Shown here: positions 1 to 64,000 of the stretch, in pieces
Layout of the letters: the number at the start of each line of letters is the position of its first letter
Numbering within the stretch: position 1 is the stretch's first letter
From: an uncultured Pseudanabaenaceae cyanobacterium
GTDB taxonomy: Bacteria > Cyanobacteriota > Cyanobacteriia > PCC-9006 > JAAUQQ01
DNA length: 64,000 nucleotides
Direction: 5' to 3'
NCBI GenBank assembly: GCA_938002085.1
Contig: CALLAT010000060.1
Location: 1 to 64,000, forward strand
The notes under the pieces: generated by a model
Database searches by the model: none
Told to the model about the DNA's origin: nothing
Seen by the model: only the letters and a program-made list of their open reading frames with translations
Program-made: the position numbers and the translations under genes

Positions 1-172
1 GCCCTGCTAGGTCAAAGTTTCGCTCTCCCGTCTCTGAGCCCGTCGGCGCCATAATAACCAGCTCTCCCTGGGCTGTCCGTTCAAAGCGCCAGTCCTTATT
101 CAACTGACAAAAATCAAAAAATTGCTCCCCAGTCATGGGAACTGCCGGGGCAAGCTGAAGCGTCAGCGGCAT
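1..172 (-). CDS. Uma2 family (DUF820-type) endonuclease-like protein, N-terminal part, truncated by window edge
   Basis: Absent from the ORF track. Reverse-complement translation from ATG at 172: MPLTLQLAPAVPMTGEQFFDFCQLNKDWRFERTAQGELVIMAPTGSETGERNFDLAG..., the typical Uma2 N-terminus. Confidence 0.85.
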   Translation of the reverse strand, partial: MPLTLQLAPAVPMTGEQFFDFCQLNKDWRFERTAQGELVIMAPTGSETGERNFDLAG

Positions 173-330
173 TGATTCCACTGAGCTCTCTAAGGAGTTT
201 GCAACGGGCCACTGAGCAACCATGGCGCAGCCTCACTGTGAAGAGCAGGATTGCTCTATTTTGTCACTTCTCGTTCCGTGATGCCCAGCCAGAGAGATGC
301 CTGAATCACAGGCATGACTTGACGCCTGGT

Positions 331-1170
331 TTAAGAACGAGAATCAGTCTCCTCTTCTCGTCGTAGCTTTTCAATTTCGTCTCCAATAAGTTTTGCGGCC
401 TTGTCGTAGCGACCATTGGAAAGACGCTCAATATCTTCACCAGTAATGTAACCAATAGATTCGCGATAGCTCTTTTTAATTGCTTGCCCCCGGTGTTGCA
501 TGGCTTCTGCCTCTGGCCAACTGTTGACAAGTTTTACCTCAATATCACCGGACAGCATGTGTTGTAGTGTTTGGTTATGCTGTGTCAAGCTTTGCTGAAT
601 GTCAGCTTTAGCAGGAAGCAATTGGCGATGAATTCCAGGAGTCTCTCTTGTTAATTCGAGTATTTCTTTGGTGTTGCTGGTAATGAGAAATGTTCCATTA
701 GAAAATTCAGTCTCAAACTCAACAGTGAGCCAGTCTTGAGGGCGAAGCCTTAAAAACTGGAGAAAACGTGCCCACCATGAGGATGTCGGAAGGTGACAAA
801 TTCCGGCAATGGTGGTGTGATCGTCATTGACCATCACCCGAACAAAAGTGGCAGTATTGCACTTAGGAATAAAAATTATAGGCTGGCTTAGAAAACTCCA
901 CCAGGAACTTAACGACGCTGTGGAAAGCCTTTTGAGTTTTGGCTTTTTATTAGTCGCATTTTCAATAGCAGTAATAGTAACGTCCTCAACATCAGTCAGG
1001 TAGCGAAAGCCCAACGCCTCCAATGCGCTCTGGCTGAGGCGGTAAAACTTTTGGTTGACATTGCGAAAGTCTTTGGAGTCAACTTCTCGAAAAACATGTT
1101 GCTGTCCATCCATGCTTTTCATGTAGCTCATCAAATCGCGAGCTGATTCTTCAGGAGTTTGATAAGTCAT
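331..1170 (-). CDS. hypothetical protein (279 aa)
   Basis: Single long ORF; no family recognised. Confidence 0.6.
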   Translation of the reverse strand: MTYQTPEESARDLMSYMKSMDGQQHVFREVDSKDFRNVNQKFYRLSQSALEALGFRYLTDVEDVTITAIENATNKKPKLKRLSTASLSSWWSFLSQPIIFIPKCNTATFVRVMVNDDHTTIAGICHLPTSSWWARFLQFLRLRPQDWLTVEFETEFSNGTFLITSNTKEILELTRETPGIHRQLLPAKADIQQSLTQHNQTLQHMLSGDIEVKLVNSWPEAEAMQHRGQAIKKSYRESIGYITGEDIERLSNGRYDKAAKLIGDEIEKLRREEETDSRS

Positions 1171-1347
1171 GGCAAGGATGATGGCTCACTGGGCCAGGGC
1201 ACTGTGAAGATGACTGATTAGGCTAGGTCAAGCTTTATAATTCCCGAGCTGGCATGTCCGCTGTACACAAAGCGGTGTTTTCTCGTGATGAATGACCTTT
1301 CTAAATCACTGTTACCCTAGATAGGCGCTGTTTTTCGCCCGCCATCT

Positions 1348-3405
1348 ATGCCCCTCCAATACCCCACCACCCGCACCGTAGACCAAACCGACGACTACCA
1401 CGGCACAGTCGTCGCCGATCCCTACCGCTGGCTCGAAGACCCCAACAGCGACGAAACCAAAGCCTGGGTCGAAGCCCAGAACGAAGTCACCTTTGGTCAT
1501 TTGAATGGGCTGGGCGATCGCGAGCAAATCAAACAGCGCCTCACCAAACTCTGGAACTACGAACGCTACGGCATTCCCTTCAAGCGCGGTGAAGGCGATG
1601 CAACACGCTACTTCTTCTTCAAAAACGACGGCCTGCAAAACCAAAGCGTTCTCTACAGCCAAATTGGATTAGATGGTGAGCCAACTGTTCTCCTCGACCC
1701 CAATGGTCTCAGCGACGATGGCACCGTTGCCCTCTCCAGCATGTCCATCAGCGAAGACGGCAAGCGCATGGCCTATGGCCTCTCCAGCTCTGGCTCAGAC
1801 TGGCAAGAGTGGAAGGTGCGCAATGTCGAGACGGGTGAAGACCTGAGCGACCATATCAAATGGGTCAAGTTTTCCGGTGCCTCCTGGAATAAGGACGGCT
1901 CCGGCTTCTTCTACTCACGCTACGATGAGCCCAATGCTGAGACCCAGTTTGAGGATGTCAACTACTTTCAAAAGTTGTACTACCACCAAATTGGCCAGGC
2001 CCAGTCTGAAGATGTGCTGATCTACGATCGCCCCGATCAAAAAGAATGGGGCTTCGGCGGCGACGTCACCGAAGATGGCAAGTACCTGGAAATCTCAGTC
2101 TGGCGCGGCACCGAGCGCAAGAACCTAATCTTCTATAAAGACCTCACCGACCCCAACGCCGAAGTTGTCGAACTGATCTCTGAATTCGAAGCCCAATTCA
2201 ACCTGATCGATAACGAAGGCTCCATCTGGTGGTTCAAAACCGACTTGGGCGCTCCCCGAGGCCGAGTCATTGCTATCGACCTAGCTAACCCCGACCGAGC
2301 TAACTGGAAAGAACTCATCCCCGAAGCTGAGGAAACCCTCCAAGGCGTTGGCGTCATCAACAACCAATTTGTTGCTTCTTACCTCAAAGACGCCCGCACC
2401 CAAATCAAAACCTTCAACCTCGACGGCAGCTTGGATCGCGAAGTTGAGCTGCCCGGCATCGGTGCAGCGGGCGGTTTCGGCGGCAAGCGCGAAGATAGCG
2501 AAACCTTCTATAGCTTCACCAGCTTCACCACCCCCACCGCCATCTACCGCTACGACTTCGCTAAGAACGAAAGCACACCCTTTCGTCAGCCCCAAGTGGA
2601 CTTCAACTCGGCCGACTACACCACGGAGCAGGTCTTCTACAGCAGCAAAGACGGCACCAAGGTGCCCATGTTCATCTCCTATAAGAAGGGCCTGGAGCGT
2701 AACGGCGAGAATCCCACTATTCTTTATGGATATGGTGGGTTCAACGTTTCGCTGCCTCCTTCTTTTTCTCCGGCCAACTTGGTTTGGATGGAAATGGGCG
2801 GTGTCTATGCCCTGCCCAACCTGCGCGGCGGTGGCGAGTACGGTGAAGCCTGGCACCAGGCGGGGACGAAGCTGAATAAGCAGAACGTCTTCGATGACTT
2901 CATCACCGCTGCGGAATGGTTGATTGAGAATAAGTACACTGCGTCCAGCAAGCTCGCCATCTCGGGTGGCAGCAACGGGGGGCTCCTGGTCGGAGCCTGC
3001 ATGGCCCAGCGTCCAGATCTTTACGCCGCTGCCTTACCTGCCGTGGGGGTTTTGGACATGTTGCGCTTCCACAAGTTCACCATCGGCTGGGCCTGGTGCT
3101 CAGACTATGGCTCCTCGGAAAATGCCGATGAGTTTGAAGCGCTCTATGCCTACTCGCCATTGCATAACCTTAAGCCCGGTACGATCTACCCAGCAACGAT
3201 GGTGACCACCGCTGACCATGACGATCGCGTTGTCCCTGCCCATAGTTTCAAATTCGCCGCTGCCCTCCAAGCGGCTCACGAAGGCGATAATCCAGTGCTC
3301 ATTCGTATCGAAACCAAGGCGGGCCACGGTGCAGGTAAGCCTACGGCCAAAGTCATTGAAGAGGCGGCGGATAAGTGGGCCTTTGTGCGATCGGCCATGG
3401 CTTAA
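1348..3405 (+). CDS. prolyl oligopeptidase family (S9A) serine peptidase
   Basis: 685 aa; N-term [41 protein letters not shown]; catalytic GGSNGGLL and C-terminal [11 protein letters not shown]. Confidence 0.95.
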
Positions 3406-3526
3406 TTTCAACCATGTCCAAAAACACCCGGCGTTTCTTCCATCAACCTGATCTGCATCTCAGTTGAATCAAAAACACCGGGTGTTTGTCGCGATAGGCT
3501 CTGCTTCAAGCCTGGGACTGGGCTTA

Positions 3527-3823
3527 TTACTGGGTTGCGGCTTCTTGGGGTGCAGCTTCCGGGGGTAGGGCAACTGCTTGGGCTGAATGGGGCGTTAGGG
3601 TTGGTGTCGAGACTGTGACAAGGTTGGGGCTGGGAATCGCTCGATTGCTGTTACTTGCTGCGGGCCAAAAGGGAAAGCTTTGACGCTTGTCGTAATTGGA
3701 AGCGATCGCCAACCCCAGCCCAGCCAAGGCCAGCACTGGCACAGAGAACTCCGTGTTATTGAGCCATTCCCACAGCTGGGAAAGGGCAAAGAGAACAACG
3801 ACAGTCGCGATCCAAAGTTGCAT
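3527..3823 (-). CDS. small conserved cyanobacterial membrane protein
   Basis: Start trimmed to MQLWIATVVVLFALSQLWEWL; hydrophobic segments, ...AIASNYDKRQSFPF. Confidence 0.55.
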   Translation of the reverse strand: MQLWIATVVVLFALSQLWEWLNNTEFSVPVLALAGLGLAIASNYDKRQSFPFWPAASNSNRAIPSPNLVTVSTPTLTPHSAQAVALPPEAAPQEAATQ

Positions 3824-3951
3824 GATTTGCTCCTCCTGGGGCTGTGGAACATGACTCACCTGGGCCTGAGCCAAAACCGTCCCCGCGTCTCTAATCCATT
3901 AGGCTATTGCCAGGGCAACTATAGCGGTTGGCATAGATTAATGGGTAGTTC

Positions 3952-4896
3952 ATGAAAACTATAGCGAAGCAACTCCGAAATGGCGAATGGGTCCGCAACC
4001 CCCATAACCGCCTTAGAGTTGGCGTCGCAATGCTGGTGCTGCTGACAATGCTGTGGGGCAGCTCGTTTGTCCTGCTCAAGGATGCCTTGGATGACTTTCC
4101 AGCGGGGAGCCTGATGGGGCTGCGCTTTAGTTTGAGTGCGTTGGCGCTGCTGCCCCTGGTGGGGCGATCGCTCCAACCCAGCAATGGTAGGCTCCCTCCC
4201 GGACTGCTGCGAGCCGGAGTCGAACTGGGGCTGCTGCTGTTTGCGGGCTATGGGACTCAAACCGTGGGGCTGCTATACACCACCGTTCATCGCAGCGCCT
4301 TTATCACAGCCTTGAATGTGGTGGCTGTACCGCTGCTTCTGGGGCTGACGGGACGGCGGGTGGAGCATCGCATTTGGTTAGCGGCCCTAGTTGCGTTGGC
4401 TGGGGTCGGTTTGTTGTCCTACGATGGCACCCCGCTTAATTGGGGAGATTTCTGGACCTTGGGGACCGCGATTTCCTATGCCTTCTACGTCATTCGCGTT
4501 GACCATTACGTGATACGTTTCCCTGCCCTGGCGCTTTCCACCGTCCAACTGTTTTTTATGGCAGGACTTTCTCTGCTGTGGATGCTGCTTCAGGAACGGG
4601 CTTGGCTCAGTGACATGTTTCAAACCGAAGCTTGGCTGAGCTTGCCCTGGGGCATGCTGCTGTTTTTGGCCCTGGTTTGTACCACCTTAACTACGCTGCT
4701 TCAGCTGTGGGGCCAGCAGTGGGTGTCGCCTGCTCGGGCTTCGGTGCTGTTTTCCCTAGAGCCGGTGTGGGCTTCGCTGTTTGCATTTTTGCTGCTCCAG
4801 GAGAGCTTGAGCCCCCAGGGCATTGCCGGGGCTGTGGCGATTGTTAGCGCCAGCCTGCTTGCCATTTCCCCACGGGGAAGTACCACTGCTGTGTAA
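3952..4896 (+). CDS. EamA/DMT family transporter
   Basis: 314 aa, ~10 hydrophobic segments, LTMLWGSSFVLLKDAL and EPVWASLFAFLLLQE motifs. Confidence 0.9.
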   Translation: MKTIAKQLRNGEWVRNPHNRLRVGVAMLVLLTMLWGSSFVLLKDALDDFPAGSLMGLRFSLSALALLPLVGRSLQPSNGRLPPGLLRAGVELGLLLFAGYGTQTVGLLYTTVHRSAFITALNVVAVPLLLGLTGRRVEHRIWLAALVALAGVGLLSYDGTPLNWGDFWTLGTAISYAFYVIRVDHYVIRFPALALSTVQLFFMAGLSLLWMLLQERAWLSDMFQTEAWLSLPWGMLLFLALVCTTLTTLLQLWGQQWVSPARASVLFSLEPVWASLFAFLLLQESLSPQGIAGAVAIVSASLLAISPRGSTTAV

Positions 4897-4948
4897 GAAA
4901 ACGCCCGGAGATGAGCGGAGGACTGAACTGTTTGTTGAACTAGCGTTC

Positions 4949-5860
4949 TTAGGCAACGGATTCCATCCAGGAGATACATTGCGCCATGCGTTGACGCATC
5001 TCCTCAACACCGGCTTGGTAGCGGCGTCCATGGCCGGGCAGCACCCATTGAAAATCATAGTTTGCGAGTTGCTTCATGGATTCCACTTGAATCTCCCAGT
5101 CGTACCAACAGAAGCGGTTGAAGCCTACGAGCTGATTTAGCCGATTCGACCAGGCCAGATGGTCACCCGTGAATAAGTATTGGTCGTTGTACAGCAGAAC
5201 GGTGTGACCTTTGGTGTGCCCCGGTACGGGAAGGATTTTCAGGTCGGGAGCTAGTGCAAAGACATCGCTGCCGTCAAGCTGAAGTTCCACTGCTGCGGTG
5301 TCGCTGGTGATTTCGTCGGCGTGGAGGATGCGATCGCAACGTTGACCCTCCGGATTCCATTGGATATTGGCTTGACTGAAATGAGCTTGAAACTTGCCAT
5401 GATCAGCTACGTCGTCCCGATGGGTGAGGTAAAGATAGCGCACCCCGCCCATGGCTTCGAGTTGCTTCACCAACGGTGGTGAAAAGCGTGGCGAATCAAT
5501 TAGCACATTGCCTTCAGGCCGCTGAATAAAGTAGCTTGCGGCTCCGAAGGACTTCTTGGAGTGATAGCCGCAGTGATAAATGTTGGCTGTGATCGATAGC
5601 GGAAACTGCTCCTGAACCCGTTGAATTTCTTGGGGCTTTTCAACAGTACCAATAGAGGCTGTGGGACAAGAGAGCAATGCCTGCATGGCCCGATGGCGTT
5701 GGACGTCATCTTGGGGTTGCCGAGTCACGGCAGATAGACTGCCCAGACGACCAAAGGTCTCTGGGGCCATCCAGCGGCAGGTATCGCAGTCAATACAGCT
5801 GCTGTCCACATAGAAATTGCCGGGCTCGTTTTCGCTGCGACGCTGCTTCAGGTTGGCCAT
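4949..5860 (-). CDS. MBL-fold metallo-hydrolase with N-terminal ferredoxin-like Cys cluster
   Basis: CIDCDTCRWMAPETF near the N-terminus followed by MBL fold (THRDDVADHGKF, PGHTKGHTVLLY, FTGDHLAW). Confidence 0.85.
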   Translation of the reverse strand: MANLKQRRSENEPGNFYVDSSCIDCDTCRWMAPETFGRLGSLSAVTRQPQDDVQRHRAMQALLSCPTASIGTVEKPQEIQRVQEQFPLSITANIYHCGYHSKKSFGAASYFIQRPEGNVLIDSPRFSPPLVKQLEAMGGVRYLYLTHRDDVADHGKFQAHFSQANIQWNPEGQRCDRILHADEITSDTAAVELQLDGSDVFALAPDLKILPVPGHTKGHTVLLYNDQYLFTGDHLAWSNRLNQLVGFNRFCWYDWEIQVESMKQLANYDFQWVLPGHGRRYQAGVEEMRQRMAQCISWMESVA

Positions 5861-6384
5861 GGGACTCCTATCTCAGAATCTTTCTTAAATTATATCAATT
5901 TTGATTAATTCTGGCTGATAGTCAGATCGCCATCGCCAGCCCCCTGCTGGGGGCCGATAGAAGACTCTGCATGGGCGCCGCCTTGGCTCGAAAACACCGT
6001 TGTCTCTCTAGCCATTTCAGTCCAGACATGCTGGACCATGTTCCTGATGGTGTGAGCTGATGAAGCTGCCGCTGCTATCTCGCCGTTGTGGCCTCTGGGA
6101 CTCCTGGCTGGTTTGCCGAAGCCATGACTTGCTGGTGGTTGATGGTCAACTGGGAACTTTAAAGCATGATGCAATACACTCTTACTCATGAGTGCTCGGC
6201 TGGTGAGCTAGATGGGCTCCGGACCCCCTACTACATTTGTCATAGAATATGCGGGTTTGTTGCTCCGGTCTGAGTAAGTAGAAGGAAGTCTGCCTGGGCC
6301 TGCTTTTGAGCGGAGCCACCGAGGGTGGGCTGTTGGAGAAAGCGTACATTCTTTCTCAATTTATTATTCGCTCTACAAAGTGCC

Positions 6385-8052
6385 ATGGCATTGCGAGATC
6401 ACAATCGAACGAGTGCTCCTCGCTCTGTGGGTTTGCAGCAGCTTCTATTTGCTTGTTTTGTCACAGTTTCCATGGTGCCCCTGTCTTTTCTGGGGCTATG
6501 GGTTCAGCGCACGGCTTACCAGGCTGAGCTATCCGCCGTTGAAGATAAGCATTTACTCCTGGCCAAGAATTTGAGTGGGGCCCTGTCCCGTTATGCGACG
6601 GATTTGAAGGCAGTTTTTAAGGAGAAGTCGGAAGCACCCAATACAGTCGAGTCGGGTGAGGCCCATGAACTCTTGGGGGCCTTTAATTTGCAGGCGTTTG
6701 CCTGTCTTCAAGGGGATGCCTTGGTTTATAAGATGGGAGATGCGTCGGCTTTCCCGGTCACTGGATTAGCTGCCCTGGCTGAAGAGGTGGCCCAGGCCCG
6801 GCAGGCTCCGCAAACCACGGTGTTTAGCCCTGTGGTGATGAATGCAGAGGGCAAGCCCACTCTTTATATCTTGCGGGTGAATAGCAACGATAGCTTGGTC
6901 GTTGGTTCAGTGAGTACCGAATACTTTGCCAAAGTTCAAAAGACTGTGGCCTTTGGCGAGTTGGGCCATGCTGCCATCGTGGACCAGGCAGGACAAGCGA
7001 TCGCCCACCCTAAAGCTGATTGGCAGGCCTCTGCCAAAGATATGTCTAAGCTGCTGCCGGTACAGCGAATGATGGGGCAGAAGATTGGCGTATCTCAGTT
7101 TTACTCTCCTGCTCTGGAAGCAGACATGATTGCAGGCCATGCGTTTGTCCCGGAGACGGGTTGGGGGGTGATGATTCCTCAGCCTATGACAGAGCTGAAA
7201 TTACAAGCCCGCCACAGTCGCAATATTGCCCTATTGGTTTCCCTTACAGGGTTGCTTATTGCAGGAGCGATTAGCTGGCAGCTGGCACGTTACCTCATTG
7301 CTCCGATTCAGGCTTTGGTAGATGCCTCGAAGCAACTCTCTCAGGGGGAAGTGGTCGAGAGTCTTGGGGGCAATAAGAACTGGACCCCCAAGGAACTCAA
7401 TGGCTTGCTGATGGCTTTTAACCAAATGGCTGCGGAAGTGTCGCAGTCACGGCTGATGCTACAAGAGAAAGTTGCTGAGCGAACTCTTGAGCTGCGAGAA
7501 GAAGTGGAGGAGCGTCGCCGCCTGGAAGTAAAACTGATCGAAATGGCCAACCATGACGAGTTGACGGGGTTGCCCAATCGTCGCTGTTTGCTCAAGCATT
7601 TAACGCTGTTGGTGGTTGATTCAAGTCCCGGTGAGGATTCTACGCTGCTGTTGTTTATTGATTTAGATGGCTTTAAGGCGGTGAATGACACCTTTGGCCA
7701 CCAGGCTGGCGACGAATTGCTAGTGATGGTGACCTGCCGCTTGCGCGAGTCGTTGCAGGCGGATGATGGCCTATATCGCCTGGGGGGAGATGAGTTTGTC
7801 GTGACTCTGCCTCATCAGGAGGAGTCAGGGGCAGTGGAGTTGAGTGATGTTTTGATTCGGCAACTCAGTCAGCCCTTTTGGTTGAAAGGACAATCGGTTC
7901 AGATTGGTTGCAGTATCGGGATTCGCGAAATTCACCCAGGGATTGAGGACTTGACGGTGGATCGTATTTTGGCAGAAGCCGATGTGGCGATGTACCAGGC
8001 GAAGGTTAAGCGTAATTGTGCTGTGGTGTTTGAGTCAGTGGCTGCGAGCTAG
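6385..8052 (+). CDS. diguanylate cyclase with periplasmic sensor, HAMP and GGDEF domain
   Basis: Two TM segments, HAMP-like linker, NHDELTGLPNRRCL and RLGGDEFVV. ATG at 6385 preferred over upstream 6325. Confidence 0.9.
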   Translation: MALRDHNRTSAPRSVGLQQLLFACFVTVSMVPLSFLGLWVQRTAYQAELSAVEDKHLLLAKNLSGALSRYATDLKAVFKEKSEAPNTVESGEAHELLGAFNLQAFACLQGDALVYKMGDASAFPVTGLAALAEEVAQARQAPQTTVFSPVVMNAEGKPTLYILRVNSNDSLVVGSVSTEYFAKVQKTVAFGELGHAAIVDQAGQAIAHPKADWQASAKDMSKLLPVQRMMGQKIGVSQFYSPALEADMIAGHAFVPETGWGVMIPQPMTELKLQARHSRNIALLVSLTGLLIAGAISWQLARYLIAPIQALVDASKQLSQGEVVESLGGNKNWTPKELNGLLMAFNQMAAEVSQSRLMLQEKVAERTLELREEVEERRRLEVKLIEMANHDELTGLPNRRCLLKHLTLLVVDSSPGEDSTLLLFIDLDGFKAVNDTFGHQAGDELLVMVTCRLRESLQADDGLYRLGGDEFVVTLPHQEESGAVELSDVLIRQLSQPFWLKGQSVQIGCSIGIREIHPGIEDLTVDRILAEADVAMYQAKVKRNCAVVFESVAAS

Positions 8053-8074
8053 GCTGGCCATGGTTGGGGGCTGA

Positions 8075-8707
8075 CTATTGGCCAGGTTCGATGAAATTTC
8101 GCTCTTGTAAGAGGCGTTCAATTTTGGCGCGGTGGGCCGTTTCCCAGTCCGCTAGGGAGGTGGCTTCATCTTTGTCGGCGCGGGCCTTGGCGATCGCGTA
8201 AACCTGCTCCACCTCAGATGCGGGTACAACAGTGATGCCCTCCTCATCGGCAACGACCATATCCCCAGCTTGAACCATCACCCCGCCACATTGAACGGGT
8301 TGTTGCAATTCCCCCAGGGTTTGCTTGACTCCAGGGATAGGGATGACGCCGCGAGCAAAGACAGGGAATTGGTGATCGCGAACTTCTTCTAAATCTCGCA
8401 CCACGCCATCGACAATGAAGCCTGCAATGCCATGCTTTTGGGCGATCGCGCAAACGTTCCCTCCAGACACCGCAAAGTCGTTGTTATCCGCCTGAACCAC
8501 AATGACCGAGCCTGGCTTGGCACGGTAAATGGCGGCATGGAGCATGAGGTTGTCGCCGGGGGCACAGCGCACGGTGTAGGCTGGCCCGGCGATGCGGGGC
8601 ATGGGCTGCCACAGGGGGCGAATGCCGATGTCCATGAACTGTTCTCGGCCTAAGCCATCGGCATAGGCGGTGGGGGAGATCGCACGGAATTTAGCGTAGT
8701 CAGTCAT
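8075..8707 (-). CDS. RraA family protein
   Basis: AGPAYTVRCAPGDNLMLHAAI, GFIVDGVVRDLEEVR, GDMVVADEEGITVVP. Confidence 0.88.
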   Translation of the reverse strand: MTDYAKFRAISPTAYADGLGREQFMDIGIRPLWQPMPRIAGPAYTVRCAPGDNLMLHAAIYRAKPGSVIVVQADNNDFAVSGGNVCAIAQKHGIAGFIVDGVVRDLEEVRDHQFPVFARGVIPIPGVKQTLGELQQPVQCGGVMVQAGDMVVADEEGITVVPASEVEQVYAIAKARADKDEATSLADWETAHRAKIERLLQERNFIEPGQ

Positions 8708-8747
8708 GGAATCGGCAGTGGCTAGAGCGGCAGGAGAAGCGAGCGAG

Positions 8748-9653
8748 TTAGCTGTGCTCGACAGCGTAGGTTGCCACTAGCTTATACTCCGCCCCGGCGG
8801 CGACCTCAATCACCTCATTAGCAGCATTGACCGTTTCAACGCAAACCATCGTCTTGTAGGCATCGTCTTCCAGGTCAGCGGAATTCTTCGAAATCTCCGC
8901 CCAGGGATTCCAAATTACAGCGGTCTTGCTGCCCTCGGAATCAATCTTGATGCTGCGGCCCAGGGCTGCGTCTTCAATGCTGGAAGCTGGAGCGACATCC
9001 TTGTAGATGCGATCGACTTCCTGGCCAATCTCAATGGCACCGGCTTGTGCTTTCTCTGCGCTGCCATCGACTTTGTCGATGTACTGGGTGCCACCGAAGC
9101 CTTCGACTTTGGTTTTGCTGATGTCACCCACTTGGAAGTAGGTGTGCAGGGCCTGGGTGATCGAGAAGGCCTTGTCGCCCGTGTTGCGGGTGATGAGTTC
9201 CAGCTTGGCTGTTTTTCCGATGGTGATGGCGATCGCCAGTTCAAAGCCATAATCCCAAATCGCCCTGGTCTCATCGCTATCGCCGAAGCCCAACACAACC
9301 TTGGTGCCGCCATCACCCAGGGACTCCGTACTCTTCACCTCCCACATGCGATTGCGAGCAAAGCCATGGGCTGCACGACCCTTGCCTTCGGGGTCAGGGC
9401 CAAACCAAGGCCAGCAAATGGGAGCACCACCCTTAATAGCTTTACCAGGCTTGTAATAAGCGCTGGGGCTGAGGAACAGAACATCTTCCGCTTCACCTTT
9501 AGGTTGGAAGGAGAGGATTTGACCGCCGTAAACCGAGATGGTTGCTTTGGCGAGACTATTGCTGATCTCAATCATGGGCAAGCCGCCTTTGCCTTCTACG
9601 AAGGTGAGTTGGTCGGCGAGGGCATAGTCGCTGTTGAGCTGCTCAAGGGTCAT
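8748..9653 (-). CDS. D-hexose-6-phosphate mutarotase (aldose 1-epimerase-like)
   Basis: GGAPICWPWFGPDPEGKGRAAHGFARNRMWEV, ALHTYFQVGDI, VWNPWAEIS. Confidence 0.92.
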   Translation of the reverse strand: MTLEQLNSDYALADQLTFVEGKGGLPMIEISNSLAKATISVYGGQILSFQPKGEAEDVLFLSPSAYYKPGKAIKGGAPICWPWFGPDPEGKGRAAHGFARNRMWEVKSTESLGDGGTKVVLGFGDSDETRAIWDYGFELAIAITIGKTAKLELITRNTGDKAFSITQALHTYFQVGDISKTKVEGFGGTQYIDKVDGSAEKAQAGAIEIGQEVDRIYKDVAPASSIEDAALGRSIKIDSEGSKTAVIWNPWAEISKNSADLEDDAYKTMVCVETVNAANEVIEVAAGAEYKLVATYAVEHS

Positions 9654-9799
9654 GGCGTCTTCCCATAGGTAATAGATCTATTCCCTAGTATGGAAGCTCG
9701 GGGAACGATTCCCACTTAAAGGTCAGACCAATGGCCTATCGCCATGGGCCATCGGCCAAGCCTGGGCGATAATAGCAATGCCTTTCAACCCGCTGTGCC

Positions 9800-10291
9800 A
9801 TGTCAAAATTTGAAGCCGCCGCCGAGGCCTACCGCACCTTCACCGACAACTTCAACAGCATCGTCCTCAGCACCGTCAGCGCCGACGGCATTCCCAACGC
9901 CAGCTACGCCCCCTGCGTCATCGACAAAGCCCGCAACATCTACATCTACGTCAGCGGCCTCTCCACCCACACCCAGAACCTCAACGCCGTCCCCAAAGCC
10001 AGCATCCTCTTCCTCGAAGACGAACAAGACACCCAACAAATCTTCGCCCGCAAACGCCTCAGCTACGACTGCACCGCCAGCCTCATCCCCGCCAGTGATC
10101 CCGAATGGACCCAAGTCGCCGACCAATTTGAGCACCGTTTTGGAAAGATGGTCGAGCTACTCCGCAGCCTGCCTGATTTCCGGATCTTTAAGCTGACGCC
10201 TACGAAGGGTCGGTTTGTGGTGGGCTTTGGGTCGGCCTTTGCCGTGGATGCCAGTGACTTGACGAAGTTGGTGCATATCAAAGGCTCATGA
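9800..10291 (+). CDS. HugZ/pyridoxamine 5'-phosphate oxidase-like family protein
   Basis: FNSIVLSTVSADGIPNASYAPCVIDKARNIYIYVSGLSTHTQNL; C-term GRFVVGFGSAFAV. Confidence 0.85.
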   Translation: MSKFEAAAEAYRTFTDNFNSIVLSTVSADGIPNASYAPCVIDKARNIYIYVSGLSTHTQNLNAVPKASILFLEDEQDTQQIFARKRLSYDCTASLIPASDPEWTQVADQFEHRFGKMVELLRSLPDFRIFKLTPTKGRFVVGFGSAFAVDASDLTKLVHIKGS

Positions 10292-10295
10292 GCCC

Positions 10296-10518
10296 ACAGC
10301 CTCCTCTTCCCCTAGCCCCTACTCCTGAAGGAGCAGGGGGACCGAGCCCAAGGTTTAAACCTGCCGTAAGCCCCAGCACTTTGATCCGCGTAAGCGGTAG
10401 CCTCAAACCAACAGCCTCCTCTTCCCCTAGCCCCTACTCCTGAAGGAGCAGGGGGACCGATCCCAAGGCTTAAACCTGCCGTAAGCCCCAGCACTTTGAT
10501 CCGCGTAAGCGGTAGCCC
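10296..10518. repeat. tandem ~115-bp direct duplication with internal hairpins
   Basis: Unit acagcctcctcttcccctagcccctactcctgaaggagcagggggaccga...gatccgcgtaagcggtagcc at 10296 and again at 10411. Inner palindromes CCCCTaCTCCtgaAGGAGcAGGGG (approximate) and CCGC-GTAA-GCGG. Confidence 0.9.
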
Positions 10519-10628
10519 AAACGTCACGACCAGCCCAGAGAAACGCACGTCAACCTGCAATCTCCTCATCCTAGAAGTCATGAGCCGCAAGGTTCAGGGG
10601 GTTAACCCGTCTGGGGGATAATCCCCCA

Positions 10629-10648
10629 ATCGGCGGGAGTTTGAGGGC
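10629..10648 (-). repeat. dispersed repeat core (shared with 22930-22949, inverted)
   Basis: atcggcgggagtttgagggc is the exact reverse complement of gccctcaaactcccgccgat at 22930. Flanked by hairpins GGGGGATAATCCCCC and GAGGGCAGGGCCCTC. Confidence 0.75.
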
Positions 10649-10705
10649 AGGGCCCTCAAGGCTGCTGGATTTGCCGCTTGCCTCTTAGCAAGCCCAGCTG
10701 AAGCA

Positions 10706-11614
10706 TCAACCCACCGCCCGCTGCACCAACCAAAGCACCACCGGCAAACTCCCAAAACTCAACACCGTCGACAACACGATCGCCCGCGCCACCCGCTCCA
10801 CATCACCCCCCAACTCCGCCACCCAAATCACCGAACTCACCGCCACCGGCATCGCCGCCTGAACCACCAACACCTGCAACTCCAACCCCGACAACCGCAA
10901 CAGACACCCCACCCCAAACGCCACCAACGGCGACACCCCCAACCGCAACCCCGCCGCCACCAACTCCGCCCGACCCAGCGCAAACCGAGTCCTCGCCAAC
11001 TGAATCCCCAACGTCACCAGGGCCAACGGAATCGCCGCCTCCCCCATCATCACCAAACTGCGCTCCAACGCCACCGGCAGTTGCAACACCAATAACTGCA
11101 ATCCCACCCCCGCCACCGTCGCCCAAACAATCGGCAATCGCAAACTAAACCGGAGTCCCTGGGCCAGCCCCTCACCCCGCAACGTCACCGGCCCCACCAT
11201 CGCCACCATCAACGCCGCAGCCACCATATAAACGATCGCCCGCTCCAACCCCGCCTCCCCCAAAGCAAACAACACAAACGGCAACCCCATATTGCCCGTA
11301 TTGCTAAACAGCGTCGTCGCCACCAAGCTCTTCTGCTCATTCGCCGTCCAGTGGCAGATCCGAGCCGTGGCGATCGCCACCCCATACAGCAGCACCGACG
11401 TCAGCCCCACCCCCGCCACCAAGCCCACCGCACTCGAAACGTCCAAGCTAGAATCCTGAAGACCCGTCAGGACCAGCGCCGGAAACAGCACATAGAGATT
11501 CAACCGCGACAGGGTCTTAATCTCTAGCTCAAAACAACGACCGACAATCACCCCCGCCAACGCCACCAGGGCAATGGGTAAAATAGCAGCGCGAAGAATT
11601 TCCATTTTTTCCAT
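10706..11614 (-). CDS. AEC (auxin efflux carrier) family transporter
   Basis: 302 aa membrane protein: LSRLNLYVLFPALVLTGL, FSNTGNMGLPFVLFALGE. Confidence 0.88.
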   Translation of the reverse strand: MEKMEILRAAILPIALVALAGVIVGRCFELEIKTLSRLNLYVLFPALVLTGLQDSSLDVSSAVGLVAGVGLTSVLLYGVAIATARICHWTANEQKSLVATTLFSNTGNMGLPFVLFALGEAGLERAIVYMVAAALMVAMVGPVTLRGEGLAQGLRFSLRLPIVWATVAGVGLQLLVLQLPVALERSLVMMGEAAIPLALVTLGIQLARTRFALGRAELVAAGLRLGVSPLVAFGVGCLLRLSGLELQVLVVQAAMPVAVSSVIWVAELGGDVERVARAIVLSTVLSFGSLPVVLWLVQRAVG

Positions 11615-11729
11615 CAGCGGAGCATGGCCAAAAGCGTAGAGGAGAGGGAACTACTCAGTTCCCTCTCCTCTACGCCCATCCCACTATGGCATTGCCCTAG
11701 ACGCTTCTGCCTCTTGAGCAGTCTTGAGC

Positions 11730-13652
11730 CTAAGCGATCGCCTGTTGCTCCACTCGCCCTAACCACTGATTCATCTCGTGACTGGACAGAGGCTTGGAGA
11801 AGTAATAACCCTGGCCATAGGTGCAGCCCATTATCTTGAGTTGTGCTAGCACCTCCTCTGTCTCAACTCCCTCAGCCACGGTGTCCATCCCAAAGTCTCT
11901 GGCCAGATTGACGGCGGCCTTGATGATACGTAAATCGTGATCGTTGGGAGCAGCATTGCTAGTAGAAGTGCTAGACTCCTCCGCAGCACTTTTAACGGGA
12001 GGCGTCATAAAGCAGCGATCAATCTTGAGCGTATCTACCGGAAAGCGATGGAGATAACTTAGGGAAGAGTAGCCTGTGCCAAAGTCATCGATCGCTAGCT
12101 CGATGCGACGCTGCTTGAGCCCTGCCAAGACGGTTTGGGCCGAGTCCGCATTCTCCATCAGAGCGGTTTCTGTGATTTCGAATTTGAGGCGATCGCCCTG
12201 CAAGCCCGTGCTCTCTAAAATCTCGTCTAGTGCGGGAATTAAATTGTTGCAGGAAAACTGCTTGACCGAGAGATTGATGCTCATTTTCCAAGGCTTTTGG
12301 TATAGCGGGAATGCCGGATCCTGAGCACAAATTTCCCACTGGCGAGCCTGGCGGCAGGCTTCCTCCAAGACCCATTGGCCAATGGGAATAATCAATCCGG
12401 TTTCTTCCGCAATGGGAATGAAGTCGTCGGGAGAGACCCAGCCATGTTTGGGATGGTGCCAGCGAATCAGCGCTTCAAACCCCGCCACCGATTCGCTCTC
12501 CCCTTGGATATCCATAATGGGCTGGTAGACCAGCGCAAACTCCTGCTCCCGGATCGCCCGACGCATTTGATGTTCTAACTGAAGGCGGCGTAAAGCCCGC
12601 TGGTGCATCTTGGGATGGAAGGCTTGGGAGTGAGCTTTGCCCTGGGCCTTGGCCTGATACAGGGCCGTATCTACATCCCGCAAAATATCTTCAGGTTGGT
12701 CATAGCGCTGCTCACCCAGAGCAACCCCAATGCTTACCGTGATATACAGCTCATGACCTGAGAGGTAGAAGGGTTGACTGAGCTGCTCCAGAATTTGTTC
12801 GGTGAGGGTTTCCACTTGTAGGGGACAAGCAATGTGACGCAGCAACACCATGAACTCGTCACCGCCGGGACGGAAGAGCTTTCCATCGGGGGGCAGGATT
12901 CCGGCGAGGCGCTGGGCAATGGCCATCAGCAATTGGTCTCCCATGGCATGACCGAGGGAGTCATTGACCAGCTTGAAGCGATCGCAGTCCAGGAACAGTA
13001 CGGCAAACTGGTAATCCGGCTGGGTTTTACTCAGCTCTAAAGCTGCTTCAATTTCTGTGAGCAGATAGGTTCGGTTCGGTAAATCAGTCAGATCATCATG
13101 GAACGCCTTGTGGCGTAGTTCTTCCTGGGCCGACTGGCGCTGGCGTACCTCTTCTTCCAGGGAAGCGTTGGCTGACTGTAGCTGGCAGGTACGCTCTTCC
13201 ACGCGCTGTTCTAGCTCTTGGTTGAGCTGAACGACCTCTGCCCGAGCAGCAGTGAGGTTGAGCTGATTCGCGACACGTACCAGCACTTCCGAAATCTCAA
13301 ATGGCTTTGTGATGTAGTCCACGCCACCGGAAGAAAATGCAGTGACCTTATCAAAGACATCATTGAGGGCGCTGATGAAAATAACAGGAATGTTTTGGGT
13401 GACAGGATCTGTCTTTAGTTGCTTGCACACCTCATATCCATTGATGTCCGGCATCGTTATGTCCAGCAAAATCAGGTCTGGCTGGAACCCCTGAACTGCC
13501 TGGAGAGCAATCTTGCCACTCACGGCCCGTCGCACCTCGTATTGTTCCGCTGACAGCATGGTGGTCAAGAGATTTAGGTTGTCGATTTTGTCATCGACAA
13601 TAAGAATCTTGGCGCTGCTTTTAGGGCTTAAGTGGGAAGACGTGAAGACCAT
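11730..13652 (-). CDS. response regulator with REC-GGDEF-EAL domains
   Basis: REC (ILIVDDKIDNLNLL, LILLDITMPDINGYE), FRPGGDEFMVLL, GFEALIRWHHP, DDFGTGYSSLSYL. Confidence 0.95.
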   Translation of the reverse strand: MVFTSSHLSPKSSAKILIVDDKIDNLNLLTTMLSAEQYEVRRAVSGKIALQAVQGFQPDLILLDITMPDINGYEVCKQLKTDPVTQNIPVIFISALNDVFDKVTAFSSGGVDYITKPFEISEVLVRVANQLNLTAARAEVVQLNQELEQRVEERTCQLQSANASLEEEVRQRQSAQEELRHKAFHDDLTDLPNRTYLLTEIEAALELSKTQPDYQFAVLFLDCDRFKLVNDSLGHAMGDQLLMAIAQRLAGILPPDGKLFRPGGDEFMVLLRHIACPLQVETLTEQILEQLSQPFYLSGHELYITVSIGVALGEQRYDQPEDILRDVDTALYQAKAQGKAHSQAFHPKMHQRALRRLQLEHQMRRAIREQEFALVYQPIMDIQGESESVAGFEALIRWHHPKHGWVSPDDFIPIAEETGLIIPIGQWVLEEACRQARQWEICAQDPAFPLYQKPWKMSINLSVKQFSCNNLIPALDEILESTGLQGDRLKFEITETALMENADSAQTVLAGLKQRRIELAIDDFGTGYSSLSYLHRFPVDTLKIDRCFMTPPVKSAAEESSTSTSNAAPNDHDLRIIKAAVNLARDFGMDTVAEGVETEEVLAQLKIMGCTYGQGYYFSKPLSSHEMNQWLGRVEQQAIA

Positions 13653-13784
13653 GGTGAAAAAGCGGTGCGGTTAATAATGAAGACTGGCAAAGAAGCGGAG
13701 CCCAAGGTGGGTTTAGGCTTGGTAGAGGCTGATAGGAGCAAAGCGTTGGAGCCAAGGCTGAACAAAGCACTGAACTCAAAGGGT

Positions 13785-16700
13785 TTAGGTCGAATTTTGA
13801 AAAGGCTTCTGGAGTAGCTCCGCAATCTTGTCGAGGCGTAGCATTTGGGACCAATTCTGTAGCATCAGTTTGAGCTGTTCATGCTCTGGAGCAATGGCAT
13901 TAATCTGTTGCTGGACTCCCTCTTCGTCCAATGTGATGGCTGCATGGTAAAGGGCGTCTTGCCAGCTTGCCCCCATGGTTTGGCATTGCTGCTGGAGATT
14001 GGCTTGTTCCAGCTCGCTCAGATTTACGCTGACTTCGGGTAAGCTCTCGGTCTGGGTCTCTATGCTTTCGTAGCAATATTGGGTGCCCAGATACTGGGTG
14101 ATTTTTTCGAAGATGAAATTTTCCTGGAAGGGCTTACGAATGAAATCATCAAAGCCAGCCTCTAGCGTTAGGTTTCTAGTTTCTTCGAAGGCACTGGCTG
14201 TGAGGGCGAGGATGTAAGTCTCACGATCTTGGGAGGGGATTAAGTCTAAAGTTGTTGACACATCTAAGGAGTCACCTGCTCCACCCTCTGGGTTACTTTG
14301 GACGATTCCTGCAGAAGTTTGCAGTGTGAGTGCCCGCTGCTCTGCTTCCAACAGTCTGATCTGGCGGGTCGCTTCAAAGCCATCCATAACCGGCATCTGT
14401 AAGTCCATCCAAATCAAATGGGGCTTCCAGTCTTTCCATTGCGCGATCGCAGCTTCGCCATTTTCTGCAGTTCGTACCGAGAAGCCCACGCATTCCAACA
14501 GCTGGGTGAGCAGCGTTCGATTTTCAAGGCGATCCTCTACCACTAGAAGTCGATAATTCGGTTGGTCGGGAGCGACATGGCTGACGCGCTGATCCTTGGG
14601 AGAACTGGAGATTTTGCCGACCACTGGCGGCACCACGATTGAAAACTGGGCTGTGGTCCCTCGACTCTCCTGACTTTCTAGGGTGAGATCACCCCCCATT
14701 AATTGAACAAATTCGCGGCTAATGGCTAGCCCTAGACCTGTTCCTTCCTGGGCCTGGCGGCCGCTGTCCGTTTGGGAAAAGGCATCAAATAGTTGGTCCA
14801 TTTCTTGGGCAACGATGCCCTGACCTGTATCTGAGACGGAAAGCCACAGCTCTACAGGGGCGCTGGACAGACTGGTCATCGGGTTGAGACGGACTGCCTT
14901 GCCCTTCCACAGCTTGAGCGTAATGCTGCCCTGGTGGGTGAATTTGAGACTATTGCTCACCAGGTTCATTAGAATCTGACGCAGCTTGCGCTCATCGCTG
15001 TGAATATATTGAGGAACAGATTCGTCTCGCTCAAGCTTGAGCTCTAGTCCTTTGGATTTGGCTTTGAGACGAAACATTTCATAGACCGAGCCACAGAGGG
15101 CATGGATGTCGAAATCAGTTTCATGGAGAACCATGCTGCCGGCTTCGATTTTGGACATGTCCAGGACATCGTTAATCAGAGAGAGTAGATGGGCCCCGCT
15201 GCGATTAATAATGTTCAGTGTCTTTTTTTGATCCCTTGTGGCGCTTGGATCTCGATGCATGAGCTGGCTGAAGCCTAGAATGGCGTTGAGGGGAGTGCGC
15301 AGTTCATGGCTCATGTTGGCCAGGAAGCTTCCCTTGGCCTGGTTGGCCGAATCGGCTTTTTCCTTCGCGGTTTTGAGTTGCTTCAGCAATTCTGCCTGTT
15401 GGAAGGCAACCCCTAACTGGCCAGAGATACGTTCTAGAGAGCTTAGATCTTCAAATTTCCACTGGCGGGGGCCGCTCTGTTGGTAGGCGCCCATCAGCCC
15501 CCAAAGCTGATCGCCGACAAAGATGGGGACCACGATAAAGGCACTAATGCCCTGTTGGGCAAAACATTGAATATGCTCGTCGGAATAGTCTGATTCGTAG
15601 ATGTCTGCGACTACGACACTTTCGCCATTGCGATAGCGGCCCCCTTGGTTTCGTTGTAGGTTGCGATCAACAAAGGTGCGAACAGGCTGGCTTTGTTTGA
15701 AGGCTGGCAAGGCTGGGTCGTAGGATTCGTGGGCAATTTCCCGATGCCAGTTCGGGAGGAAGCGATAGATTAAAACGCGATCGCATTGCAGCAGGCTACG
15801 GGCTTCCTCGGTAGTGGTGGCCAGAATCTTGGTAATATCTCGCGTCTTATGGATTTGCTGAATAACTCGGGAAACGATCCTTTCCCGTTCCGCGATGCGA
15901 GATTGCTGCTTTTTCTGGCGCTGGACCGTTTCTAAAACATGTTGAAGTCGTTCTGATCTCTGTTGGGCTTGGCTCAGCAGATCAGCTTGTTGAATGGCAA
16001 TGCTGAGCTGTAACGTGAGAGCCTGAACAAAGCTGACTTCTGACTCTTGCCATTGACGCGGATTGGAGCATTGTTGAATATACAACATTCCCCAGGGCTG
16101 GCTAGTCTGAGAATCACCATCACCTCCCATGATGGGCATCGCAATGCTGGCCTGAATTTCTAAGGCTTCGAGTATTGCAATCTCATCATCATTGAGCCCA
16201 GCGTAATAGATATCCTCGAGTAAAACAGGAGTGGTGGGATTATCTGGACTTGCAGAGAGGCAAGAGGGATAGCTTGCCCTAGATGTTTGGGCTTGTGAAG
16301 AATGTTCTTGAGTGGGAGCGAAGGGTTGGCCATCTAGCGACAGCCCAAGGATGGAGCGAAAGGGGGCACTTACCTCTTCAGCGATAAAGCGATCGTGGAG
16401 ATCTTGCGGTAGAGATGGACTGGCATCGCTGTTTTCATCTTGTTTGGAAGACGACTTAAAGCGGAAAATCGCCACACGATCTGCGATGAGTAGTTGACGC
16501 AACTGAGTGACTGCTGTCTGAAAGACTTCTTGGATATCTAGGCTTTGGCGGATCTCTTGGGTGATTTGTCCCAGTAGTAGCGTCTGCTCTAATTTGCTGC
16601 GTAGCGCCGTGGCAGAGCGATGGCGATCCATCGCAACTTGGGTTAATTCCACCGCCTTCGCCATCAGGTTCTGGTCTGTATCACTGGGATATTGAGGTTG

Positions 16701-17591
16701 GCTGTAGTACATCCCCAGCACAGCCACAACTTTCTTCCGCACCAAAATGGGGCAGGCCCAGCAGCCTCGTAGGCCATGCTGAAGTGCTACATCATTGACG
16801 TAGTGAGCATGGGTGTCGGTGGAAATATCCGGCACAATGATGGTGCGCTGACCGTAGGCTGCTGCTGCAAATGCCCCTCCCTGGGGGGTAATTGGCAAAT
16901 CATCCATGGTTTCGATGAAAGCCGGAGATAAGCTGGGGGCTGCCCGGTGTACAAGATGACCACTCATGGAATCCACTGTCATGATCGCGCAGTGGATATT
17001 TCCTGCGAGACGTTCAGTGAGTTCTGCGATCGCGGTCAGGCTCTGGGCGAGGGGAGCGCCATTGACGATCAAATTGAGGATGTTGTTATTGCCATCCAGG
17101 CGAATATGCAAAGCCTTATTTAGGGCGCGCTGTTCCAGCAATGACTGTTGCTGGAGCTGCTCGCGTTCCTTCATTTGGCGTTGCTCGGTGATGTCCCGGC
17201 CCACAAACAAATAGCGATTAACCTCACCTGTGGAAGTTTTGAGAGGGATGACATTGGTGTCGAGCCAATGGTGATCACCATTGCGAGCACAATGGCGAAT
17301 TTCACCGCGCCAGGGTTGCCCTTCTGCAATGGCTTCCCAAAGCTTTTGGGCCTCTGCCTCAGAGCTTAGGTGGGATGCAAATTGACTGTAGGGCTGCCCA
17401 ATCAGTTCTGACGGTTCGTAACCTAGAAGCTCGCAGAGGCATTCATTAATTTCAAGAATTTTGCCTTGAAGATCTGCTAGGGCGACCCCGGAAAATTGAG
17501 ACAAAGCATATTTGTAGGCTTGAAATTCGTCCCCCTGAAGGACGGGGGAGGTAGAGCAGCGTTGGGATGCGGAACTGACAGTGAGGGTCAT
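13785..17591 (-). CDS. hybrid sensor histidine kinase: PAS - multiple GAF - HisKA - HATPase - REC
   Basis: 1268 aa; [41 protein letters not shown], receiver [21 protein letters not shown]. Confidence 0.95.
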
Positions 17592-18198
17592 CTCGAAAGG
17601 TTACGGAATAGATAAGCTGGGAGGGCCTTCTGGAGCATCGTGCCGCTTTAGAATTGGGCGGTCTCAGAGTAAAAGACCCTCTATGCACCTCGGTCATGGG
17701 TCTAAACACTCACAAAGTGATTAGACCTACATAATTGACTTTTTTAACCTACTTGCTGATTGTTCCCAGGCCTGAACCTTCGAGCACGTCTTTATTGGGT
17801 TTCTCGTGATTCGGTTGAGGAACCCTGACTTTGAGGCTGTATAGGGTCTAAGCAGTGCAGGGAATGTTCTGCTGAGGCCGTTAGAACTGAATCGGAGAGG
17901 GTAAAAGATAAGGAAGTTTGTAACAGTCGCCTTTGGGGCAGAAGCAATCTTCAGGGACTAAATGTTGGGACTTTGGGGGGCTGGCTAAGCTGCTGTAGGA
18001 GTGGCGACTCATAGAGGCCTGTAACGGTTTCTTGGGGCAAACTCTCTCTCACGTCGGCGCTAAGCCGATGTCGGTGTATATTAAGCAATGTTGCAGGTGT
18101 ACCTCTAGTGGCCAACTGGGTCGGCTCAAGCGAAGGGGCTTGACTCAAGGTTTAATGGGGCGACTGCCGATATTTCATAATTGAGAGGATTTAAGATC

Positions 18199-18498
18199 AT
18201 GGCGACTTTTAAGGTCACCCTCGTTAACGAAGCCGAAGGCATCAACTCCACGATTGATTGTGCTGATGATCAGTACATCGTCGATGCGGCTGAAGATGCA
18301 GGTCTTGACCTGCCCGTTTCCTGCCGTGCTGGCTCTTGCTCCACCTGCACCGGCAAGCTGACCTCCGGTACCGTGAACCAGGAAGATCAAGCTTTCCTCG
18401 ATGATGATCAAATCGAAGCTGGCTTTGTGATGACTTGCGTGGCTTACCCCACCTCTGATTGCACCATCACCACTCACCAGGAAGATGAGCTGGACTAG
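18199..18498 (+). CDS. petF: plant-type [2Fe-2S] ferredoxin
   Basis: [57 protein letters not shown]...; start set to second Met. Confidence 0.97.
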
Positions 18499-18550
18499 TC
18501 GCTACTAGTTGAGTTGGCCTGCGGATGAACCGTTAGGTCGTTTGCAAAGT

Positions 18551-18582
18551 AAAGCCCCCAGGAGAACTCTCCTGGGGGCTTT
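18551..18582 (+). terminator. Rho-independent-type hairpin downstream of petF
   Basis: aaagcccccaggagaactctcctgggggcttt perfect inverted repeat. Confidence 0.85.
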
Positions 18583-18654
18583 GTTGATCTAGACCCAGTT
18601 ACAGTTGCTCGGTCTCAGGTCTTTATAGATGGTGTTGAGAAATGCAGAATCCTA

Positions 18655-18915
18655 TTATTCTGTCTCGGGGGATTCTGCGGGGCTGGAGCCTACGGTTTTC
18701 TTGAGCTGGGTGATCGTGGCTTCGATGCCGTGATACAGCTCAAGCCGGTCTGCTTCAGGCAGGGCGGCTAGCTCTGTTTCACTGAGCATGGACTTTGCCA
18801 GCAGAATCAGTAAGCGTTTGGCCTGGTTCTCATCGGCAAATTCGCCTGCTGCACTAATGCGGATAATGCGCTGAATTTCGGCGATGCGTTCGGATAGGGG
18901 AGCTTTTTCGTCCAT
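18655..18915 (-). CDS. conserved hypothetical small protein (86 aa)
   Basis: Well-formed ORF, acidic helical sequence; no family recognised. Confidence 0.6.
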   Translation of the reverse strand: MDEKAPLSERIAEIQRIIRISAAGEFADENQAKRLLILLAKSMLSETELAALPEADRLELYHGIEATITQLKKTVGSSPAESPETE

Positions 18916-18985
18916 GGGAGGCAGGGAAGGGGCGATCGCTATTTTATCTAGATATTGCCTAGGAAAAGGGCGATCGCCGAACCCT

Positions 18986-20044
18986 TTACTTCCAGCCCGC
19001 TCGATCCATCACCTCAATTGCCTCCGCCCCATTTTTGCCATAGGCCACCACATTGATAGGCGACGCATTGAATTCGCCAAAGCCTTCTAGCACAGGGTCG
19101 AGGCCAATGCCTTTGGAAGCAGGGAACTCGTTGTTTTGTAAGGCAAAGAACTCCTGGGCTTGGGGACTGGTCAAGTATTCGATGAACTGCACCGCATTCT
19201 GACTATTGGGGGCATTGGTTAAGACGCCTGCCCCGCTAATGTTCATGTGGGTTTCATTGGGGAAAAAGGCCGCTACTTTTTTCCCCACCAGTCTGTCCTT
19301 CGCTTTTTCAGACTTGAGCATACGGGCCAGGTAATAGTGATTTACCACTGCAACCTCGCAGCTTCCCTGGGCAACGCCCCGAATTTGGGGCACATCTCCC
19401 CCCTCGGGCTCCCGCGCAAAGTTGTTGACCAGTCCTTTGGCCCAAGCTTCGGTTTTATCGACACCGTTCTTTTCGATTAACCAAGCGACTAGGGACTGGT
19501 TATAGATATTGCTGGAGCTACGAATGCAAACTCTGCCTTCCCATTCGCGGCTGGCGAGGTTTTCATAGGTGGACAGCTCTTGCTCCGTGACTTTTTCTGG
19601 GTCATAGACCATGATTCGAGCGCGCTGGGAGAGGCCGAACCAGAGCCCTTCGGGGTGGCGTAGATTCTCAGGGATGTTGTTATCCAGCATTTCTGAGGTG
19701 GTTGGCTGGAAGAGACCTTCTTCCTCGGCGCGCCATAGGCGTCCTGCATCCACGGTGATGAAGACATCTGCAGAGCTGTTGGTTCCCTCGCTTTTGATGC
19801 GCTCCAGGAGTTCGCTGTCCTTGCCTTCAAGGATATTGACTTCAATTCCCGTTTGTTCAGTGAAGCCTTTGTAGAGCTGGCTGTCTGTGTTGTAGTGGCG
19901 GGCTGAATAGACGTTTACGACTTTGTCACCTGTGCTGGCAGCGATATCCTCGCTGCCTCCAGAACTCTGAGGCGATGTCTGGCAGCCCGCTAAGGCGAGG
20001 CTCAGGATGGCAGTCGTCAGGCCCAGCTTTTTGTACAGGCTCAT
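18986..20044 (-). CDS. futA: Fe(III) ABC transporter substrate-binding protein (FutA/IdiA type)
   Basis: Lipoprotein signal LALAGCQTS; VVNVYSARHYNTDSQLYKGFTEQTGI, VFITVDAGRLWRAEEEGLFQP, GAGVLTNAPN. Confidence 0.92.
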   Translation of the reverse strand: MSLYKKLGLTTAILSLALAGCQTSPQSSGGSEDIAASTGDKVVNVYSARHYNTDSQLYKGFTEQTGIEVNILEGKDSELLERIKSEGTNSSADVFITVDAGRLWRAEEEGLFQPTTSEMLDNNIPENLRHPEGLWFGLSQRARIMVYDPEKVTEQELSTYENLASREWEGRVCIRSSSNIYNQSLVAWLIEKNGVDKTEAWAKGLVNNFAREPEGGDVPQIRGVAQGSCEVAVVNHYYLARMLKSEKAKDRLVGKKVAAFFPNETHMNISGAGVLTNAPNSQNAVQFIEYLTSPQAQEFFALQNNEFPASKGIGLDPVLEGFGEFNASPINVVAYGKNGAEAIEVMDRAGWK

Positions 20045-20059
20045 AGTCGAATAAAAACG

Positions 20060-20078
20060 TTATTGATAATCGTTATTG
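20060..20078. promoter_or_regulatory. putative Fur box upstream of futA-type gene
   Basis: ttattgataatcgttattg resembles the GATAATGATAATCATTATC-type Fur consensus and sits 16 bp upstream of the start codon. Confidence 0.65.
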
Positions 20079-20143
20079 TTTAACATGTGGTTGTCAGGGC
20101 CTGCAAGATTTTGAGGGCTTGGAGAGCTTTGGGGAGGGATTGA

Positions 20144-21244
20144 TTATTGGAATAGGAAGATTATCCCTGCGATCGCAATCACCACGCCCATCGCAGCTCG
20201 AATTGAAACCCGCTCCCCCAGGGCCAAGCTAATGGGCAGGATAAACAGCGGGCTGGTGCTGGAGAGCGCCTGTGCAATCCCCGCTGGACTGTATTTCAGC
20301 GAAGTTTGCTGGAGCCAAATGGCCAGGTAGGTGCTGAAGAAGGCCGTGATGGCGATGATGCCTAAGAGGCGTAGGTTCAAGGTTTTGAGGCCCAAGAAAC
20401 CAGAACGGCCTTGGGCCGAATGTTCTGAGGATTGTGGCGCTGCCATCATGGGGACTGCCTGGGCGAGAGGAAGCCAAAACACCAGCAGCCCTAGACCTGC
20501 GACTAGGCGTAACAAGGTGCTCCAGAGCGGGTCCATGGCTGTCTCTGCTAGGCCGGCTCGGGAGAGCACTGCGCCGCCAGCTTGGCCTAGGGCCGCCAGG
20601 AGCCCAAATCCTAATCCTTGGCGCAGGCTTGCGTTGTGGGGAGTAGATATTTTTGAGCTATTTCCCTGGGAGAGTTGCCTTGAGTCTGTTGAGGCTGGGT
20701 TGGGGCTAGAGGCTGGTTCCATGCGCTCGCTAACGACCCAAACTACGCCCCCTAGGGTGAGGAAAATGCCGGCAATGTTGGCTAGCTTGAGGTTTTCTCC
20801 CAGCCAGAGGAAAGCGAGGATGGCAGACAGCGGCGGGGCTAGGCTTTCCAGGAGGAGCGATTGCCGGGCTCCGATCAGCCCCAGGGCACGAAAGTAAAAG
20901 GTATCTCCCAAGCCAATGCCGATGGCTCCGCTGAGGAGCAAAAATAGAATGGCACGGAATTCAACTTCGGGAAAAGGTCGCTGAAGCAGAAGCAGCGTTG
21001 CCCCAAGAAGCGCCAGCGCAACTATACCTTTGGTGAGGTTTAACGTTAAGGGAGCTACGCGAGCGCCGAGGCGAGCGAAAATCGAGGCTGCGATCGCCCA
21101 AAGCAAGGCTGCTGTGAGTGCTGCCAGCTCCCCGCCGTATTTCCCTATCCCTGGTAGCATTTCAGCCCCCAGCCCAAAAGCTTGCACCACCCTGCCATTC
21201 CTCATTACTGACCCAGGGAGCAACACCCTCCAAATCCATCCCAA
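20144..21244 (-). CDS. EamA/DMT family transporter
   Basis: 366 aa with two EamA-like repeats: ALTAALLWAIAASIFARLGARV, ALSSTSPLFILPISLALGERV. Confidence 0.88.
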   Translation of the reverse strand: MGWIWRVLLPGSVMRNGRVVQAFGLGAEMLPGIGKYGGELAALTAALLWAIAASIFARLGARVAPLTLNLTKGIVALALLGATLLLLQRPFPEVEFRAILFLLLSGAIGIGLGDTFYFRALGLIGARQSLLLESLAPPLSAILAFLWLGENLKLANIAGIFLTLGGVVWVVSERMEPASSPNPASTDSRQLSQGNSSKISTPHNASLRQGLGFGLLAALGQAGGAVLSRAGLAETAMDPLWSTLLRLVAGLGLLVFWLPLAQAVPMMAAPQSSEHSAQGRSGFLGLKTLNLRLLGIIAITAFFSTYLAIWLQQTSLKYSPAGIAQALSSTSPLFILPISLALGERVSIRAAMGVVIAIAGIIFLFQ

Positions 21245-21315
21245 TGCACCTGGAAGGCCTTAGCCCACTCCAGTATGATGGGGGAACGTTGCAAACCTAG
21301 ACTTGACAGTTTGAC

Positions 21316-21918
21316 ATGGCGATTTCGGATGCGATGGAGTTTTTTCAGCAAAGTGCAGGGCGGTGGAAATCCCAGCGCACCACGCATCATCTGCCCTTTC
21401 GTCGAGCTGAGAGCGGCTCTTCTTCCATTCAGGTTGAATCTTTAGATGCCCAACATCCCCAGGTCATCGAAATCTGCAAAATGCATGAAATCGACCCAGA
21501 GCTCACCATTGGCGGAGCCCATGTGACTTGGAACGGTGAGATGGAATGGGATCGTGAAGGCGAAGGGCAGCACACCGGTGAAACGGTATTCGCCTTGGTG
21601 CCTGATGAGGGGAATCCTCGCCAGGGTCGCCTGTTGCGGGAGCGCGGCTATGCTGAAATTGCGCCCGTTGTGGGCCGCTTTGAGCTGGACGATGAAGATG
21701 GTTTGGTCCTCACCACGGACTATGAAACCATGAGTGCTACGGAACGCTTCTGGTTTGCCGGGCCCAACCTGCGTTTACGCAGCAGCACTGTGACCCGCTT
21801 TGGGGGGCTAAGCACGGCCTCTTTTTGTGCTGAAACGCGCCTTGTGGATGACGAAGCTCAGGCTGATGCGGAAAAATCTTGGCAAGAGACTGCGCTTTAT
21901 TCCAGTTTGGGCTGGTAG
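21316..21918 (+). CDS. cpcS: phycobiliprotein lyase, CpcS/CpeS family
   Basis: MAISDAMEFFQQSAGRWKSQRTTHHLPFRRAESGSSSI...; ERFWFAGPNLRLRSSTV. Confidence 0.93.
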   Translation: MAISDAMEFFQQSAGRWKSQRTTHHLPFRRAESGSSSIQVESLDAQHPQVIEICKMHEIDPELTIGGAHVTWNGEMEWDREGEGQHTGETVFALVPDEGNPRQGRLLRERGYAEIAPVVGRFELDDEDGLVLTTDYETMSATERFWFAGPNLRLRSSTVTRFGGLSTASFCAETRLVDDEAQADAEKSWQETALYSSLGW

Positions 21919-22012
21919 CAAATCGTCAGTTTCTCTTTGGTTTTGAGGGCTTCAACAATTTGTTTTGGCAAGCTGACTTTGATAACAGGACTGATCTTTC
22001 TCTCTGAACTAT

Positions 22013-22097
22013 CCTGAAGTTCATTCTGAACTCAGTAGTAATAGTTGGTAGATGCACCCTGACTCATTAATCCTCGGCTCCGGCTGGGGATTTTTTG
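22013..22097 (+). ncRNA. candidate sRNA unit 1 of 6
   Basis: 5' hairpin AGTTCA-ttc-TGAACT; 3' terminator-like hairpin ATCCTCGGC-TCCG-GCTGGGGAT followed by T6. Confidence 0.5.
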
Positions 22098-22156
22098 TTT
22101 TAAATCGAGACCAGCTCTGGCCTTTGAGATAGAAGAAAGATTATTTTGCTATGTGT

Positions 22157-22240
22157 CCTGAAGTTCATTTTGAACTCAGTAGTAATAGCTGGTAGATGCA
22201 CCCTGACTCATTAATCCTCGGCTCCGGCTGAGGATTTTTT
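22157..22240 (+). ncRNA. candidate sRNA unit 2 of 6
   Basis: Hairpin AGTTCA-ttt-TGAACT; terminator stem with T-A in place of T.G (ATCCTCGGC/GCTGAGGAT), T6. Confidence 0.5.
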
Positions 22241-22301
22241 CTTTTAAAGTCCTATTCCGCTCTGACCTTTGGGATAGAAGAAAGATTATTTTGCTATGTG
22301 T

Positions 22302-22385
22302 CCTGAAGTTCATTTTGAACTCAGTAGTAATAGTTGGTAGATGCACCCTGACTCATTAATCCTTGGCTCCGGCTGGGGATTTTTT
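22302..22385 (+). ncRNA. candidate sRNA unit 3 of 6
   Basis: Hairpin AGTTCA-ttt-TGAACT; terminator stem C-G changed to T.G (ATCCTTGGC), T6. Confidence 0.5.
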
Positions 22386-22434
22386 ATTTTAAATCGAGAC
22401 TAGCTTGAGGGTAAAAGATTATTTTGCTATGTGT

Positions 22435-22518
22435 CCTGAGGTTCGAAATGAACTCAGTAGTAATAATTGGTAGATGCACCCTGACTCATTAATCCTCGGC
22501 TCCGGCTGGGGATTTTTT
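22435..22518 (+). ncRNA. candidate sRNA unit 4 of 6
   Basis: Hairpin GGTTCG-aaa-TGAACT (two A-U pairs changed to G.U); terminator hairpin, T6. Confidence 0.5.
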
Positions 22519-22579
22519 ATTTTAAAGTCCTGTTCCGCTCTGGCCTTTGAGATAGAGGAAAGATTATTTTGCTATGTGT

Positions 22580-22663
22580 CCTGAAGTTCAAATTGAACTC
22601 AGTAGTAATAATTGGTAGATGCACCCTGACTCATTAATCCTCGGCTCCGGCTGGGGATTTTTT
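22580..22663 (+). ncRNA. candidate sRNA unit 5 of 6
   Basis: Hairpin AGTTCA-aat-TGAACT; terminator hairpin, T6. Confidence 0.5.
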
Positions 22664-22723
22664 GTTTTAAATCGAGGCCTGCTCTGGCCTTTGAGATAGA
22701 GGAAAGATTATTTTGCTATGTGT

Positions 22724-22808
22724 CCTGAAGTTCAAATTGAACTCAGTAGTAATAATTGGTAGATGCACCCTGACTCATTAATCCTCAGCTCCGGCTGGGG
22801 ATTTTTTT
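22724..22808 (+). ncRNA. candidate sRNA unit 6 of 6
   Basis: Hairpin AGTTCA-aat-TGAACT; terminator stem G.U changed to A-U (ATCCTCAGC), T7. Confidence 0.5.
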
Positions 22809-22929
22809 GCTTTAAAGAGCTGTTATGGATCGCCCTATCGGATTTAGGGGGTGAGGCTTGGCAGATTGTTGACTGTGCTTCTTGATGGAGGTCGGAAGCT
22901 GTGGGGGGCTTCGCCTTGAGAGCACTGCC

Positions 22930-22949
22930 GCCCTCAAACTCCCGCCGAT
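22930..22949 (+). repeat. dispersed repeat core (inverted copy at 10629-10648)
   Basis: gccctcaaactcccgccgat, in a hairpin-rich intergenic stretch (22900-23000). Confidence 0.75.
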
Positions 22950-23070
22950 AAGGGACGCCGTCGTCCCCTGCTGCGGCCGGGGGGAGAGTTCCCCCACGGA
23001 TTTGTGTTTTGCCTCTTCAAGATTTGCGTCTTATCTTTGCCAGCGAACCGCTTCCAGCTTGAACGACTCC

Positions 23071-23787
23071 CTAAAATGCCCCCCCACTCGGCATCACTCG
23101 AATCTCCTCAACCACCGCTGCCGCAGGCAACAACACCGTCTGCACAATCGCCCCAGCAACCACCTCCGGCGTCATCATCCCCGCCTTATCAAAATCCGCA
23201 TCCACCGTCTCCGTATCCCAAATCGGCGTATTCACTGCCCCCGGCGACACAATCGTCACCCGAATCCCATGCTCCCGCTCCTCCACCGCAAACCCCTTCG
23301 ACAGCGAAACTAAACCTGCCTTACTCACGCCATAGGCCCCCCACTCTGGGAACGCGTTATAAGCCGCCACCGATGCAATATTCACAATCGTGCCGCTACC
23401 TGCCTTCCGCATCATTGGCAGCACCGCCCTGGTGCACTCGAACACACTCCCTAAATTGAGATTCATCACCGTCTGCCAGTCCGCCAAGGGCATATCTGCC
23501 AAGCGACCCGTGTAGCCAATCCCGGCATTATTTACCAACACATCCAAACCACCCTCACCAATGAGTGCTTGGAACTGGCCTTGAATCTCTTCAATATTGT
23601 TGAGGTCCAGCGAAAGCGTTGCAGCTTTGCGACCCTTGCCCTCCACTTCCGCCGCAACTTTGGCCAACTTGGCCTCATCCCGAGCCACCAGCAAAATGTC
23701 ATACCCCACATCAGCTAGGGCAAGGGCAGTGGCACGACCAATGCCACTACTGGCTCCAGTGATCAAGGCGCGGGGAGAGCTGGACAT
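23071..23787 (-). CDS. short-chain dehydrogenase/reductase (SDR)
   Basis: ALITGASSGIGRATALALA, NNAGIGYTG, YGVSKAGLVSLSKGFAVE. Confidence 0.95.
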   Translation of the reverse strand: MSSSPRALITGASSGIGRATALALADVGYDILLVARDEAKLAKVAAEVEGKGRKAATLSLDLNNIEEIQGQFQALIGEGGLDVLVNNAGIGYTGRLADMPLADWQTVMNLNLGSVFECTRAVLPMMRKAGSGTIVNIASVAAYNAFPEWGAYGVSKAGLVSLSKGFAVEEREHGIRVTIVSPGAVNTPIWDTETVDADFDKAGMMTPEVVAGAIVQTVLLPAAAVVEEIRVMPSGGAF

Positions 23788-23891
23788 GGTAATGCAGAAA
23801 TAGAGAACGGAATGGACAGGTCAGGATTGAGATGCGTAGGGACATGGCATGCCATGCCCGCTGGGAGGCTGAAACGCGATCTAGGGCTGGT

Positions 23892-24866
23892 TCAACTTTC
23901 TAAAAACACGCCAATGCTGCGGAACTTCTGGTAGCGCTGATCGCGTAATTCTTGAGTCGTTAGTTGATTCAGCGCGTCAAGATTGCTGAGCAACGCCTGC
24001 TTCAACGTTTCTGCCGTGGCGAGGGGGTCAGTGTGGGCACCGCCCGTGGGCTCTGGCAGGATCTGGTCAAGAATGCCCAAGCGTTTGAGATCCGGGGCTG
24101 TGATTTTCAACGCCTCAGCGGCCTGGCTGGCTTTACCCGCATCCTTCCAAAGAATTGCGGCACAGGCTTCGGGGCTTGCCACGGTGTAAACCGAATGCTC
24201 AAACATCATTAAGCGATCGCCCACGCCAATGCCCAATGCCCCACCAGAGCCACCCTCACCAATCACCGTGCAAATGATTGGTACTTCTAAACTGAACATC
24301 TCCCGCAGGTTGTAAGCGATCGCCTCCCCCTGCCCTAACTCCTCCCCCTTCACCCCTGGATAGGCTCCCGGCGTATCAATGAAGGTAAAAATCGGCATAT
24401 TGAAGCGGTTGGCATGCTCCATCAGCCGCATGGCCTTGCGATAGCCACCGGGCGAAGCCATGCCAAAATTTCGAGCGACATTGTCCTTGGTATCGCGGCC
24501 CTTTTGGTGGCCCAGCATGACGCAGCTCTGGTCACCAATGCGGGCAATGCCGCCAATTAGTGCTAGGTCGTCAGAGCCACCGCGATCGCCATGCAGCTCT
24601 ATCCACTCATCGCTCAGGGTTTGGATATAGTCCAGAGTGCTGGGACGCCGCGGATGGCGGGCAACCTGAATGCGCTGGGCAGGGGAGAGGTTGCTAAAGA
24701 TTTCTTGCCGCAGCTGGGTGTAGCGGGTTTCGAGCTGCTCGAGCTGTTCACTGACATCAACATCGCTCTGCTCAGCCAGTTCCTCGATTTGGACAATGCG
24801 AGTTTTCAGCTCAACTAAGGGCTTCTCAAACTCCATTAGGATGGGTTTTCGCTGAGTATTAACCAT
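23892..24866 (-). CDS. accA: acetyl-CoA carboxylase carboxyltransferase subunit alpha
   Basis: [82 protein letters not shown]. Confidence 0.97.
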
Positions 24867-24936
24867 AACGAAGGCCTCCTGCCTTAATCCGTCAAGCCGT
24901 TACGGTATTTCTTCGCTTAGGCCACTTCCGATCCTA

Positions 24937-25995
24937 TCACTGGTCTGTCGGCGCATCATGGGTGTGAGCGGCGGTAAACTGAACCGAAACTTGGCTTGAG
25001 CCTTCGGAGATCGGCGTTGTTTCTCCAGGCCATGTCCCTGTGGGGATGTGATTTTTGGGTCTTACCCGGAAGGCATAGGAACCGTTGTGAGGTGCAACCA
25101 CGCTGTAACTTGGCTTGGTGATTCGCTGCCAGCCCATGGGGAAACTGGACCAGTCATAGAGGGTGAGATAGAAGTCAAATTGCTCCAACACCTCGGGCTC
25201 TAACGCCACGCTCAAGGTTTGCCCCTTGTTCAAGCCACCATAGAAGAATTTTGTATCGGGTGCTCCCACTGGCAGATACTCTCGTGTGACCCAGGCGCTA
25301 GAAAGATGGCGGCGGTATTTGAGTAGAACGTAGCTGTAATAGTGGAGTGCTAGGTAAAAACGCTTCTTGGGATAGTCTTTGAGCTGATGGTAAAAGTCGT
25401 TGGTTTTGGGGTCGGCTAGGAAGGGCTTGAGTAACCGTTCACCGTCCAGCCGCACTGAGGGATAAGTGATGGTCTCAGCGCGATCGTAGTAGCGCACCCC
25501 TAGGGTGTAGCGTCCTGGCGGGACGTCTATGGTTACCCAAGGTTCGGCTTCAGAGACTTCTTGACGGAAGCGATGGGAGTCTAGACTTTGCACCGTCTCG
25601 AAGCTGGGAAATGCGTAGACAACCACAACCCAAGATTGAGCTGACTGCTGAATTTTGTTGATATCGAGTTCTAAAGATTGGCTGACCTGAAAGGGACCGA
25701 GGGTGCCAATCACCGCATGGGTGTTCCAGCGTGGCCCTGTGGTCATGATCACAGGTAGGGCAAAGGGGACATTCTCAATCGTGTTTGTTGAGAGAACGCG
25801 CCACTGGAGCTCTGCTTCAGATTTACGGCTCAGGCTAAAGCGGTAAAGACGGCTAAAGATCGCTCGCATGATGCGATACAACAACAGCGAGAGCGTCGCC
25901 AGTGGGATTTCCCAAAGCAGTGACCAATAATGCACAGTGTCTATCCAGCCGTAGGGTGAAATGCAGGGGAGTTCAGTGGTCTTAGCCTTATGCAC
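24937..25995 (-). CDS. uncharacterised 352-aa protein downstream of olefin synthase
   Basis: Clean ORF in the gap between ols and accA, same strand. N-terminal hydrophobic stretch; no catalytic motif recognised; not similar to acyl-ACP reductase as I remember it. Confidence 0.8.
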   Translation of the reverse strand: MHKAKTTELPCISPYGWIDTVHYWSLLWEIPLATLSLLLYRIMRAIFSRLYRFSLSRKSEAELQWRVLSTNTIENVPFALPVIMTTGPRWNTHAVIGTLGPFQVSQSLELDINKIQQSAQSWVVVVYAFPSFETVQSLDSHRFRQEVSEAEPWVTIDVPPGRYTLGVRYYDRAETITYPSVRLDGERLLKPFLADPKTNDFYHQLKDYPKKRFYLALHYYSYVLLKYRRHLSSAWVTREYLPVGAPDTKFFYGGLNKGQTLSVALEPEVLEQFDFYLTLYDWSSFPMGWQRITKPSYSVVAPHNGSYAFRVRPKNHIPTGTWPGETTPISEGSSQVSVQFTAAHTHDAPTDQ

Positions 25996-26107
25996 AGGAG
26001 TGCTTCCAGACGGTCTCCTCGCTGATTCGCTTTGCTCCCCTTACGCTACTGGATGGGCCGCAAAGCGGGCAATCTTCTAGGAGCCGTGACTAGGAGGTTC
26101 GATGGCA

Positions 26108-29100
26108 TTAGGACGAGAGGATGGCGTCCGCGATCGCTGAGGGGGCATCAAAGGGTAAATTGTGCCCGCCCTCAACCACGATACGTTTGGCATTTGTGAG
26201 GGCCTGTTGCTGAGCCTGAAGATCATCCTGGCGATTGAACTGGCTACGATCCCCATAGATCAACGTAATGGGATTACGAATCCGTCGCAGCAGCCCCAAA
26301 TAACGCGACTGGTTAATGCCATTGAAACCAATGCCTGCCCGCGTCCGCAGGAGCGGAGCCCAACGCCAGCGTATACCGCCCTCGCAGGGCTCTGTAATCC
26401 GTTTTGCCAACAGCATGGCTAGGCTTTTGGACAGGGCTGGAGTGGCCAGGCGTAGCCGCTCCGCTGCGGTTTCCACATCGGCAAACACAGGGTGCTTAGG
26501 GGGGGTAGAAAGATAGTCTAGATGTGCAGCCAACTGCTGTGCCGCTTCATCGTCACTAACATCCGTTGGCAAGATGGTTTCCACCATAATGAGCTTGAGA
26601 ATTCGGTTGGGGCGCACGCTGGCGAACAGAGCGCCGACGACGGAACCGAGGGAATGGCCCACGAGGGTGAAAGGCTTGTCGGTGATCTGCTCGACGATGC
26701 CGTCTAGGTCTGCCAAAAAGTCCATGAGGTTATAGGAATTTCCCTGTTCCACATGGGTGGAATGACCATGGCCCCGCAGATCCGGTGCGACGATTCGGTA
26801 GCCTTGGGCGGCGAGGCGGGCGGCCACTTCGATCCAGGAAGCTCCCTGTTCCAGGATGCCGTGGAGGCAAAGGACCAAGGGACCATCCGCAGGCCCCCAG
26901 GTGCAAAGGCAGATGGTGGAGCCGCCGACGGAAAGGAACTTCTCTGTCATGGTGGCTGCGAAGGCTTCGAGCTGGGTTTCGCTGGGCTGATGACTGATGG
27001 ACTCAGCTTGCGCTGCTTCTCGGGGCAGTTCGTAGGCCAACTGTTGGGCCAGCTGCTGGCTCGGTGAACCTAACAGGCGTGGCAATTTGATCTCGCGCCA
27101 GGCCTCAGCCAGACTGGCATCAATGGTGCTGCGGGAGGTGAAGTTGGGGTCGCCCAGGGACATGGATTGCTTGTGGACGCCGTCGGTCATGCGATCGCCT
27201 TGGTAAGGCGCTAACATCGCCTCTGCAAAGGGCACGCCTAGGAAATCGCAGATGCCTCGCAGCACCTGCTCTGGCTCTCGCACCAGCGCTTCGTAAGAGA
27301 CCAAGTGATAACGATCTGCAGGAATCTGTTGGCTGAGCTGCAGGGTGTTTTCATTGCTCGCTTGCCAGATTTGCTCCGCTAAGTCCAAGGGAGACTGTTG
27401 CCCATCGCCTACGAGCTTATCCATGCGCATGCGACAGAAGGATTCCAGTACGGCATAGGGGTGCCGCACGAGGTGGATGTATTTTGCACCCTCGATGCAG
27501 CGTTCGGCACGGGCTAGGTTGGCGGCGTCGCTGGCGTAGCTGGGAGATTTGTCGATCAAGAGGCGATCGCCCGCGAGGGTTTCGAGCTCTCTATAAACTG
27601 CTTCCAGGGGGAGATCCTGCGCTTCAAATTCCTCGATCAACGCCTGGCTGGCTTCCGTATCCAGGCCCTTCAAATCCATCAAGGCTCGCTGGAGCCCCTC
27701 GCCTAGGCGGGAGACGCCAAGCTGCTGCTTGCGATCGCCCAGGGTCTCGAAGGGGAGCAAGTGCAATTCTGGCGGGGAGAACAGTGCTGGATTGCCTGCC
27801 AACATCACCCGCAGCAGGGTCGAGCCGGAGCGAGGGCTAGAAAGGATAAAGGCCATGGGGCCAGCCTTTTGTTTCACCAACCGTTGGGTTGTAGTTGCCT
27901 CTGACGTAGGGGAAGCCTGAAGAGGGGAACGGGCGAGGGGAGAGACACCCGCCTGGCCGGTGCCGGTAGCAGGGTGAGTCGTACTGGCTAGTCCATGGCT
28001 CTGCTCAAATTCAGCTGTGAGATAGGCTGTCAGCGCATCCAGCCGAGGTCGCTCATAAAATTCGCGAGGGTAGATCATCAACTGCAAGTCCTGCTTGAGC
28101 TGATTGATCGCTTCCATCACCATGAGGGAATCCATCCCCAGATCCAGAAGACTGGCCGTTGGGTTAATCGTGGCGGGGTCGGCTTGGAGGATTTTAGCGA
28201 GCACCCCCCCTAGATATTGCTGCAAAATCTCCAGCCGTTGTCCAGCGGAAGCGGCCCGGAGCTGAGCTTGAATGGAGGCGGCTGGGGGAGCTTCCTTCAC
28301 ATTGGATGCCACTGCCTTGAAGTAGCCCAAGTCTCGCAGTTGGGGGAACTGAGCCAGTAGGAAGGACCAGTCGGCCTGGAACAGGCCCACCTGAGCCATC
28401 GGTGCAGTGAGGAGCTGGGGCAACTGCGCTAGGTAATCCCCAGCCGCGAGGGGCATCAGTCCCTTATTCAAACGAGTCTGATTGGCCATGCCTTCTCCCA
28501 CCCAGGGGCCCCAGTTAAGGCTCAGGGCGGGCTTACCCTGGGCGTGGCGCAGTTGAGCCAGGCTATCCAAGAAGGCGTTGGCGGCAGCATAGTTGCCCTG
28601 GCCGGGGGAACCCAGGATGGATGCAACGGAAGAGAATAGCCAGAAGAAGTCTAGTTTGTCTGCCTGGGTTCCCTGGTGCAGGTTCCAACTGCCCTGGAGT
28701 TTGGGGGCGAGTACTTGCTGCCACTGCTCCCAGGTTTGCCCCTGGAGCAGACCATCGGCAAGGCTGCCAGCGGCATGGATCACGCCTCGGAGCGGATGGG
28801 GGCCGTCACGGAGTTCAGCGCAGAGTGCGGTGACCGCAGCTGAATCGGCGACATCTAGGGAATGGACGCAACAGGTCACGCCCTGGTGCGTGAGGGCATC
28901 AAGACTGGCCTGCTGTTGGGGGCTGGGGGAGCGCCGACTGATCAACACAAGCTGTCTTGCGCCTTGGTCTGCTAACCACTGAGCCAGCTTTAAGCCCAAG
29001 GCTCCTAATCCTCCCGTGATCAAATAGCTGCTCTGGGGCTGGATCGCCACACTGGGGACTGTCGAAGAGTCTAAAGCCGTTATTTCTTGGAGGCGAGCGC

Positions 29101-32100
29101 CGTAGCGCTGCTGACCCCTTAGGGCGACTTGGTCGTCATTTTCCGGTTGCTGAACCGTATAAACCAGTTGCTCTAATTCTGATGCTTTCGGGGCGGGGCT
29201 CAGGTCAATGCAGCCTCCCCAACATTCGGGGTGCTCCAATGCAATAACCTTGCCGAGACCCAGTAGTGGACTTTGGGCGACATTGGGCTGGGTTGCACTG
29301 TTGACGCGTTGAACGCCTTGGGTGATGAGCCACAGCTTAGCTGGCGTTTGGAGGGTCAATGCTCGCAGCATCGCTAGAACAGGCGCACAGCTTTGGGATT
29401 GCGCCGCCATTAGGGAGGCATTGGTTAATGAAGTAGTTGTGGGGGCATCTATCCCCCAGCTGTTAATTACGCCCTGGAGCTTGCTGCTGGACTGCTCTAT
29501 GGTAGCTAAAACCGCTGTCAGAATGTCGCCCAGTAAGTCAGGTTGATCCGTCGGTATTTGCCAAAGGTTAGGTTCAAGCTGTTGATAGCGATCGCCGACC
29601 ACCACCCGATAGACGTTATGGCTCTGGGCTTGGAGTTGAGTCGTAATGCCATGGCCAACTCCGCTGCTATCCTCCAATACGAGCCAGCTTTGCACGGGGG
29701 GATTGGGCTGAGCTGCGATCGCACCCAACTCCTGCCAAACCACTTGATATTGATTGACGGTATCCCCAGCGCTATCCTGCGTCGTCGCGCCAGAAGCGAT
29801 GCTGCCTGCTGTCTGGACCTTGGCACTGGAGACTGCGGAGGGTTGAGCCAAACCCTCTAACCAGCAGCGCTGTCGCTGGAATGGATAGGTTGGCAAATCA
29901 AGGCGCTGGTGAGCGGTCGTGGAGTAGAAGCTAGACCAGTTGACTGGGACGCCCTGGACTGTCAGTGCCGCTAAACTATTGAGCAGCTGTGGCAAATCTT
30001 CTTTGCCGGGGTAAAGGCTGGCTAGCCAGACGGGGTCAACGGCGGTTTCTGAAGTCTTCTGGGCCTGGAAGCATTGTCGCCCCATGGACAACAGCGTGGG
30101 GCGTGGGCCAATTTCGAGGAAAATGCGATCGCCTTGCTCAGTGCTGCGAGCTTGCAAGCAGGCCATACTGGCTTCAAACAAAACGGGTTGACGAATATGG
30201 CGAACCCAGTAGCCTGGCGTTGCGATCTCATCCGTCGCCAACTGCCCCGTGAGATTTGAAATGAGTGGCAGTTGAGGCGCGTGGTAAGTCACCTGGCTAG
30301 CAACGGTCTCAAACTCTGCCAGGATGGGCTCCATTAGCTGGGAATGGAAGGCGTGGGAGACCTGTAGCGCACGACAGCGAATGCTTTCGTCCTTGAGTTG
30401 TGTACTCAACGTTTTGAGCCCCGCCTCAGGGCCAGACAGGACGATTAATTCTGGAGCGTTGTAGGCTGCGATCGCGACTTCCCCATCCATCGCCTTGAGC
30501 AATGCCTCAAAGCGTTCTAGCTTGGCAAAGACCACCATCATCCCCCCCCCCGTGGGTAGGGACTGCATCAACTTGGCCCTCGCGGTGATCAGTCTCAGCC
30601 CATCTTCGAGGCTAAAGACACCGGCCAGACAAGCTGCCACATACTCACCCACGCTATGGCCCAACACCACTGAAGGCCGAACGCCCCAGGATTGCCAGAG
30701 CTGAGCCAAGGCATATTCAATGGCGAATAGAGCGGGTTGCGTGTAAATCGTTTGGTTGAGTTCACTGCTGGCACTGCCGTAGAGCAACTCAATCAGGTTC
30801 AGCTCTAGTCGGGGGGCGAGGATCTCGGCACAGCGATCCAGAGCGGCTTTGAATACGGGCTCGGTTTGATAAAGCTGCTGGCCCATGCCGGGGGACTGAG
30901 AGCCTTGACCCGTGAACAGAAAGGCCACTGTGGGATTGGGCTGGGCCTGGGCTTGGTGTAGCTCAGAGGGCTCACCCTGGATAAAGGCTTGGAGCTGGGC
31001 TTGGAGCTGTTCAGGAGACTGAGAAAGCACCGCCAGCCGATGTTCAAAGGCCGTTCGCCCTGTATTGGCACTAAAGCAAAGGTCGCTCAGTTTTGCATCG
31101 GTATGGTGCGTCAGCCAGTCGCTGTAGCGTTGGGCGAGCGCCATCAAGGCTGGAGCCGTCTTCGCTGAGAGGGTCAGGAGCTGATGGACTTTATCTGGCT
31201 CTATTGTCTTGCTTTGATTAGTTGCTTGAGCAATTGAGGCGTCTTTGCTTAGGGGCGCTGCAACTGGAGCTTCACCCAGGATGACATGGGCATTTGTGCC
31301 CCCAAAGCCAAAGGAGCTGACGCCTGCCAGGCGAGGCCTGATGCCTCTGGGCCAGGATTGGGCTTCAGTGGGAATTTTGAGGGTTTCATTCAAGTTGATG
31401 TGGGGATTCAACTCCTGCAAATGCAGATGGGGAGGAATGACCTCCTGTTGTAGAGACAAGATTGACTTGATCAGGCCTGCCACCCCCGCTGCGGCTTCTA
31501 GGTGGCCAATATTCGTTTTGACTGAACCAATCCACTGCTGCTTCGATGCTTCCGCCTCTCCAGCTTCTGCTGTCAGTCCCTCTGAAAAAACGGCCTGCAA
31601 TGCATTCAGTTCAATGGGATCTCCCAATGAAGTGCCTGTGCCATGGGCTTCTATGTAGCCGATGTCAGTTGCCTTAGCATCTGCCTGGGCCAGCGCTTGA
31701 CGAATAACGGCCTGCTGAGCGCGGCCATTGGGGGCTGTGAGGCCGTTGCTGCGACCATCTTGGTTGATGGCTGAACCTTGAATCACGGCTAGGATGCGAT
31801 CGCCATCCCGCTCTGCTAGGCTCAGTCGCTTCAGCAGCAGCAAGCCGCAGCCCTCACCCCGCACATAGCCATCGGCCTTGGCATCAAAGGTTTTGCAGCG
31901 GCCATCTTCCGCCATCATTCCGGCTTGGCTGAAGACTTGGGTGAGGTCTGGAGAGAGGGTGAGGTTCACGCCCCCCGCGATCGCCAGGTCACAATCGCCA
32001 TTATTTAAACTTTGACTGGCTAAATGCACCGCCACCAGGGAAGACGAACAGGCGGTGTCCACGGCTAGAGAAGGCCCTTGCAAATCCAAGAAATAGGACA

Positions 32101-34738
32101 GACGATTGGCTGCCACGCTATGGGCATTGCCCGTCCCGGAATAGGCATCCACCGGAATGCCTTGGTTCGACTGCAACTGAGAATAGTCACTGCTACTGAG
32201 ACCGACAAACACGCCGGTATTGCTCCCAGCCAACTGGGGAGCTGGAACGCCCGCCTGTTCCAAGGTCTCCCAGGCAACCTCTAATAGCAGGCGCTGTTGG
32301 GGGTCCATGCGCTGGGCTTCTCGGGGAGAGAGACCAAAAAACCGAGGCTCAAACTGATCTACTTGCTCCAGGAATCCCCCCCATTCCGGCTTGCCGGTTG
32401 GCCAGCGATGGGTGGGTTGAATGGCATCTTTCCCCTGGATTAACAGGTCCCAGAAGTCTTGGGGGCTATTGGCACCAGGGAAACGGCAGCCTAGACCGAC
32501 AACCGCGATCGCTTCATGCACCGCTGATTTGCGAGGCGAAGCTGCTTGGGCCTGGGCTGTTGCCTGGGCATGCTGTGCAGTCTCTGGCTCGAGTTGATGG
32601 GCTAGATAGCTAGAGAGACTATCAATGGTGGGGTAGTCATACACCAGCGTTGGAGATAGTTTTAGCCCTAGGAGATCTTCTAGCTCCGCAGATAGCCTGA
32701 CAACCTTTAAAGAATCCAGGCCAAAGCTAGCCATGGGCTCTTGGTAACTCAGGCCCTGGGGCGAAACGGCCATGAGTTCACCGAGACGATTGGCCAGCCA
32801 AGTCGCAATTTCTCGCCTGCGAGGATTGGCAACGGGGCTAAAGTTGGTGGGTATTCGCCCATTAGAGTTCGCCGAGTTCGTCGATTCTGCCGGTACAACA
32901 GCCTTTTCACCAACAGCAGCATTCGCTTGATCCGATGGGGCGTCGCCTGCTTGCCACTTTGCGACAACCCGCAAACTATCCTTCAGAAAGCCGTTTCGAC
33001 AGGCATAGCGTTGAATCTTGCCGCTGGATGTTTTTGGAATGCTATTGGTGCGGAGCAGGAGGACTGCATGGGGCTGGAGGCCATGGTGCTGAATAATAGC
33101 CTGGCGAATGGCTTGGGTGACCTGATCTCCCTGGAGTTTGCGTAGGGCTCTTCGGTGAACCTCTTGGACAACCACGAGCTGCTCGTCACCGTCGATGTCA
33201 ACGGAAAAAGCTGCGCTAGCGGCAACCTGCAAGTCTGGATGACTCTGGACGACGGTTTCTTCAATGTCCTGGGGATAGTGGTTGCGCCCCCGAATGATGA
33301 TCAAGTCTTTCAGACGTCCTGTGACAAAGAGTTCCTCGTTTTTGAGGAACCCAAGGTCGCCTGTGCGCAGAAATTCTTGCTCCTGAAGGCCGTTGTCTTG
33401 GTGATCTCCATTCCGATGGTTTGGGAGTGCTGGAACGGGGACCTCGGCCACTTTGGCTTGGAAGCAAGAACGGGTCAGTTCTTCGCGCTTCCAATAACCC
33501 TGGGCAATGCTGGGACCGGAAACCCAAATCTCTCCCACCTCTCCATCCGGCAGCGCGGCACAATTCTCTGGATCGACGATCAACATTGACTGGCCCGCGA
33601 GGGATCGCCCGGAGGCCACAAGGTCCAACCCTTGATCGGCCTGCTTCGGTGCATAGGTCTGGCGCTGCTCCAATGCCTGACCGTCCACAGTCGTCAGGAT
33701 GGGCTCTACTTCCCGATTCCCCCCGGTCACCATCAAGGTGGCCTCTGCCATGCCGTAGCAAGGGTAAAAGGCGTTGCGCTGGAACCCGCATTCTGCAAAG
33801 GCTTCTGCAAACAGCTCCAACGTGTGAGCCCGCACCGGCTCGGCGCCCGTGAAGGCAATCTTCCAGCGACTCAAGTCTAGGTTGGCTTTCTGCTCGGCTG
33901 TGATCTGCTTTGCACAAAGCTCATAGGCAAAGTTTGGGCCACCACTGGTACTCCCCCCATAGTCAGAAATGACCTGGAGCCAGCGTAGGGGCCGCTGCAA
34001 AAAACTGACGGGTGGCATAAACACCATGGAAGCGCCCAGATATAAGGGCTGGAGAACGCCGCCAATCAACCCCATATCGTGGTACGGAGGTAACCAGGAG
34101 ATCACCTTACTATGGATATCGTCCTGGAATCCTTGATTGATCAAGGCAGAATTGTGGATCAAGTTGCCATGGCTCACCATGACGCCCTTGGGAGATCCGG
34201 TGGAGCCACTGGTGTATTGCAAGAAGGCTAGCTCATGGCCAGCAGGATTCGTTGGCTGCCAGGCGTCTGCTAGGCCTGCAATGCCATCCACACCGCCTAG
34301 AACTTCATCATCCGTCGCTAAGCAATGAATCTCTGTGGCATCGGCTTGGATGAGCTTGCCTGCGAGCTTGGTTTTCAACTCTCCCGTGGTGAGGGCAAAC
34401 CGGGCTTCCGCATCATTAATAATGGCCTGGAGCCGTTCCATGGAACGATTGGCTCGGGGCGGATAGGCGGGGACTGCCACTGTCCCTGCGTAGAGGCAGC
34501 CAAAGAAAGCTGCCACGAAGTCTAGACCCGGTGGATAGAGCAACAGCGCCCGCTCGCCCTCTGCCCCTGCATTTCGTAGCGTTGTGGCGATCGCCCTGGC
34601 TCGCTGGTCCAAGTCAGCATAGGAGAGCACTCCTGTGACGGTTTCCCCGTCTTGAAGAAAGGTAAAAACCGTTTTGTCTGACAGGTTCTGCGCATGTTGA
34701 CGCAGCAACGCTACAAAATTGGGGAAGGAGTGGGACAT
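26108..34738 (-). CDS. ols: terminal olefin synthase (type I PKS: FAAL-ACP-KS-AT-KR-ACP-sulfotransferase-thioesterase)
   Basis: FAAL (LQYTSGSTGSPKGVMVSHGNL), ACP (FGLDSLKVV), KS (VDTACSSSLVAVHLA, EAHGTGTSLGDP, NIGHLEAAAG), AT (GHSVGEYVAACLAG, HAFHSQLMEP), KR (TGGLGALGLKLAQWL), ACP (LGMDSLMVMEAI), ST (LSSPRSGSTLLRVMLAGNP), TE (LVGHSLGSVVGALFA). Order matches CurM/Ols-type synthases. Confidence 0.95.
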   Translation of the reverse strand: MSHSFPNFVALLRQHAQNLSDKTVFTFLQDGETVTGVLSYADLDQRARAIATTLRNAGAEGERALLLYPPGLDFVAAFFGCLYAGTVAVPAYPPRANRSMERLQAIINDAEARFALTTGELKTKLAGKLIQADATEIHCLATDDEVLGGVDGIAGLADAWQPTNPAGHELAFLQYTSGSTGSPKGVMVSHGNLIHNSALINQGFQDDIHSKVISWLPPYHDMGLIGGVLQPLYLGASMVFMPPVSFLQRPLRWLQVISDYGGSTSGGPNFAYELCAKQITAEQKANLDLSRWKIAFTGAEPVRAHTLELFAEAFAECGFQRNAFYPCYGMAEATLMVTGGNREVEPILTTVDGQALEQRQTYAPKQADQGLDLVASGRSLAGQSMLIVDPENCAALPDGEVGEIWVSGPSIAQGYWKREELTRSCFQAKVAEVPVPALPNHRNGDHQDNGLQEQEFLRTGDLGFLKNEELFVTGRLKDLIIIRGRNHYPQDIEETVVQSHPDLQVAASAAFSVDIDGDEQLVVVQEVHRRALRKLQGDQVTQAIRQAIIQHHGLQPHAVLLLRTNSIPKTSSGKIQRYACRNGFLKDSLRVVAKWQAGDAPSDQANAAVGEKAVVPAESTNSANSNGRIPTNFSPVANPRRREIATWLANRLGELMAVSPQGLSYQEPMASFGLDSLKVVRLSAELEDLLGLKLSPTLVYDYPTIDSLSSYLAHQLEPETAQHAQATAQAQAASPRKSAVHEAIAVVGLGCRFPGANSPQDFWDLLIQGKDAIQPTHRWPTGKPEWGGFLEQVDQFEPRFFGLSPREAQRMDPQQRLLLEVAWETLEQAGVPAPQLAGSNTGVFVGLSSSDYSQLQSNQGIPVDAYSGTGNAHSVAANRLSYFLDLQGPSLAVDTACSSSLVAVHLASQSLNNGDCDLAIAGGVNLTLSPDLTQVFSQAGMMAEDGRCKTFDAKADGYVRGEGCGLLLLKRLSLAERDGDRILAVIQGSAINQDGRSNGLTAPNGRAQQAVIRQALAQADAKATDIGYIEAHGTGTSLGDPIELNALQAVFSEGLTAEAGEAEASKQQWIGSVKTNIGHLEAAAGVAGLIKSILSLQQEVIPPHLHLQELNPHINLNETLKIPTEAQSWPRGIRPRLAGVSSFGFGGTNAHVILGEAPVAAPLSKDASIAQATNQSKTIEPDKVHQLLTLSAKTAPALMALAQRYSDWLTHHTDAKLSDLCFSANTGRTAFEHRLAVLSQSPEQLQAQLQAFIQGEPSELHQAQAQPNPTVAFLFTGQGSQSPGMGQQLYQTEPVFKAALDRCAEILAPRLELNLIELLYGSASSELNQTIYTQPALFAIEYALAQLWQSWGVRPSVVLGHSVGEYVAACLAGVFSLEDGLRLITARAKLMQSLPTGGGMMVVFAKLERFEALLKAMDGEVAIAAYNAPELIVLSGPEAGLKTLSTQLKDESIRCRALQVSHAFHSQLMEPILAEFETVASQVTYHAPQLPLISNLTGQLATDEIATPGYWVRHIRQPVLFEASMACLQARSTEQGDRIFLEIGPRPTLLSMGRQCFQAQKTSETAVDPVWLASLYPGKEDLPQLLNSLAALTVQGVPVNWSSFYSTTAHQRLDLPTYPFQRQRCWLEGLAQPSAVSSAKVQTAGSIASGATTQDSAGDTVNQYQVVWQELGAIAAQPNPPVQSWLVLEDSSGVGHGITTQLQAQSHNVYRVVVGDRYQQLEPNLWQIPTDQPDLLGDILTAVLATIEQSSSKLQGVINSWGIDAPTTTSLTNASLMAAQSQSCAPVLAMLRALTLQTPAKLWLITQGVQRVNSATQPNVAQSPLLGLGKVIALEHPECWGGCIDLSPAPKASELEQLVYTVQQPENDDQVALRGQQRYGARLQEITALDSSTVPSVAIQPQSSYLITGGLGALGLKLAQWLADQGARQLVLISRRSPSPQQQASLDALTHQGVTCCVHSLDVADSAAVTALCAELRDGPHPLRGVIHAAGSLADGLLQGQTWEQWQQVLAPKLQGSWNLHQGTQADKLDFFWLFSSVASILGSPGQGNYAAANAFLDSLAQLRHAQGKPALSLNWGPWVGEGMANQTRLNKGLMPLAAGDYLAQLPQLLTAPMAQVGLFQADWSFLLAQFPQLRDLGYFKAVASNVKEAPPAASIQAQLRAASAGQRLEILQQYLGGVLAKILQADPATINPTASLLDLGMDSLMVMEAINQLKQDLQLMIYPREFYERPRLDALTAYLTAEFEQSHGLASTTHPATGTGQAGVSPLARSPLQASPTSEATTTQRLVKQKAGPMAFILSSPRSGSTLLRVMLAGNPALFSPPELHLLPFETLGDRKQQLGVSRLGEGLQRALMDLKGLDTEASQALIEEFEAQDLPLEAVYRELETLAGDRLLIDKSPSYASDAANLARAERCIEGAKYIHLVRHPYAVLESFCRMRMDKLVGDGQQSPLDLAEQIWQASNENTLQLSQQIPADRYHLVSYEALVREPEQVLRGICDFLGVPFAEAMLAPYQGDRMTDGVHKQSMSLGDPNFTSRSTIDASLAEAWREIKLPRLLGSPSQQLAQQLAYELPREAAQAESISHQPSETQLEAFAATMTEKFLSVGGSTICLCTWGPADGPLVLCLHGILEQGASWIEVAARLAAQGYRIVAPDLRGHGHSTHVEQGNSYNLMDFLADLDGIVEQITDKPFTLVGHSLGSVVGALFASVRPNRILKLIMVETILPTDVSDDEAAQQLAAHLDYLSTPPKHPVFADVETAAERLRLATPALSKSLAMLLAKRITEPCEGGIRWRWAPLLRTRAGIGFNGINQSRYLGLLRRIRNPITLIYGDRSQFNRQDDLQAQQQALTNAKRIVVEGGHNLPFDAPSAIADAILSS

Positions 34739-35132
34739 CTAGGGATTCAGCGACTTCTCTGAATTGTTAATAATCTCTGAAGATCGAGATCTAATCATAC
34801 TGTCTAAGGTCTGACCGCTTCTACTCACCCCTGTGAGCCCTGGAATCAGGCAACCTCTAACCTCCTCGTCTCGTTCTCCTCGTTGGAGGATCGGTCGGAA
34901 ACTTAAGGTCTGTTTGGTTTGGGGAAGGCTTGTTCAGTCTTGAAACAGGACTGATGCACTTTCTGAACAAGGGCTTTGGGTTAAGCCATGAGGATTGATG
35001 AATCCCGCCATCCAATTTGTTGTTCCCCTTAGATAAAGGGATGGTCTAATTGGTTTTTTGTTCCAAAGCGGATTGAGACATCAATCGTTGGCGAGGATTG
35101 AGGCCATCATTTTCTAACTGGCTTGAGCCTCG

Positions 35133-35843
35133 TCAGGCAGCCATGGCATTGTCGTAGCTGGACATGCTCAAGACTTCTTGGAAGCTAAAGCCGATGTCCT
35201 GGAGCGTTTCGCCGTACTGAATCGTAAATTCCTCTTCCAACGACTCCAGGTCCATGCCCAGGCGAGCTGCATCTTGCCCAATCCTCGTCAAAATTTGCCA
35301 AACGATGGGCAGTATTGTCTGATTGACAGCTTGGATCTCAGTTTTGACGGTCTCGAAATGTGCTTTGAACCAGGCTTGGCCCAGTTTCAAATGCTCATGC
35401 TCGTCCTTGAGGGCGGTTTCAGTGACCCTGCGGGAAAAATCGTCGGCTACGGGGAGATAGGCGTTGTAGAGCGCGATCGCCAAGCATTCCACCACGAAGG
35501 ACTGAATCAGGAGACAAGGGACCAGCTGCTCTTGAGCCGATGCTGCTGCAAACCGTTCGCGCAGGGGGGAAAACACATCCTCAGCCCAATTAAAATCTGC
35601 CTCAATCCCTAAATGTGTCCCACAGGATTGAAATCCATTTTGGTGCCTCCGCTCCATGCGAGCGGCATTGAGGAGTTCATCGCGATGCTGGGGTAACATC
35701 TCCGCCAGCCTGAGGTAATTGTTGTGGGCTTCCTGTTCACCTTCAATTACGATGCCGTTCAAGCGGCTATAGGCTTCTCTGTAGTCGGCACTGTCGTAGT
35801 CCGGCGTAAGAGCGACGGTTGGATGGACCTTGAGAGGGAGCAT
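35133..35843 (-). CDS. aldehyde-deformylating oxygenase (ADO)-like non-haem di-iron protein
   Basis: 236 aa: YREAYSRLNGIVIEGEQEAHNNYLRLAEMLPQHRDEL, ARMERRHQNGF, CLLIQSFVVECLAIALYNAYLPVAD, KDEHEHLKLGQAW. All six ligand positions (E, ExxH, E, ExxH) retained; colinear with cyanobacterial ADO. Confidence 0.92.
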   Translation of the reverse strand: MLPLKVHPTVALTPDYDSADYREAYSRLNGIVIEGEQEAHNNYLRLAEMLPQHRDELLNAARMERRHQNGFQSCGTHLGIEADFNWAEDVFSPLRERFAAASAQEQLVPCLLIQSFVVECLAIALYNAYLPVADDFSRRVTETALKDEHEHLKLGQAWFKAHFETVKTEIQAVNQTILPIVWQILTRIGQDAARLGMDLESLEEEFTIQYGETLQDIGFSFQEVLSMSSYDNAMAA

Positions 35844-35920
35844 GACGCGAGGTTCTCCTGAACAACTGCGACGTTAACCTAGATCCTGAGGGGAATACCT
35901 GAGGAGGACTGGGATTACGC

Positions 35921-36742
35921 CTAGTCTATCGGCTTTGGATCAGAGGGGCCAGCTTGGAAGTGATGTACGGCTGTGAGCGCCGTGACCCAGCCCTGGGCGA
36001 GATCGGTGAGAATGCGATCGCCTTTCTCTGGGTTGGCCGCTGTCGCATCTCCAATGACGCCACTGCGACTAATATCTCGGGTGACCCAAGAAACGGGTAG
36101 CTTTCCCTCTAATGAGATCAACCCGTCCTTAAGGCGTTGATCCGGATATTCAGCCACAGCATTATTCATCTTGACCGTATCGGGCAGTAACGAGAGTAGC
36201 AAGCTGGTTTCCGCATCTCCAGCATGGATCCCCTCGGCCAGCTCCTTAGGACTGAGCCAGTCGGCAACGCGGTGCTCTACATTCCAGATGAAAAACGGAA
36301 AAATCCAAAAATCTGGAAACCGCTGATGCAAATCTCGGGCCACAATGTCCAAAACCTGCGGCTGTCCTCCATGGGCATTGGCAAAGACTAACTTTCGAAA
36401 GCCTGATTGATAGAGACTCTCCGCTGTTTCTGTTAGGACTCGACCCAAGGTCTCGGCGCTGAGCATGAGGGTGCCAGGGAAGTGGCAATGCTCGTTAGAT
36501 TTGCCGACGTATTGGGGAGGCAAGGCATAGGCTGGGATGGCTGGGTCTAGCGTTTCCAGGGCATGACCTAAAACGCCCGTGGCGATCGCGCTATCCACCG
36601 CCAACGGTAAATGAGGCCCATGCTGCTCAATTGCCCCCAAGGGCTGTATCAGCACCACGTTTTCCTTGTCGGGCATCTCCTGAACATCGGTCCAGCTGAG
36701 ATAAGCGTAATAACGATGGGGAGGGATGAAACCGTGCATCAT
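35921..36742 (-). CDS. creatininase family protein
   Basis: VVLIQPLGAIEQHGPHLPLAVDSAIATGVL, FANAHGGQPQVLDIVARDL, GIHAGDAETSLLL. Confidence 0.93.
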   Translation of the reverse strand: MMHGFIPPHRYYAYLSWTDVQEMPDKENVVLIQPLGAIEQHGPHLPLAVDSAIATGVLGHALETLDPAIPAYALPPQYVGKSNEHCHFPGTLMLSAETLGRVLTETAESLYQSGFRKLVFANAHGGQPQVLDIVARDLHQRFPDFWIFPFFIWNVEHRVADWLSPKELAEGIHAGDAETSLLLSLLPDTVKMNNAVAEYPDQRLKDGLISLEGKLPVSWVTRDISRSGVIGDATAANPEKGDRILTDLAQGWVTALTAVHHFQAGPSDPKPID

Positions 36743-37064
36743 GGCGGTGAAGGTCTTGCCTTGTAAAGCTTTGAAGGAAAATTGGAGATGGGCAATCCAA
36801 CGGCTATTAATCCAGCGAAGCCGCTGGGCTAATGCCTGAGGAAATAACGGCCATACCTCAATATCATTTCAAAAGAAAGACCGAATGGTTGCAAAGCAAT
36901 GCAGCGCTTAATATGGATAAACCTCTGACGAACGATTTAGTGCTATCTAATACCCGTGGATGCGCGTCGAGGTGAATTATTTCCCAGGGAGCCCTGGCTT
37001 TCCAAGGGGATAACTCCGCTATTTAGCGACTTGCATCGTTCTTATTTTATTAACTGGTTTGGTT

Positions 37065-37967
37065 ATGAGCTCGGACTCTCAAGCTTCATCCTCCTTCTCC
37101 ATGGAGGACTTCGAAAAGGCCCTATCGTCCCAGGAATTTGATTTCCAGGTGGGACAAACTGTGAAGGGCAAGATCGCTAGCCATTCCAATGAAGGAGCCT
37201 TTGTTGATATCGGCGGTAAAGCCGCAGCGTTTTTGCCGACCAATGAAGCCTCCCTCAAGAAGGTGATTGACCTGTCGGCCACGCTTCAGGTCGGCGATGA
37301 GATGGAGTTTGTGGTCATTCGTGACCAAAATGCCGATGGCCAGGTGACCATTTCCCTGCGTCGTCGCTTGCTGGATGAGGCCTGGGAGCGCCTCACGGAG
37401 CAGGCTGACGCGGGGGGCAGCTTTGACGTCAAAATCAACGGCAGTAACCGAGGCGGCGTCACCGCCAACGTGGAGGGTTTAAAGGGCTTTATTCCTCGCT
37501 CCCACTTGTTGGAAAAAGAAAACCTGGAAGCCCTCATGGGGCAAACGGTGACGGTGAAGTTCCTAGAGATCAGCAAGGAAAACAAGAAGCTGGTGCTGTC
37601 CGAACGCTTAGCAGGGCAATCGGCTCGCATGGCGGAACTGGAGGAAGGCCAGTTGATCTCGGGAACGGTGGCGAGCCTGAAGCCCTTTGGTGTCTTTGTG
37701 GCCTTTGGTGGCACGACGGGCCTGCTGCATATCAAGCAAATCAGCGACAAGTATCTCAAGTCGATTGATACGGTCTTCACGCCGGGCCAGGCCATTAAGG
37801 CGATGATCGTCAATATTGACGAGGGTCGGGGTCGGATTTCGCTGTCGACCAAGGTGCTGGAAAGCTACCCTGGCGAGATTCTTGAGAAGGCCGAGGAAGT
37901 CATGGCCAGTGCAGAAGAGCGGGCTGAGCGGGCTCGCAAGAAGATTGAGGCTGAAGAGCAGGTCTAA
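37065..37967 (+). CDS. S1 RNA-binding domain protein (ribosomal protein S1-like)
   Basis: Repeated S1 motifs: FQVGQTVKGKIASHSNEGAFVDIGGKAAAFLP; GQLISGTVASLKPFGVFVAFGGTTGLLHIKQIS. Confidence 0.92.
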   Translation: MSSDSQASSSFSMEDFEKALSSQEFDFQVGQTVKGKIASHSNEGAFVDIGGKAAAFLPTNEASLKKVIDLSATLQVGDEMEFVVIRDQNADGQVTISLRRRLLDEAWERLTEQADAGGSFDVKINGSNRGGVTANVEGLKGFIPRSHLLEKENLEALMGQTVTVKFLEISKENKKLVLSERLAGQSARMAELEEGQLISGTVASLKPFGVFVAFGGTTGLLHIKQISDKYLKSIDTVFTPGQAIKAMIVNIDEGRGRISLSTKVLESYPGEILEKAEEVMASAEERAERARKKIEAEEQV

Positions 37968-38017
37968 CGTTGAGAGATCTCGCACTGTAGGTCAAACCTG
38001 CTGTTTGCCCTTCATTG

Positions 38018-38084
38018 AAAAGCGAAGCATTGGTTCGTGGCCCTCGGATTCAACCGAGCAAGTCCCGCCCCAATGCTTCGCTTT
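38018..38084 (+). terminator. long two-level hairpin between S1-like gene and tab2-like gene
   Basis: Outer arms aaagcgaagcattgg / ccaatgcttcgcttt, with inner CTCGG-attcaa-CCGAG hairpin. Confidence 0.6.
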
Positions 38085-38206
38085 GTCATTGTTAATGCCT
38101 GGGCCTCAGGGATGTAGAGCCTATGCCTTAGGCTGATATAAAGCGGATTGAGGTGAGCCCATCCCGCTATTCACGATTACCCATCTCCTAAAATTACCTC
38201 TCCTCT

Positions 38207-39070
38207 ATGTCTGTCACCTGGGAACTCGACTTTTACTCTCGCCCCGTCCTGGATGAGAATGGCAAAAAACGCTGGGAAGTGGTGATTTGCGAAGGGGCCA
38301 AGGGGGTCCAAGCAGACCCAGAAAAGAGCTTTCGCTATACCCGGTATTTCACCAGCAAGGAAGTTAACTCCATTTCCCTCAAGGAAGCCTTGATCGAGGC
38401 CATGGAGCAGTCTGGCCAGAAGCCCACCCAGGTGCGTTTCTTCCGTCGCCAGATGAACAATATGATCGTGAAGGCCTGTACGGACATGGGGATTGCGGCC
38501 AAGTCCAGCCGCCGCACCGTGGCCCTAGCAAGCTGGTTGGACCAGCGCTATGCCGAGGTTTACCCCCAGGAAGAGGGCTACCAGGAAGTGAGGGGGGCTT
38601 CGGTGAAATATGCCATTGAGCGCCCCACGGGATTGCCCGATGCCCTGCGAGGGGACAGTTGGCGGTTTGTCAGTCTGCAAGCCTCTGCCTTTGATGATTT
38701 GGCGGACTGGGATATTGATTTTGGTGAGTCCTTTTCCCTCCATGAAATGGGCCTGGATAAGGACACGCCCATTCCCGGTTTGTTGATCTATTCGGAGCGG
38801 GCGAAGCCCCTGGCTGCTTGGATGTCCGGTTTGGACCTAGCCTTTCTCACCCAGGATGTGGGCAAGCGCCCGGCCCTAGTGCTAGAGACAGGTGCGAATG
38901 ACCGTTGGCTGCTAGCTCCTTTGCTCAAGCCGGAGCTGGTGGAGGAAGTGACGCAGTTTGAAAAGGCGAAGTTGGCTGCCAACAAAATTCACTTCATTGG
39001 CGTGCAGAAAAACGCTGATTCTGAACGCTTTGAGGGCTTCTGGCTACTGCGTCAGATGGATTTGGGCTAA
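38207..39070 (+). CDS. Tab2/Atab2 family RNA-binding protein
   Basis: VTWELDFYSRPVLDENGKKRWEVVICE, FRRQMNNMIVKACTDMGI. Confidence 0.93.
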   Translation: MSVTWELDFYSRPVLDENGKKRWEVVICEGAKGVQADPEKSFRYTRYFTSKEVNSISLKEALIEAMEQSGQKPTQVRFFRRQMNNMIVKACTDMGIAAKSSRRTVALASWLDQRYAEVYPQEEGYQEVRGASVKYAIERPTGLPDALRGDSWRFVSLQASAFDDLADWDIDFGESFSLHEMGLDKDTPIPGLLIYSERAKPLAAWMSGLDLAFLTQDVGKRPALVLETGANDRWLLAPLLKPELVEEVTQFEKAKLAANKIHFIGVQKNADSERFEGFWLLRQMDLG

Positions 39071-39072
39071 TC

Positions 39073-39960
39073 ATGCAACTCTGCCTCTATCAGCCTGAAG
39101 TTATCTACGGTGAACCGGCGGCAAACCTCCAGCGATTTGAGGCTTGTTTAGAGGCCCAGGCTGAGCAGTTGGCCGATGCGCTGGTGCTGTTGCCGGAGCT
39201 ATTTACGACGGGCTATGTCTTCGAAGATCGCGAGCAACTATTACCCCTGGCAGAGTCGATTCCGGATGGCGCAACTTGCCAGCGTTTGGCCGCTATGGCT
39301 CAGCGCTATAGCTGCACAGTGGTGGCAGGGCTGGCGGAGCGGGAAGGTGATGCTTTATTCAATAGCGTTGCAGCCTTTGGTCCTGGTGCTGATGATAGCT
39401 CTGGGGGCTTTATCGGTCGCTACCGCAAGCTGGCCCAGACCAATATTGATCGGCTCTATTTCGAGCGAGGTGGAGAGCCAGGCGAAGGGCCGAGAGCGGA
39501 GTCTTCTGAGCCAAAGCTGGGGGAAGTGGGAAATTTGCTGATCTTTGACTGGACGGTGGGAGAACAAACCTTACGCTGTGGCGTGGCGATTTGCTTTGAT
39601 ATCTGGTTTCCCCAGATTGGCCAGGCTTACGCCCGCGAGGAAGTTGACTTGCTGCTGCACCCGGCGAATTTTGGTGGACCTCAGACGTTAATGGTGGCTC
39701 GGGGCCAGGCAATTGAGGCAGGATTGGCGATCGCTACTTGCAATCGCGTCGGCCAAGAATCCGCGCGGAATCTCAAGGCCAGCTATCGCGGTGAGAGCCA
39801 GGTGGTCAATGGCCAGGGGGAAATATTGGCCCAGGCGGGTGGTGAAGCTGAGTTTTTGAGGGTGGACTTGGACTTTCCTAGCTATGCCGAGCGATCGCGG
39901 CGGATTTTGGGCGTGGATTGGTGGGATGAGAACCAGGCGATCGTGGAGCGACTGAAATAG
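39073..39960 (+). CDS. carbon-nitrogen hydrolase (nitrilase superfamily)
   Basis: LLPELFTTGY, RYRKLAQTNIDRLYFERG, GVAICFDIWFPQIGQ (E-K-C triad). Confidence 0.92.
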   Translation: MQLCLYQPEVIYGEPAANLQRFEACLEAQAEQLADALVLLPELFTTGYVFEDREQLLPLAESIPDGATCQRLAAMAQRYSCTVVAGLAEREGDALFNSVAAFGPGADDSSGGFIGRYRKLAQTNIDRLYFERGGEPGEGPRAESSEPKLGEVGNLLIFDWTVGEQTLRCGVAICFDIWFPQIGQAYAREEVDLLLHPANFGGPQTLMVARGQAIEAGLAIATCNRVGQESARNLKASYRGESQVVNGQGEILAQAGGEAEFLRVDLDFPSYAERSRRILGVDWWDENQAIVERLK

Positions 39961-39991
39961 CGCTGCAAAACAATCCATCTCGATTCCACCA

Positions 39992-40058
39992 GTAGGGGCA
40001 GGTCTCCCTGCCCATGCATTTGCTATTTGCCTTAGGCGGGGAGACCCCGCACCTACGC
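39992..40058. repeat. GTAGGGG-type intergenic inverted repeat
   Basis: gtaggggcaggtctccctgccc...gcggggagaccccgcacctac; related element at 46259-46327. Confidence 0.75.
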
Positions 40059-40122
40059 GACCGGCCCCAAACAGGACTAGGCTTAAACCAGAGCCTTTGA
40101 TCCCTCCCCTTGGATCGCCCTG

Positions 40123-42804
40123 ATGAAGTCCGTTTACCGTGCCCGGCGCTGGTTTCAATCCCTATCGCGAGGACTGCTCAAGCCCAATCGCTTGGCCGTA
40201 GTAGAGGCCTGCTTGATTGGGCTGATCTCTGGCCTTGCTGCGGTCCTGCTCAAGCAGGGCGCTGCGGAAGTGAATCGCTGGCGACTAGCCAATTCCACTC
40301 CCTTTCCCCCTTGGCTTTGGTTGCCTCTAGTGGGTTTAATCTGCTGCTGGGTGGCAGGCCTGTTGGTTGAACGCATTGCCCCAGAAGCCTCGGGTAGCGG
40401 CATTCCTCGGGTCAAGGCAGCCCTGTCTCAGATTCCTGTGGATATGAATCTGCGGGTGGCTCTGGTCAAGATGGGAGGCACAATTCTGGCCTTGGGCAGC
40501 GGTATTCCCCTGGGGCGGCAGGGACCGACGGTACAGGTTGGAGCAGCCCTCGCGGGGCAATTGAGTCGCTGGGTGCCCACTTCGCCAGAACATCGTCGGC
40601 AGTTGATTGCAGCGGGGGCAGCAGCGGGATTAGCTTCGGGCTTTAATGCCCCCATTGCTGGGGTGTTATTTGTCATTGAAGAATTGCTCCAGGATCTTTC
40701 GGGCCTAACCCTGGGCACGGCCATTATTGCTTCGTTTATTGGAGCTGTGGTATCGCGCCAGTTGGGGGGCCAGGGGTTGAACATGACGGCGAGCCTCCAG
40801 GCTGCCCAGGCCAGTATTTCCCTGCAAGAGATTCCGCTGTTGCTGCTGTTGGGGGCCTTGGCAGGATTGCTGGGTGGTCTGTTTAGTCGGGGGATTTTGC
40901 TAAGCAGTCGCTTTGCCCAGACTCGATTGAACCAACAGCCCGCTCTACGGATGGCCCTGGCTGGGTTGATTTGCGGTGGCGTTTTGGCTTTATTGCCGAT
41001 GGAGTTCCGCGATGCCGATGGCCTGCAGGGCTTGGTGTTGAGTAGTGGACTGGGCTGGGAGATGAGCGCGATCGCCTTCATCGTCAAGTTCACCCTCACC
41101 CTCCTGGCCTACGGGGCTGGCATTCCTGGCGGCCTCTTCGCACCGGCTCTATTACTGGGCTCCAGCCTTGGCGATCTGCTGGTGCTCACCGTTCAAGGTC
41201 TCAATGCCATTCCCGGCTGGCCTACTGCACTCTCCGTCGTGATCAATTCTCCGGCCACCTATACCCTGGCGGGCATGGGAGCCTTTTTCAGTGCGGTGAC
41301 GAAAGGGCCGATTACGGCGATCGTCATCGTGTTTGAGATGACCAATGACTTCAACCTGGTTCTGCCATTGATGGTGGCGGCGATCACGGCCTATGGCGTA
41401 TCCAATCGCTTGGTCAAAGGCTCTGTTTATAACCATTTACTAGCGATGGAAGGCATCGCCTTGGAGAAATCTAAGGAGGGGCAGAACCTCTGGGAAACCA
41501 TCACCGCTGCTCAAGTGATGCAACCCAAAGTGGAAACTCTAGATGTCAACTTGCCTTTGAGCCAAGTCTCCCAGACTTTTCAACGCTCCCACCATCGAGG
41601 TTTTCCTGTGGTGGATCGTGAAGGCCGCTTGGCTGGAATTATTTCCCGCTCCGATCTCACCACCCCAGCCAATTTGGAGTTGCCCGGTGAGACGCCCCTG
41701 GTGGAGCTGATGACGGCCCAGCCCGTAACCGTGCCGCCCGAGGCTCCCCTGGCAACGGTGCTGTATCTGCTCAATCGCCATAAGGTGAGCCGCTTACCCG
41801 TTACCGAGGGTGCTCGCTTGGTGGGTATCATCACGCGGGCAGACATCATTCGGGCAGAGTCGGAGCATGTGGAGGGCACGGCAGCGGAACAGCAGCAGCG
41901 CTTGGACCCCAGCTATTGCGTGTACATGACGCGATCGCCCAGCGTCGGTCGGGGTCGCTTGCTCCTCCCCCTCGCCAATCCCCAAACGGCTCCCACGCTG
42001 ATGCAAATGGCGGCGGCTATTGCCCGCCATAATCGCTATGAGTTGGAATGTGTCCAAATCATTCCGATCCCCCGCCATCGCAATCCAGTGGAGACAGAGG
42101 TCTTTGCCGAGGGGCGGCGGCACTTGCTCAAACAAGCCCAAGCTCTGGGCAAGGAATGGAATATTCCGGTGCATACCCAGATTCGGGTAGGTCATGATGT
42201 CGCGGCGGTGATTTTGGAAGTGATTCGCGATCGCCGCATTGATCTCACCCTCCTGGGCTGGCGAGGTAAAGCCAGCGGCACCGATCGCATTTTCAACGAT
42301 GTCTTGGACACCTTGATTCGCCAGGCCCCCTGCGAATTGATGATGATCAAGCTGGGTGAACAGTTCAAACGTTTCGATGCGCCCTACCCTTCACTCCTAG
42401 CTCGCTTGCACCTCAATCGCTGGCTGGTGCCCGCTTCCGGTGGAGAGAATAGCCGCCATGCCCTCAAGCGTTTGCCTGGCTTGGTGAGCCTCAGCGGCAC
42501 CCCCCGCATTCAGCTCTGTCAGGTCTCCCATCCCCATAGCGGCTCCCTGTCTCCCCAGTGGCTGGAGGGGAGGGCGAGGACATTAGAGGGGCAAGTAAGC
42601 TGTTGCGTTTCGACGACTTTGGTTTGTGCGCCGGGGGTGGTGGAGGCGATCGTGGATCTGGCGGATAAGGACCAGTGCGATGTGATTGTTTTGGGGGCGA
42701 GTCAGGAGAGTTTGTTGCAGCAGGTGATTAAGGGGAATGTACCTGAGGCGATCGCCCACCAAAGCCGCTGTACCGTAATCCTCGTAAGAGGTCCGCTGAA
42801 GTAG
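40123..42804 (+). CDS. chloride channel (ClC) with CBS pair and universal-stress-protein domains
   Basis: GSGIPRVKAAL, GIPLGRQGPTVQVGAAL, AGLASGFNAPIAGVLFVIEE; CBS region ~VMQPKVETLDVNLPLSQV; C-terminal USP-like repeats. Confidence 0.93.
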   Translation: MKSVYRARRWFQSLSRGLLKPNRLAVVEACLIGLISGLAAVLLKQGAAEVNRWRLANSTPFPPWLWLPLVGLICCWVAGLLVERIAPEASGSGIPRVKAALSQIPVDMNLRVALVKMGGTILALGSGIPLGRQGPTVQVGAALAGQLSRWVPTSPEHRRQLIAAGAAAGLASGFNAPIAGVLFVIEELLQDLSGLTLGTAIIASFIGAVVSRQLGGQGLNMTASLQAAQASISLQEIPLLLLLGALAGLLGGLFSRGILLSSRFAQTRLNQQPALRMALAGLICGGVLALLPMEFRDADGLQGLVLSSGLGWEMSAIAFIVKFTLTLLAYGAGIPGGLFAPALLLGSSLGDLLVLTVQGLNAIPGWPTALSVVINSPATYTLAGMGAFFSAVTKGPITAIVIVFEMTNDFNLVLPLMVAAITAYGVSNRLVKGSVYNHLLAMEGIALEKSKEGQNLWETITAAQVMQPKVETLDVNLPLSQVSQTFQRSHHRGFPVVDREGRLAGIISRSDLTTPANLELPGETPLVELMTAQPVTVPPEAPLATVLYLLNRHKVSRLPVTEGARLVGIITRADIIRAESEHVEGTAAEQQQRLDPSYCVYMTRSPSVGRGRLLLPLANPQTAPTLMQMAAAIARHNRYELECVQIIPIPRHRNPVETEVFAEGRRHLLKQAQALGKEWNIPVHTQIRVGHDVAAVILEVIRDRRIDLTLLGWRGKASGTDRIFNDVLDTLIRQAPCELMMIKLGEQFKRFDAPYPSLLARLHLNRWLVPASGGENSRHALKRLPGLVSLSGTPRIQLCQVSHPHSGSLSPQWLEGRARTLEGQVSCCVSTTLVCAPGVVEAIVDLADKDQCDVIVLGASQESLLQQVIKGNVPEAIAHQSRCTVILVRGPLK

Positions 42805-42816
42805 ACCAAGGTTTGA

Positions 42817-43743
42817 CTACACGCCCAATCCCGCTTCATCCTTATTTCCCAAGGTCAGCCTGAGGAGCGACGGAATCAGAATCAGCAAAAACAGCGCTAG
42901 CCCGATGGTGCAGGCATAGCTCATCTCAAAATCCCCAAAAGCCGTCTTGTAGATGTGAAACACCATCGTTGAGGCGCTATTGCCCGGCCCTCCCCCTGGC
43001 AGCATCACATAGACTTCCTCGAATACTTTGGCTGCTGAAATCGACGAAATCACAGCAACCAGCACCAAATAGGGCCGCATCAGCGGCAGCGTAATATCCC
43101 AATGCTTCGCTAAGCCATCGGAGCCATCAATCGCCGCTGCCTCATACAAATCCGGCGGAATCGCCTGGAGCCCCGCCAGATAGACAATCATGTAATACCC
43201 CAGTCCTTTCCAGACCGTCACGGCCATGACGCTAAAGATGGCCAGTTTGGGACTGGTGAGCCAACCAATGGGAAAAAACTTGGCCGCCAAGGCACCATCG
43301 CCCAGGAGCAAGCGCCCCAGCTGATTAAATAGGCCATTCTCGGCATAGAGCCAGCGCCAGGTAATGCCCGCCACCACAATGGAAATCACCACAGGGGCGT
43401 AGTAAGCCACCCGAAACCAGTTGATGCCTCGCAGCTTGCGATTGACCAAAATGGCCAATCCCAAGGGAAACGTCACCAGAATGGGGACAACGCAGATTAA
43501 GTAGATCACTGTATTGCGCAGCACCTGCCAAAACAACTCGTCTCGCCACAGCTTCTTGAAGTTGGCGAAGTTATTCCAAACGGGCGGGCTGAGCAAATCG
43601 TAATCCGTCAGGCTGTAGTAGAAGGCCTGGGCCGCAGGCCAAAAGATTGTTAGCAGCAAGACCACCATGGCTGGCAGTAGGAATAGATGCGGTGTGAGCT
43701 GCTGTACAAACCGCTGTTGGGCCTTGGAAGAGTGCCGAGTCAT
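42817..43743 (-). CDS. sugar-type ABC transporter permease (MalF/UgpA-like)
   Basis: 308 aa, six TM; EAAAIDGSDGLAKHWDITLPLMRP EAA motif. Confidence 0.92.
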   Translation of the reverse strand: MTRHSSKAQQRFVQQLTPHLFLLPAMVVLLLTIFWPAAQAFYYSLTDYDLLSPPVWNNFANFKKLWRDELFWQVLRNTVIYLICVVPILVTFPLGLAILVNRKLRGINWFRVAYYAPVVISIVVAGITWRWLYAENGLFNQLGRLLLGDGALAAKFFPIGWLTSPKLAIFSVMAVTVWKGLGYYMIVYLAGLQAIPPDLYEAAAIDGSDGLAKHWDITLPLMRPYLVLVAVISSISAAKVFEEVYVMLPGGGPGNSASTMVFHIYKTAFGDFEMSYACTIGLALFLLILIPSLLRLTLGNKDEAGLGV

Positions 43744-43811
43744 GGGAAGTAGATGGGAAGGTGCCTGGGGAAACTGGGATTTATAAGGCTTGAGGAGTCG
43801 CCTCTGGCTCG

Positions 43812-44351
43812 CTACTCGGGATACCAGAACATACCTTTAATGCCTTCGGGATCCACCACGAAGCCCAAGGTTTCGTAGAAGGTCACCACCTGGGGATCGG
43901 CGAATAGGGTAATGTTGCTTATGTCTTCGGCACGAAGCTTCTTAATCATGTGCTGCATGAGGGATTTGCCCAGGCCTTTCCCCTGATACTTCGGGCTCAC
44001 AACCACATCCCAAATGGTGGCGTTGAAGGCATGGTCTGAGGTGGCGCGGGAAAAGCCAATCAAGCGGCGACGCTTGCCCAGGTCTTCCCAAAGCGTAACC
44101 ACTAGAAAGCTGTGGGCGATCGCCTTTTTCACCTTTCTGAGGGGACGGCGGGACCAGCCGACGGCATCGCACAATTCCTCTAACTCGTACAGATCAATTT
44201 GCCGATCTGTGCTGAAGTAGAGGCGGCAACCGTTTTCGCCCTGTTGCGGTAAAACTTCGACGAGGCGGCTGTCAAGCGTCTCGATGTCACTGTTTGCCCC
44301 GGAGTTCGCCTCTGCATTGGAGCCTGTGAATAAATTTTTCCAGAAACCCAT
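43812..44351 (-). CDS. GNAT family N-acetyltransferase
   Basis: [42 protein letters not shown]. Confidence 0.92.
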
Positions 44352-44471
44352 GCGGCTAGAAAGAGCGCGATCGCGGTTAAACGGCAGTGCTTGTTATCAC
44401 GAGCACCAGTTTTAGATTGTATCTCCCTCCTGCCTCGATCCCCTGCCAAACTAGGACGACCTCTGCCTGAT

Positions 44472-45206
44472 ATGTCCCCCAGCCTCAAGCCAGCCACCCA
44501 GGAGAAACTGCGACGCTTCAGTCAACTGTTCCCCGAATTCTATGAACAGTTTGTCTCCAGTGACACCCAGTACGACAACCTTAAACTGGCCTACCAGCTC
44601 TATAAGCAGAAGCAAGCCATCATCACAGCGGAGTCTGCTGGGGAGCAAACTTCCCTCAGCCTGGCTGCGAAGAATCAGCCTGGCTTGCTGCGTGATGTCT
44701 TCGGAGTTTTGGCGGCTTACAACCTATCGGTGCATAAACTAGAAGTCCATGGGCAGGTGGAAGCCCCCATGTTGATTTTTATTCGTATGAAGGTTTCCCG
44801 TGGGGGTAGAGCCCTGGCGGGTAAAACCGCCGACAATGTCCGCCGAGCCCTGCGAGAAGCCCTGGAAGGGCGGTTTGAAGTGGAAGAAATGCTCTCGGTT
44901 GAATTGTTTGAGAATAACCGGCTGGGCTCGGTTCAAACGGAATTCTACATTGACCAGCGTTTTCACTTGCCTGCCTTGTTAATTGAGTCGGACGAAGAAG
45001 ATGGCATGTTCTTCAAGATGACCAATGCCATTTGCCCTGAAAATCTTCTCGTGGTGAATGCCAATCTACTGCTGTGGCGGGGAAGGACTCGTCTCATTCT
45101 CTATGTCCTAACGGATCGCACAGGCGGTATCCCTGATTACCGGGGACAGAAGATTGCCGAGCGGGTAAAGGCTCGCCTGCTGGGTAGCAGTGGCTCTGCT
45201 GCATAA
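44472..45206 (+). CDS. conserved cyanobacterial protein, possible ACT-like regulatory domain
   Basis: SLAAKNQPGLLRDVFGVLAAYNLSVHKLEVHG resembles an ACT fold; start trimmed to MSPSLKPATQ. Confidence 0.7.
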   Translation: MSPSLKPATQEKLRRFSQLFPEFYEQFVSSDTQYDNLKLAYQLYKQKQAIITAESAGEQTSLSLAAKNQPGLLRDVFGVLAAYNLSVHKLEVHGQVEAPMLIFIRMKVSRGGRALAGKTADNVRRALREALEGRFEVEEMLSVELFENNRLGSVQTEFYIDQRFHLPALLIESDEEDGMFFKMTNAICPENLLVVNANLLLWRGRTRLILYVLTDRTGGIPDYRGQKIAERVKARLLGSSGSAA

Positions 45207-45373
45207 GCTGAAATAGAGCGGTCGTGGTGGCATTAGCACGAGCTTTTAGTCTCTGGCCCAGAAAATTTTGCATAATGTGATCGGTGTCTGTGCAAAAAAA
45301 GGGGCGACATGCCCTACCGAACGGCGTATAGTGATGGGTTCTCAATCGCTAGGCAACCGGCTAGGATAGTTCT

Positions 45374-46240
45374 ATGCCAAGCCTTGAGATCCGGGGTACA
45401 TCCCATGTTTACGATTTAACGGCGCCAGCGACCTCCGATGTGGTGCTGGTGTTTATTCATGGTTGGTTGCTGAGCCGCAGCTATTGGCGTCCCTTAATTG
45501 AAAAGCTGTCTCCCCAGTTTCAATGCCTGTCCTATGACCTGCGAGGTTTTGGGGATTCTTGCCAGGTTTGTGAGGTGCAGGGTGAGGCCTATAGCCCTGC
45601 TGACTATGCTGAGGATTTAGGTCAACTTTTAGACCAACTTAAAATAAAGAAGGCCTGGCTGGTGGGTCATTCCCTTGGCGGAACCATCGCACTGTGGGGC
45701 GCGCAATCTTTGTCCGATCGCATTGCCGGAGTGACCTGTATTAATGCTGGCGGTGGTGTTTATCTAGAGCAAGAGTTTGAGCGCTTTCGAAGCCTGGGCA
45801 AAAATCTGGTGCAGTGGCGTCATCCGCTGCTGGGTAAGCTGCCCCTGCTGGACTGGATGTTTGCTAAGGCAGGCACGGTGCAGCCCATGGCTCGCAATTG
45901 GCGGCGACAGCGCTTGCTGGATTACGTCGGAGCCCACAGCGCAGCGGCTCGGGGGGCCTTGTTAGAGAGTACGACGCGGGAGCAGGTGCATCGTTTGCCC
46001 CAGGTGGTTGCTCAGTTAGAGCAGCCGGTCTATTTCTTGTCAGGCGATCGCGATCCCATCATGCATCCCCGCTATGTTCGCCACTTAGCCAGCTTCCATC
46101 CTGGCTTTCAAGCCTCTTGTGGCGAAAATCTGACAGAAATCGCTGACTGCGGCCATATGGCCATGGTGGAGCAAACGGAGCGAGTGGCAGGGCGACTACA
46201 GGAGATTTTGGCAGCCCATCCCATCGCCGTCGAAGCCTAA
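45374..46240 (+). CDS. alpha/beta hydrolase
   Basis: VFIHGWLLSRSYWRPLIEKL, SYDLRGFGDS, LVGHSLGGTIALW. Confidence 0.93.
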   Translation: MPSLEIRGTSHVYDLTAPATSDVVLVFIHGWLLSRSYWRPLIEKLSPQFQCLSYDLRGFGDSCQVCEVQGEAYSPADYAEDLGQLLDQLKIKKAWLVGHSLGGTIALWGAQSLSDRIAGVTCINAGGGVYLEQEFERFRSLGKNLVQWRHPLLGKLPLLDWMFAKAGTVQPMARNWRRQRLLDYVGAHSAAARGALLESTTREQVHRLPQVVAQLEQPVYFLSGDRDPIMHPRYVRHLASFHPGFQASCGENLTEIADCGHMAMVEQTERVAGRLQEILAAHPIAVEA

Positions 46241-46258
46241 CCATTGACCCGTCGCACC

Positions 46259-46327
46259 GTAGGGGCGGGGTCTCCCCGCCCAGGCTATGGAAATGCGAAA
46301 GCAGGGCGAGAAGACCTCGCCCCTACC
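46259..46327. repeat. GTAGGGG-type intergenic inverted repeat
   Basis: gtaggggcggggtctccccgccc...gggcgagaagacctcgcccctac. Confidence 0.8.
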
Positions 46328-46367
46328 AGGGTTGTGAAATTGGAAATGGGACCCTTGCGTTGGGCCG

Positions 46368-47459
46368 TTATGCGCTGGTGAGGAAATGCATCACATCCCC
46401 TTCGGCCACGACGTATTCTTTTCCTTCGCTGCGGACTAGGCCTTTGCTTTTGGCTGCGCCCATGGAACCGTTATCCACTAAGTCTTGGTAGGAAACCGTC
46501 TCAGCCCGAATAAAGCAATGCTCGAAGTCGGTGTGAATCACGCCAGCGGCTTGGGGAGCGACCATGCCTTTGTGGATGGTCCAGGCGCGGGTTTCTTTGG
46601 GGCCGGTGGTGAAGTAAGTCTGGAGGCCCAGGAGGGAGTAGGTGGCGCGGATTAGAGAGCGGAGGCCGCCTTCTTCAACACCGAGAGATTCGAGGAATTC
46701 ACCGCGCTCTTCTTCGGGGATCTCAACGAGCTCAGCTTCTACCTGGGCGGAAATGATTACGACTTGGGCACCTTCGGTTTCGGCGATCGCCTTGACCTGT
46801 TCAACCCACTCATTACCGCTGGACAAATCATCCTCGGACACATTTGCGCCGTAGATCACCGGCTTGCGTGTCAGGAAGCCCAAAGCTTTGATGGCTAGCT
46901 CTTCGTCTTCACTCAGCTCTACAGAGCGGGCGGGCTTGCCTTCATTGAGGACGGGGACCAGCTTCTCCAGGGCATCCACTTCGGTCTGGACTTCTTTATT
47001 CTTGCGAACTTCCTTGCGAGCCCGGTCTAGGCGACGCTCCGCTTGGTCCAGGTCAGCTAGGGCAAGTTCCAAGTTAATGACTTCCATGTCACGGCCCGGA
47101 TCAACGGAGCCAGCCACATGGATGATGTCGTCATCGTCGAAGCACCGCACCACATGAACGATGGAATCCACTTCGCGGATATTTGCCAAAAACTGGTTGC
47201 CTAGGCCCTCGCCCTTGCTGGCACCTTTCACGAGACCTGCAATATCCACAAATTCCACTCGAGCAGGCAGAATCTTCTCGGAGCTGGAAATATCTGACAG
47301 AACTTGGAGGCGGTCATCCGGAACTGAGACGATGCCAACGTTCGGCTCGATCGTGCAGAAGGGGAAATTGGCCGCTTGGGCCTTGGCATTGGCCACGAGG
47401 GCATTAAATAGCGTTGACTTACCAACGTTGGGTAGTCCAACAATTCCCGCTCTTAACAT
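46368..47459 (-). CDS. ychF: redox-regulated ATPase YchF (Obg family)
   Basis: MLRAGIVGLPNVGKSTLFNALVANAKAQAANFPFCTIEPNVG; C-term GLVRSEGKEYVVAEGDVMHFLTSA. Confidence 0.97.
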   Translation of the reverse strand: MLRAGIVGLPNVGKSTLFNALVANAKAQAANFPFCTIEPNVGIVSVPDDRLQVLSDISSSEKILPARVEFVDIAGLVKGASKGEGLGNQFLANIREVDSIVHVVRCFDDDDIIHVAGSVDPGRDMEVINLELALADLDQAERRLDRARKEVRKNKEVQTEVDALEKLVPVLNEGKPARSVELSEDEELAIKALGFLTRKPVIYGANVSEDDLSSGNEWVEQVKAIAETEGAQVVIISAQVEAELVEIPEEERGEFLESLGVEEGGLRSLIRATYSLLGLQTYFTTGPKETRAWTIHKGMVAPQAAGVIHTDFEHCFIRAETVSYQDLVDNGSMGAAKSKGLVRSEGKEYVVAEGDVMHFLTSA

Positions 47460-47703
47460 GGGGATGCCTCAGCATTCTCCGGTGAATTTTAACAATGTGT
47501 ACTTTAGCAGGTTCTGGGGGGAGCCGGAGTCCTTGGAAGGTCCGAATCACCGAACCTGCCGCTGTCCTAGTCCCCATTCCGGTCACCCTCAATGGGGGTG
47601 CGTTACGATGCCACTGCAGATTGTGCTCGTGCTTGCGAGGGGGGACACCGCGCCTTAGCTGACTCAGCACGCTAAACAGACCAGGAACTATCTAGATATC
47701 GGC

Positions 47704-49149
47704 ATGGGAAGTGAACGCAAAGTATCGCCTTGGCTTGTGGGAGCGATTTGTTTGGTGCTGGGCTTAGGAGCCGGTGGTCTAGGCATGTTTGCAGCCCGGC
47801 GAGGGGGCGGACTCCCAGCGGAGGAGTTGGAACGGCTGACGGTGGAAGCAGCGCGATCGCCCCTCACCCTCAAAATCCGGGTCAATGGCAGCGTTGTGCC
47901 AGTACGCAGCGTCAACCTCAGCCCCAAGAACGCAGGTCGCCTGGAGCGATTGCTGGTTAATCAGGGTGATGTCGTTGCGGCGGGGGATTTGATCGCGGTG
48001 ATGGAAAGCCGATCTCTGGATTCCCAGTTTGTTCAGGCTAAAGCTCGCCAGATCCAGGCTGAGGCGCGTTTAAAGGAACTCCAGGCTGGGGGGACTGATG
48101 TGGTGGTGGCCCAGGGCGAGGAGGACGTTCGCCAGGCCCGTACCCAGATGGTGGTGGAAGCGGCCCAGGTGCGAGAGGCAGAAGCACAAATCGCTGAAGC
48201 CCAGGCCCAAGTGAATGAATCCCAGGCTCAACTCGATTTAGCTGAACAGCAGCTCAAGCGTAATTTGGCGCTGGAGAGTGAGGGGGCGATTTCCCGCGAT
48301 CGCCTGGATGAACTCACCACCGCTGCCAACCGAGCCCGCGCCAACCTAGAGCGCAGTCGAGCATCTCAAGTGCGGGCAGAAGCTGGCTTCCTACGGACTC
48401 AGGCTGCCCAAGCCCAGGCCCAATCCCGCTTGGATTCGGCTCAGCTCCGCCTGCAAGACACCAGCGCGAGCGAGCGCCCCGAGCTGATTGAACAGGCTGA
48501 AGCCCAAGTCTTTGAAGCCCTAGGCCAGGTTCAGGCCGTGGAAGTGCAAAAGGAAGACACCCTGTTGCGGGCTCCCTTCGATGGCATTATCACCCAGCGC
48601 TATGCGGACCCCGGCGCCTTTGTGACGCCCACGACTTCGGCCTCTAGCACGACCTCGGCCACATCAACTTCCGTTGTGGCCTTGGCTCAGGGCCTAGAGG
48701 TGCGGGCTAATGTGCCAGAGGTGGACATCAATACGGTGCTTCCGGGGCAGATTGTTGAGGTGTCTGCCGATGCCTTTCCTGAGCAGACTTTCATTGGTCA
48801 GGTGCGGCTAGTGTCGCCAGAAGCTGTGGAGGAGCAGAATGTCACATCCTTTCAGGTGCGAGTGGCGCTTAAGACCGGGCAAGAGCAGCTCCGCTCTGGC
48901 ATGAATGTGGACCTGACCTTTATTGGTGAAAGCATTGGTAATGCCCTGGTGGTGCCCACGGTGGCGATTGTGACCCGAGAAGGAGAGCGCGGGGTGCTGG
49001 TGCCCGATCGCAAAAATGAGCCGGAGTTTCAGCTTGTAACAACTGGGGTCAGCATTGGCAACGAAACCCAAATTTTGTCAGGTATTGATGCAGGAGATCG
49101 AGTCTTCATTGATCTGCCCAGCGATCGCCGCTTCCAGGAAGAGGAGTAA
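47704..49149 (+). CDS. HlyD/RND-type periplasmic adaptor (membrane fusion) protein
   Basis: N-terminal TM, lipoyl/hairpin region rich in Q/A/E coiled coil, RAPFDGIITQRYADPGAFV. Confidence 0.92.
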   Translation: MGSERKVSPWLVGAICLVLGLGAGGLGMFAARRGGGLPAEELERLTVEAARSPLTLKIRVNGSVVPVRSVNLSPKNAGRLERLLVNQGDVVAAGDLIAVMESRSLDSQFVQAKARQIQAEARLKELQAGGTDVVVAQGEEDVRQARTQMVVEAAQVREAEAQIAEAQAQVNESQAQLDLAEQQLKRNLALESEGAISRDRLDELTTAANRARANLERSRASQVRAEAGFLRTQAAQAQAQSRLDSAQLRLQDTSASERPELIEQAEAQVFEALGQVQAVEVQKEDTLLRAPFDGIITQRYADPGAFVTPTTSASSTTSATSTSVVALAQGLEVRANVPEVDINTVLPGQIVEVSADAFPEQTFIGQVRLVSPEAVEEQNVTSFQVRVALKTGQEQLRSGMNVDLTFIGESIGNALVVPTVAIVTREGERGVLVPDRKNEPEFQLVTTGVSIGNETQILSGIDAGDRVFIDLPSDRRFQEEE

Positions 49150-49306
49150 GACCCAAGTTAATTTCAGTGAAACCTGATGGCCATCCGTTGAGCCGTAGGG
49201 GTGGAACCGACGTTCGCCCACAGAGGATTCAAAGGTCAGCAAGTAGGATTTGGCATGAGTTGTAGCAAAGCCCATCCTATGGACTTGTGATTCGTTTCTC
49301 AAACAG

Positions 49307-49347
49307 CAGAAAAAGACGGTGGACTTCAAGTCCACCGTCTTTTTCTG
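49307..49347. terminator. bidirectional terminator-like hairpin between convergent genes
   Basis: cagaaaaagacggtggacttcaagtccaccgtctttttctg perfect inverted repeat with A/T runs on both flanks. Confidence 0.9.
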
Positions 49348-49398
49348 TAAATCAAACCGAGCCAAGTGAAGCTGCGTCGCCTTACTGACGCGGCAACC

Positions 49399-49635
49399 CT
49401 AGAACTTGTTTAAGTCAATGCCCGCTTCCTTCGCCATAGCACCGATACCCTTCTTCTCAAGGGTCTTAATCGCTTTTGTGGAGATGCGCAGCTTGACGAA
49501 ACGGTTACCTTCAGGCCACCAGATGCGCTTGCTTTGCAAGTTAACGTGCTGGAGCCGCTTGGTGCGGATGTGAGAGTGAGATACGGCAAAGGCATTGTTA
49601 GCCTTCTTGCCGGTGAGTTGGCATTTCCGCGACAT
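49399..49635 (-). CDS. rpmB: 50S ribosomal protein L28
   Basis: [63 protein letters not shown]. Confidence 0.97.
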
Positions 49636-50281
49636 TTGGAATTCTCCGGAGCCCTAGATAACTTTTTGCAGTCTTCAATAATACAGGATGTCGGCCAGAT
49701 CTGATCCCCTGAGCTCTTGACTGTAAGTGGTGCAGCTCGGCCTCGCGGAGCCTCTGAGTGGGTAGAAATAAGGCTAAAACGATTTTATAACCATATAAAT
49801 ATGGATGATATTTCTGGATGATCAAATCAGCTAATGCTGCTTTTTCGCTGTTTGAATTGAATCGCTTTGTGCTGATGAATAAGGATCTAAAGGAGCCTTC
49901 TATTTCTGCATTAAAGTATTCTGCCGAACACAAATTGAATAACGTCCTGATTAATTTATTTCTGCTAAGGAATAGAATGTGCGCCCGCCAATTCATATAG
50001 GTTTCGAAAAGGAATTTTGAGCTTCTTATCAGTAACCTGTCAGTGTTAGACATTTGGCTGACACTGAGGCTATGGTTGTTTAAGCTTTCTCGGTAAATAC
50101 GCAGTTTTCTGGGTATTTAGTCGTTGCTGACATTCTCTGCTGTTAAAAAGGATGCTGCAGTGGCTTCTGAGACTGCTTGAGTGAGGGCGCTTCTCTATGT
50201 GATTTCCCATGGGTACTCCAGCTTGATTAGCTGGCTGTTTGCTGGTGGTGATGTCTTGTACTCATTAAGGAAGCGTTTGGT

Positions 50282-53200
50282 GTGGTCAATTTTAATGGAG
50301 CTGTGATCGCCTCTTATGGCGTCGATCAAGATGCAGCAGACTCGACTGCTTTAGTCGGAGATTTAGGACAGACTTTAAGCCTTCAGGGCAATGCTTGGAA
50401 GCGCATTGACTTTGCCTACGACATAACGGCAAATACCGTTCTTGAATTTGAATTTCAACTCACTGCCGAAGGCGAAATCCACGGCATTGGTTTTGACACC
50501 GATAGTGTCCAGAGTGCAACGGACATTCTCCAGTTAGGCGGTACAGATCCTTGGACAACAGAGATTCGTCCCTTGGGACTGGCCCAGGGGGAGTCCCTCG
50601 TTATTGGCCAATGGTACAAATACACCGTTTTTGTTGGGGACTACTTTAGTGGCACTAAAGACTATCTGACTTTTATCAACGATCAGGACGTAGCCAACCC
50701 CACTGCCGCTAGCGCCTTTCGCAATGTGCGATTGTATGAAGCGGCCGATACCCAGCCCGTTGCGCCGCTAGATTTCTCCGCTGCGACTATTACCAGTTAC
50801 GGCGGTCAAGATCGCCAGACCCAATCTGAGATTCAAGATGGGGGAAACACGCTAAAGCTTTCGCAGAATACTTGGAAGAAGCTGGACTTTGATTACACCA
50901 TTACTGCCGACACGGTTCTGACCTTCGACTTTAAGAGCAGTCAACAGGGGGAGATCCATGGCATTGGCTTTGACGATAATAACCGTCTGAGTCGTAATAA
51001 GACCTTTCAGTTAGATGGCACTCAAACTTGGGGGCGCCAGGATTTTCGTGACTATGCTGCTTCCGGCGAGGGGAGCAATGGCGATTGGAAGCGCTATGAA
51101 ATTTCTGTAGGGGAGTTCTACGCAGGAGATTTCTCCTATCTGACCTTCGTTAATGATCACGATCGCAGCCCCCGTAACGCTGAAAGCTTCTTCCGCAATG
51201 TGCGGGTCTTTGAGCGGGGTGAGGAAGTTAGCACTGAACAGGCGACTGATTTGGGCAATCTGGCGGGCATTAGTAGCCGGGCTGATGGCTTGAATGCGGC
51301 AAACCAGAGCGATCGCTTCAGCTTTAGCTTGGACCAAACCCGTGACTTCAGCGTCATCCTGGAAGGCCTAACTGCCGATGCCAATCTGTCCTTATTCGAT
51401 GAGACGGGTGAACAGCTCATTGTGACATCGGCCAACAGCGGCAACATTACTGAGCAGCTGAGCCAGACCTTGGCAGCAGGTAATTATGAGCTGCTCGTAG
51501 AGACAACCAGTCCTAATGCTAGTACTGATTATGACCTCGTCTTTTCAGCAACGGCGGATGAAGTCGGCCAGAATCGCGACCTCCAGGTCAGCACCGCGAC
51601 CTACTTGGGAGGTGTTTCCCAGGATGAAGCGGCTGCCGTTGAAATTTCGCTGCGCAATGAGCTGGTTGTTGCGGGGAACTTTGGCACGGCCCAGGGGGCA
51701 GGCCAGGCATTTCTTGGAGCAACGACTAGCTCGGCTGGACAGATTGTGCGCATGTCCCTAAGTGGCCGCGAGGTTCTGTCGGTGACTCACCTGGGCGACG
51801 ACATCAATGACATGGATGTCAATCGCACCACTGGAGCGATTGCCGCAGTGGGTGACTTTGGCGTAACGGTGCTCAATCCCACGGGGGACCAAGTTTATTG
51901 GTCTCAGGACTTGGGGGCACCCGTTGAGCGGGTGGCGATCGCCAACAATGGCACCATCGTCACCCTCCACAACAAAACCATCTCAGTTTGGAATCCTGGT
52001 GGCCAACTGCGCGCCCAAACTACCCTGACGCGCTCCTATGTCAATGATATTGCGGTAGACCCTGACAGCGGCAAAGTGTACGTGACGGGGTTTGACAATA
52101 AAAACAACGTCAATAACTTCAACAACCCGGTTCAAGTCACCTACTTGACCAGTTTGGATCTGGACCTCAATGTCAGCTGGCAGACCTGGGGCTTTGATGG
52201 CAATACCCTGACAGATGATGTCAACGGCCAAGGTCAAAACGATATGGCCGATACGCGGGGCTACCGCGTCACGATTGGTCGCGATGGCGAGCTATATTTC
52301 CTGGGCGAAGTGGCGGGTGGCAACTCGATCTATCGCTGGAATGGCAAGGATCGGAGCACGCCTACCCAAGTCAAATACGACGCCTACAACGACCCCTATA
52401 ACTCCGCCAGCCCCCACCAAACTTATTACGCTCGCATCAACCCGGAGACTGGAGAAGTGATGCGGGGGCAACTGGCATTCCCCCGCTACAACGGCGCTTC
52501 CAATGCCTTCCGCGTGGAGAATGGCACCATTTCTGCGGATGAGCAGGGCAATGTCTATATCGGTGGCACGACGTTCTCTGGTGTAGATGGGCGAGATAAT
52601 AATGCGATAGCCGGTCAATCCGTCGGTTCCTATGCCTTTCGATCCGAGGGAGACCTAACAGCCCTGGTGATTTCCAGCGATTTTCAGCAGCGTCGCCTCT
52701 GGACCCCCTTTACCGATAATGCGGGCAAGGGAAAAGTCCAAGGTTTTGCAGTGGGTAATGGCCGGGCTGCATTGCTGGGAACGGTGGTTGAAGGTACAAC
52801 AATCACGTCGGATGCATTGAATGCCAATGCCTTCAACGCAGATACCAGCGTCTTATCTGACGTTTACCTGGCCACTTGGGCTACGACGGACACTGCGACA
52901 GGCTTTGCCTCGGTTCAGCATGGCACTGCTGCCGCTGATAATTTGACCGGTGGTTCCACTGCGGACCTCTTTGTAGGTGGCCTCGGTGCCGATACGTTAC
53001 TGGGCGATCAGCAGCAGGCTGGTGGTGGCAGTGCGGGGGGAGCGGATGTCTTTGCTTATAACAGCCCTGCGGAAGGGGGCGATACCATTCTCGATTTCCA
53101 AGCCCAAGACCAGATTCGCATCTCTGCTAGTGGTTTTGGCTTAACAGCTGGCAGCACTGCGGTGTTGGCTGCGGATAGTCAATCGCTGGGCAGTCGCAAG

Positions 53201-53326
53201 GGGTTTGTTTACAGCGGCGGGCAACTGCGCTTTGACGCGGATGGCGCTGGGGCGCAACAATCGTCAGTCCTGGCCACCCTTGAAGGCTCCCCTGCCCTCA
53301 GCTCTAGCCAGATTGAGATTCTATAG
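50282..53326 (+). CDS. large secreted-type protein with duplicated N-terminal beta domain and RTX-like C-terminus
   Basis: 1014 aa, GTG start. Two copies of ...W(K)(R/K)(I/L)DF.Y.ITA.TVL.F.F....GEIHGIGFD; C-terminal AADNLTGGSTADLFVGGLGADTLLGD. No N-terminal signal peptide evident. Confidence 0.85.
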   Translation: MVNFNGAVIASYGVDQDAADSTALVGDLGQTLSLQGNAWKRIDFAYDITANTVLEFEFQLTAEGEIHGIGFDTDSVQSATDILQLGGTDPWTTEIRPLGLAQGESLVIGQWYKYTVFVGDYFSGTKDYLTFINDQDVANPTAASAFRNVRLYEAADTQPVAPLDFSAATITSYGGQDRQTQSEIQDGGNTLKLSQNTWKKLDFDYTITADTVLTFDFKSSQQGEIHGIGFDDNNRLSRNKTFQLDGTQTWGRQDFRDYAASGEGSNGDWKRYEISVGEFYAGDFSYLTFVNDHDRSPRNAESFFRNVRVFERGEEVSTEQATDLGNLAGISSRADGLNAANQSDRFSFSLDQTRDFSVILEGLTADANLSLFDETGEQLIVTSANSGNITEQLSQTLAAGNYELLVETTSPNASTDYDLVFSATADEVGQNRDLQVSTATYLGGVSQDEAAAVEISLRNELVVAGNFGTAQGAGQAFLGATTSSAGQIVRMSLSGREVLSVTHLGDDINDMDVNRTTGAIAAVGDFGVTVLNPTGDQVYWSQDLGAPVERVAIANNGTIVTLHNKTISVWNPGGQLRAQTTLTRSYVNDIAVDPDSGKVYVTGFDNKNNVNNFNNPVQVTYLTSLDLDLNVSWQTWGFDGNTLTDDVNGQGQNDMADTRGYRVTIGRDGELYFLGEVAGGNSIYRWNGKDRSTPTQVKYDAYNDPYNSASPHQTYYARINPETGEVMRGQLAFPRYNGASNAFRVENGTISADEQGNVYIGGTTFSGVDGRDNNAIAGQSVGSYAFRSEGDLTALVISSDFQQRRLWTPFTDNAGKGKVQGFAVGNGRAALLGTVVEGTTITSDALNANAFNADTSVLSDVYLATWATTDTATGFASVQHGTAAADNLTGGSTADLFVGGLGADTLLGDQQQAGGGSAGGADVFAYNSPAEGGDTILDFQAQDQIRISASGFGLTAGSTAVLAADSQSLGSRKGFVYSGGQLRFDADGAGAQQSSVLATLEGSPALSSSQIEIL

Positions 53327-53506
53327 GTTTCAGCCTGACCCCATTTCGATTGGGAGATGGCATCAATTTGTCCGCTAAGCCCACCAGCCCTCCGCAAAGC
53401 ATTTGAACGCTTTGCGGAGGGCTGGGCTTTTGAGGGGGCGTTCTGGCTGGGCAAGCTTCCATTGAAGTGGCCCTCTAAACTAGGACTATTCCATTGATTA
53501 CTTCCC

Positions 53507-53971
53507 ATGGCCCAGCAATCCAGCCCCCTGCCGACTGTGGAAGTGGCGATCGCCATTCTCCATCAAGGCAATCAGTTTCTCTTACAACTACGAGATGATA
53601 ACCCTGCCATCATTTACCCCGGCTATTGGGCTTTTTGCGGCGGCCATCTGGAGCCTGGCGAAGATGCTGATACCGCCGTTCGCCGGGAGCTCATGGAAGA
53701 AATCGCCCACGTTCCTGGCGAGCTGAAGCTCTTTGAACGTTCCACGACGGAAGGGCCAGACAAGATCGTGATTCGCAACTTTTACCAGGCTGCCCTCACG
53801 GTGCCGGTGGATAGTTTGGAAGTGAATGAGGGGCAGGAGCTGGGCCTGGCGACTTTGGCTGATATTCAGCGAGGCGATCGCTTCTCCCAAGTCCTCCAGG
53901 AAACCCGGCCCATTGGCCCGCCTCACCAGGCCATGTTGCTCAAGTTCATGGCTGAGCAAGGGAAATCCTAG
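53507..53971 (+). CDS. NUDIX hydrolase
   Basis: GGHLEPGEDADTAVRRELMEEI Nudix box. Confidence 0.95.
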   Translation: MAQQSSPLPTVEVAIAILHQGNQFLLQLRDDNPAIIYPGYWAFCGGHLEPGEDADTAVRRELMEEIAHVPGELKLFERSTTEGPDKIVIRNFYQAALTVPVDSLEVNEGQELGLATLADIQRGDRFSQVLQETRPIGPPHQAMLLKFMAEQGKS

Positions 53972-54360
53972 GCCCCAGCGAATAAATCGTCAAAAAAGGG
54001 AGCCAAAGCAAAATGCTCCGGCTCCCGGTGTGGTGTTAGTCGTACTTTTATTAAGCCTTGCTGATCTAGGTGTGGCCTTAGCAATACCTTAAAACTCCCT
54101 GAGAGGGCCATCAAGGCTAGATGAAGTCGCCTCAGTCGGTAGAACGATAAGGGATGAACAAGGCTGAATGCCTGAATCCGAGCTGGTTGGCCAAGGCCTT
54201 GGGCAGATGCCTGACAACCCATCTGGTCCATAAAACTATGGGGGCTCAACTCACTTGAGCTGCCTAGAGTTTTACATCTGATGTCGGAGCAAATTCTCAA
54301 ATAACCTCTCAGAGTAATTTTTTTGTACTATTAAGTGACAGTCTCCCCTGGCGATCGCCC

Positions 54361-56112
54361 ATGGCTCCCTTCGACACTGCTCCTGCCCTTTCCAAAGCTG
54401 CGATGGCTGCCCAAACATTTCCAGAATTGACTGCTAGCCAAGTCGTTGGCACCGTCAAAGGCCCCGGTGAAGACGGCAACCAATATGTTTTCATTACCGC
54501 CGACAAACGCCAGGTCAAAATCGGCGAATACGTTTACTACACCCTCACCCAAAGCTTTGCCCCCGGAAAGCCCGTTGAATCCCGAAATATCATTGGCAAA
54601 ATTTCCGGTCTCACCCTCATTGACCACCTGCCCGATCGCATCTTCGCCGACACTGAAACTAGCCCTGAACTGATCGCTGCCCTCGTGGGCTTTACTCATC
54701 AGAATCCTGAAATCTACGAAGTCACCGTGGATGTTGTGGGCTATTTCGACAAGAACCTGGGCTTTTTGAACCTGCGCAAATCCCCAGACCCCGGCGCCAA
54801 GGTTTTCATTGCTGAAGACACCATGCTCCAGCGCATCCTTAACAAGAAGCAGAAAGGTGACATTGGCTCAGCCCAGATCGGCTCGCTGCTGCTGCGAGAG
54901 CAGGATGCGGTGCAGGTGACCCTGGATGTGAAAGAGCTGGTGAGTACCCACATGGCCATCCTGGCAGGAACGGGGGCGGGTAAAAGCTATACCGCTGGTG
55001 TGCTGATTGAAGAATTGTTGTCGCCCTATAACCGGGCGGCGGTGATGATTTTTGACCCCCATGGGGAATACAGCACCCTGGAGGATCTGCGGGGGCATCC
55101 GGCTTTTCAAGGGGATGATGGCTATGCGCCTAGGGTGCAGATTCTGACGCCGGATGATATTCGCATTCGCATGTCGTCGTTGGATTACTACGATATTTTG
55201 ACGCTGTTGCCCAGTACCAGCGATCGCCAACAAGCCATCCTCAGTAAGGCCTTTGCTCTACTGAGGAAACACAAAACAGGCAATGACTATCGCTGGGATG
55301 TGCAGGATTTGATCGCCGCCGTTAACCAGGCCGATACCGATGTGGATGACGAAGGTAATGAAACCAAGGGCTCTTCTGCCGGGGCGCTGGAATGGAAGCT
55401 GAGCAAGCTGGATAACTCACCTTACTTCCATGCCATGGAACACCTCACCCCGCCGAGCCTGCTCCAGCCGGGCCAGGTGACGGTGTTGCAAATGAGCGAA
55501 ATTAGCCAGGAAGAACAGCAGGTGATCTGCGCGGCGCTATTGCGGCAGATTTATCATGCTCGCCTGAATACCCAGAAGGAAAACATTGGGCCTGAAGACG
55601 AGAACTACTTGCCCTATCCGGTGTTTGTGCTGCTCGAAGAAGCTCACCGCTTTGCGCCAGCCCATGAGCCTGCTCGCTGTAAGCAGGTGCTGCGGACGAT
55701 CCTGGGCGAGGGTCGCAAGTTTGGCATGGGCATGGGCATGATCACCCAACGCCCCGGAAAGATTGATTCTGATGTGCTGTCCCAATGCATGAGCCAGTTC
55801 CTCATGCGCATCGTCAACCCGGTTGACCAGGAGAGCCTTAAGCATGGCGTTGAGGCTGCGGGACGGGATCTATTGCAGGAGCTGCCTGCGCTAACCAAAG
55901 GCCAGGTGATTGTCTCGGGGGCCTGCATTAATACGCCGGTGCTTTGTCAGGTACGGCAGCGGTTGACGACCCATGGTGGCACGACGCTGAATGCACCGGA
56001 GATGTGGATGGGGCATTTCTCGGCCCATCAGCAGGCAGCGCGGATGGTGAAGGAAGCGCCGAGGGCGGGGCGGAAGAAGGCAAAGACCCATCGAGGGGTG
56101 AGCATAGAGTAG
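54361..56112 (+). CDS. HerA-like ATPase (DUF87 domain)
   Basis: Walker A AGTGAGKSYTAGVLIEELL, MIFDPHGEYS, Walker B PVFVLLEEAHRFAP, GEGRKFGMGMGMITQRPGKID. Confidence 0.93.
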   Translation: MAPFDTAPALSKAAMAAQTFPELTASQVVGTVKGPGEDGNQYVFITADKRQVKIGEYVYYTLTQSFAPGKPVESRNIIGKISGLTLIDHLPDRIFADTETSPELIAALVGFTHQNPEIYEVTVDVVGYFDKNLGFLNLRKSPDPGAKVFIAEDTMLQRILNKKQKGDIGSAQIGSLLLREQDAVQVTLDVKELVSTHMAILAGTGAGKSYTAGVLIEELLSPYNRAAVMIFDPHGEYSTLEDLRGHPAFQGDDGYAPRVQILTPDDIRIRMSSLDYYDILTLLPSTSDRQQAILSKAFALLRKHKTGNDYRWDVQDLIAAVNQADTDVDDEGNETKGSSAGALEWKLSKLDNSPYFHAMEHLTPPSLLQPGQVTVLQMSEISQEEQQVICAALLRQIYHARLNTQKENIGPEDENYLPYPVFVLLEEAHRFAPAHEPARCKQVLRTILGEGRKFGMGMGMITQRPGKIDSDVLSQCMSQFLMRIVNPVDQESLKHGVEAAGRDLLQELPALTKGQVIVSGACINTPVLCQVRQRLTTHGGTTLNAPEMWMGHFSAHQQAARMVKEAPRAGRKKAKTHRGVSIE

Positions 56113-56148
56113 TAGAGCGCGATGAGAGCCTCAGCTCAATGACGGCTT

Positions 56149-57003
56149 CTACTTTCCTGCTTTCTTGAGGGCCGTATCACTGTTGTTCTTATAGCTTTCT
56201 ACCCTGACCTTGGCAGCGTTATAGCGCTCATCATCTTCTCCCACCTGGGCCATATAGTCCGAAGCCTTTTGCCAGCGTGCGGCTAGATCCAGCCATTCTG
56301 CAGAACTGCTTGCAGTCTTGCCGTCCTTGCCCGCCTGCTCCGCAATGCGCACCGCTTCCGCAAAGGGGTCATTCTCTGGAGCTTGTTCTGTTGATTCGGG
56401 CTCAGCCACCTTATTGCCCAGGGAAAATAAAGGTATTTCCCGGCCACTCCAAACCGTGAAACTGGCTAAGGCTACTGTCCCGGCCGCTCCAGCAGCGATA
56501 AGTGAGGCCAGAATTGCCCAGTTAAAACTCAGCTCTTTCTTGTCGTTGTCACGAATGCGCTTGAGAGACTGTTCCTTGGTTTTCTCCCGGCTACGCACCC
56601 AGTCTCCCCACATACGACGCATTAGAGGGGGAGGATTGAGCTTAAACTCTCGGGTCCAGAGGAGGTCGTCTGGGTTGTCCTTAACTTCCTTGAGCCACAG
56701 CAGCTTTTGTTCCTGAACGAGGCGACTGTAAATGCGAACGCGCCCAACGCCCCAGGGGGAAATTTCGTTGAGAATTTGTTGGACCTGGGGCGCTAGCAGG
56801 TCCTCGGCTAATTGATCTTCTTTGGCCGCTTCGCACAGGAGTTGAAGTCGGCCACCTTCATCCATGGCTCGGGTTCTAACACCAATGCCTGCCAGACGGT
56901 CATTTAGAATCTGGATAATTGCCGTGATGCTACCAGAACGAGCCTGGTCAAATACATCGCTGGTGGAAGGTACAAAAGAGGATGCAGTCATAAGCCCTTT
57001 CAA
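56149..57003 (-). CDS. conserved cyanobacterial membrane protein of unknown function
   Basis: 284 aa; one TM (FNWAILASLIAAGAAGTVALASFTVW), N-term FDQARSGSITAIIQILNDRLAGIGVRTRA. Confidence 0.75.
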   Translation of the reverse strand: MKGLMTASSFVPSTSDVFDQARSGSITAIIQILNDRLAGIGVRTRAMDEGGRLQLLCEAAKEDQLAEDLLAPQVQQILNEISPWGVGRVRIYSRLVQEQKLLWLKEVKDNPDDLLWTREFKLNPPPLMRRMWGDWVRSREKTKEQSLKRIRDNDKKELSFNWAILASLIAAGAAGTVALASFTVWSGREIPLFSLGNKVAEPESTEQAPENDPFAEAVRIAEQAGKDGKTASSSAEWLDLAARWQKASDYMAQVGEDDERYNAAKVRVESYKNNSDTALKKAGK

Positions 57004-57164
57004 ACAACAGCACAGCCTCAGAAACGCAATGCAGCCCCCAAAACATCAGCTTTGCTGGGTCGAGCTTGCAGCGGTTTCACCCGACTCACTCAAAGTCCAT
57101 ACCAGTCTATAGCAACGACTCTAGGCGCTGGCAATAGGGAAATATACGAATTTTCACTAATCAA

Positions 57165-57238
57165 CGAGCATGGAGGGATTCGAACCCCCGACCCTCAGAA
57201 CCGGAATCTGATGCTCTATCCAACTGAGCTACATGCCC
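57165..57238 (-). tRNA. tRNA-Arg (anticodon CCG)
   Basis: Reverse strand GGGCATGTAGCTCAGTTGGATAGAGCATCAGATTCCGGTTCTGAGGGTCGGGGGTTCGAATCCCTCCATGCTCG; full cloverleaf, anticodon loop TTCCGGT. Confidence 0.96.
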
Positions 57239-57552
57239 GAACGGTTTCGGTGAGCCCAATTATATAGCAACGCCCTCACTTGTTAGGAGGTTTGCAGGTG
57301 ACATCTTTGCTGATGCGCTTTGACGGAGCTTCGCTAAGCTGATCTGAAGTGAGATAGCCGTTGCAATCTCGGATAATTTCTATGGCTTGCCCCAGGGCTG
57401 CAATGCAAGGGGGACAGCCCTAGGGCTGGGTTGGTCGCTAATGTTGAGCGCTTGGAGCCTGGCATTCTCCTCTATCCTGAACAGGTTCGATGTCTGGTCT
57501 GGTCCGTTGGGTTTTGCGCTGCCAGAAGCACCATCGAGATTTCTATTTCTGT

Positions 57553-58707
57553 ATGTTTCTCACCTCTATTCACCTACGCCAGTTTCGTAATTACGCCGAG
57601 CAGTCGGTGGCGTTTTCAGCACCCAAGACAATTTTGGTGGGGGAGAATGCCCAGGGCAAGTCAAATTTGCTCGAGGCGGTGGAGCTGATTTCAATCATGA
57701 AGTCCCATCGGAGTAGTCGCGATCGCGACCTAGTCCAGGACGGTCATCCCCAGGGCCAAATCACCGCCACCATCGACCATGGCCCCCCCGAGGCAACGGC
57801 TCCCATGGGCGTCCGCATGACCCTGCGAGCCAGCGGTCGACGCACCACAGTACTCAACGGCGAAACATTACGCCGCCAGCTCGATTTACTGGGGACGCTC
57901 AATACGGTTCAGTTTTCCAGTCTCGATCTAGAACTCGTGCGAGGTGGCCCGTCCCATCGGCGCGATTGGCTCAATGGCTTGCTCGTTCAGCTCGAACCGC
58001 TCTATGCCCATTTGCTTCAGCAGTATGGCAAGGTGCTGCGCCAGCGCAATGCTCTGCTGCGCAAGGCGGATAAAGATGAATCGGGCTTACCCATTCAGGA
58101 CCTGTCGGCTTCCCTAGCGGTGTGGGATGCCCAGCTAGCAGCTTTGGGCACGCGCTTGATCCGCCGTCGTGCCCGGGCCTTGGAGCGCTTAACCCCTTTG
58201 GCCCAGCATTGGCATGAGCAGATTAGCGGCAGCCGGGAAACATTGCGCATTTGCTATCGACCCAGCGTGGCGCGGGAGCAGCCGGAACAGTGGGATAGTC
58301 CGGAGCTGTTGCAGGCCAGTTTCTTGGAGAAGATTCACCAACGGGCGATCGCCGAACAAGTCAATGGCACCAGCCTCGTAGGCCCTCACAGGGACGAAGT
58401 GGACTTCCTGATCGACGAAACCCCGGCCCGCCAATACGGTTCCCAGGGGCAGCAGCGCACCCTGGTCTTATCCCTCAAATTGGCCGAGCTGACCTTGATC
58501 GATGAAGTGATTGGCCAGCCACCGTTACTGCTGCTGGATGACGTTCTTGCAGAGCTTGATCTCAATCGCCAGAACCAACTGCTGGATGCGATTCAAACTC
58601 GCTTTCAAACCTTGATTACGACCACTCACCTCAGTGCCTTTGATGCTCAATGGCTTAAGTCCTCGCAAATCCTGACCGTGGAAGCGGGCAAAATCATTAC
58701 CCCTTGA
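57553..58707 (+). CDS. recF: DNA replication/repair protein RecF
   Basis: [48 protein letters not shown]-term [22 protein letters not shown]. Start trimmed from 57490. Confidence 0.96.
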
Positions 58708-58827
58708 GGAAGTCAACAATGGTGCAGGGATTCTGAGACAAGTTGCTCTCCCTTTCGCAGGCGCTAATGTGTAAAATCTTGCTTTATTATTAAGAAAGTA
58801 AACAATTTCTTTCGGAATATTTGCCTG

Positions 58828-59262
58828 ATGAAGCAACATTCGCAATCTGCTCAACGGGAACAAGAGTACGCTGCCTCCGTTGGGACTCACTGTATTTTGG
58901 AACTGTATGGTTGCCCTGCCACGGTTTTGAACGATGCTCAAAAAATTCAGCAAGCCCTGCGAGAAGCATCACGGGTTGCGAAATCAACATTATTAGGTGA
59001 AATACACCATGCGTTTCAGCCCCATGGCGTGACTGCTTTGGCCCTATTGGCTGAATCCCATATCTCGGTCCATACCTGGCCTGAAAACGGTTATGCGGCT
59101 GTGGATGTGTTTACCTGCGGCGACCACACCATGCCAGAAAAGGCCTGTGTGTATTTGGCGGAGATTTTGGAAGCTGCGGACTATAGCCTTCAGACCGTGG
59201 CCCGTCGTCCACCTGCTGTTCCCCTAGCGAAGCAGGAGCCTTCGGTGATGGCTGTGGGATAA
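58828..59262 (+). CDS. speD: S-adenosylmethionine decarboxylase proenzyme
   Basis: LLAESHISVHTWPENGYAAVDVFTCGDHTMPEKAC, with the SpeD pyruvoyl-forming ESH site. Confidence 0.96.
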   Translation: MKQHSQSAQREQEYAASVGTHCILELYGCPATVLNDAQKIQQALREASRVAKSTLLGEIHHAFQPHGVTALALLAESHISVHTWPENGYAAVDVFTCGDHTMPEKACVYLAEILEAADYSLQTVARRPPAVPLAKQEPSVMAVG

Positions 59263-59302
59263 GTCCCGCTGTGATTGATGGGATGGCTACATTCATAGAT
59301 AC

Positions 59303-59341
59303 AGAGAAAGGCCGATGCTGCCACAGCATCGGCCTTTCTCT
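59303..59341. terminator. terminator-like hairpin between convergent speD and larE
   Basis: agagaaaggccgatgctgccacagcatcggcctttctct perfect inverted repeat. Confidence 0.9.
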
Positions 59342-59348
59342 TGGGAGG

Positions 59349-60188
59349 TTAGGCGATCGCCGGTTCCTGCAATACCCGATTCAGCTTGCCGCTCTGAAAG
59401 CCTTCCAAGTCCAGCGTGACAAATAAAAAGCCATAGCTCTGGAACTGAGCGACTAGCTCTGGCAATGCCATCTCCCCCATAAATCGCTGAATCTCTTTGG
59501 GGGGAAGTTCAATACGAGCGGTGTCCCCCTCGGAGCGGACTCGCATGGTTTGCCAGCCCTGCTGGCGCAGATACTGTTCTGCCTGGCCCACTCTGCGCAG
59601 CTTTTCCACGGTAATTAGCTCGCCATAGGGAAAGCGAGAGGAGAGGCAGGGCTGGGCGGGTTTATTCCACCAGGGCAAGCCTAGCTTTTGGGAGAGTTCT
59701 CGCACTTCTAGTTTGCTTAATCCCACTTCGGCGAGGGGCGATCGCGCCCCCCTTTCCTTTGCGGCTTGAATGCCAGGCCGATAGTCCCGCAGGTCATCGG
59801 CGTTCACCCCATCCACCACATAGGGGTAGCCCCGCTCCAAGGCCATGGGCTTGAGGGTGTCATGGAGTTCGCTTTTACAGAAGTAGCAGCGATTGATGGG
59901 GTTGCTGGTGTAGTTGGGATTCTCCATTTCCTGGGTATAGGTCAGCTCGTGGGGGACGCCCATCTCGGCAGCTTGGGTTTTGGCATCTTCCAAGTCTTCG
60001 GGCATGAGGGAGGGGGAGACTGCTGTGATAGCTAAGGCGCGATCGCCCAACACATCAAAGGCAATCTTGGCGACTAAAGTGCTGTCGATTCCACCGGAGT
60101 AAGCGATTAAGGCCTGCTCCATCTCGATGAAAATGGCTTGGAGGCGCTCATGCTTGGCATCGATTGCCGAGGGATTGCCATACTGCAT
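59349..60188 (-). CDS. larE: ATP-dependent sacrificial sulfur transferase LarE family
   Basis: ALIAYSGGIDSTLVAKIAFDVLG, NRCYFCKSELHDTL, QPCLSSRFPYGELIT. Confidence 0.93.
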   Translation of the reverse strand: MQYGNPSAIDAKHERLQAIFIEMEQALIAYSGGIDSTLVAKIAFDVLGDRALAITAVSPSLMPEDLEDAKTQAAEMGVPHELTYTQEMENPNYTSNPINRCYFCKSELHDTLKPMALERGYPYVVDGVNADDLRDYRPGIQAAKERGARSPLAEVGLSKLEVRELSQKLGLPWWNKPAQPCLSSRFPYGELITVEKLRRVGQAEQYLRQQGWQTMRVRSEGDTARIELPPKEIQRFMGEMALPELVAQFQSYGFLFVTLDLEGFQSGKLNRVLQEPAIA

Positions 60189-60399
60189 CGGATTGCTGTT
60201 CTCTCTGACTTCGACTGGATTGCTAGAAACCCATGGGAGGGACTTCAGACTTACTTTTCTAGGGTAGCGCCGTTGCTAAATCTTTATCCTTTCCCAGGGC
60301 TGGGCATTCTAAGTAAAGTCAGGAGCACTTGCCAGTTCAACGAGCCCAGGGTAACGAACCTACTCTACAAGATTGATCTGATCGGATCGTTAATGCTCA

Positions 60400-61386
60400 A
60401 TGCCTGTAAGCGCCTCTCCTTCTGCTCAATTTACGGTCGCGATTCGGGCCTATAACGCGGCTCAGCGTTTGCCTGCTTTACTCGCGGCGCTCCAGGCTCA
60501 GGTGGCAGTGGAACAGCTCGCCTGGGAAATTTTGATTGTCGATAATTGCAGTACCGACGGCACGGCTGAGCTGGTGGACCAGCTCCAAGCCGATTGGCCT
60601 GCAGGCTGTGCCTTGCGCTATTGCTTAGAGCCTCGCCAGGGGGCGGTGTTTGCCCGTCGCTGTGCAATGCAGCAGGCCCAGGGGGAATGGGTTGGATTTT
60701 TAGATGATGATAATTTGCCCAGGGCTGACTGGGTCGCAGCTTGCTACGCCTTTGGCTGTGACAATCCCCAGGCTGGTGCCTATGGCAGTCAGATCCATGG
60801 GGTGTTTGAAGTGGAACCACCGGAGCATTTTGAGCGCATTGCCCATTTCTTGCCGGTGATTGAGCGCGATCGGGCCGTGTGCTTTACCGAGGGCATCTAT
60901 GCTCGCAAGAAGGTGCTTCCTCCTGGGGCTGGTTTGGTGATTCATCGGCGGGCCTGGCTGGAGAGCGTGCCTAACCGTCTCAATCTGCGAGGCCCCATTG
61001 CCCATGGTCTTGCTGCTAAGGGAGAGGATATTGAAGCTCTCTCCCATATGAAAAAAGCGGGCTGGGAGATTTGGTTTAATCCAGAAATGCACATTGATCA
61101 CCTCATTCCCCAATGGCGGTTTGAGCGGGATTATTTACTGCGCTTCTTCCGAGGCGTGGGCTTGGGGCGTTGCTTTACAAGGCTGCTAGATGTCCCCCTG
61201 TGGCTGCGTCCTGCTGTGACGCTACTGTACTTCTGCAATGACTTGCGTAAGTGGTTCACCCATTGGCTCAGCCATGGTTCGGTGGTGAAAACTGATGTGG
61301 TGGCGGCCTGTGAACAGGAAATGTTTCAAGCCAGCTTATTGAGCCCGCTGCATTATTACAGGGGGCGGCAATGGTGGACCTCGTGA
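60400..61386 (+). CDS. glycosyltransferase family 2, HpsE-like
   Basis: FTVAIRAYNAAQRLPALLAALQAQ...WEILIVDNCSTDGTAEL, GWEIWFNPEMHIDHLIPQWRFERDYLLRFFRGVGLGRC. Confidence 0.9.
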   Translation: MPVSASPSAQFTVAIRAYNAAQRLPALLAALQAQVAVEQLAWEILIVDNCSTDGTAELVDQLQADWPAGCALRYCLEPRQGAVFARRCAMQQAQGEWVGFLDDDNLPRADWVAACYAFGCDNPQAGAYGSQIHGVFEVEPPEHFERIAHFLPVIERDRAVCFTEGIYARKKVLPPGAGLVIHRRAWLESVPNRLNLRGPIAHGLAAKGEDIEALSHMKKAGWEIWFNPEMHIDHLIPQWRFERDYLLRFFRGVGLGRCFTRLLDVPLWLRPAVTLLYFCNDLRKWFTHWLSHGSVVKTDVVAACEQEMFQASLLSPLHYYRGRQWWTS

Positions 61387-62612
61387 GCATCGGCAATCGC
61401 CGCAGGAAACAGGAGGGAGGTCCGTCTGGGCGATCGCCGATCTTGGTCTATCGCGATCGCCTCTTGCCCTATTCCGAAACCTTTATTCCTGCCCAGGTCA
61501 ATGCCTTGAGCCGCTATCAGGCTCACTATGTGGGAACATCCCAAGAGGCTAAGGGCTGTGGGACCATGGCTGAAGGCGGATTTAGCCTGTTGGAGCACCA
61601 TGCAAAATGGCCCCAGCTCAGTAAGACTGCATTTCGCCTGGCGGGGCTGATGCCTGGGTCGTTTCGCCGAGAATTACAGGGGCGATCGCCCCGGCTGATC
61701 CATGCCCATTTTGGACCCGATGGTGTTTTTGCCGGGGCGATCGCTCGTCAGTTGCAAATACCACTCATTGTCACCTTCCATGGCTACGATGCTGCCCTCA
61801 AGCTTTCACCAGAGCATTTAGTCGGGCCTAATCCCATCGCCCAAGCCCATCAGTTCCTGCGTCATCGGGGCACGTTTTACAAGCGCCGCTATGTGGAACA
61901 GCGCCAGCAGCTCTTTGCCGAAGCGGCCCAGGTGATTGCCGTCTCGGACTGCATTCGAGAGCATTTACTGGCCCAGGGCTGTCCCGAAGAAAAAGTGCAG
62001 ATTCACTACATCGGGATTGATCGCAGTCAGTTTGAGCCAGACCCCGCAATTCAGCGCCAGCCCATTGTGCTTTTTGTCGGGCGCTTAGTGGAGAAGAAAG
62101 GCTGTGGCCAGTTGCTCCAGGCCATGGCTGATGTGCAAAAGCATCAGCCTGGTGTGAAGACCATCATCATTGGCGATGGACCTTTGCGCGGCCAGTTGGA
62201 ACAACAGGCGCAGCGCAGTGTAGAACGCGTCGAATTTTTGGGTGTTCAGCCCGCTGCGGTGGTGCGTCACTGGATGAACCAGGCCCAGCTGTTTTGCGTG
62301 CCGAGTCAGCGCACAGCCCAGCAGGATGTGGAGGGGTTGGGCATGGTCTTTGCGGAGGCTCAGGCCATGGGATTGCCGGTGGTGAGTTTTGCTTCTGGTG
62401 GCGTACCGGAAGTGGTTGACCCTGGCGTTACGGGGTTGTTGGTGCCGGAGGGTGATGGGGCGGCATTGGGCCAAGCCTTGCATTGCTTGCTGGGCGATGG
62501 AGCTTTGCGGGAGAAGATGGCGATCGCGGGACAACGCCACATTGCTCAGCGATTTGACATCGCCAAAAACACGCCGCTGTTGGAAGCCATCTATGACCGA
62601 GTTTTGGGCTAG
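61371..62612 (+). CDS. glycosyltransferase family 4
   Basis: HAHFGPDGVFAGAIARQL, VLFVGRLVEKKGCGQLLQAM, EGLGMVFAEAQAMGLPVVSFASGGVPEVV. Overlaps the preceding ORF by 16 nt. Confidence 0.94.
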   Translation: MVDLVSIGNRRRKQEGGPSGRSPILVYRDRLLPYSETFIPAQVNALSRYQAHYVGTSQEAKGCGTMAEGGFSLLEHHAKWPQLSKTAFRLAGLMPGSFRRELQGRSPRLIHAHFGPDGVFAGAIARQLQIPLIVTFHGYDAALKLSPEHLVGPNPIAQAHQFLRHRGTFYKRRYVEQRQQLFAEAAQVIAVSDCIREHLLAQGCPEEKVQIHYIGIDRSQFEPDPAIQRQPIVLFVGRLVEKKGCGQLLQAMADVQKHQPGVKTIIIGDGPLRGQLEQQAQRSVERVEFLGVQPAAVVRHWMNQAQLFCVPSQRTAQQDVEGLGMVFAEAQAMGLPVVSFASGGVPEVVDPGVTGLLVPEGDGAALGQALHCLLGDGALREKMAIAGQRHIAQRFDIAKNTPLLEAIYDRVLG

Positions 62613-62639
62613 GTTGCCTGCCCGAGTCGGGTAGATGCT

Positions 62640-63090
62640 AGACGCCGAGACTGTGCTTCTGCTGATTGTGGTTGGAGAGCTAGCTCCACTGCTACGCGAC
62701 TGTCCGATCTTATTCACTGTCCGCTCTTGCCGCTGCCTGCTTTGATGGATGGAGCTCCATCTGTGCAAACCTGAGTTCGACGGCTCGCAAAAGCATTGGC
62801 GAAGCAAGCTAGGAACAAATTTCCAGCCTAAGAGCGAAAGCCCACTAAAGTGGGCTGCAACCCTCGCAGGTGGGCTGTTCAGTCCGTTTTAACGGACTTG
62901 AGCTGTTAGCCGTGAACTTTAGCTCACGGCGGCAGAGCCAAGCCAGCCTTAAATTTTTCGAACTCAGGTTGTGCAAGGATTTCAGCTGGCTTGAGTCAGC
63001 TTTTGCTTTGAGCTGTGGACTTAGCTCCAAAGCCTCTAGGCCACCACCATTTTGGCTAGCTGCCGAACTCAGGTTTTGTGGCTAACTAAC
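62640..63090. repeat. intergenic cluster of palindromic/REP-like repeats
   Basis: AGCCCACTaaAGTGGGCT, AGTCCGTTttAACGGACTT, GCCGTGAactttagcTCACGGC, TTTGAGCTgtggactTAGCTCCAAA; AACTCAGGTT occurs twice and its complement AACCTGAGTT once. Confidence 0.75.
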
Positions 63091-63173
63091 CGTCTGGGGT
63101 GATGGCTGGCTTTGGTGATGGCTTGGTGTCTTGCGATCGCAGACTTTCTCCCACCCCAATTAGCCCGAGAACA

Positions 63174-64000
63174 TTAGCCCGAAAACTTCGCCTTCAACAT
63201 CCAGCTCCGTAATTCAGGGAAGTTGGTCAGCAAGATATCCAGGTTCGCCTTGGTGTGGTCGGCTTTAAACGTGCGGGAAAGGGGAAAGCGTGCCAGTAGC
63301 GTCCGAGCCGTTTCCTGATCGCCATAGCTGGCAAACCTTCGCGCCGTCATGATGGCCACCTGGGCCAAGTAGCGCTCTAAAAACAGCGCATATTCTTCAG
63401 GGCAGCTACGGCGTAGAGCTTCCGGCTGGCTCAAAATGGGATTGATCGGAGCCTGACGGTTCCAAATGCCCAGGGCAGAACATTCCGTGTGATACCACAT
63501 CAAGGCTGTGGGGTTGCGGTAAATGGAATAGCGCAGCTGGGCTTGCAGCCAAAAGTACGTGTCTTCGCCATAGGTGCAGCCCACTTGGGAGTAGAAGCCC
63601 CCCAATTCGTCGAAGCCGTTGCGGCGGATGACGGTCGCCCCAGAGAATACGAAGTCCACTGTGGGTTTCATCACCTGGGGAGATAAATCGAGCGGAAGTC
63701 GCCAAGGACCGGGCTGGATGCCCAAGAGCTTAAAGCGTTTGTTGAGGTTGCTTTTTTCCTCCCCCCGGAATTGTCCAAAGGCGGCCAAGATACAGTCTGG
63801 ATGCTTCGTTAAAGCTTGGGTGGCTTCAGCCAGAAAGTTTGGCATCCATTCGTCATCTGCATCTAAAAAGGCCAACAGGGCAGCAGTGGATTTCGCTGCG
63901 CCTCGGTTGCGGGCGGCACCTGGCCCGGCTTGATCTTGCTGGATCAGCTGGCAGTGGATTTGGGCCTCGTTTAGATGGGGCTGATGCTCCTTGAGCCAAG
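63174..64000 (-). CDS. glycosyltransferase family 2, 5' part beyond window
   Basis: Reading frame continues to the window edge: ...QQDQAGPGAARNRGAAKSTAALLAFLDADDEWMPNFLAEATQAL. Confidence 0.9.
   Translation of the reverse strand, partial: WLKEHQPHLNEAQIHCQLIQQDQAGPGAARNRGAAKSTAALLAFLDADDEWMPNFLAEATQALTKHPDCILAAFGQFRGEEKSNLNKRFKLLGIQPGPWRLPLDLSPQVMKPTVDFVFSGATVIRRNGFDELGGFYSQVGCTYGEDTYFWLQAQLRYSIYRNPTALMWYHTECSALGIWNRQAPINPILSQPEALRRSCPEEYALFLERYLAQVAIMTARRFASYGDQETARTLLARFPLSRTFKADHTKANLDILLTNFPELRSWMLKAKFSG

Follow-up and report, generated by a model that had tools for sequence, protein, structure and literature searches.

Gene Content of the Locus

The window, i.e., the whole stretch of 64,000 nucleotides analyzed here, contains a gene for an aldehyde-deformylating oxygenase (ADO)-like protein adjoining a gene for olefin synthase (Ols). 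The features of this locus are given below in the order of the minus strand, together with the block that differs from the haplotype with ADO and acyl-ACP reductase (AAR) of another genome of the same genus, herein referred to as G005.

35921..36742, minus strand: creatininase-family amidohydrolase (PF02633), left edge of the swapped block
35133..35843, minus strand: ADO-like di-iron protein, 236 aa (TIGR04059, PF11266, AlphaFold2 and Foldseek, omega 0.11 in its clade)
26108..34738, minus strand: olefin synthase Ols, 2876 aa, FAAL-ACP-KS-AT-KR-ACP-sulfotransferase (ST)-thioesterase (TE) (Pfam domains, active-site motifs)
24937..25995, minus strand: DUF6208 (PF19713) protein, 331.7 bits
23892..24866, minus strand: accA, acetyl-CoA carboxylase alpha, usual follower of ado-aar (profile matches)
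23071..23787, minus strand: SDR oxidoreductase, usual follower of accA in ado-aar-accA loci (PRK07454 over cut-off)
25135..36750, no strand: approximate block differing from the ADO-AAR haplotype of G005 (blastn and identity profiles)

As the sequence-only reading had described, the ADO-like gene lies immediately upstream of a complete Ols gene on the same strand, at a distance of 394 bp. The full domain set of Ols and every motif checked are present, and its sulfotransferase region has 49-62% identity to Ols of other families. A scan for promoters and terminators between the two genes gave no signal above chance.

In 80 named ADO loci, AAR was found within reach in 69, accA in 45, and SDR in 33; no DUF6208 was found near any of them by this query. 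Since ado-aar-accA(-SDR) has been described as the usual cyanobacterial order (PMC4094844), the Ols-DUF6208 pair fills the AAR slot in the window locus. Like the Ols pathway of Synechococcus PCC 7002, the window genome combines the complete eight-domain enzyme with a DUF6208 gene. In contrast to that pathway, Ols in the window occupies the AAR slot of an ado-aar-accA-SDR locus and has an ADO-family gene attached. Where Ols loci of other families were inspected, accA, ADO, and SDR were not seen nearby.

Two tandem repeats were also observed in the window. A 145-base unit, present in 5.7 copies at 22012-22816, adjoins a CpeS-like gene, and an 87-base stretch matching this unit occurs once in the locus L015 of G005. 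A 115-base unit forms two tandem copies, 97% alike, at 10296-10522; this region and the sequence just beyond it match L015 between 2509 and 2779.

Identity and Metal Core of the ADO-Like Protein

The window gene encodes a genuine ADO-family di-iron protein. Its frame is intact from ATG to TGA and, as had been noted from the sequence, colinear with ADO. The protein matches the NCBIfam equivalog TIGR04059 with 288.6 bits (cut-off 222.65, E 3.6e-86) and PF11266 with 288.3 bits (5.6e-86), and its strong PDB matches are ADOs (aldehyde decarbonylases) without exception (4quw, 2.6e-74). The AlphaFold2 model (pLDDT 90.5) has the predicted ferritin-like eight-helix fold of ADO. With this model, the best Foldseek match is 4kvq (TM 0.91/0.96, 1.0 A), and all 26 structure matches at E <= 0.001 are ADO chains.

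Compared with cyanobacterial ADOs (TIGR04059; PDB 4RC5, 4KVQ), the protein shares the fold (TM ~0.9), the acidic helix 7, the gene position ahead of accA, the second-shell residues Y39, R62, Q110, Y122, N123, and D143, and the six di-iron ligands. These ligands, E32, E60, H63, E115, E144, and H147 in Synechococcus elongatus (Se), correspond to E36, E64, H67, E119, E148, and H151 in the window protein. They are conserved in all four members of the ADO-like clade described below, which extends the earlier observation for the window protein. It differs from cyanobacterial ADOs by its identity of only about 50% to the S. elongatus enzyme, close to the half estimated by eye, by its membership in a single long-stem clade, by the adjoining Ols, by the lack of a detected AAR in the genome, and by an altered substrate channel and helix 8.

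The sequence-only reading had further held that the surroundings of the ligands are changed. The motif DEHEHLKLG is indeed present in the window, but it is confined to this species; the three clade relatives read DEYQHLNFG, which is near canonical. Likewise, the change of FDNY to HNNY (F to H at Se36) is real but not unusual, since canonical ADOs carry F, Y, or H at this position (e.g., EAHDNY in L030). The changes marking the whole clade are located elsewhere.

Distribution of ADO, AAR, and Ols in Cyanobacterial Genomes

The presence of ADO, AAR, and Ols was analyzed in 390 cyanobacterial genomes, with overlaps read by hand from three tables. ADO was found in 351 genomes, AAR in 356, and true Ols in 34. 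Matches of at least 299.8 bits were considered true Ols; other PKSs that carry a sulfotransferase reach 222 bits, which leaves a clean gap.

ADO and Ols were found together in only four genomes: G000, to which the window belongs, and G001, G002, and G003, all from one family. No ADO was found in the remaining 30 Ols genomes. Ols and AAR/ADO are described as alternatives not normally found together, and ADO beside Ols is a rare arrangement in this survey. According to the literature, no cyanobacterial genome contains both hydrocarbon pathways, and no pseudogenes of either pathway have been found in strains carrying the other (PMC3903477, PMC6361979). The pair described here breaks this rule, with the ADO half of the alkane pathway next to Ols.

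No AAR over the family cut-off was found in any of the four genomes. ADO without AAR thus characterizes 4 of the 4 ADO-like/Ols genomes vs. 2 of the 347 others (p = 2e-8), and these two are drafts (G272, 91% complete; G278, 69% complete). The completeness of the four genomes is 62.6% for the window's own and 87, 88, and 93% for the others, and the probability of AAR being missed in all four by incompleteness alone is about 4e-4. The window genome itself contains a single ADO, the ADO-like gene, with no second canonical copy.

Extra, non-standard ADO-family proteins are known as second ADO homologues in AAR/ADO strains, such as Cyanobium gracile PCC 6307 and Cyanothece PCC 7425 (PMC3903477). 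Unlike the window genome, in which the diverged ADO is the only one and no AAR was found, these strains have retained AAR as well as a standard ADO. A very diverged second ADO copy was also found in G254 (L189; 38% identity to the window protein, branch of about 6), a genome that has a normal ADO and AAR as well.

A mirror half-pathway was observed in five genomes of the genus coded g82 (G133, G209, G298, G336, and G339), which have strong AAR matches and Ols but no ADO. AAR alone would make aldehydes in these genomes; this combination was not noted in the literature examined.

Two Haplotypes at One Syntenic Place

The order to which the window genome belongs is represented by six genomes from two genera, all of them MAG-like drafts. 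G000, G003, G004, and G005 belong to the genus of the window, and G001 and G002 to its sister genus. By sequence match, G002 corresponds to CALIJJ010000036, G001 to JAAUOP010000029, and G004 to CALLPZ010000185; the record names are "uncultured Pseudanabaenaceae" for G002 and G004 and "Synechococcales cyanobacterium CRU_2_2" for G001.

Four of these six genomes (G000-G003) have the ADO-like gene adjoining Ols, together with DUF6208 and without AAR. As far as the contigs reach, the order is [creatininase]-ADO-like-Ols-DUF6208-accA-SDR, with accA found next after DUF6208 in G000, G002, and G003. In G004 and G005, creatininase, a canonical ADO, AAR, and accA are found in synteny with the window, and Ols is absent. 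Additionally, a gene for a cyclopropane-synthase-like methyltransferase (CMAS, PF02353) is located between Ols and DUF6208 in G003 (L084:3856-4971) and G001 (L011:3835-5331); the window has no such gene.

The two haplotypes differ within a block of approximate extent. Homology between the window and G005 at the DNA level, 84-86% outside the block, stops near 25134, restarts inside the creatininase gene, and returns to the flank level past about 37050. At the protein level, the identity is 91-97% in the outer flanks, 75% for creatininase, and 51% for ADO. The window creatininase is closer to that of G002 from the other genus (82%) than to that of G005. The conserved flanks are closer to G005 than to G003 (accA, 97% vs. 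90%; SDR, 91% vs. 77%). Since it is G003 that shares the Ols haplotype with the window, parsimony suggests that the ADO-AAR haplotype of G004 and G005 is the derived state within the genus. A reverse swap, from Ols to ADO-AAR, may thus have taken place in these two genomes.

DUF6208 as a Probable Partner of Ols

In the survey of 390 genomes, DUF6208 over the cut-off was found in 33 of the 34 Ols genomes vs. 2 of the 356 others (Fisher p = 2e-44), and one of the latter two is 73% complete. The co-occurrence persists where the genes are unlinked, e.g., in G163, with Ols at 1.23 Mb and DUF6208 at 2.36 Mb. This distribution suggests that DUF6208 is probably a so far unrecognised partner of Ols in olefin biosynthesis. 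The single-sequence structure model of DUF6208 was too poor for use (pLDDT 44.6). A single clear exception to the linkage was observed: G370, an ADO and AAR genome with two ADO matches, has a DUF6208 gene and no Ols match.

No DUF6208 gene was detected in G004 or G005 in this survey. However, G005 carries a frame-shifted remnant of the DUF6208 3'-end (L015 5092-4900; the final 60 codons align at 52% identity), located between accA and the fatty-acid desaturase gene that follows AAR. Because DUF6208 is so tightly tied to Ols, this stump is best read as the scar of a former Ols locus. The desaturase gene itself (L015:5119-6039), which lies between AAR and the remnant, was considered as a shared resident of Ols loci and rejected, as the examined Ols loci gave no match to it.

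Origin and Selection

The ADO-like proteins of G000-G003 group together as a single clade (100/100), whose stem measures 1.42 substitutions per site. In the wide-sampling tree, this clade is located inside cyanobacterial ADO, rather than with other ferritin-like proteins, as sister to the ADO of G004 and G005 (93/82); the branch is long and the exact place is not firm. Phenylalanine at Se217 is common to the ADO-like proteins and those of G004 and G005, the only two of the 27 comparison sequences to carry it. The clade is thus probably derived from the ADO of its own family. Of the three possibilities raised by the sequence-only reading, a retained and repurposed ADO is the best supported, but given the single copy and this grouping it would be a diverged orthologue and not a paralogue; an ancient paralogue is disfavored on the same grounds.

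The ADO-like gene is kept by purifying selection, with some relaxation. In the codon model, omega is 0.111 for the ADO-like clade and 0.045, i.e., about 2.5 times lower, for canonical ADOs. Fixing omega at 1 for the clade is worse by 170 log units. Pairwise NG86 dN/dS values of the ADO-like genes are about 0.10-0.11.

Active Site, Channel, and AAR-Docking Surface

Residues were compared with 27 canonical ADOs, comprising those nearest to the query and that of S. elongatus; "invariant" below refers to this set. Lists of functional residues were taken from PMC5356278 and PMC5007808. Among 109 invariant columns, 60 are unchanged in all four ADO-like proteins. All 11 invariant columns of the metal core are unchanged (p = 0.001), vs. 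8 of the remaining 16 channel columns taken from the literature (p = 0.79). Of 17 channel residues, 9 are identical in all four proteins, 3 are changed in some, and 5 are changed in all (I24L, F86V, F117L, A121T/L, and V184I/M). Remodelling of the channel as a special signal was therefore rejected, the channel positions being altered at the background rate. According to PMC5007808, aldehydes longer than C12 are blocked by the substitution A121F; with the five shared changes, long-chain aldehydes may no longer fit the channel of the ADO-like proteins. The gate residue W178 is changed in three of the four.

The acidic patch of helix 7 in ADO docks AAR (PMC7089970). Its docking acids E196, E200, and D201 are kept in the ADO-like proteins, except for Q at 196 in G003 and the replacement D201E. 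Moreover, helix 7 is more acidic in these proteins, with 7-8 acidic residues vs. 5-6 and an extra acid at 199. On helix 8, none of the four proteins keeps the AAR contacts R218 and M221. At otherwise conserved positions, changes found in the window protein only include Y145H and N149K, as well as one at A209; N149K and other Y145 variants have been reported in a few cyanobacterial ADOs (PMC5356278).

Possible Functions of the ADO-Like Protein

The favored scenario starts from the family ancestor, in which, as synteny suggests, AAR of the conserved ado-aar-accA-SDR locus would have been replaced in place by Ols-DUF6208, with ADO not being lost together with AAR. ADO would then have diverged along its long branch, the purifying selection described above having kept it since. 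Its product would still work as a di-iron oxygenase that activates O2 and consumes electrons, with the hydrophobic channel buried inside the protein. The substrates would most likely be long-chain aldehydes from a non-AAR source, which would be deformylated, or a close long-chain substrate near Ols. On balance, we lean toward the ADO-like protein being a retained, AAR-independent di-iron oxygenase descended from the ADO of its own family and most likely acting on long-chain aldehydes. For deformylation of aldehydes as the precise function, the case is finely poised and falls a little short of even. The retention of the acidic docking patch without AAR counts against the favored scenario, as do the five channel changes, the omega raised about 2.5-fold over canonical ADOs, and the draft state of all six genomes. 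No alternative source of fatty aldehydes was identified in these genomes. LuxC matches had 22-26 bits at a 21-bit cut-off, were located in frames of 1034-1039 aa, and occurred in G001 and G002 only; they were not convincing. Strong matches to PF07993 reductase domains were mostly found in long NRPS/PKS-like ORFs in genomes of both pathway types, and these candidates were rejected as well.

The main rival explanation is a new substrate or a tailoring role with Ols, in which the di-iron center would oxidize, desaturate, or otherwise tailor the Ols product or acyl substrate; we regard it as possible but rather unlikely. Such a role would fit the constant placement of the gene just ahead of Ols, in the same orientation, in all four genomes from both genera, the very long stem, the channel changes common to all four proteins, and the loss of helix-8 AAR contacts with the acidic surface kept. 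The CMAS genes of G001 and G003 are a further hint of modified chains. However, the gene position is already accounted for by descent from ado-aar-accA, the channel has changed no more than the background, and the lack of ADO in 30 other Ols genomes indicates that Ols has no need of it. A more tentative variant is a natural hybrid hydrocarbon locus, in which ADO would either tailor with its di-iron center as a partner of Ols or deformylate aldehydes supplied by a new donor docking on the acidic helix 7.

A relic in slow decay since the loss of AAR, as also proposed from the sequence, seems improbable. The elevated omega, the window-only changes at Y145, N149, and A209, and the divergence of the G003 copy would agree with decay; this copy has 61% identity to the window copy and is more diverged from it than those of G001 and G002, a trend opposite to that of the neighboring genes. 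On the other hand, the frame is open in all four genomes, which span two genera, omega is far below 1, and the metal core is intact. These features, along with the lack of AAR, argue against both a decaying relic and half of a complete second pathway. That AAR was missed, or that some other explanation holds, is more improbable still. The specific proposal of a genome with both pathways, with AAR in an unassembled part, is not supported and appears very unlikely: the low completeness of the window genome and the intact docking helix would allow it, but AAR is missing from all four genomes, Ols fills its slot, and the helix-8 contacts are changed throughout. Finally, it is hardly credible that faulty assembly or binning brought an Ols contig and an ADO locus together: all of the genomes are drafts, the Ols frame of G001 has a break close to the end, and in G003 the locus is divided between two contigs, but the same junctions occur, in clearly diverged sequence, in the window and the separate assemblies CALIJJ010000036 and JAAUOP010000029.

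Implications for Hydrocarbon Pathways in Cyanobacteria

In one small cyanobacterial group, an olefin-synthase gene lies in the usual place of the AAR half of the alkane pathway, and the diverged ADO half next to it stays under selection. The pathway swap can be seen in situ within a single genus: the two haplotypes share a syntenic position, half of the alkane pathway survives in the Ols haplotype, and the ADO-AAR haplotype bears what appears to be a pseudogene scar. These genomes point to natural strains for testing exclusivity, its direction, and its cost. The window offers an ADO whose AAR-independent role is open to assay, and DUF6208 can be named as a protein that probably functions together with Ols. 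If the hybrid-locus explanation were true, these cells would make hydrocarbons or oxidized lipids that neither known pathway yields alone.
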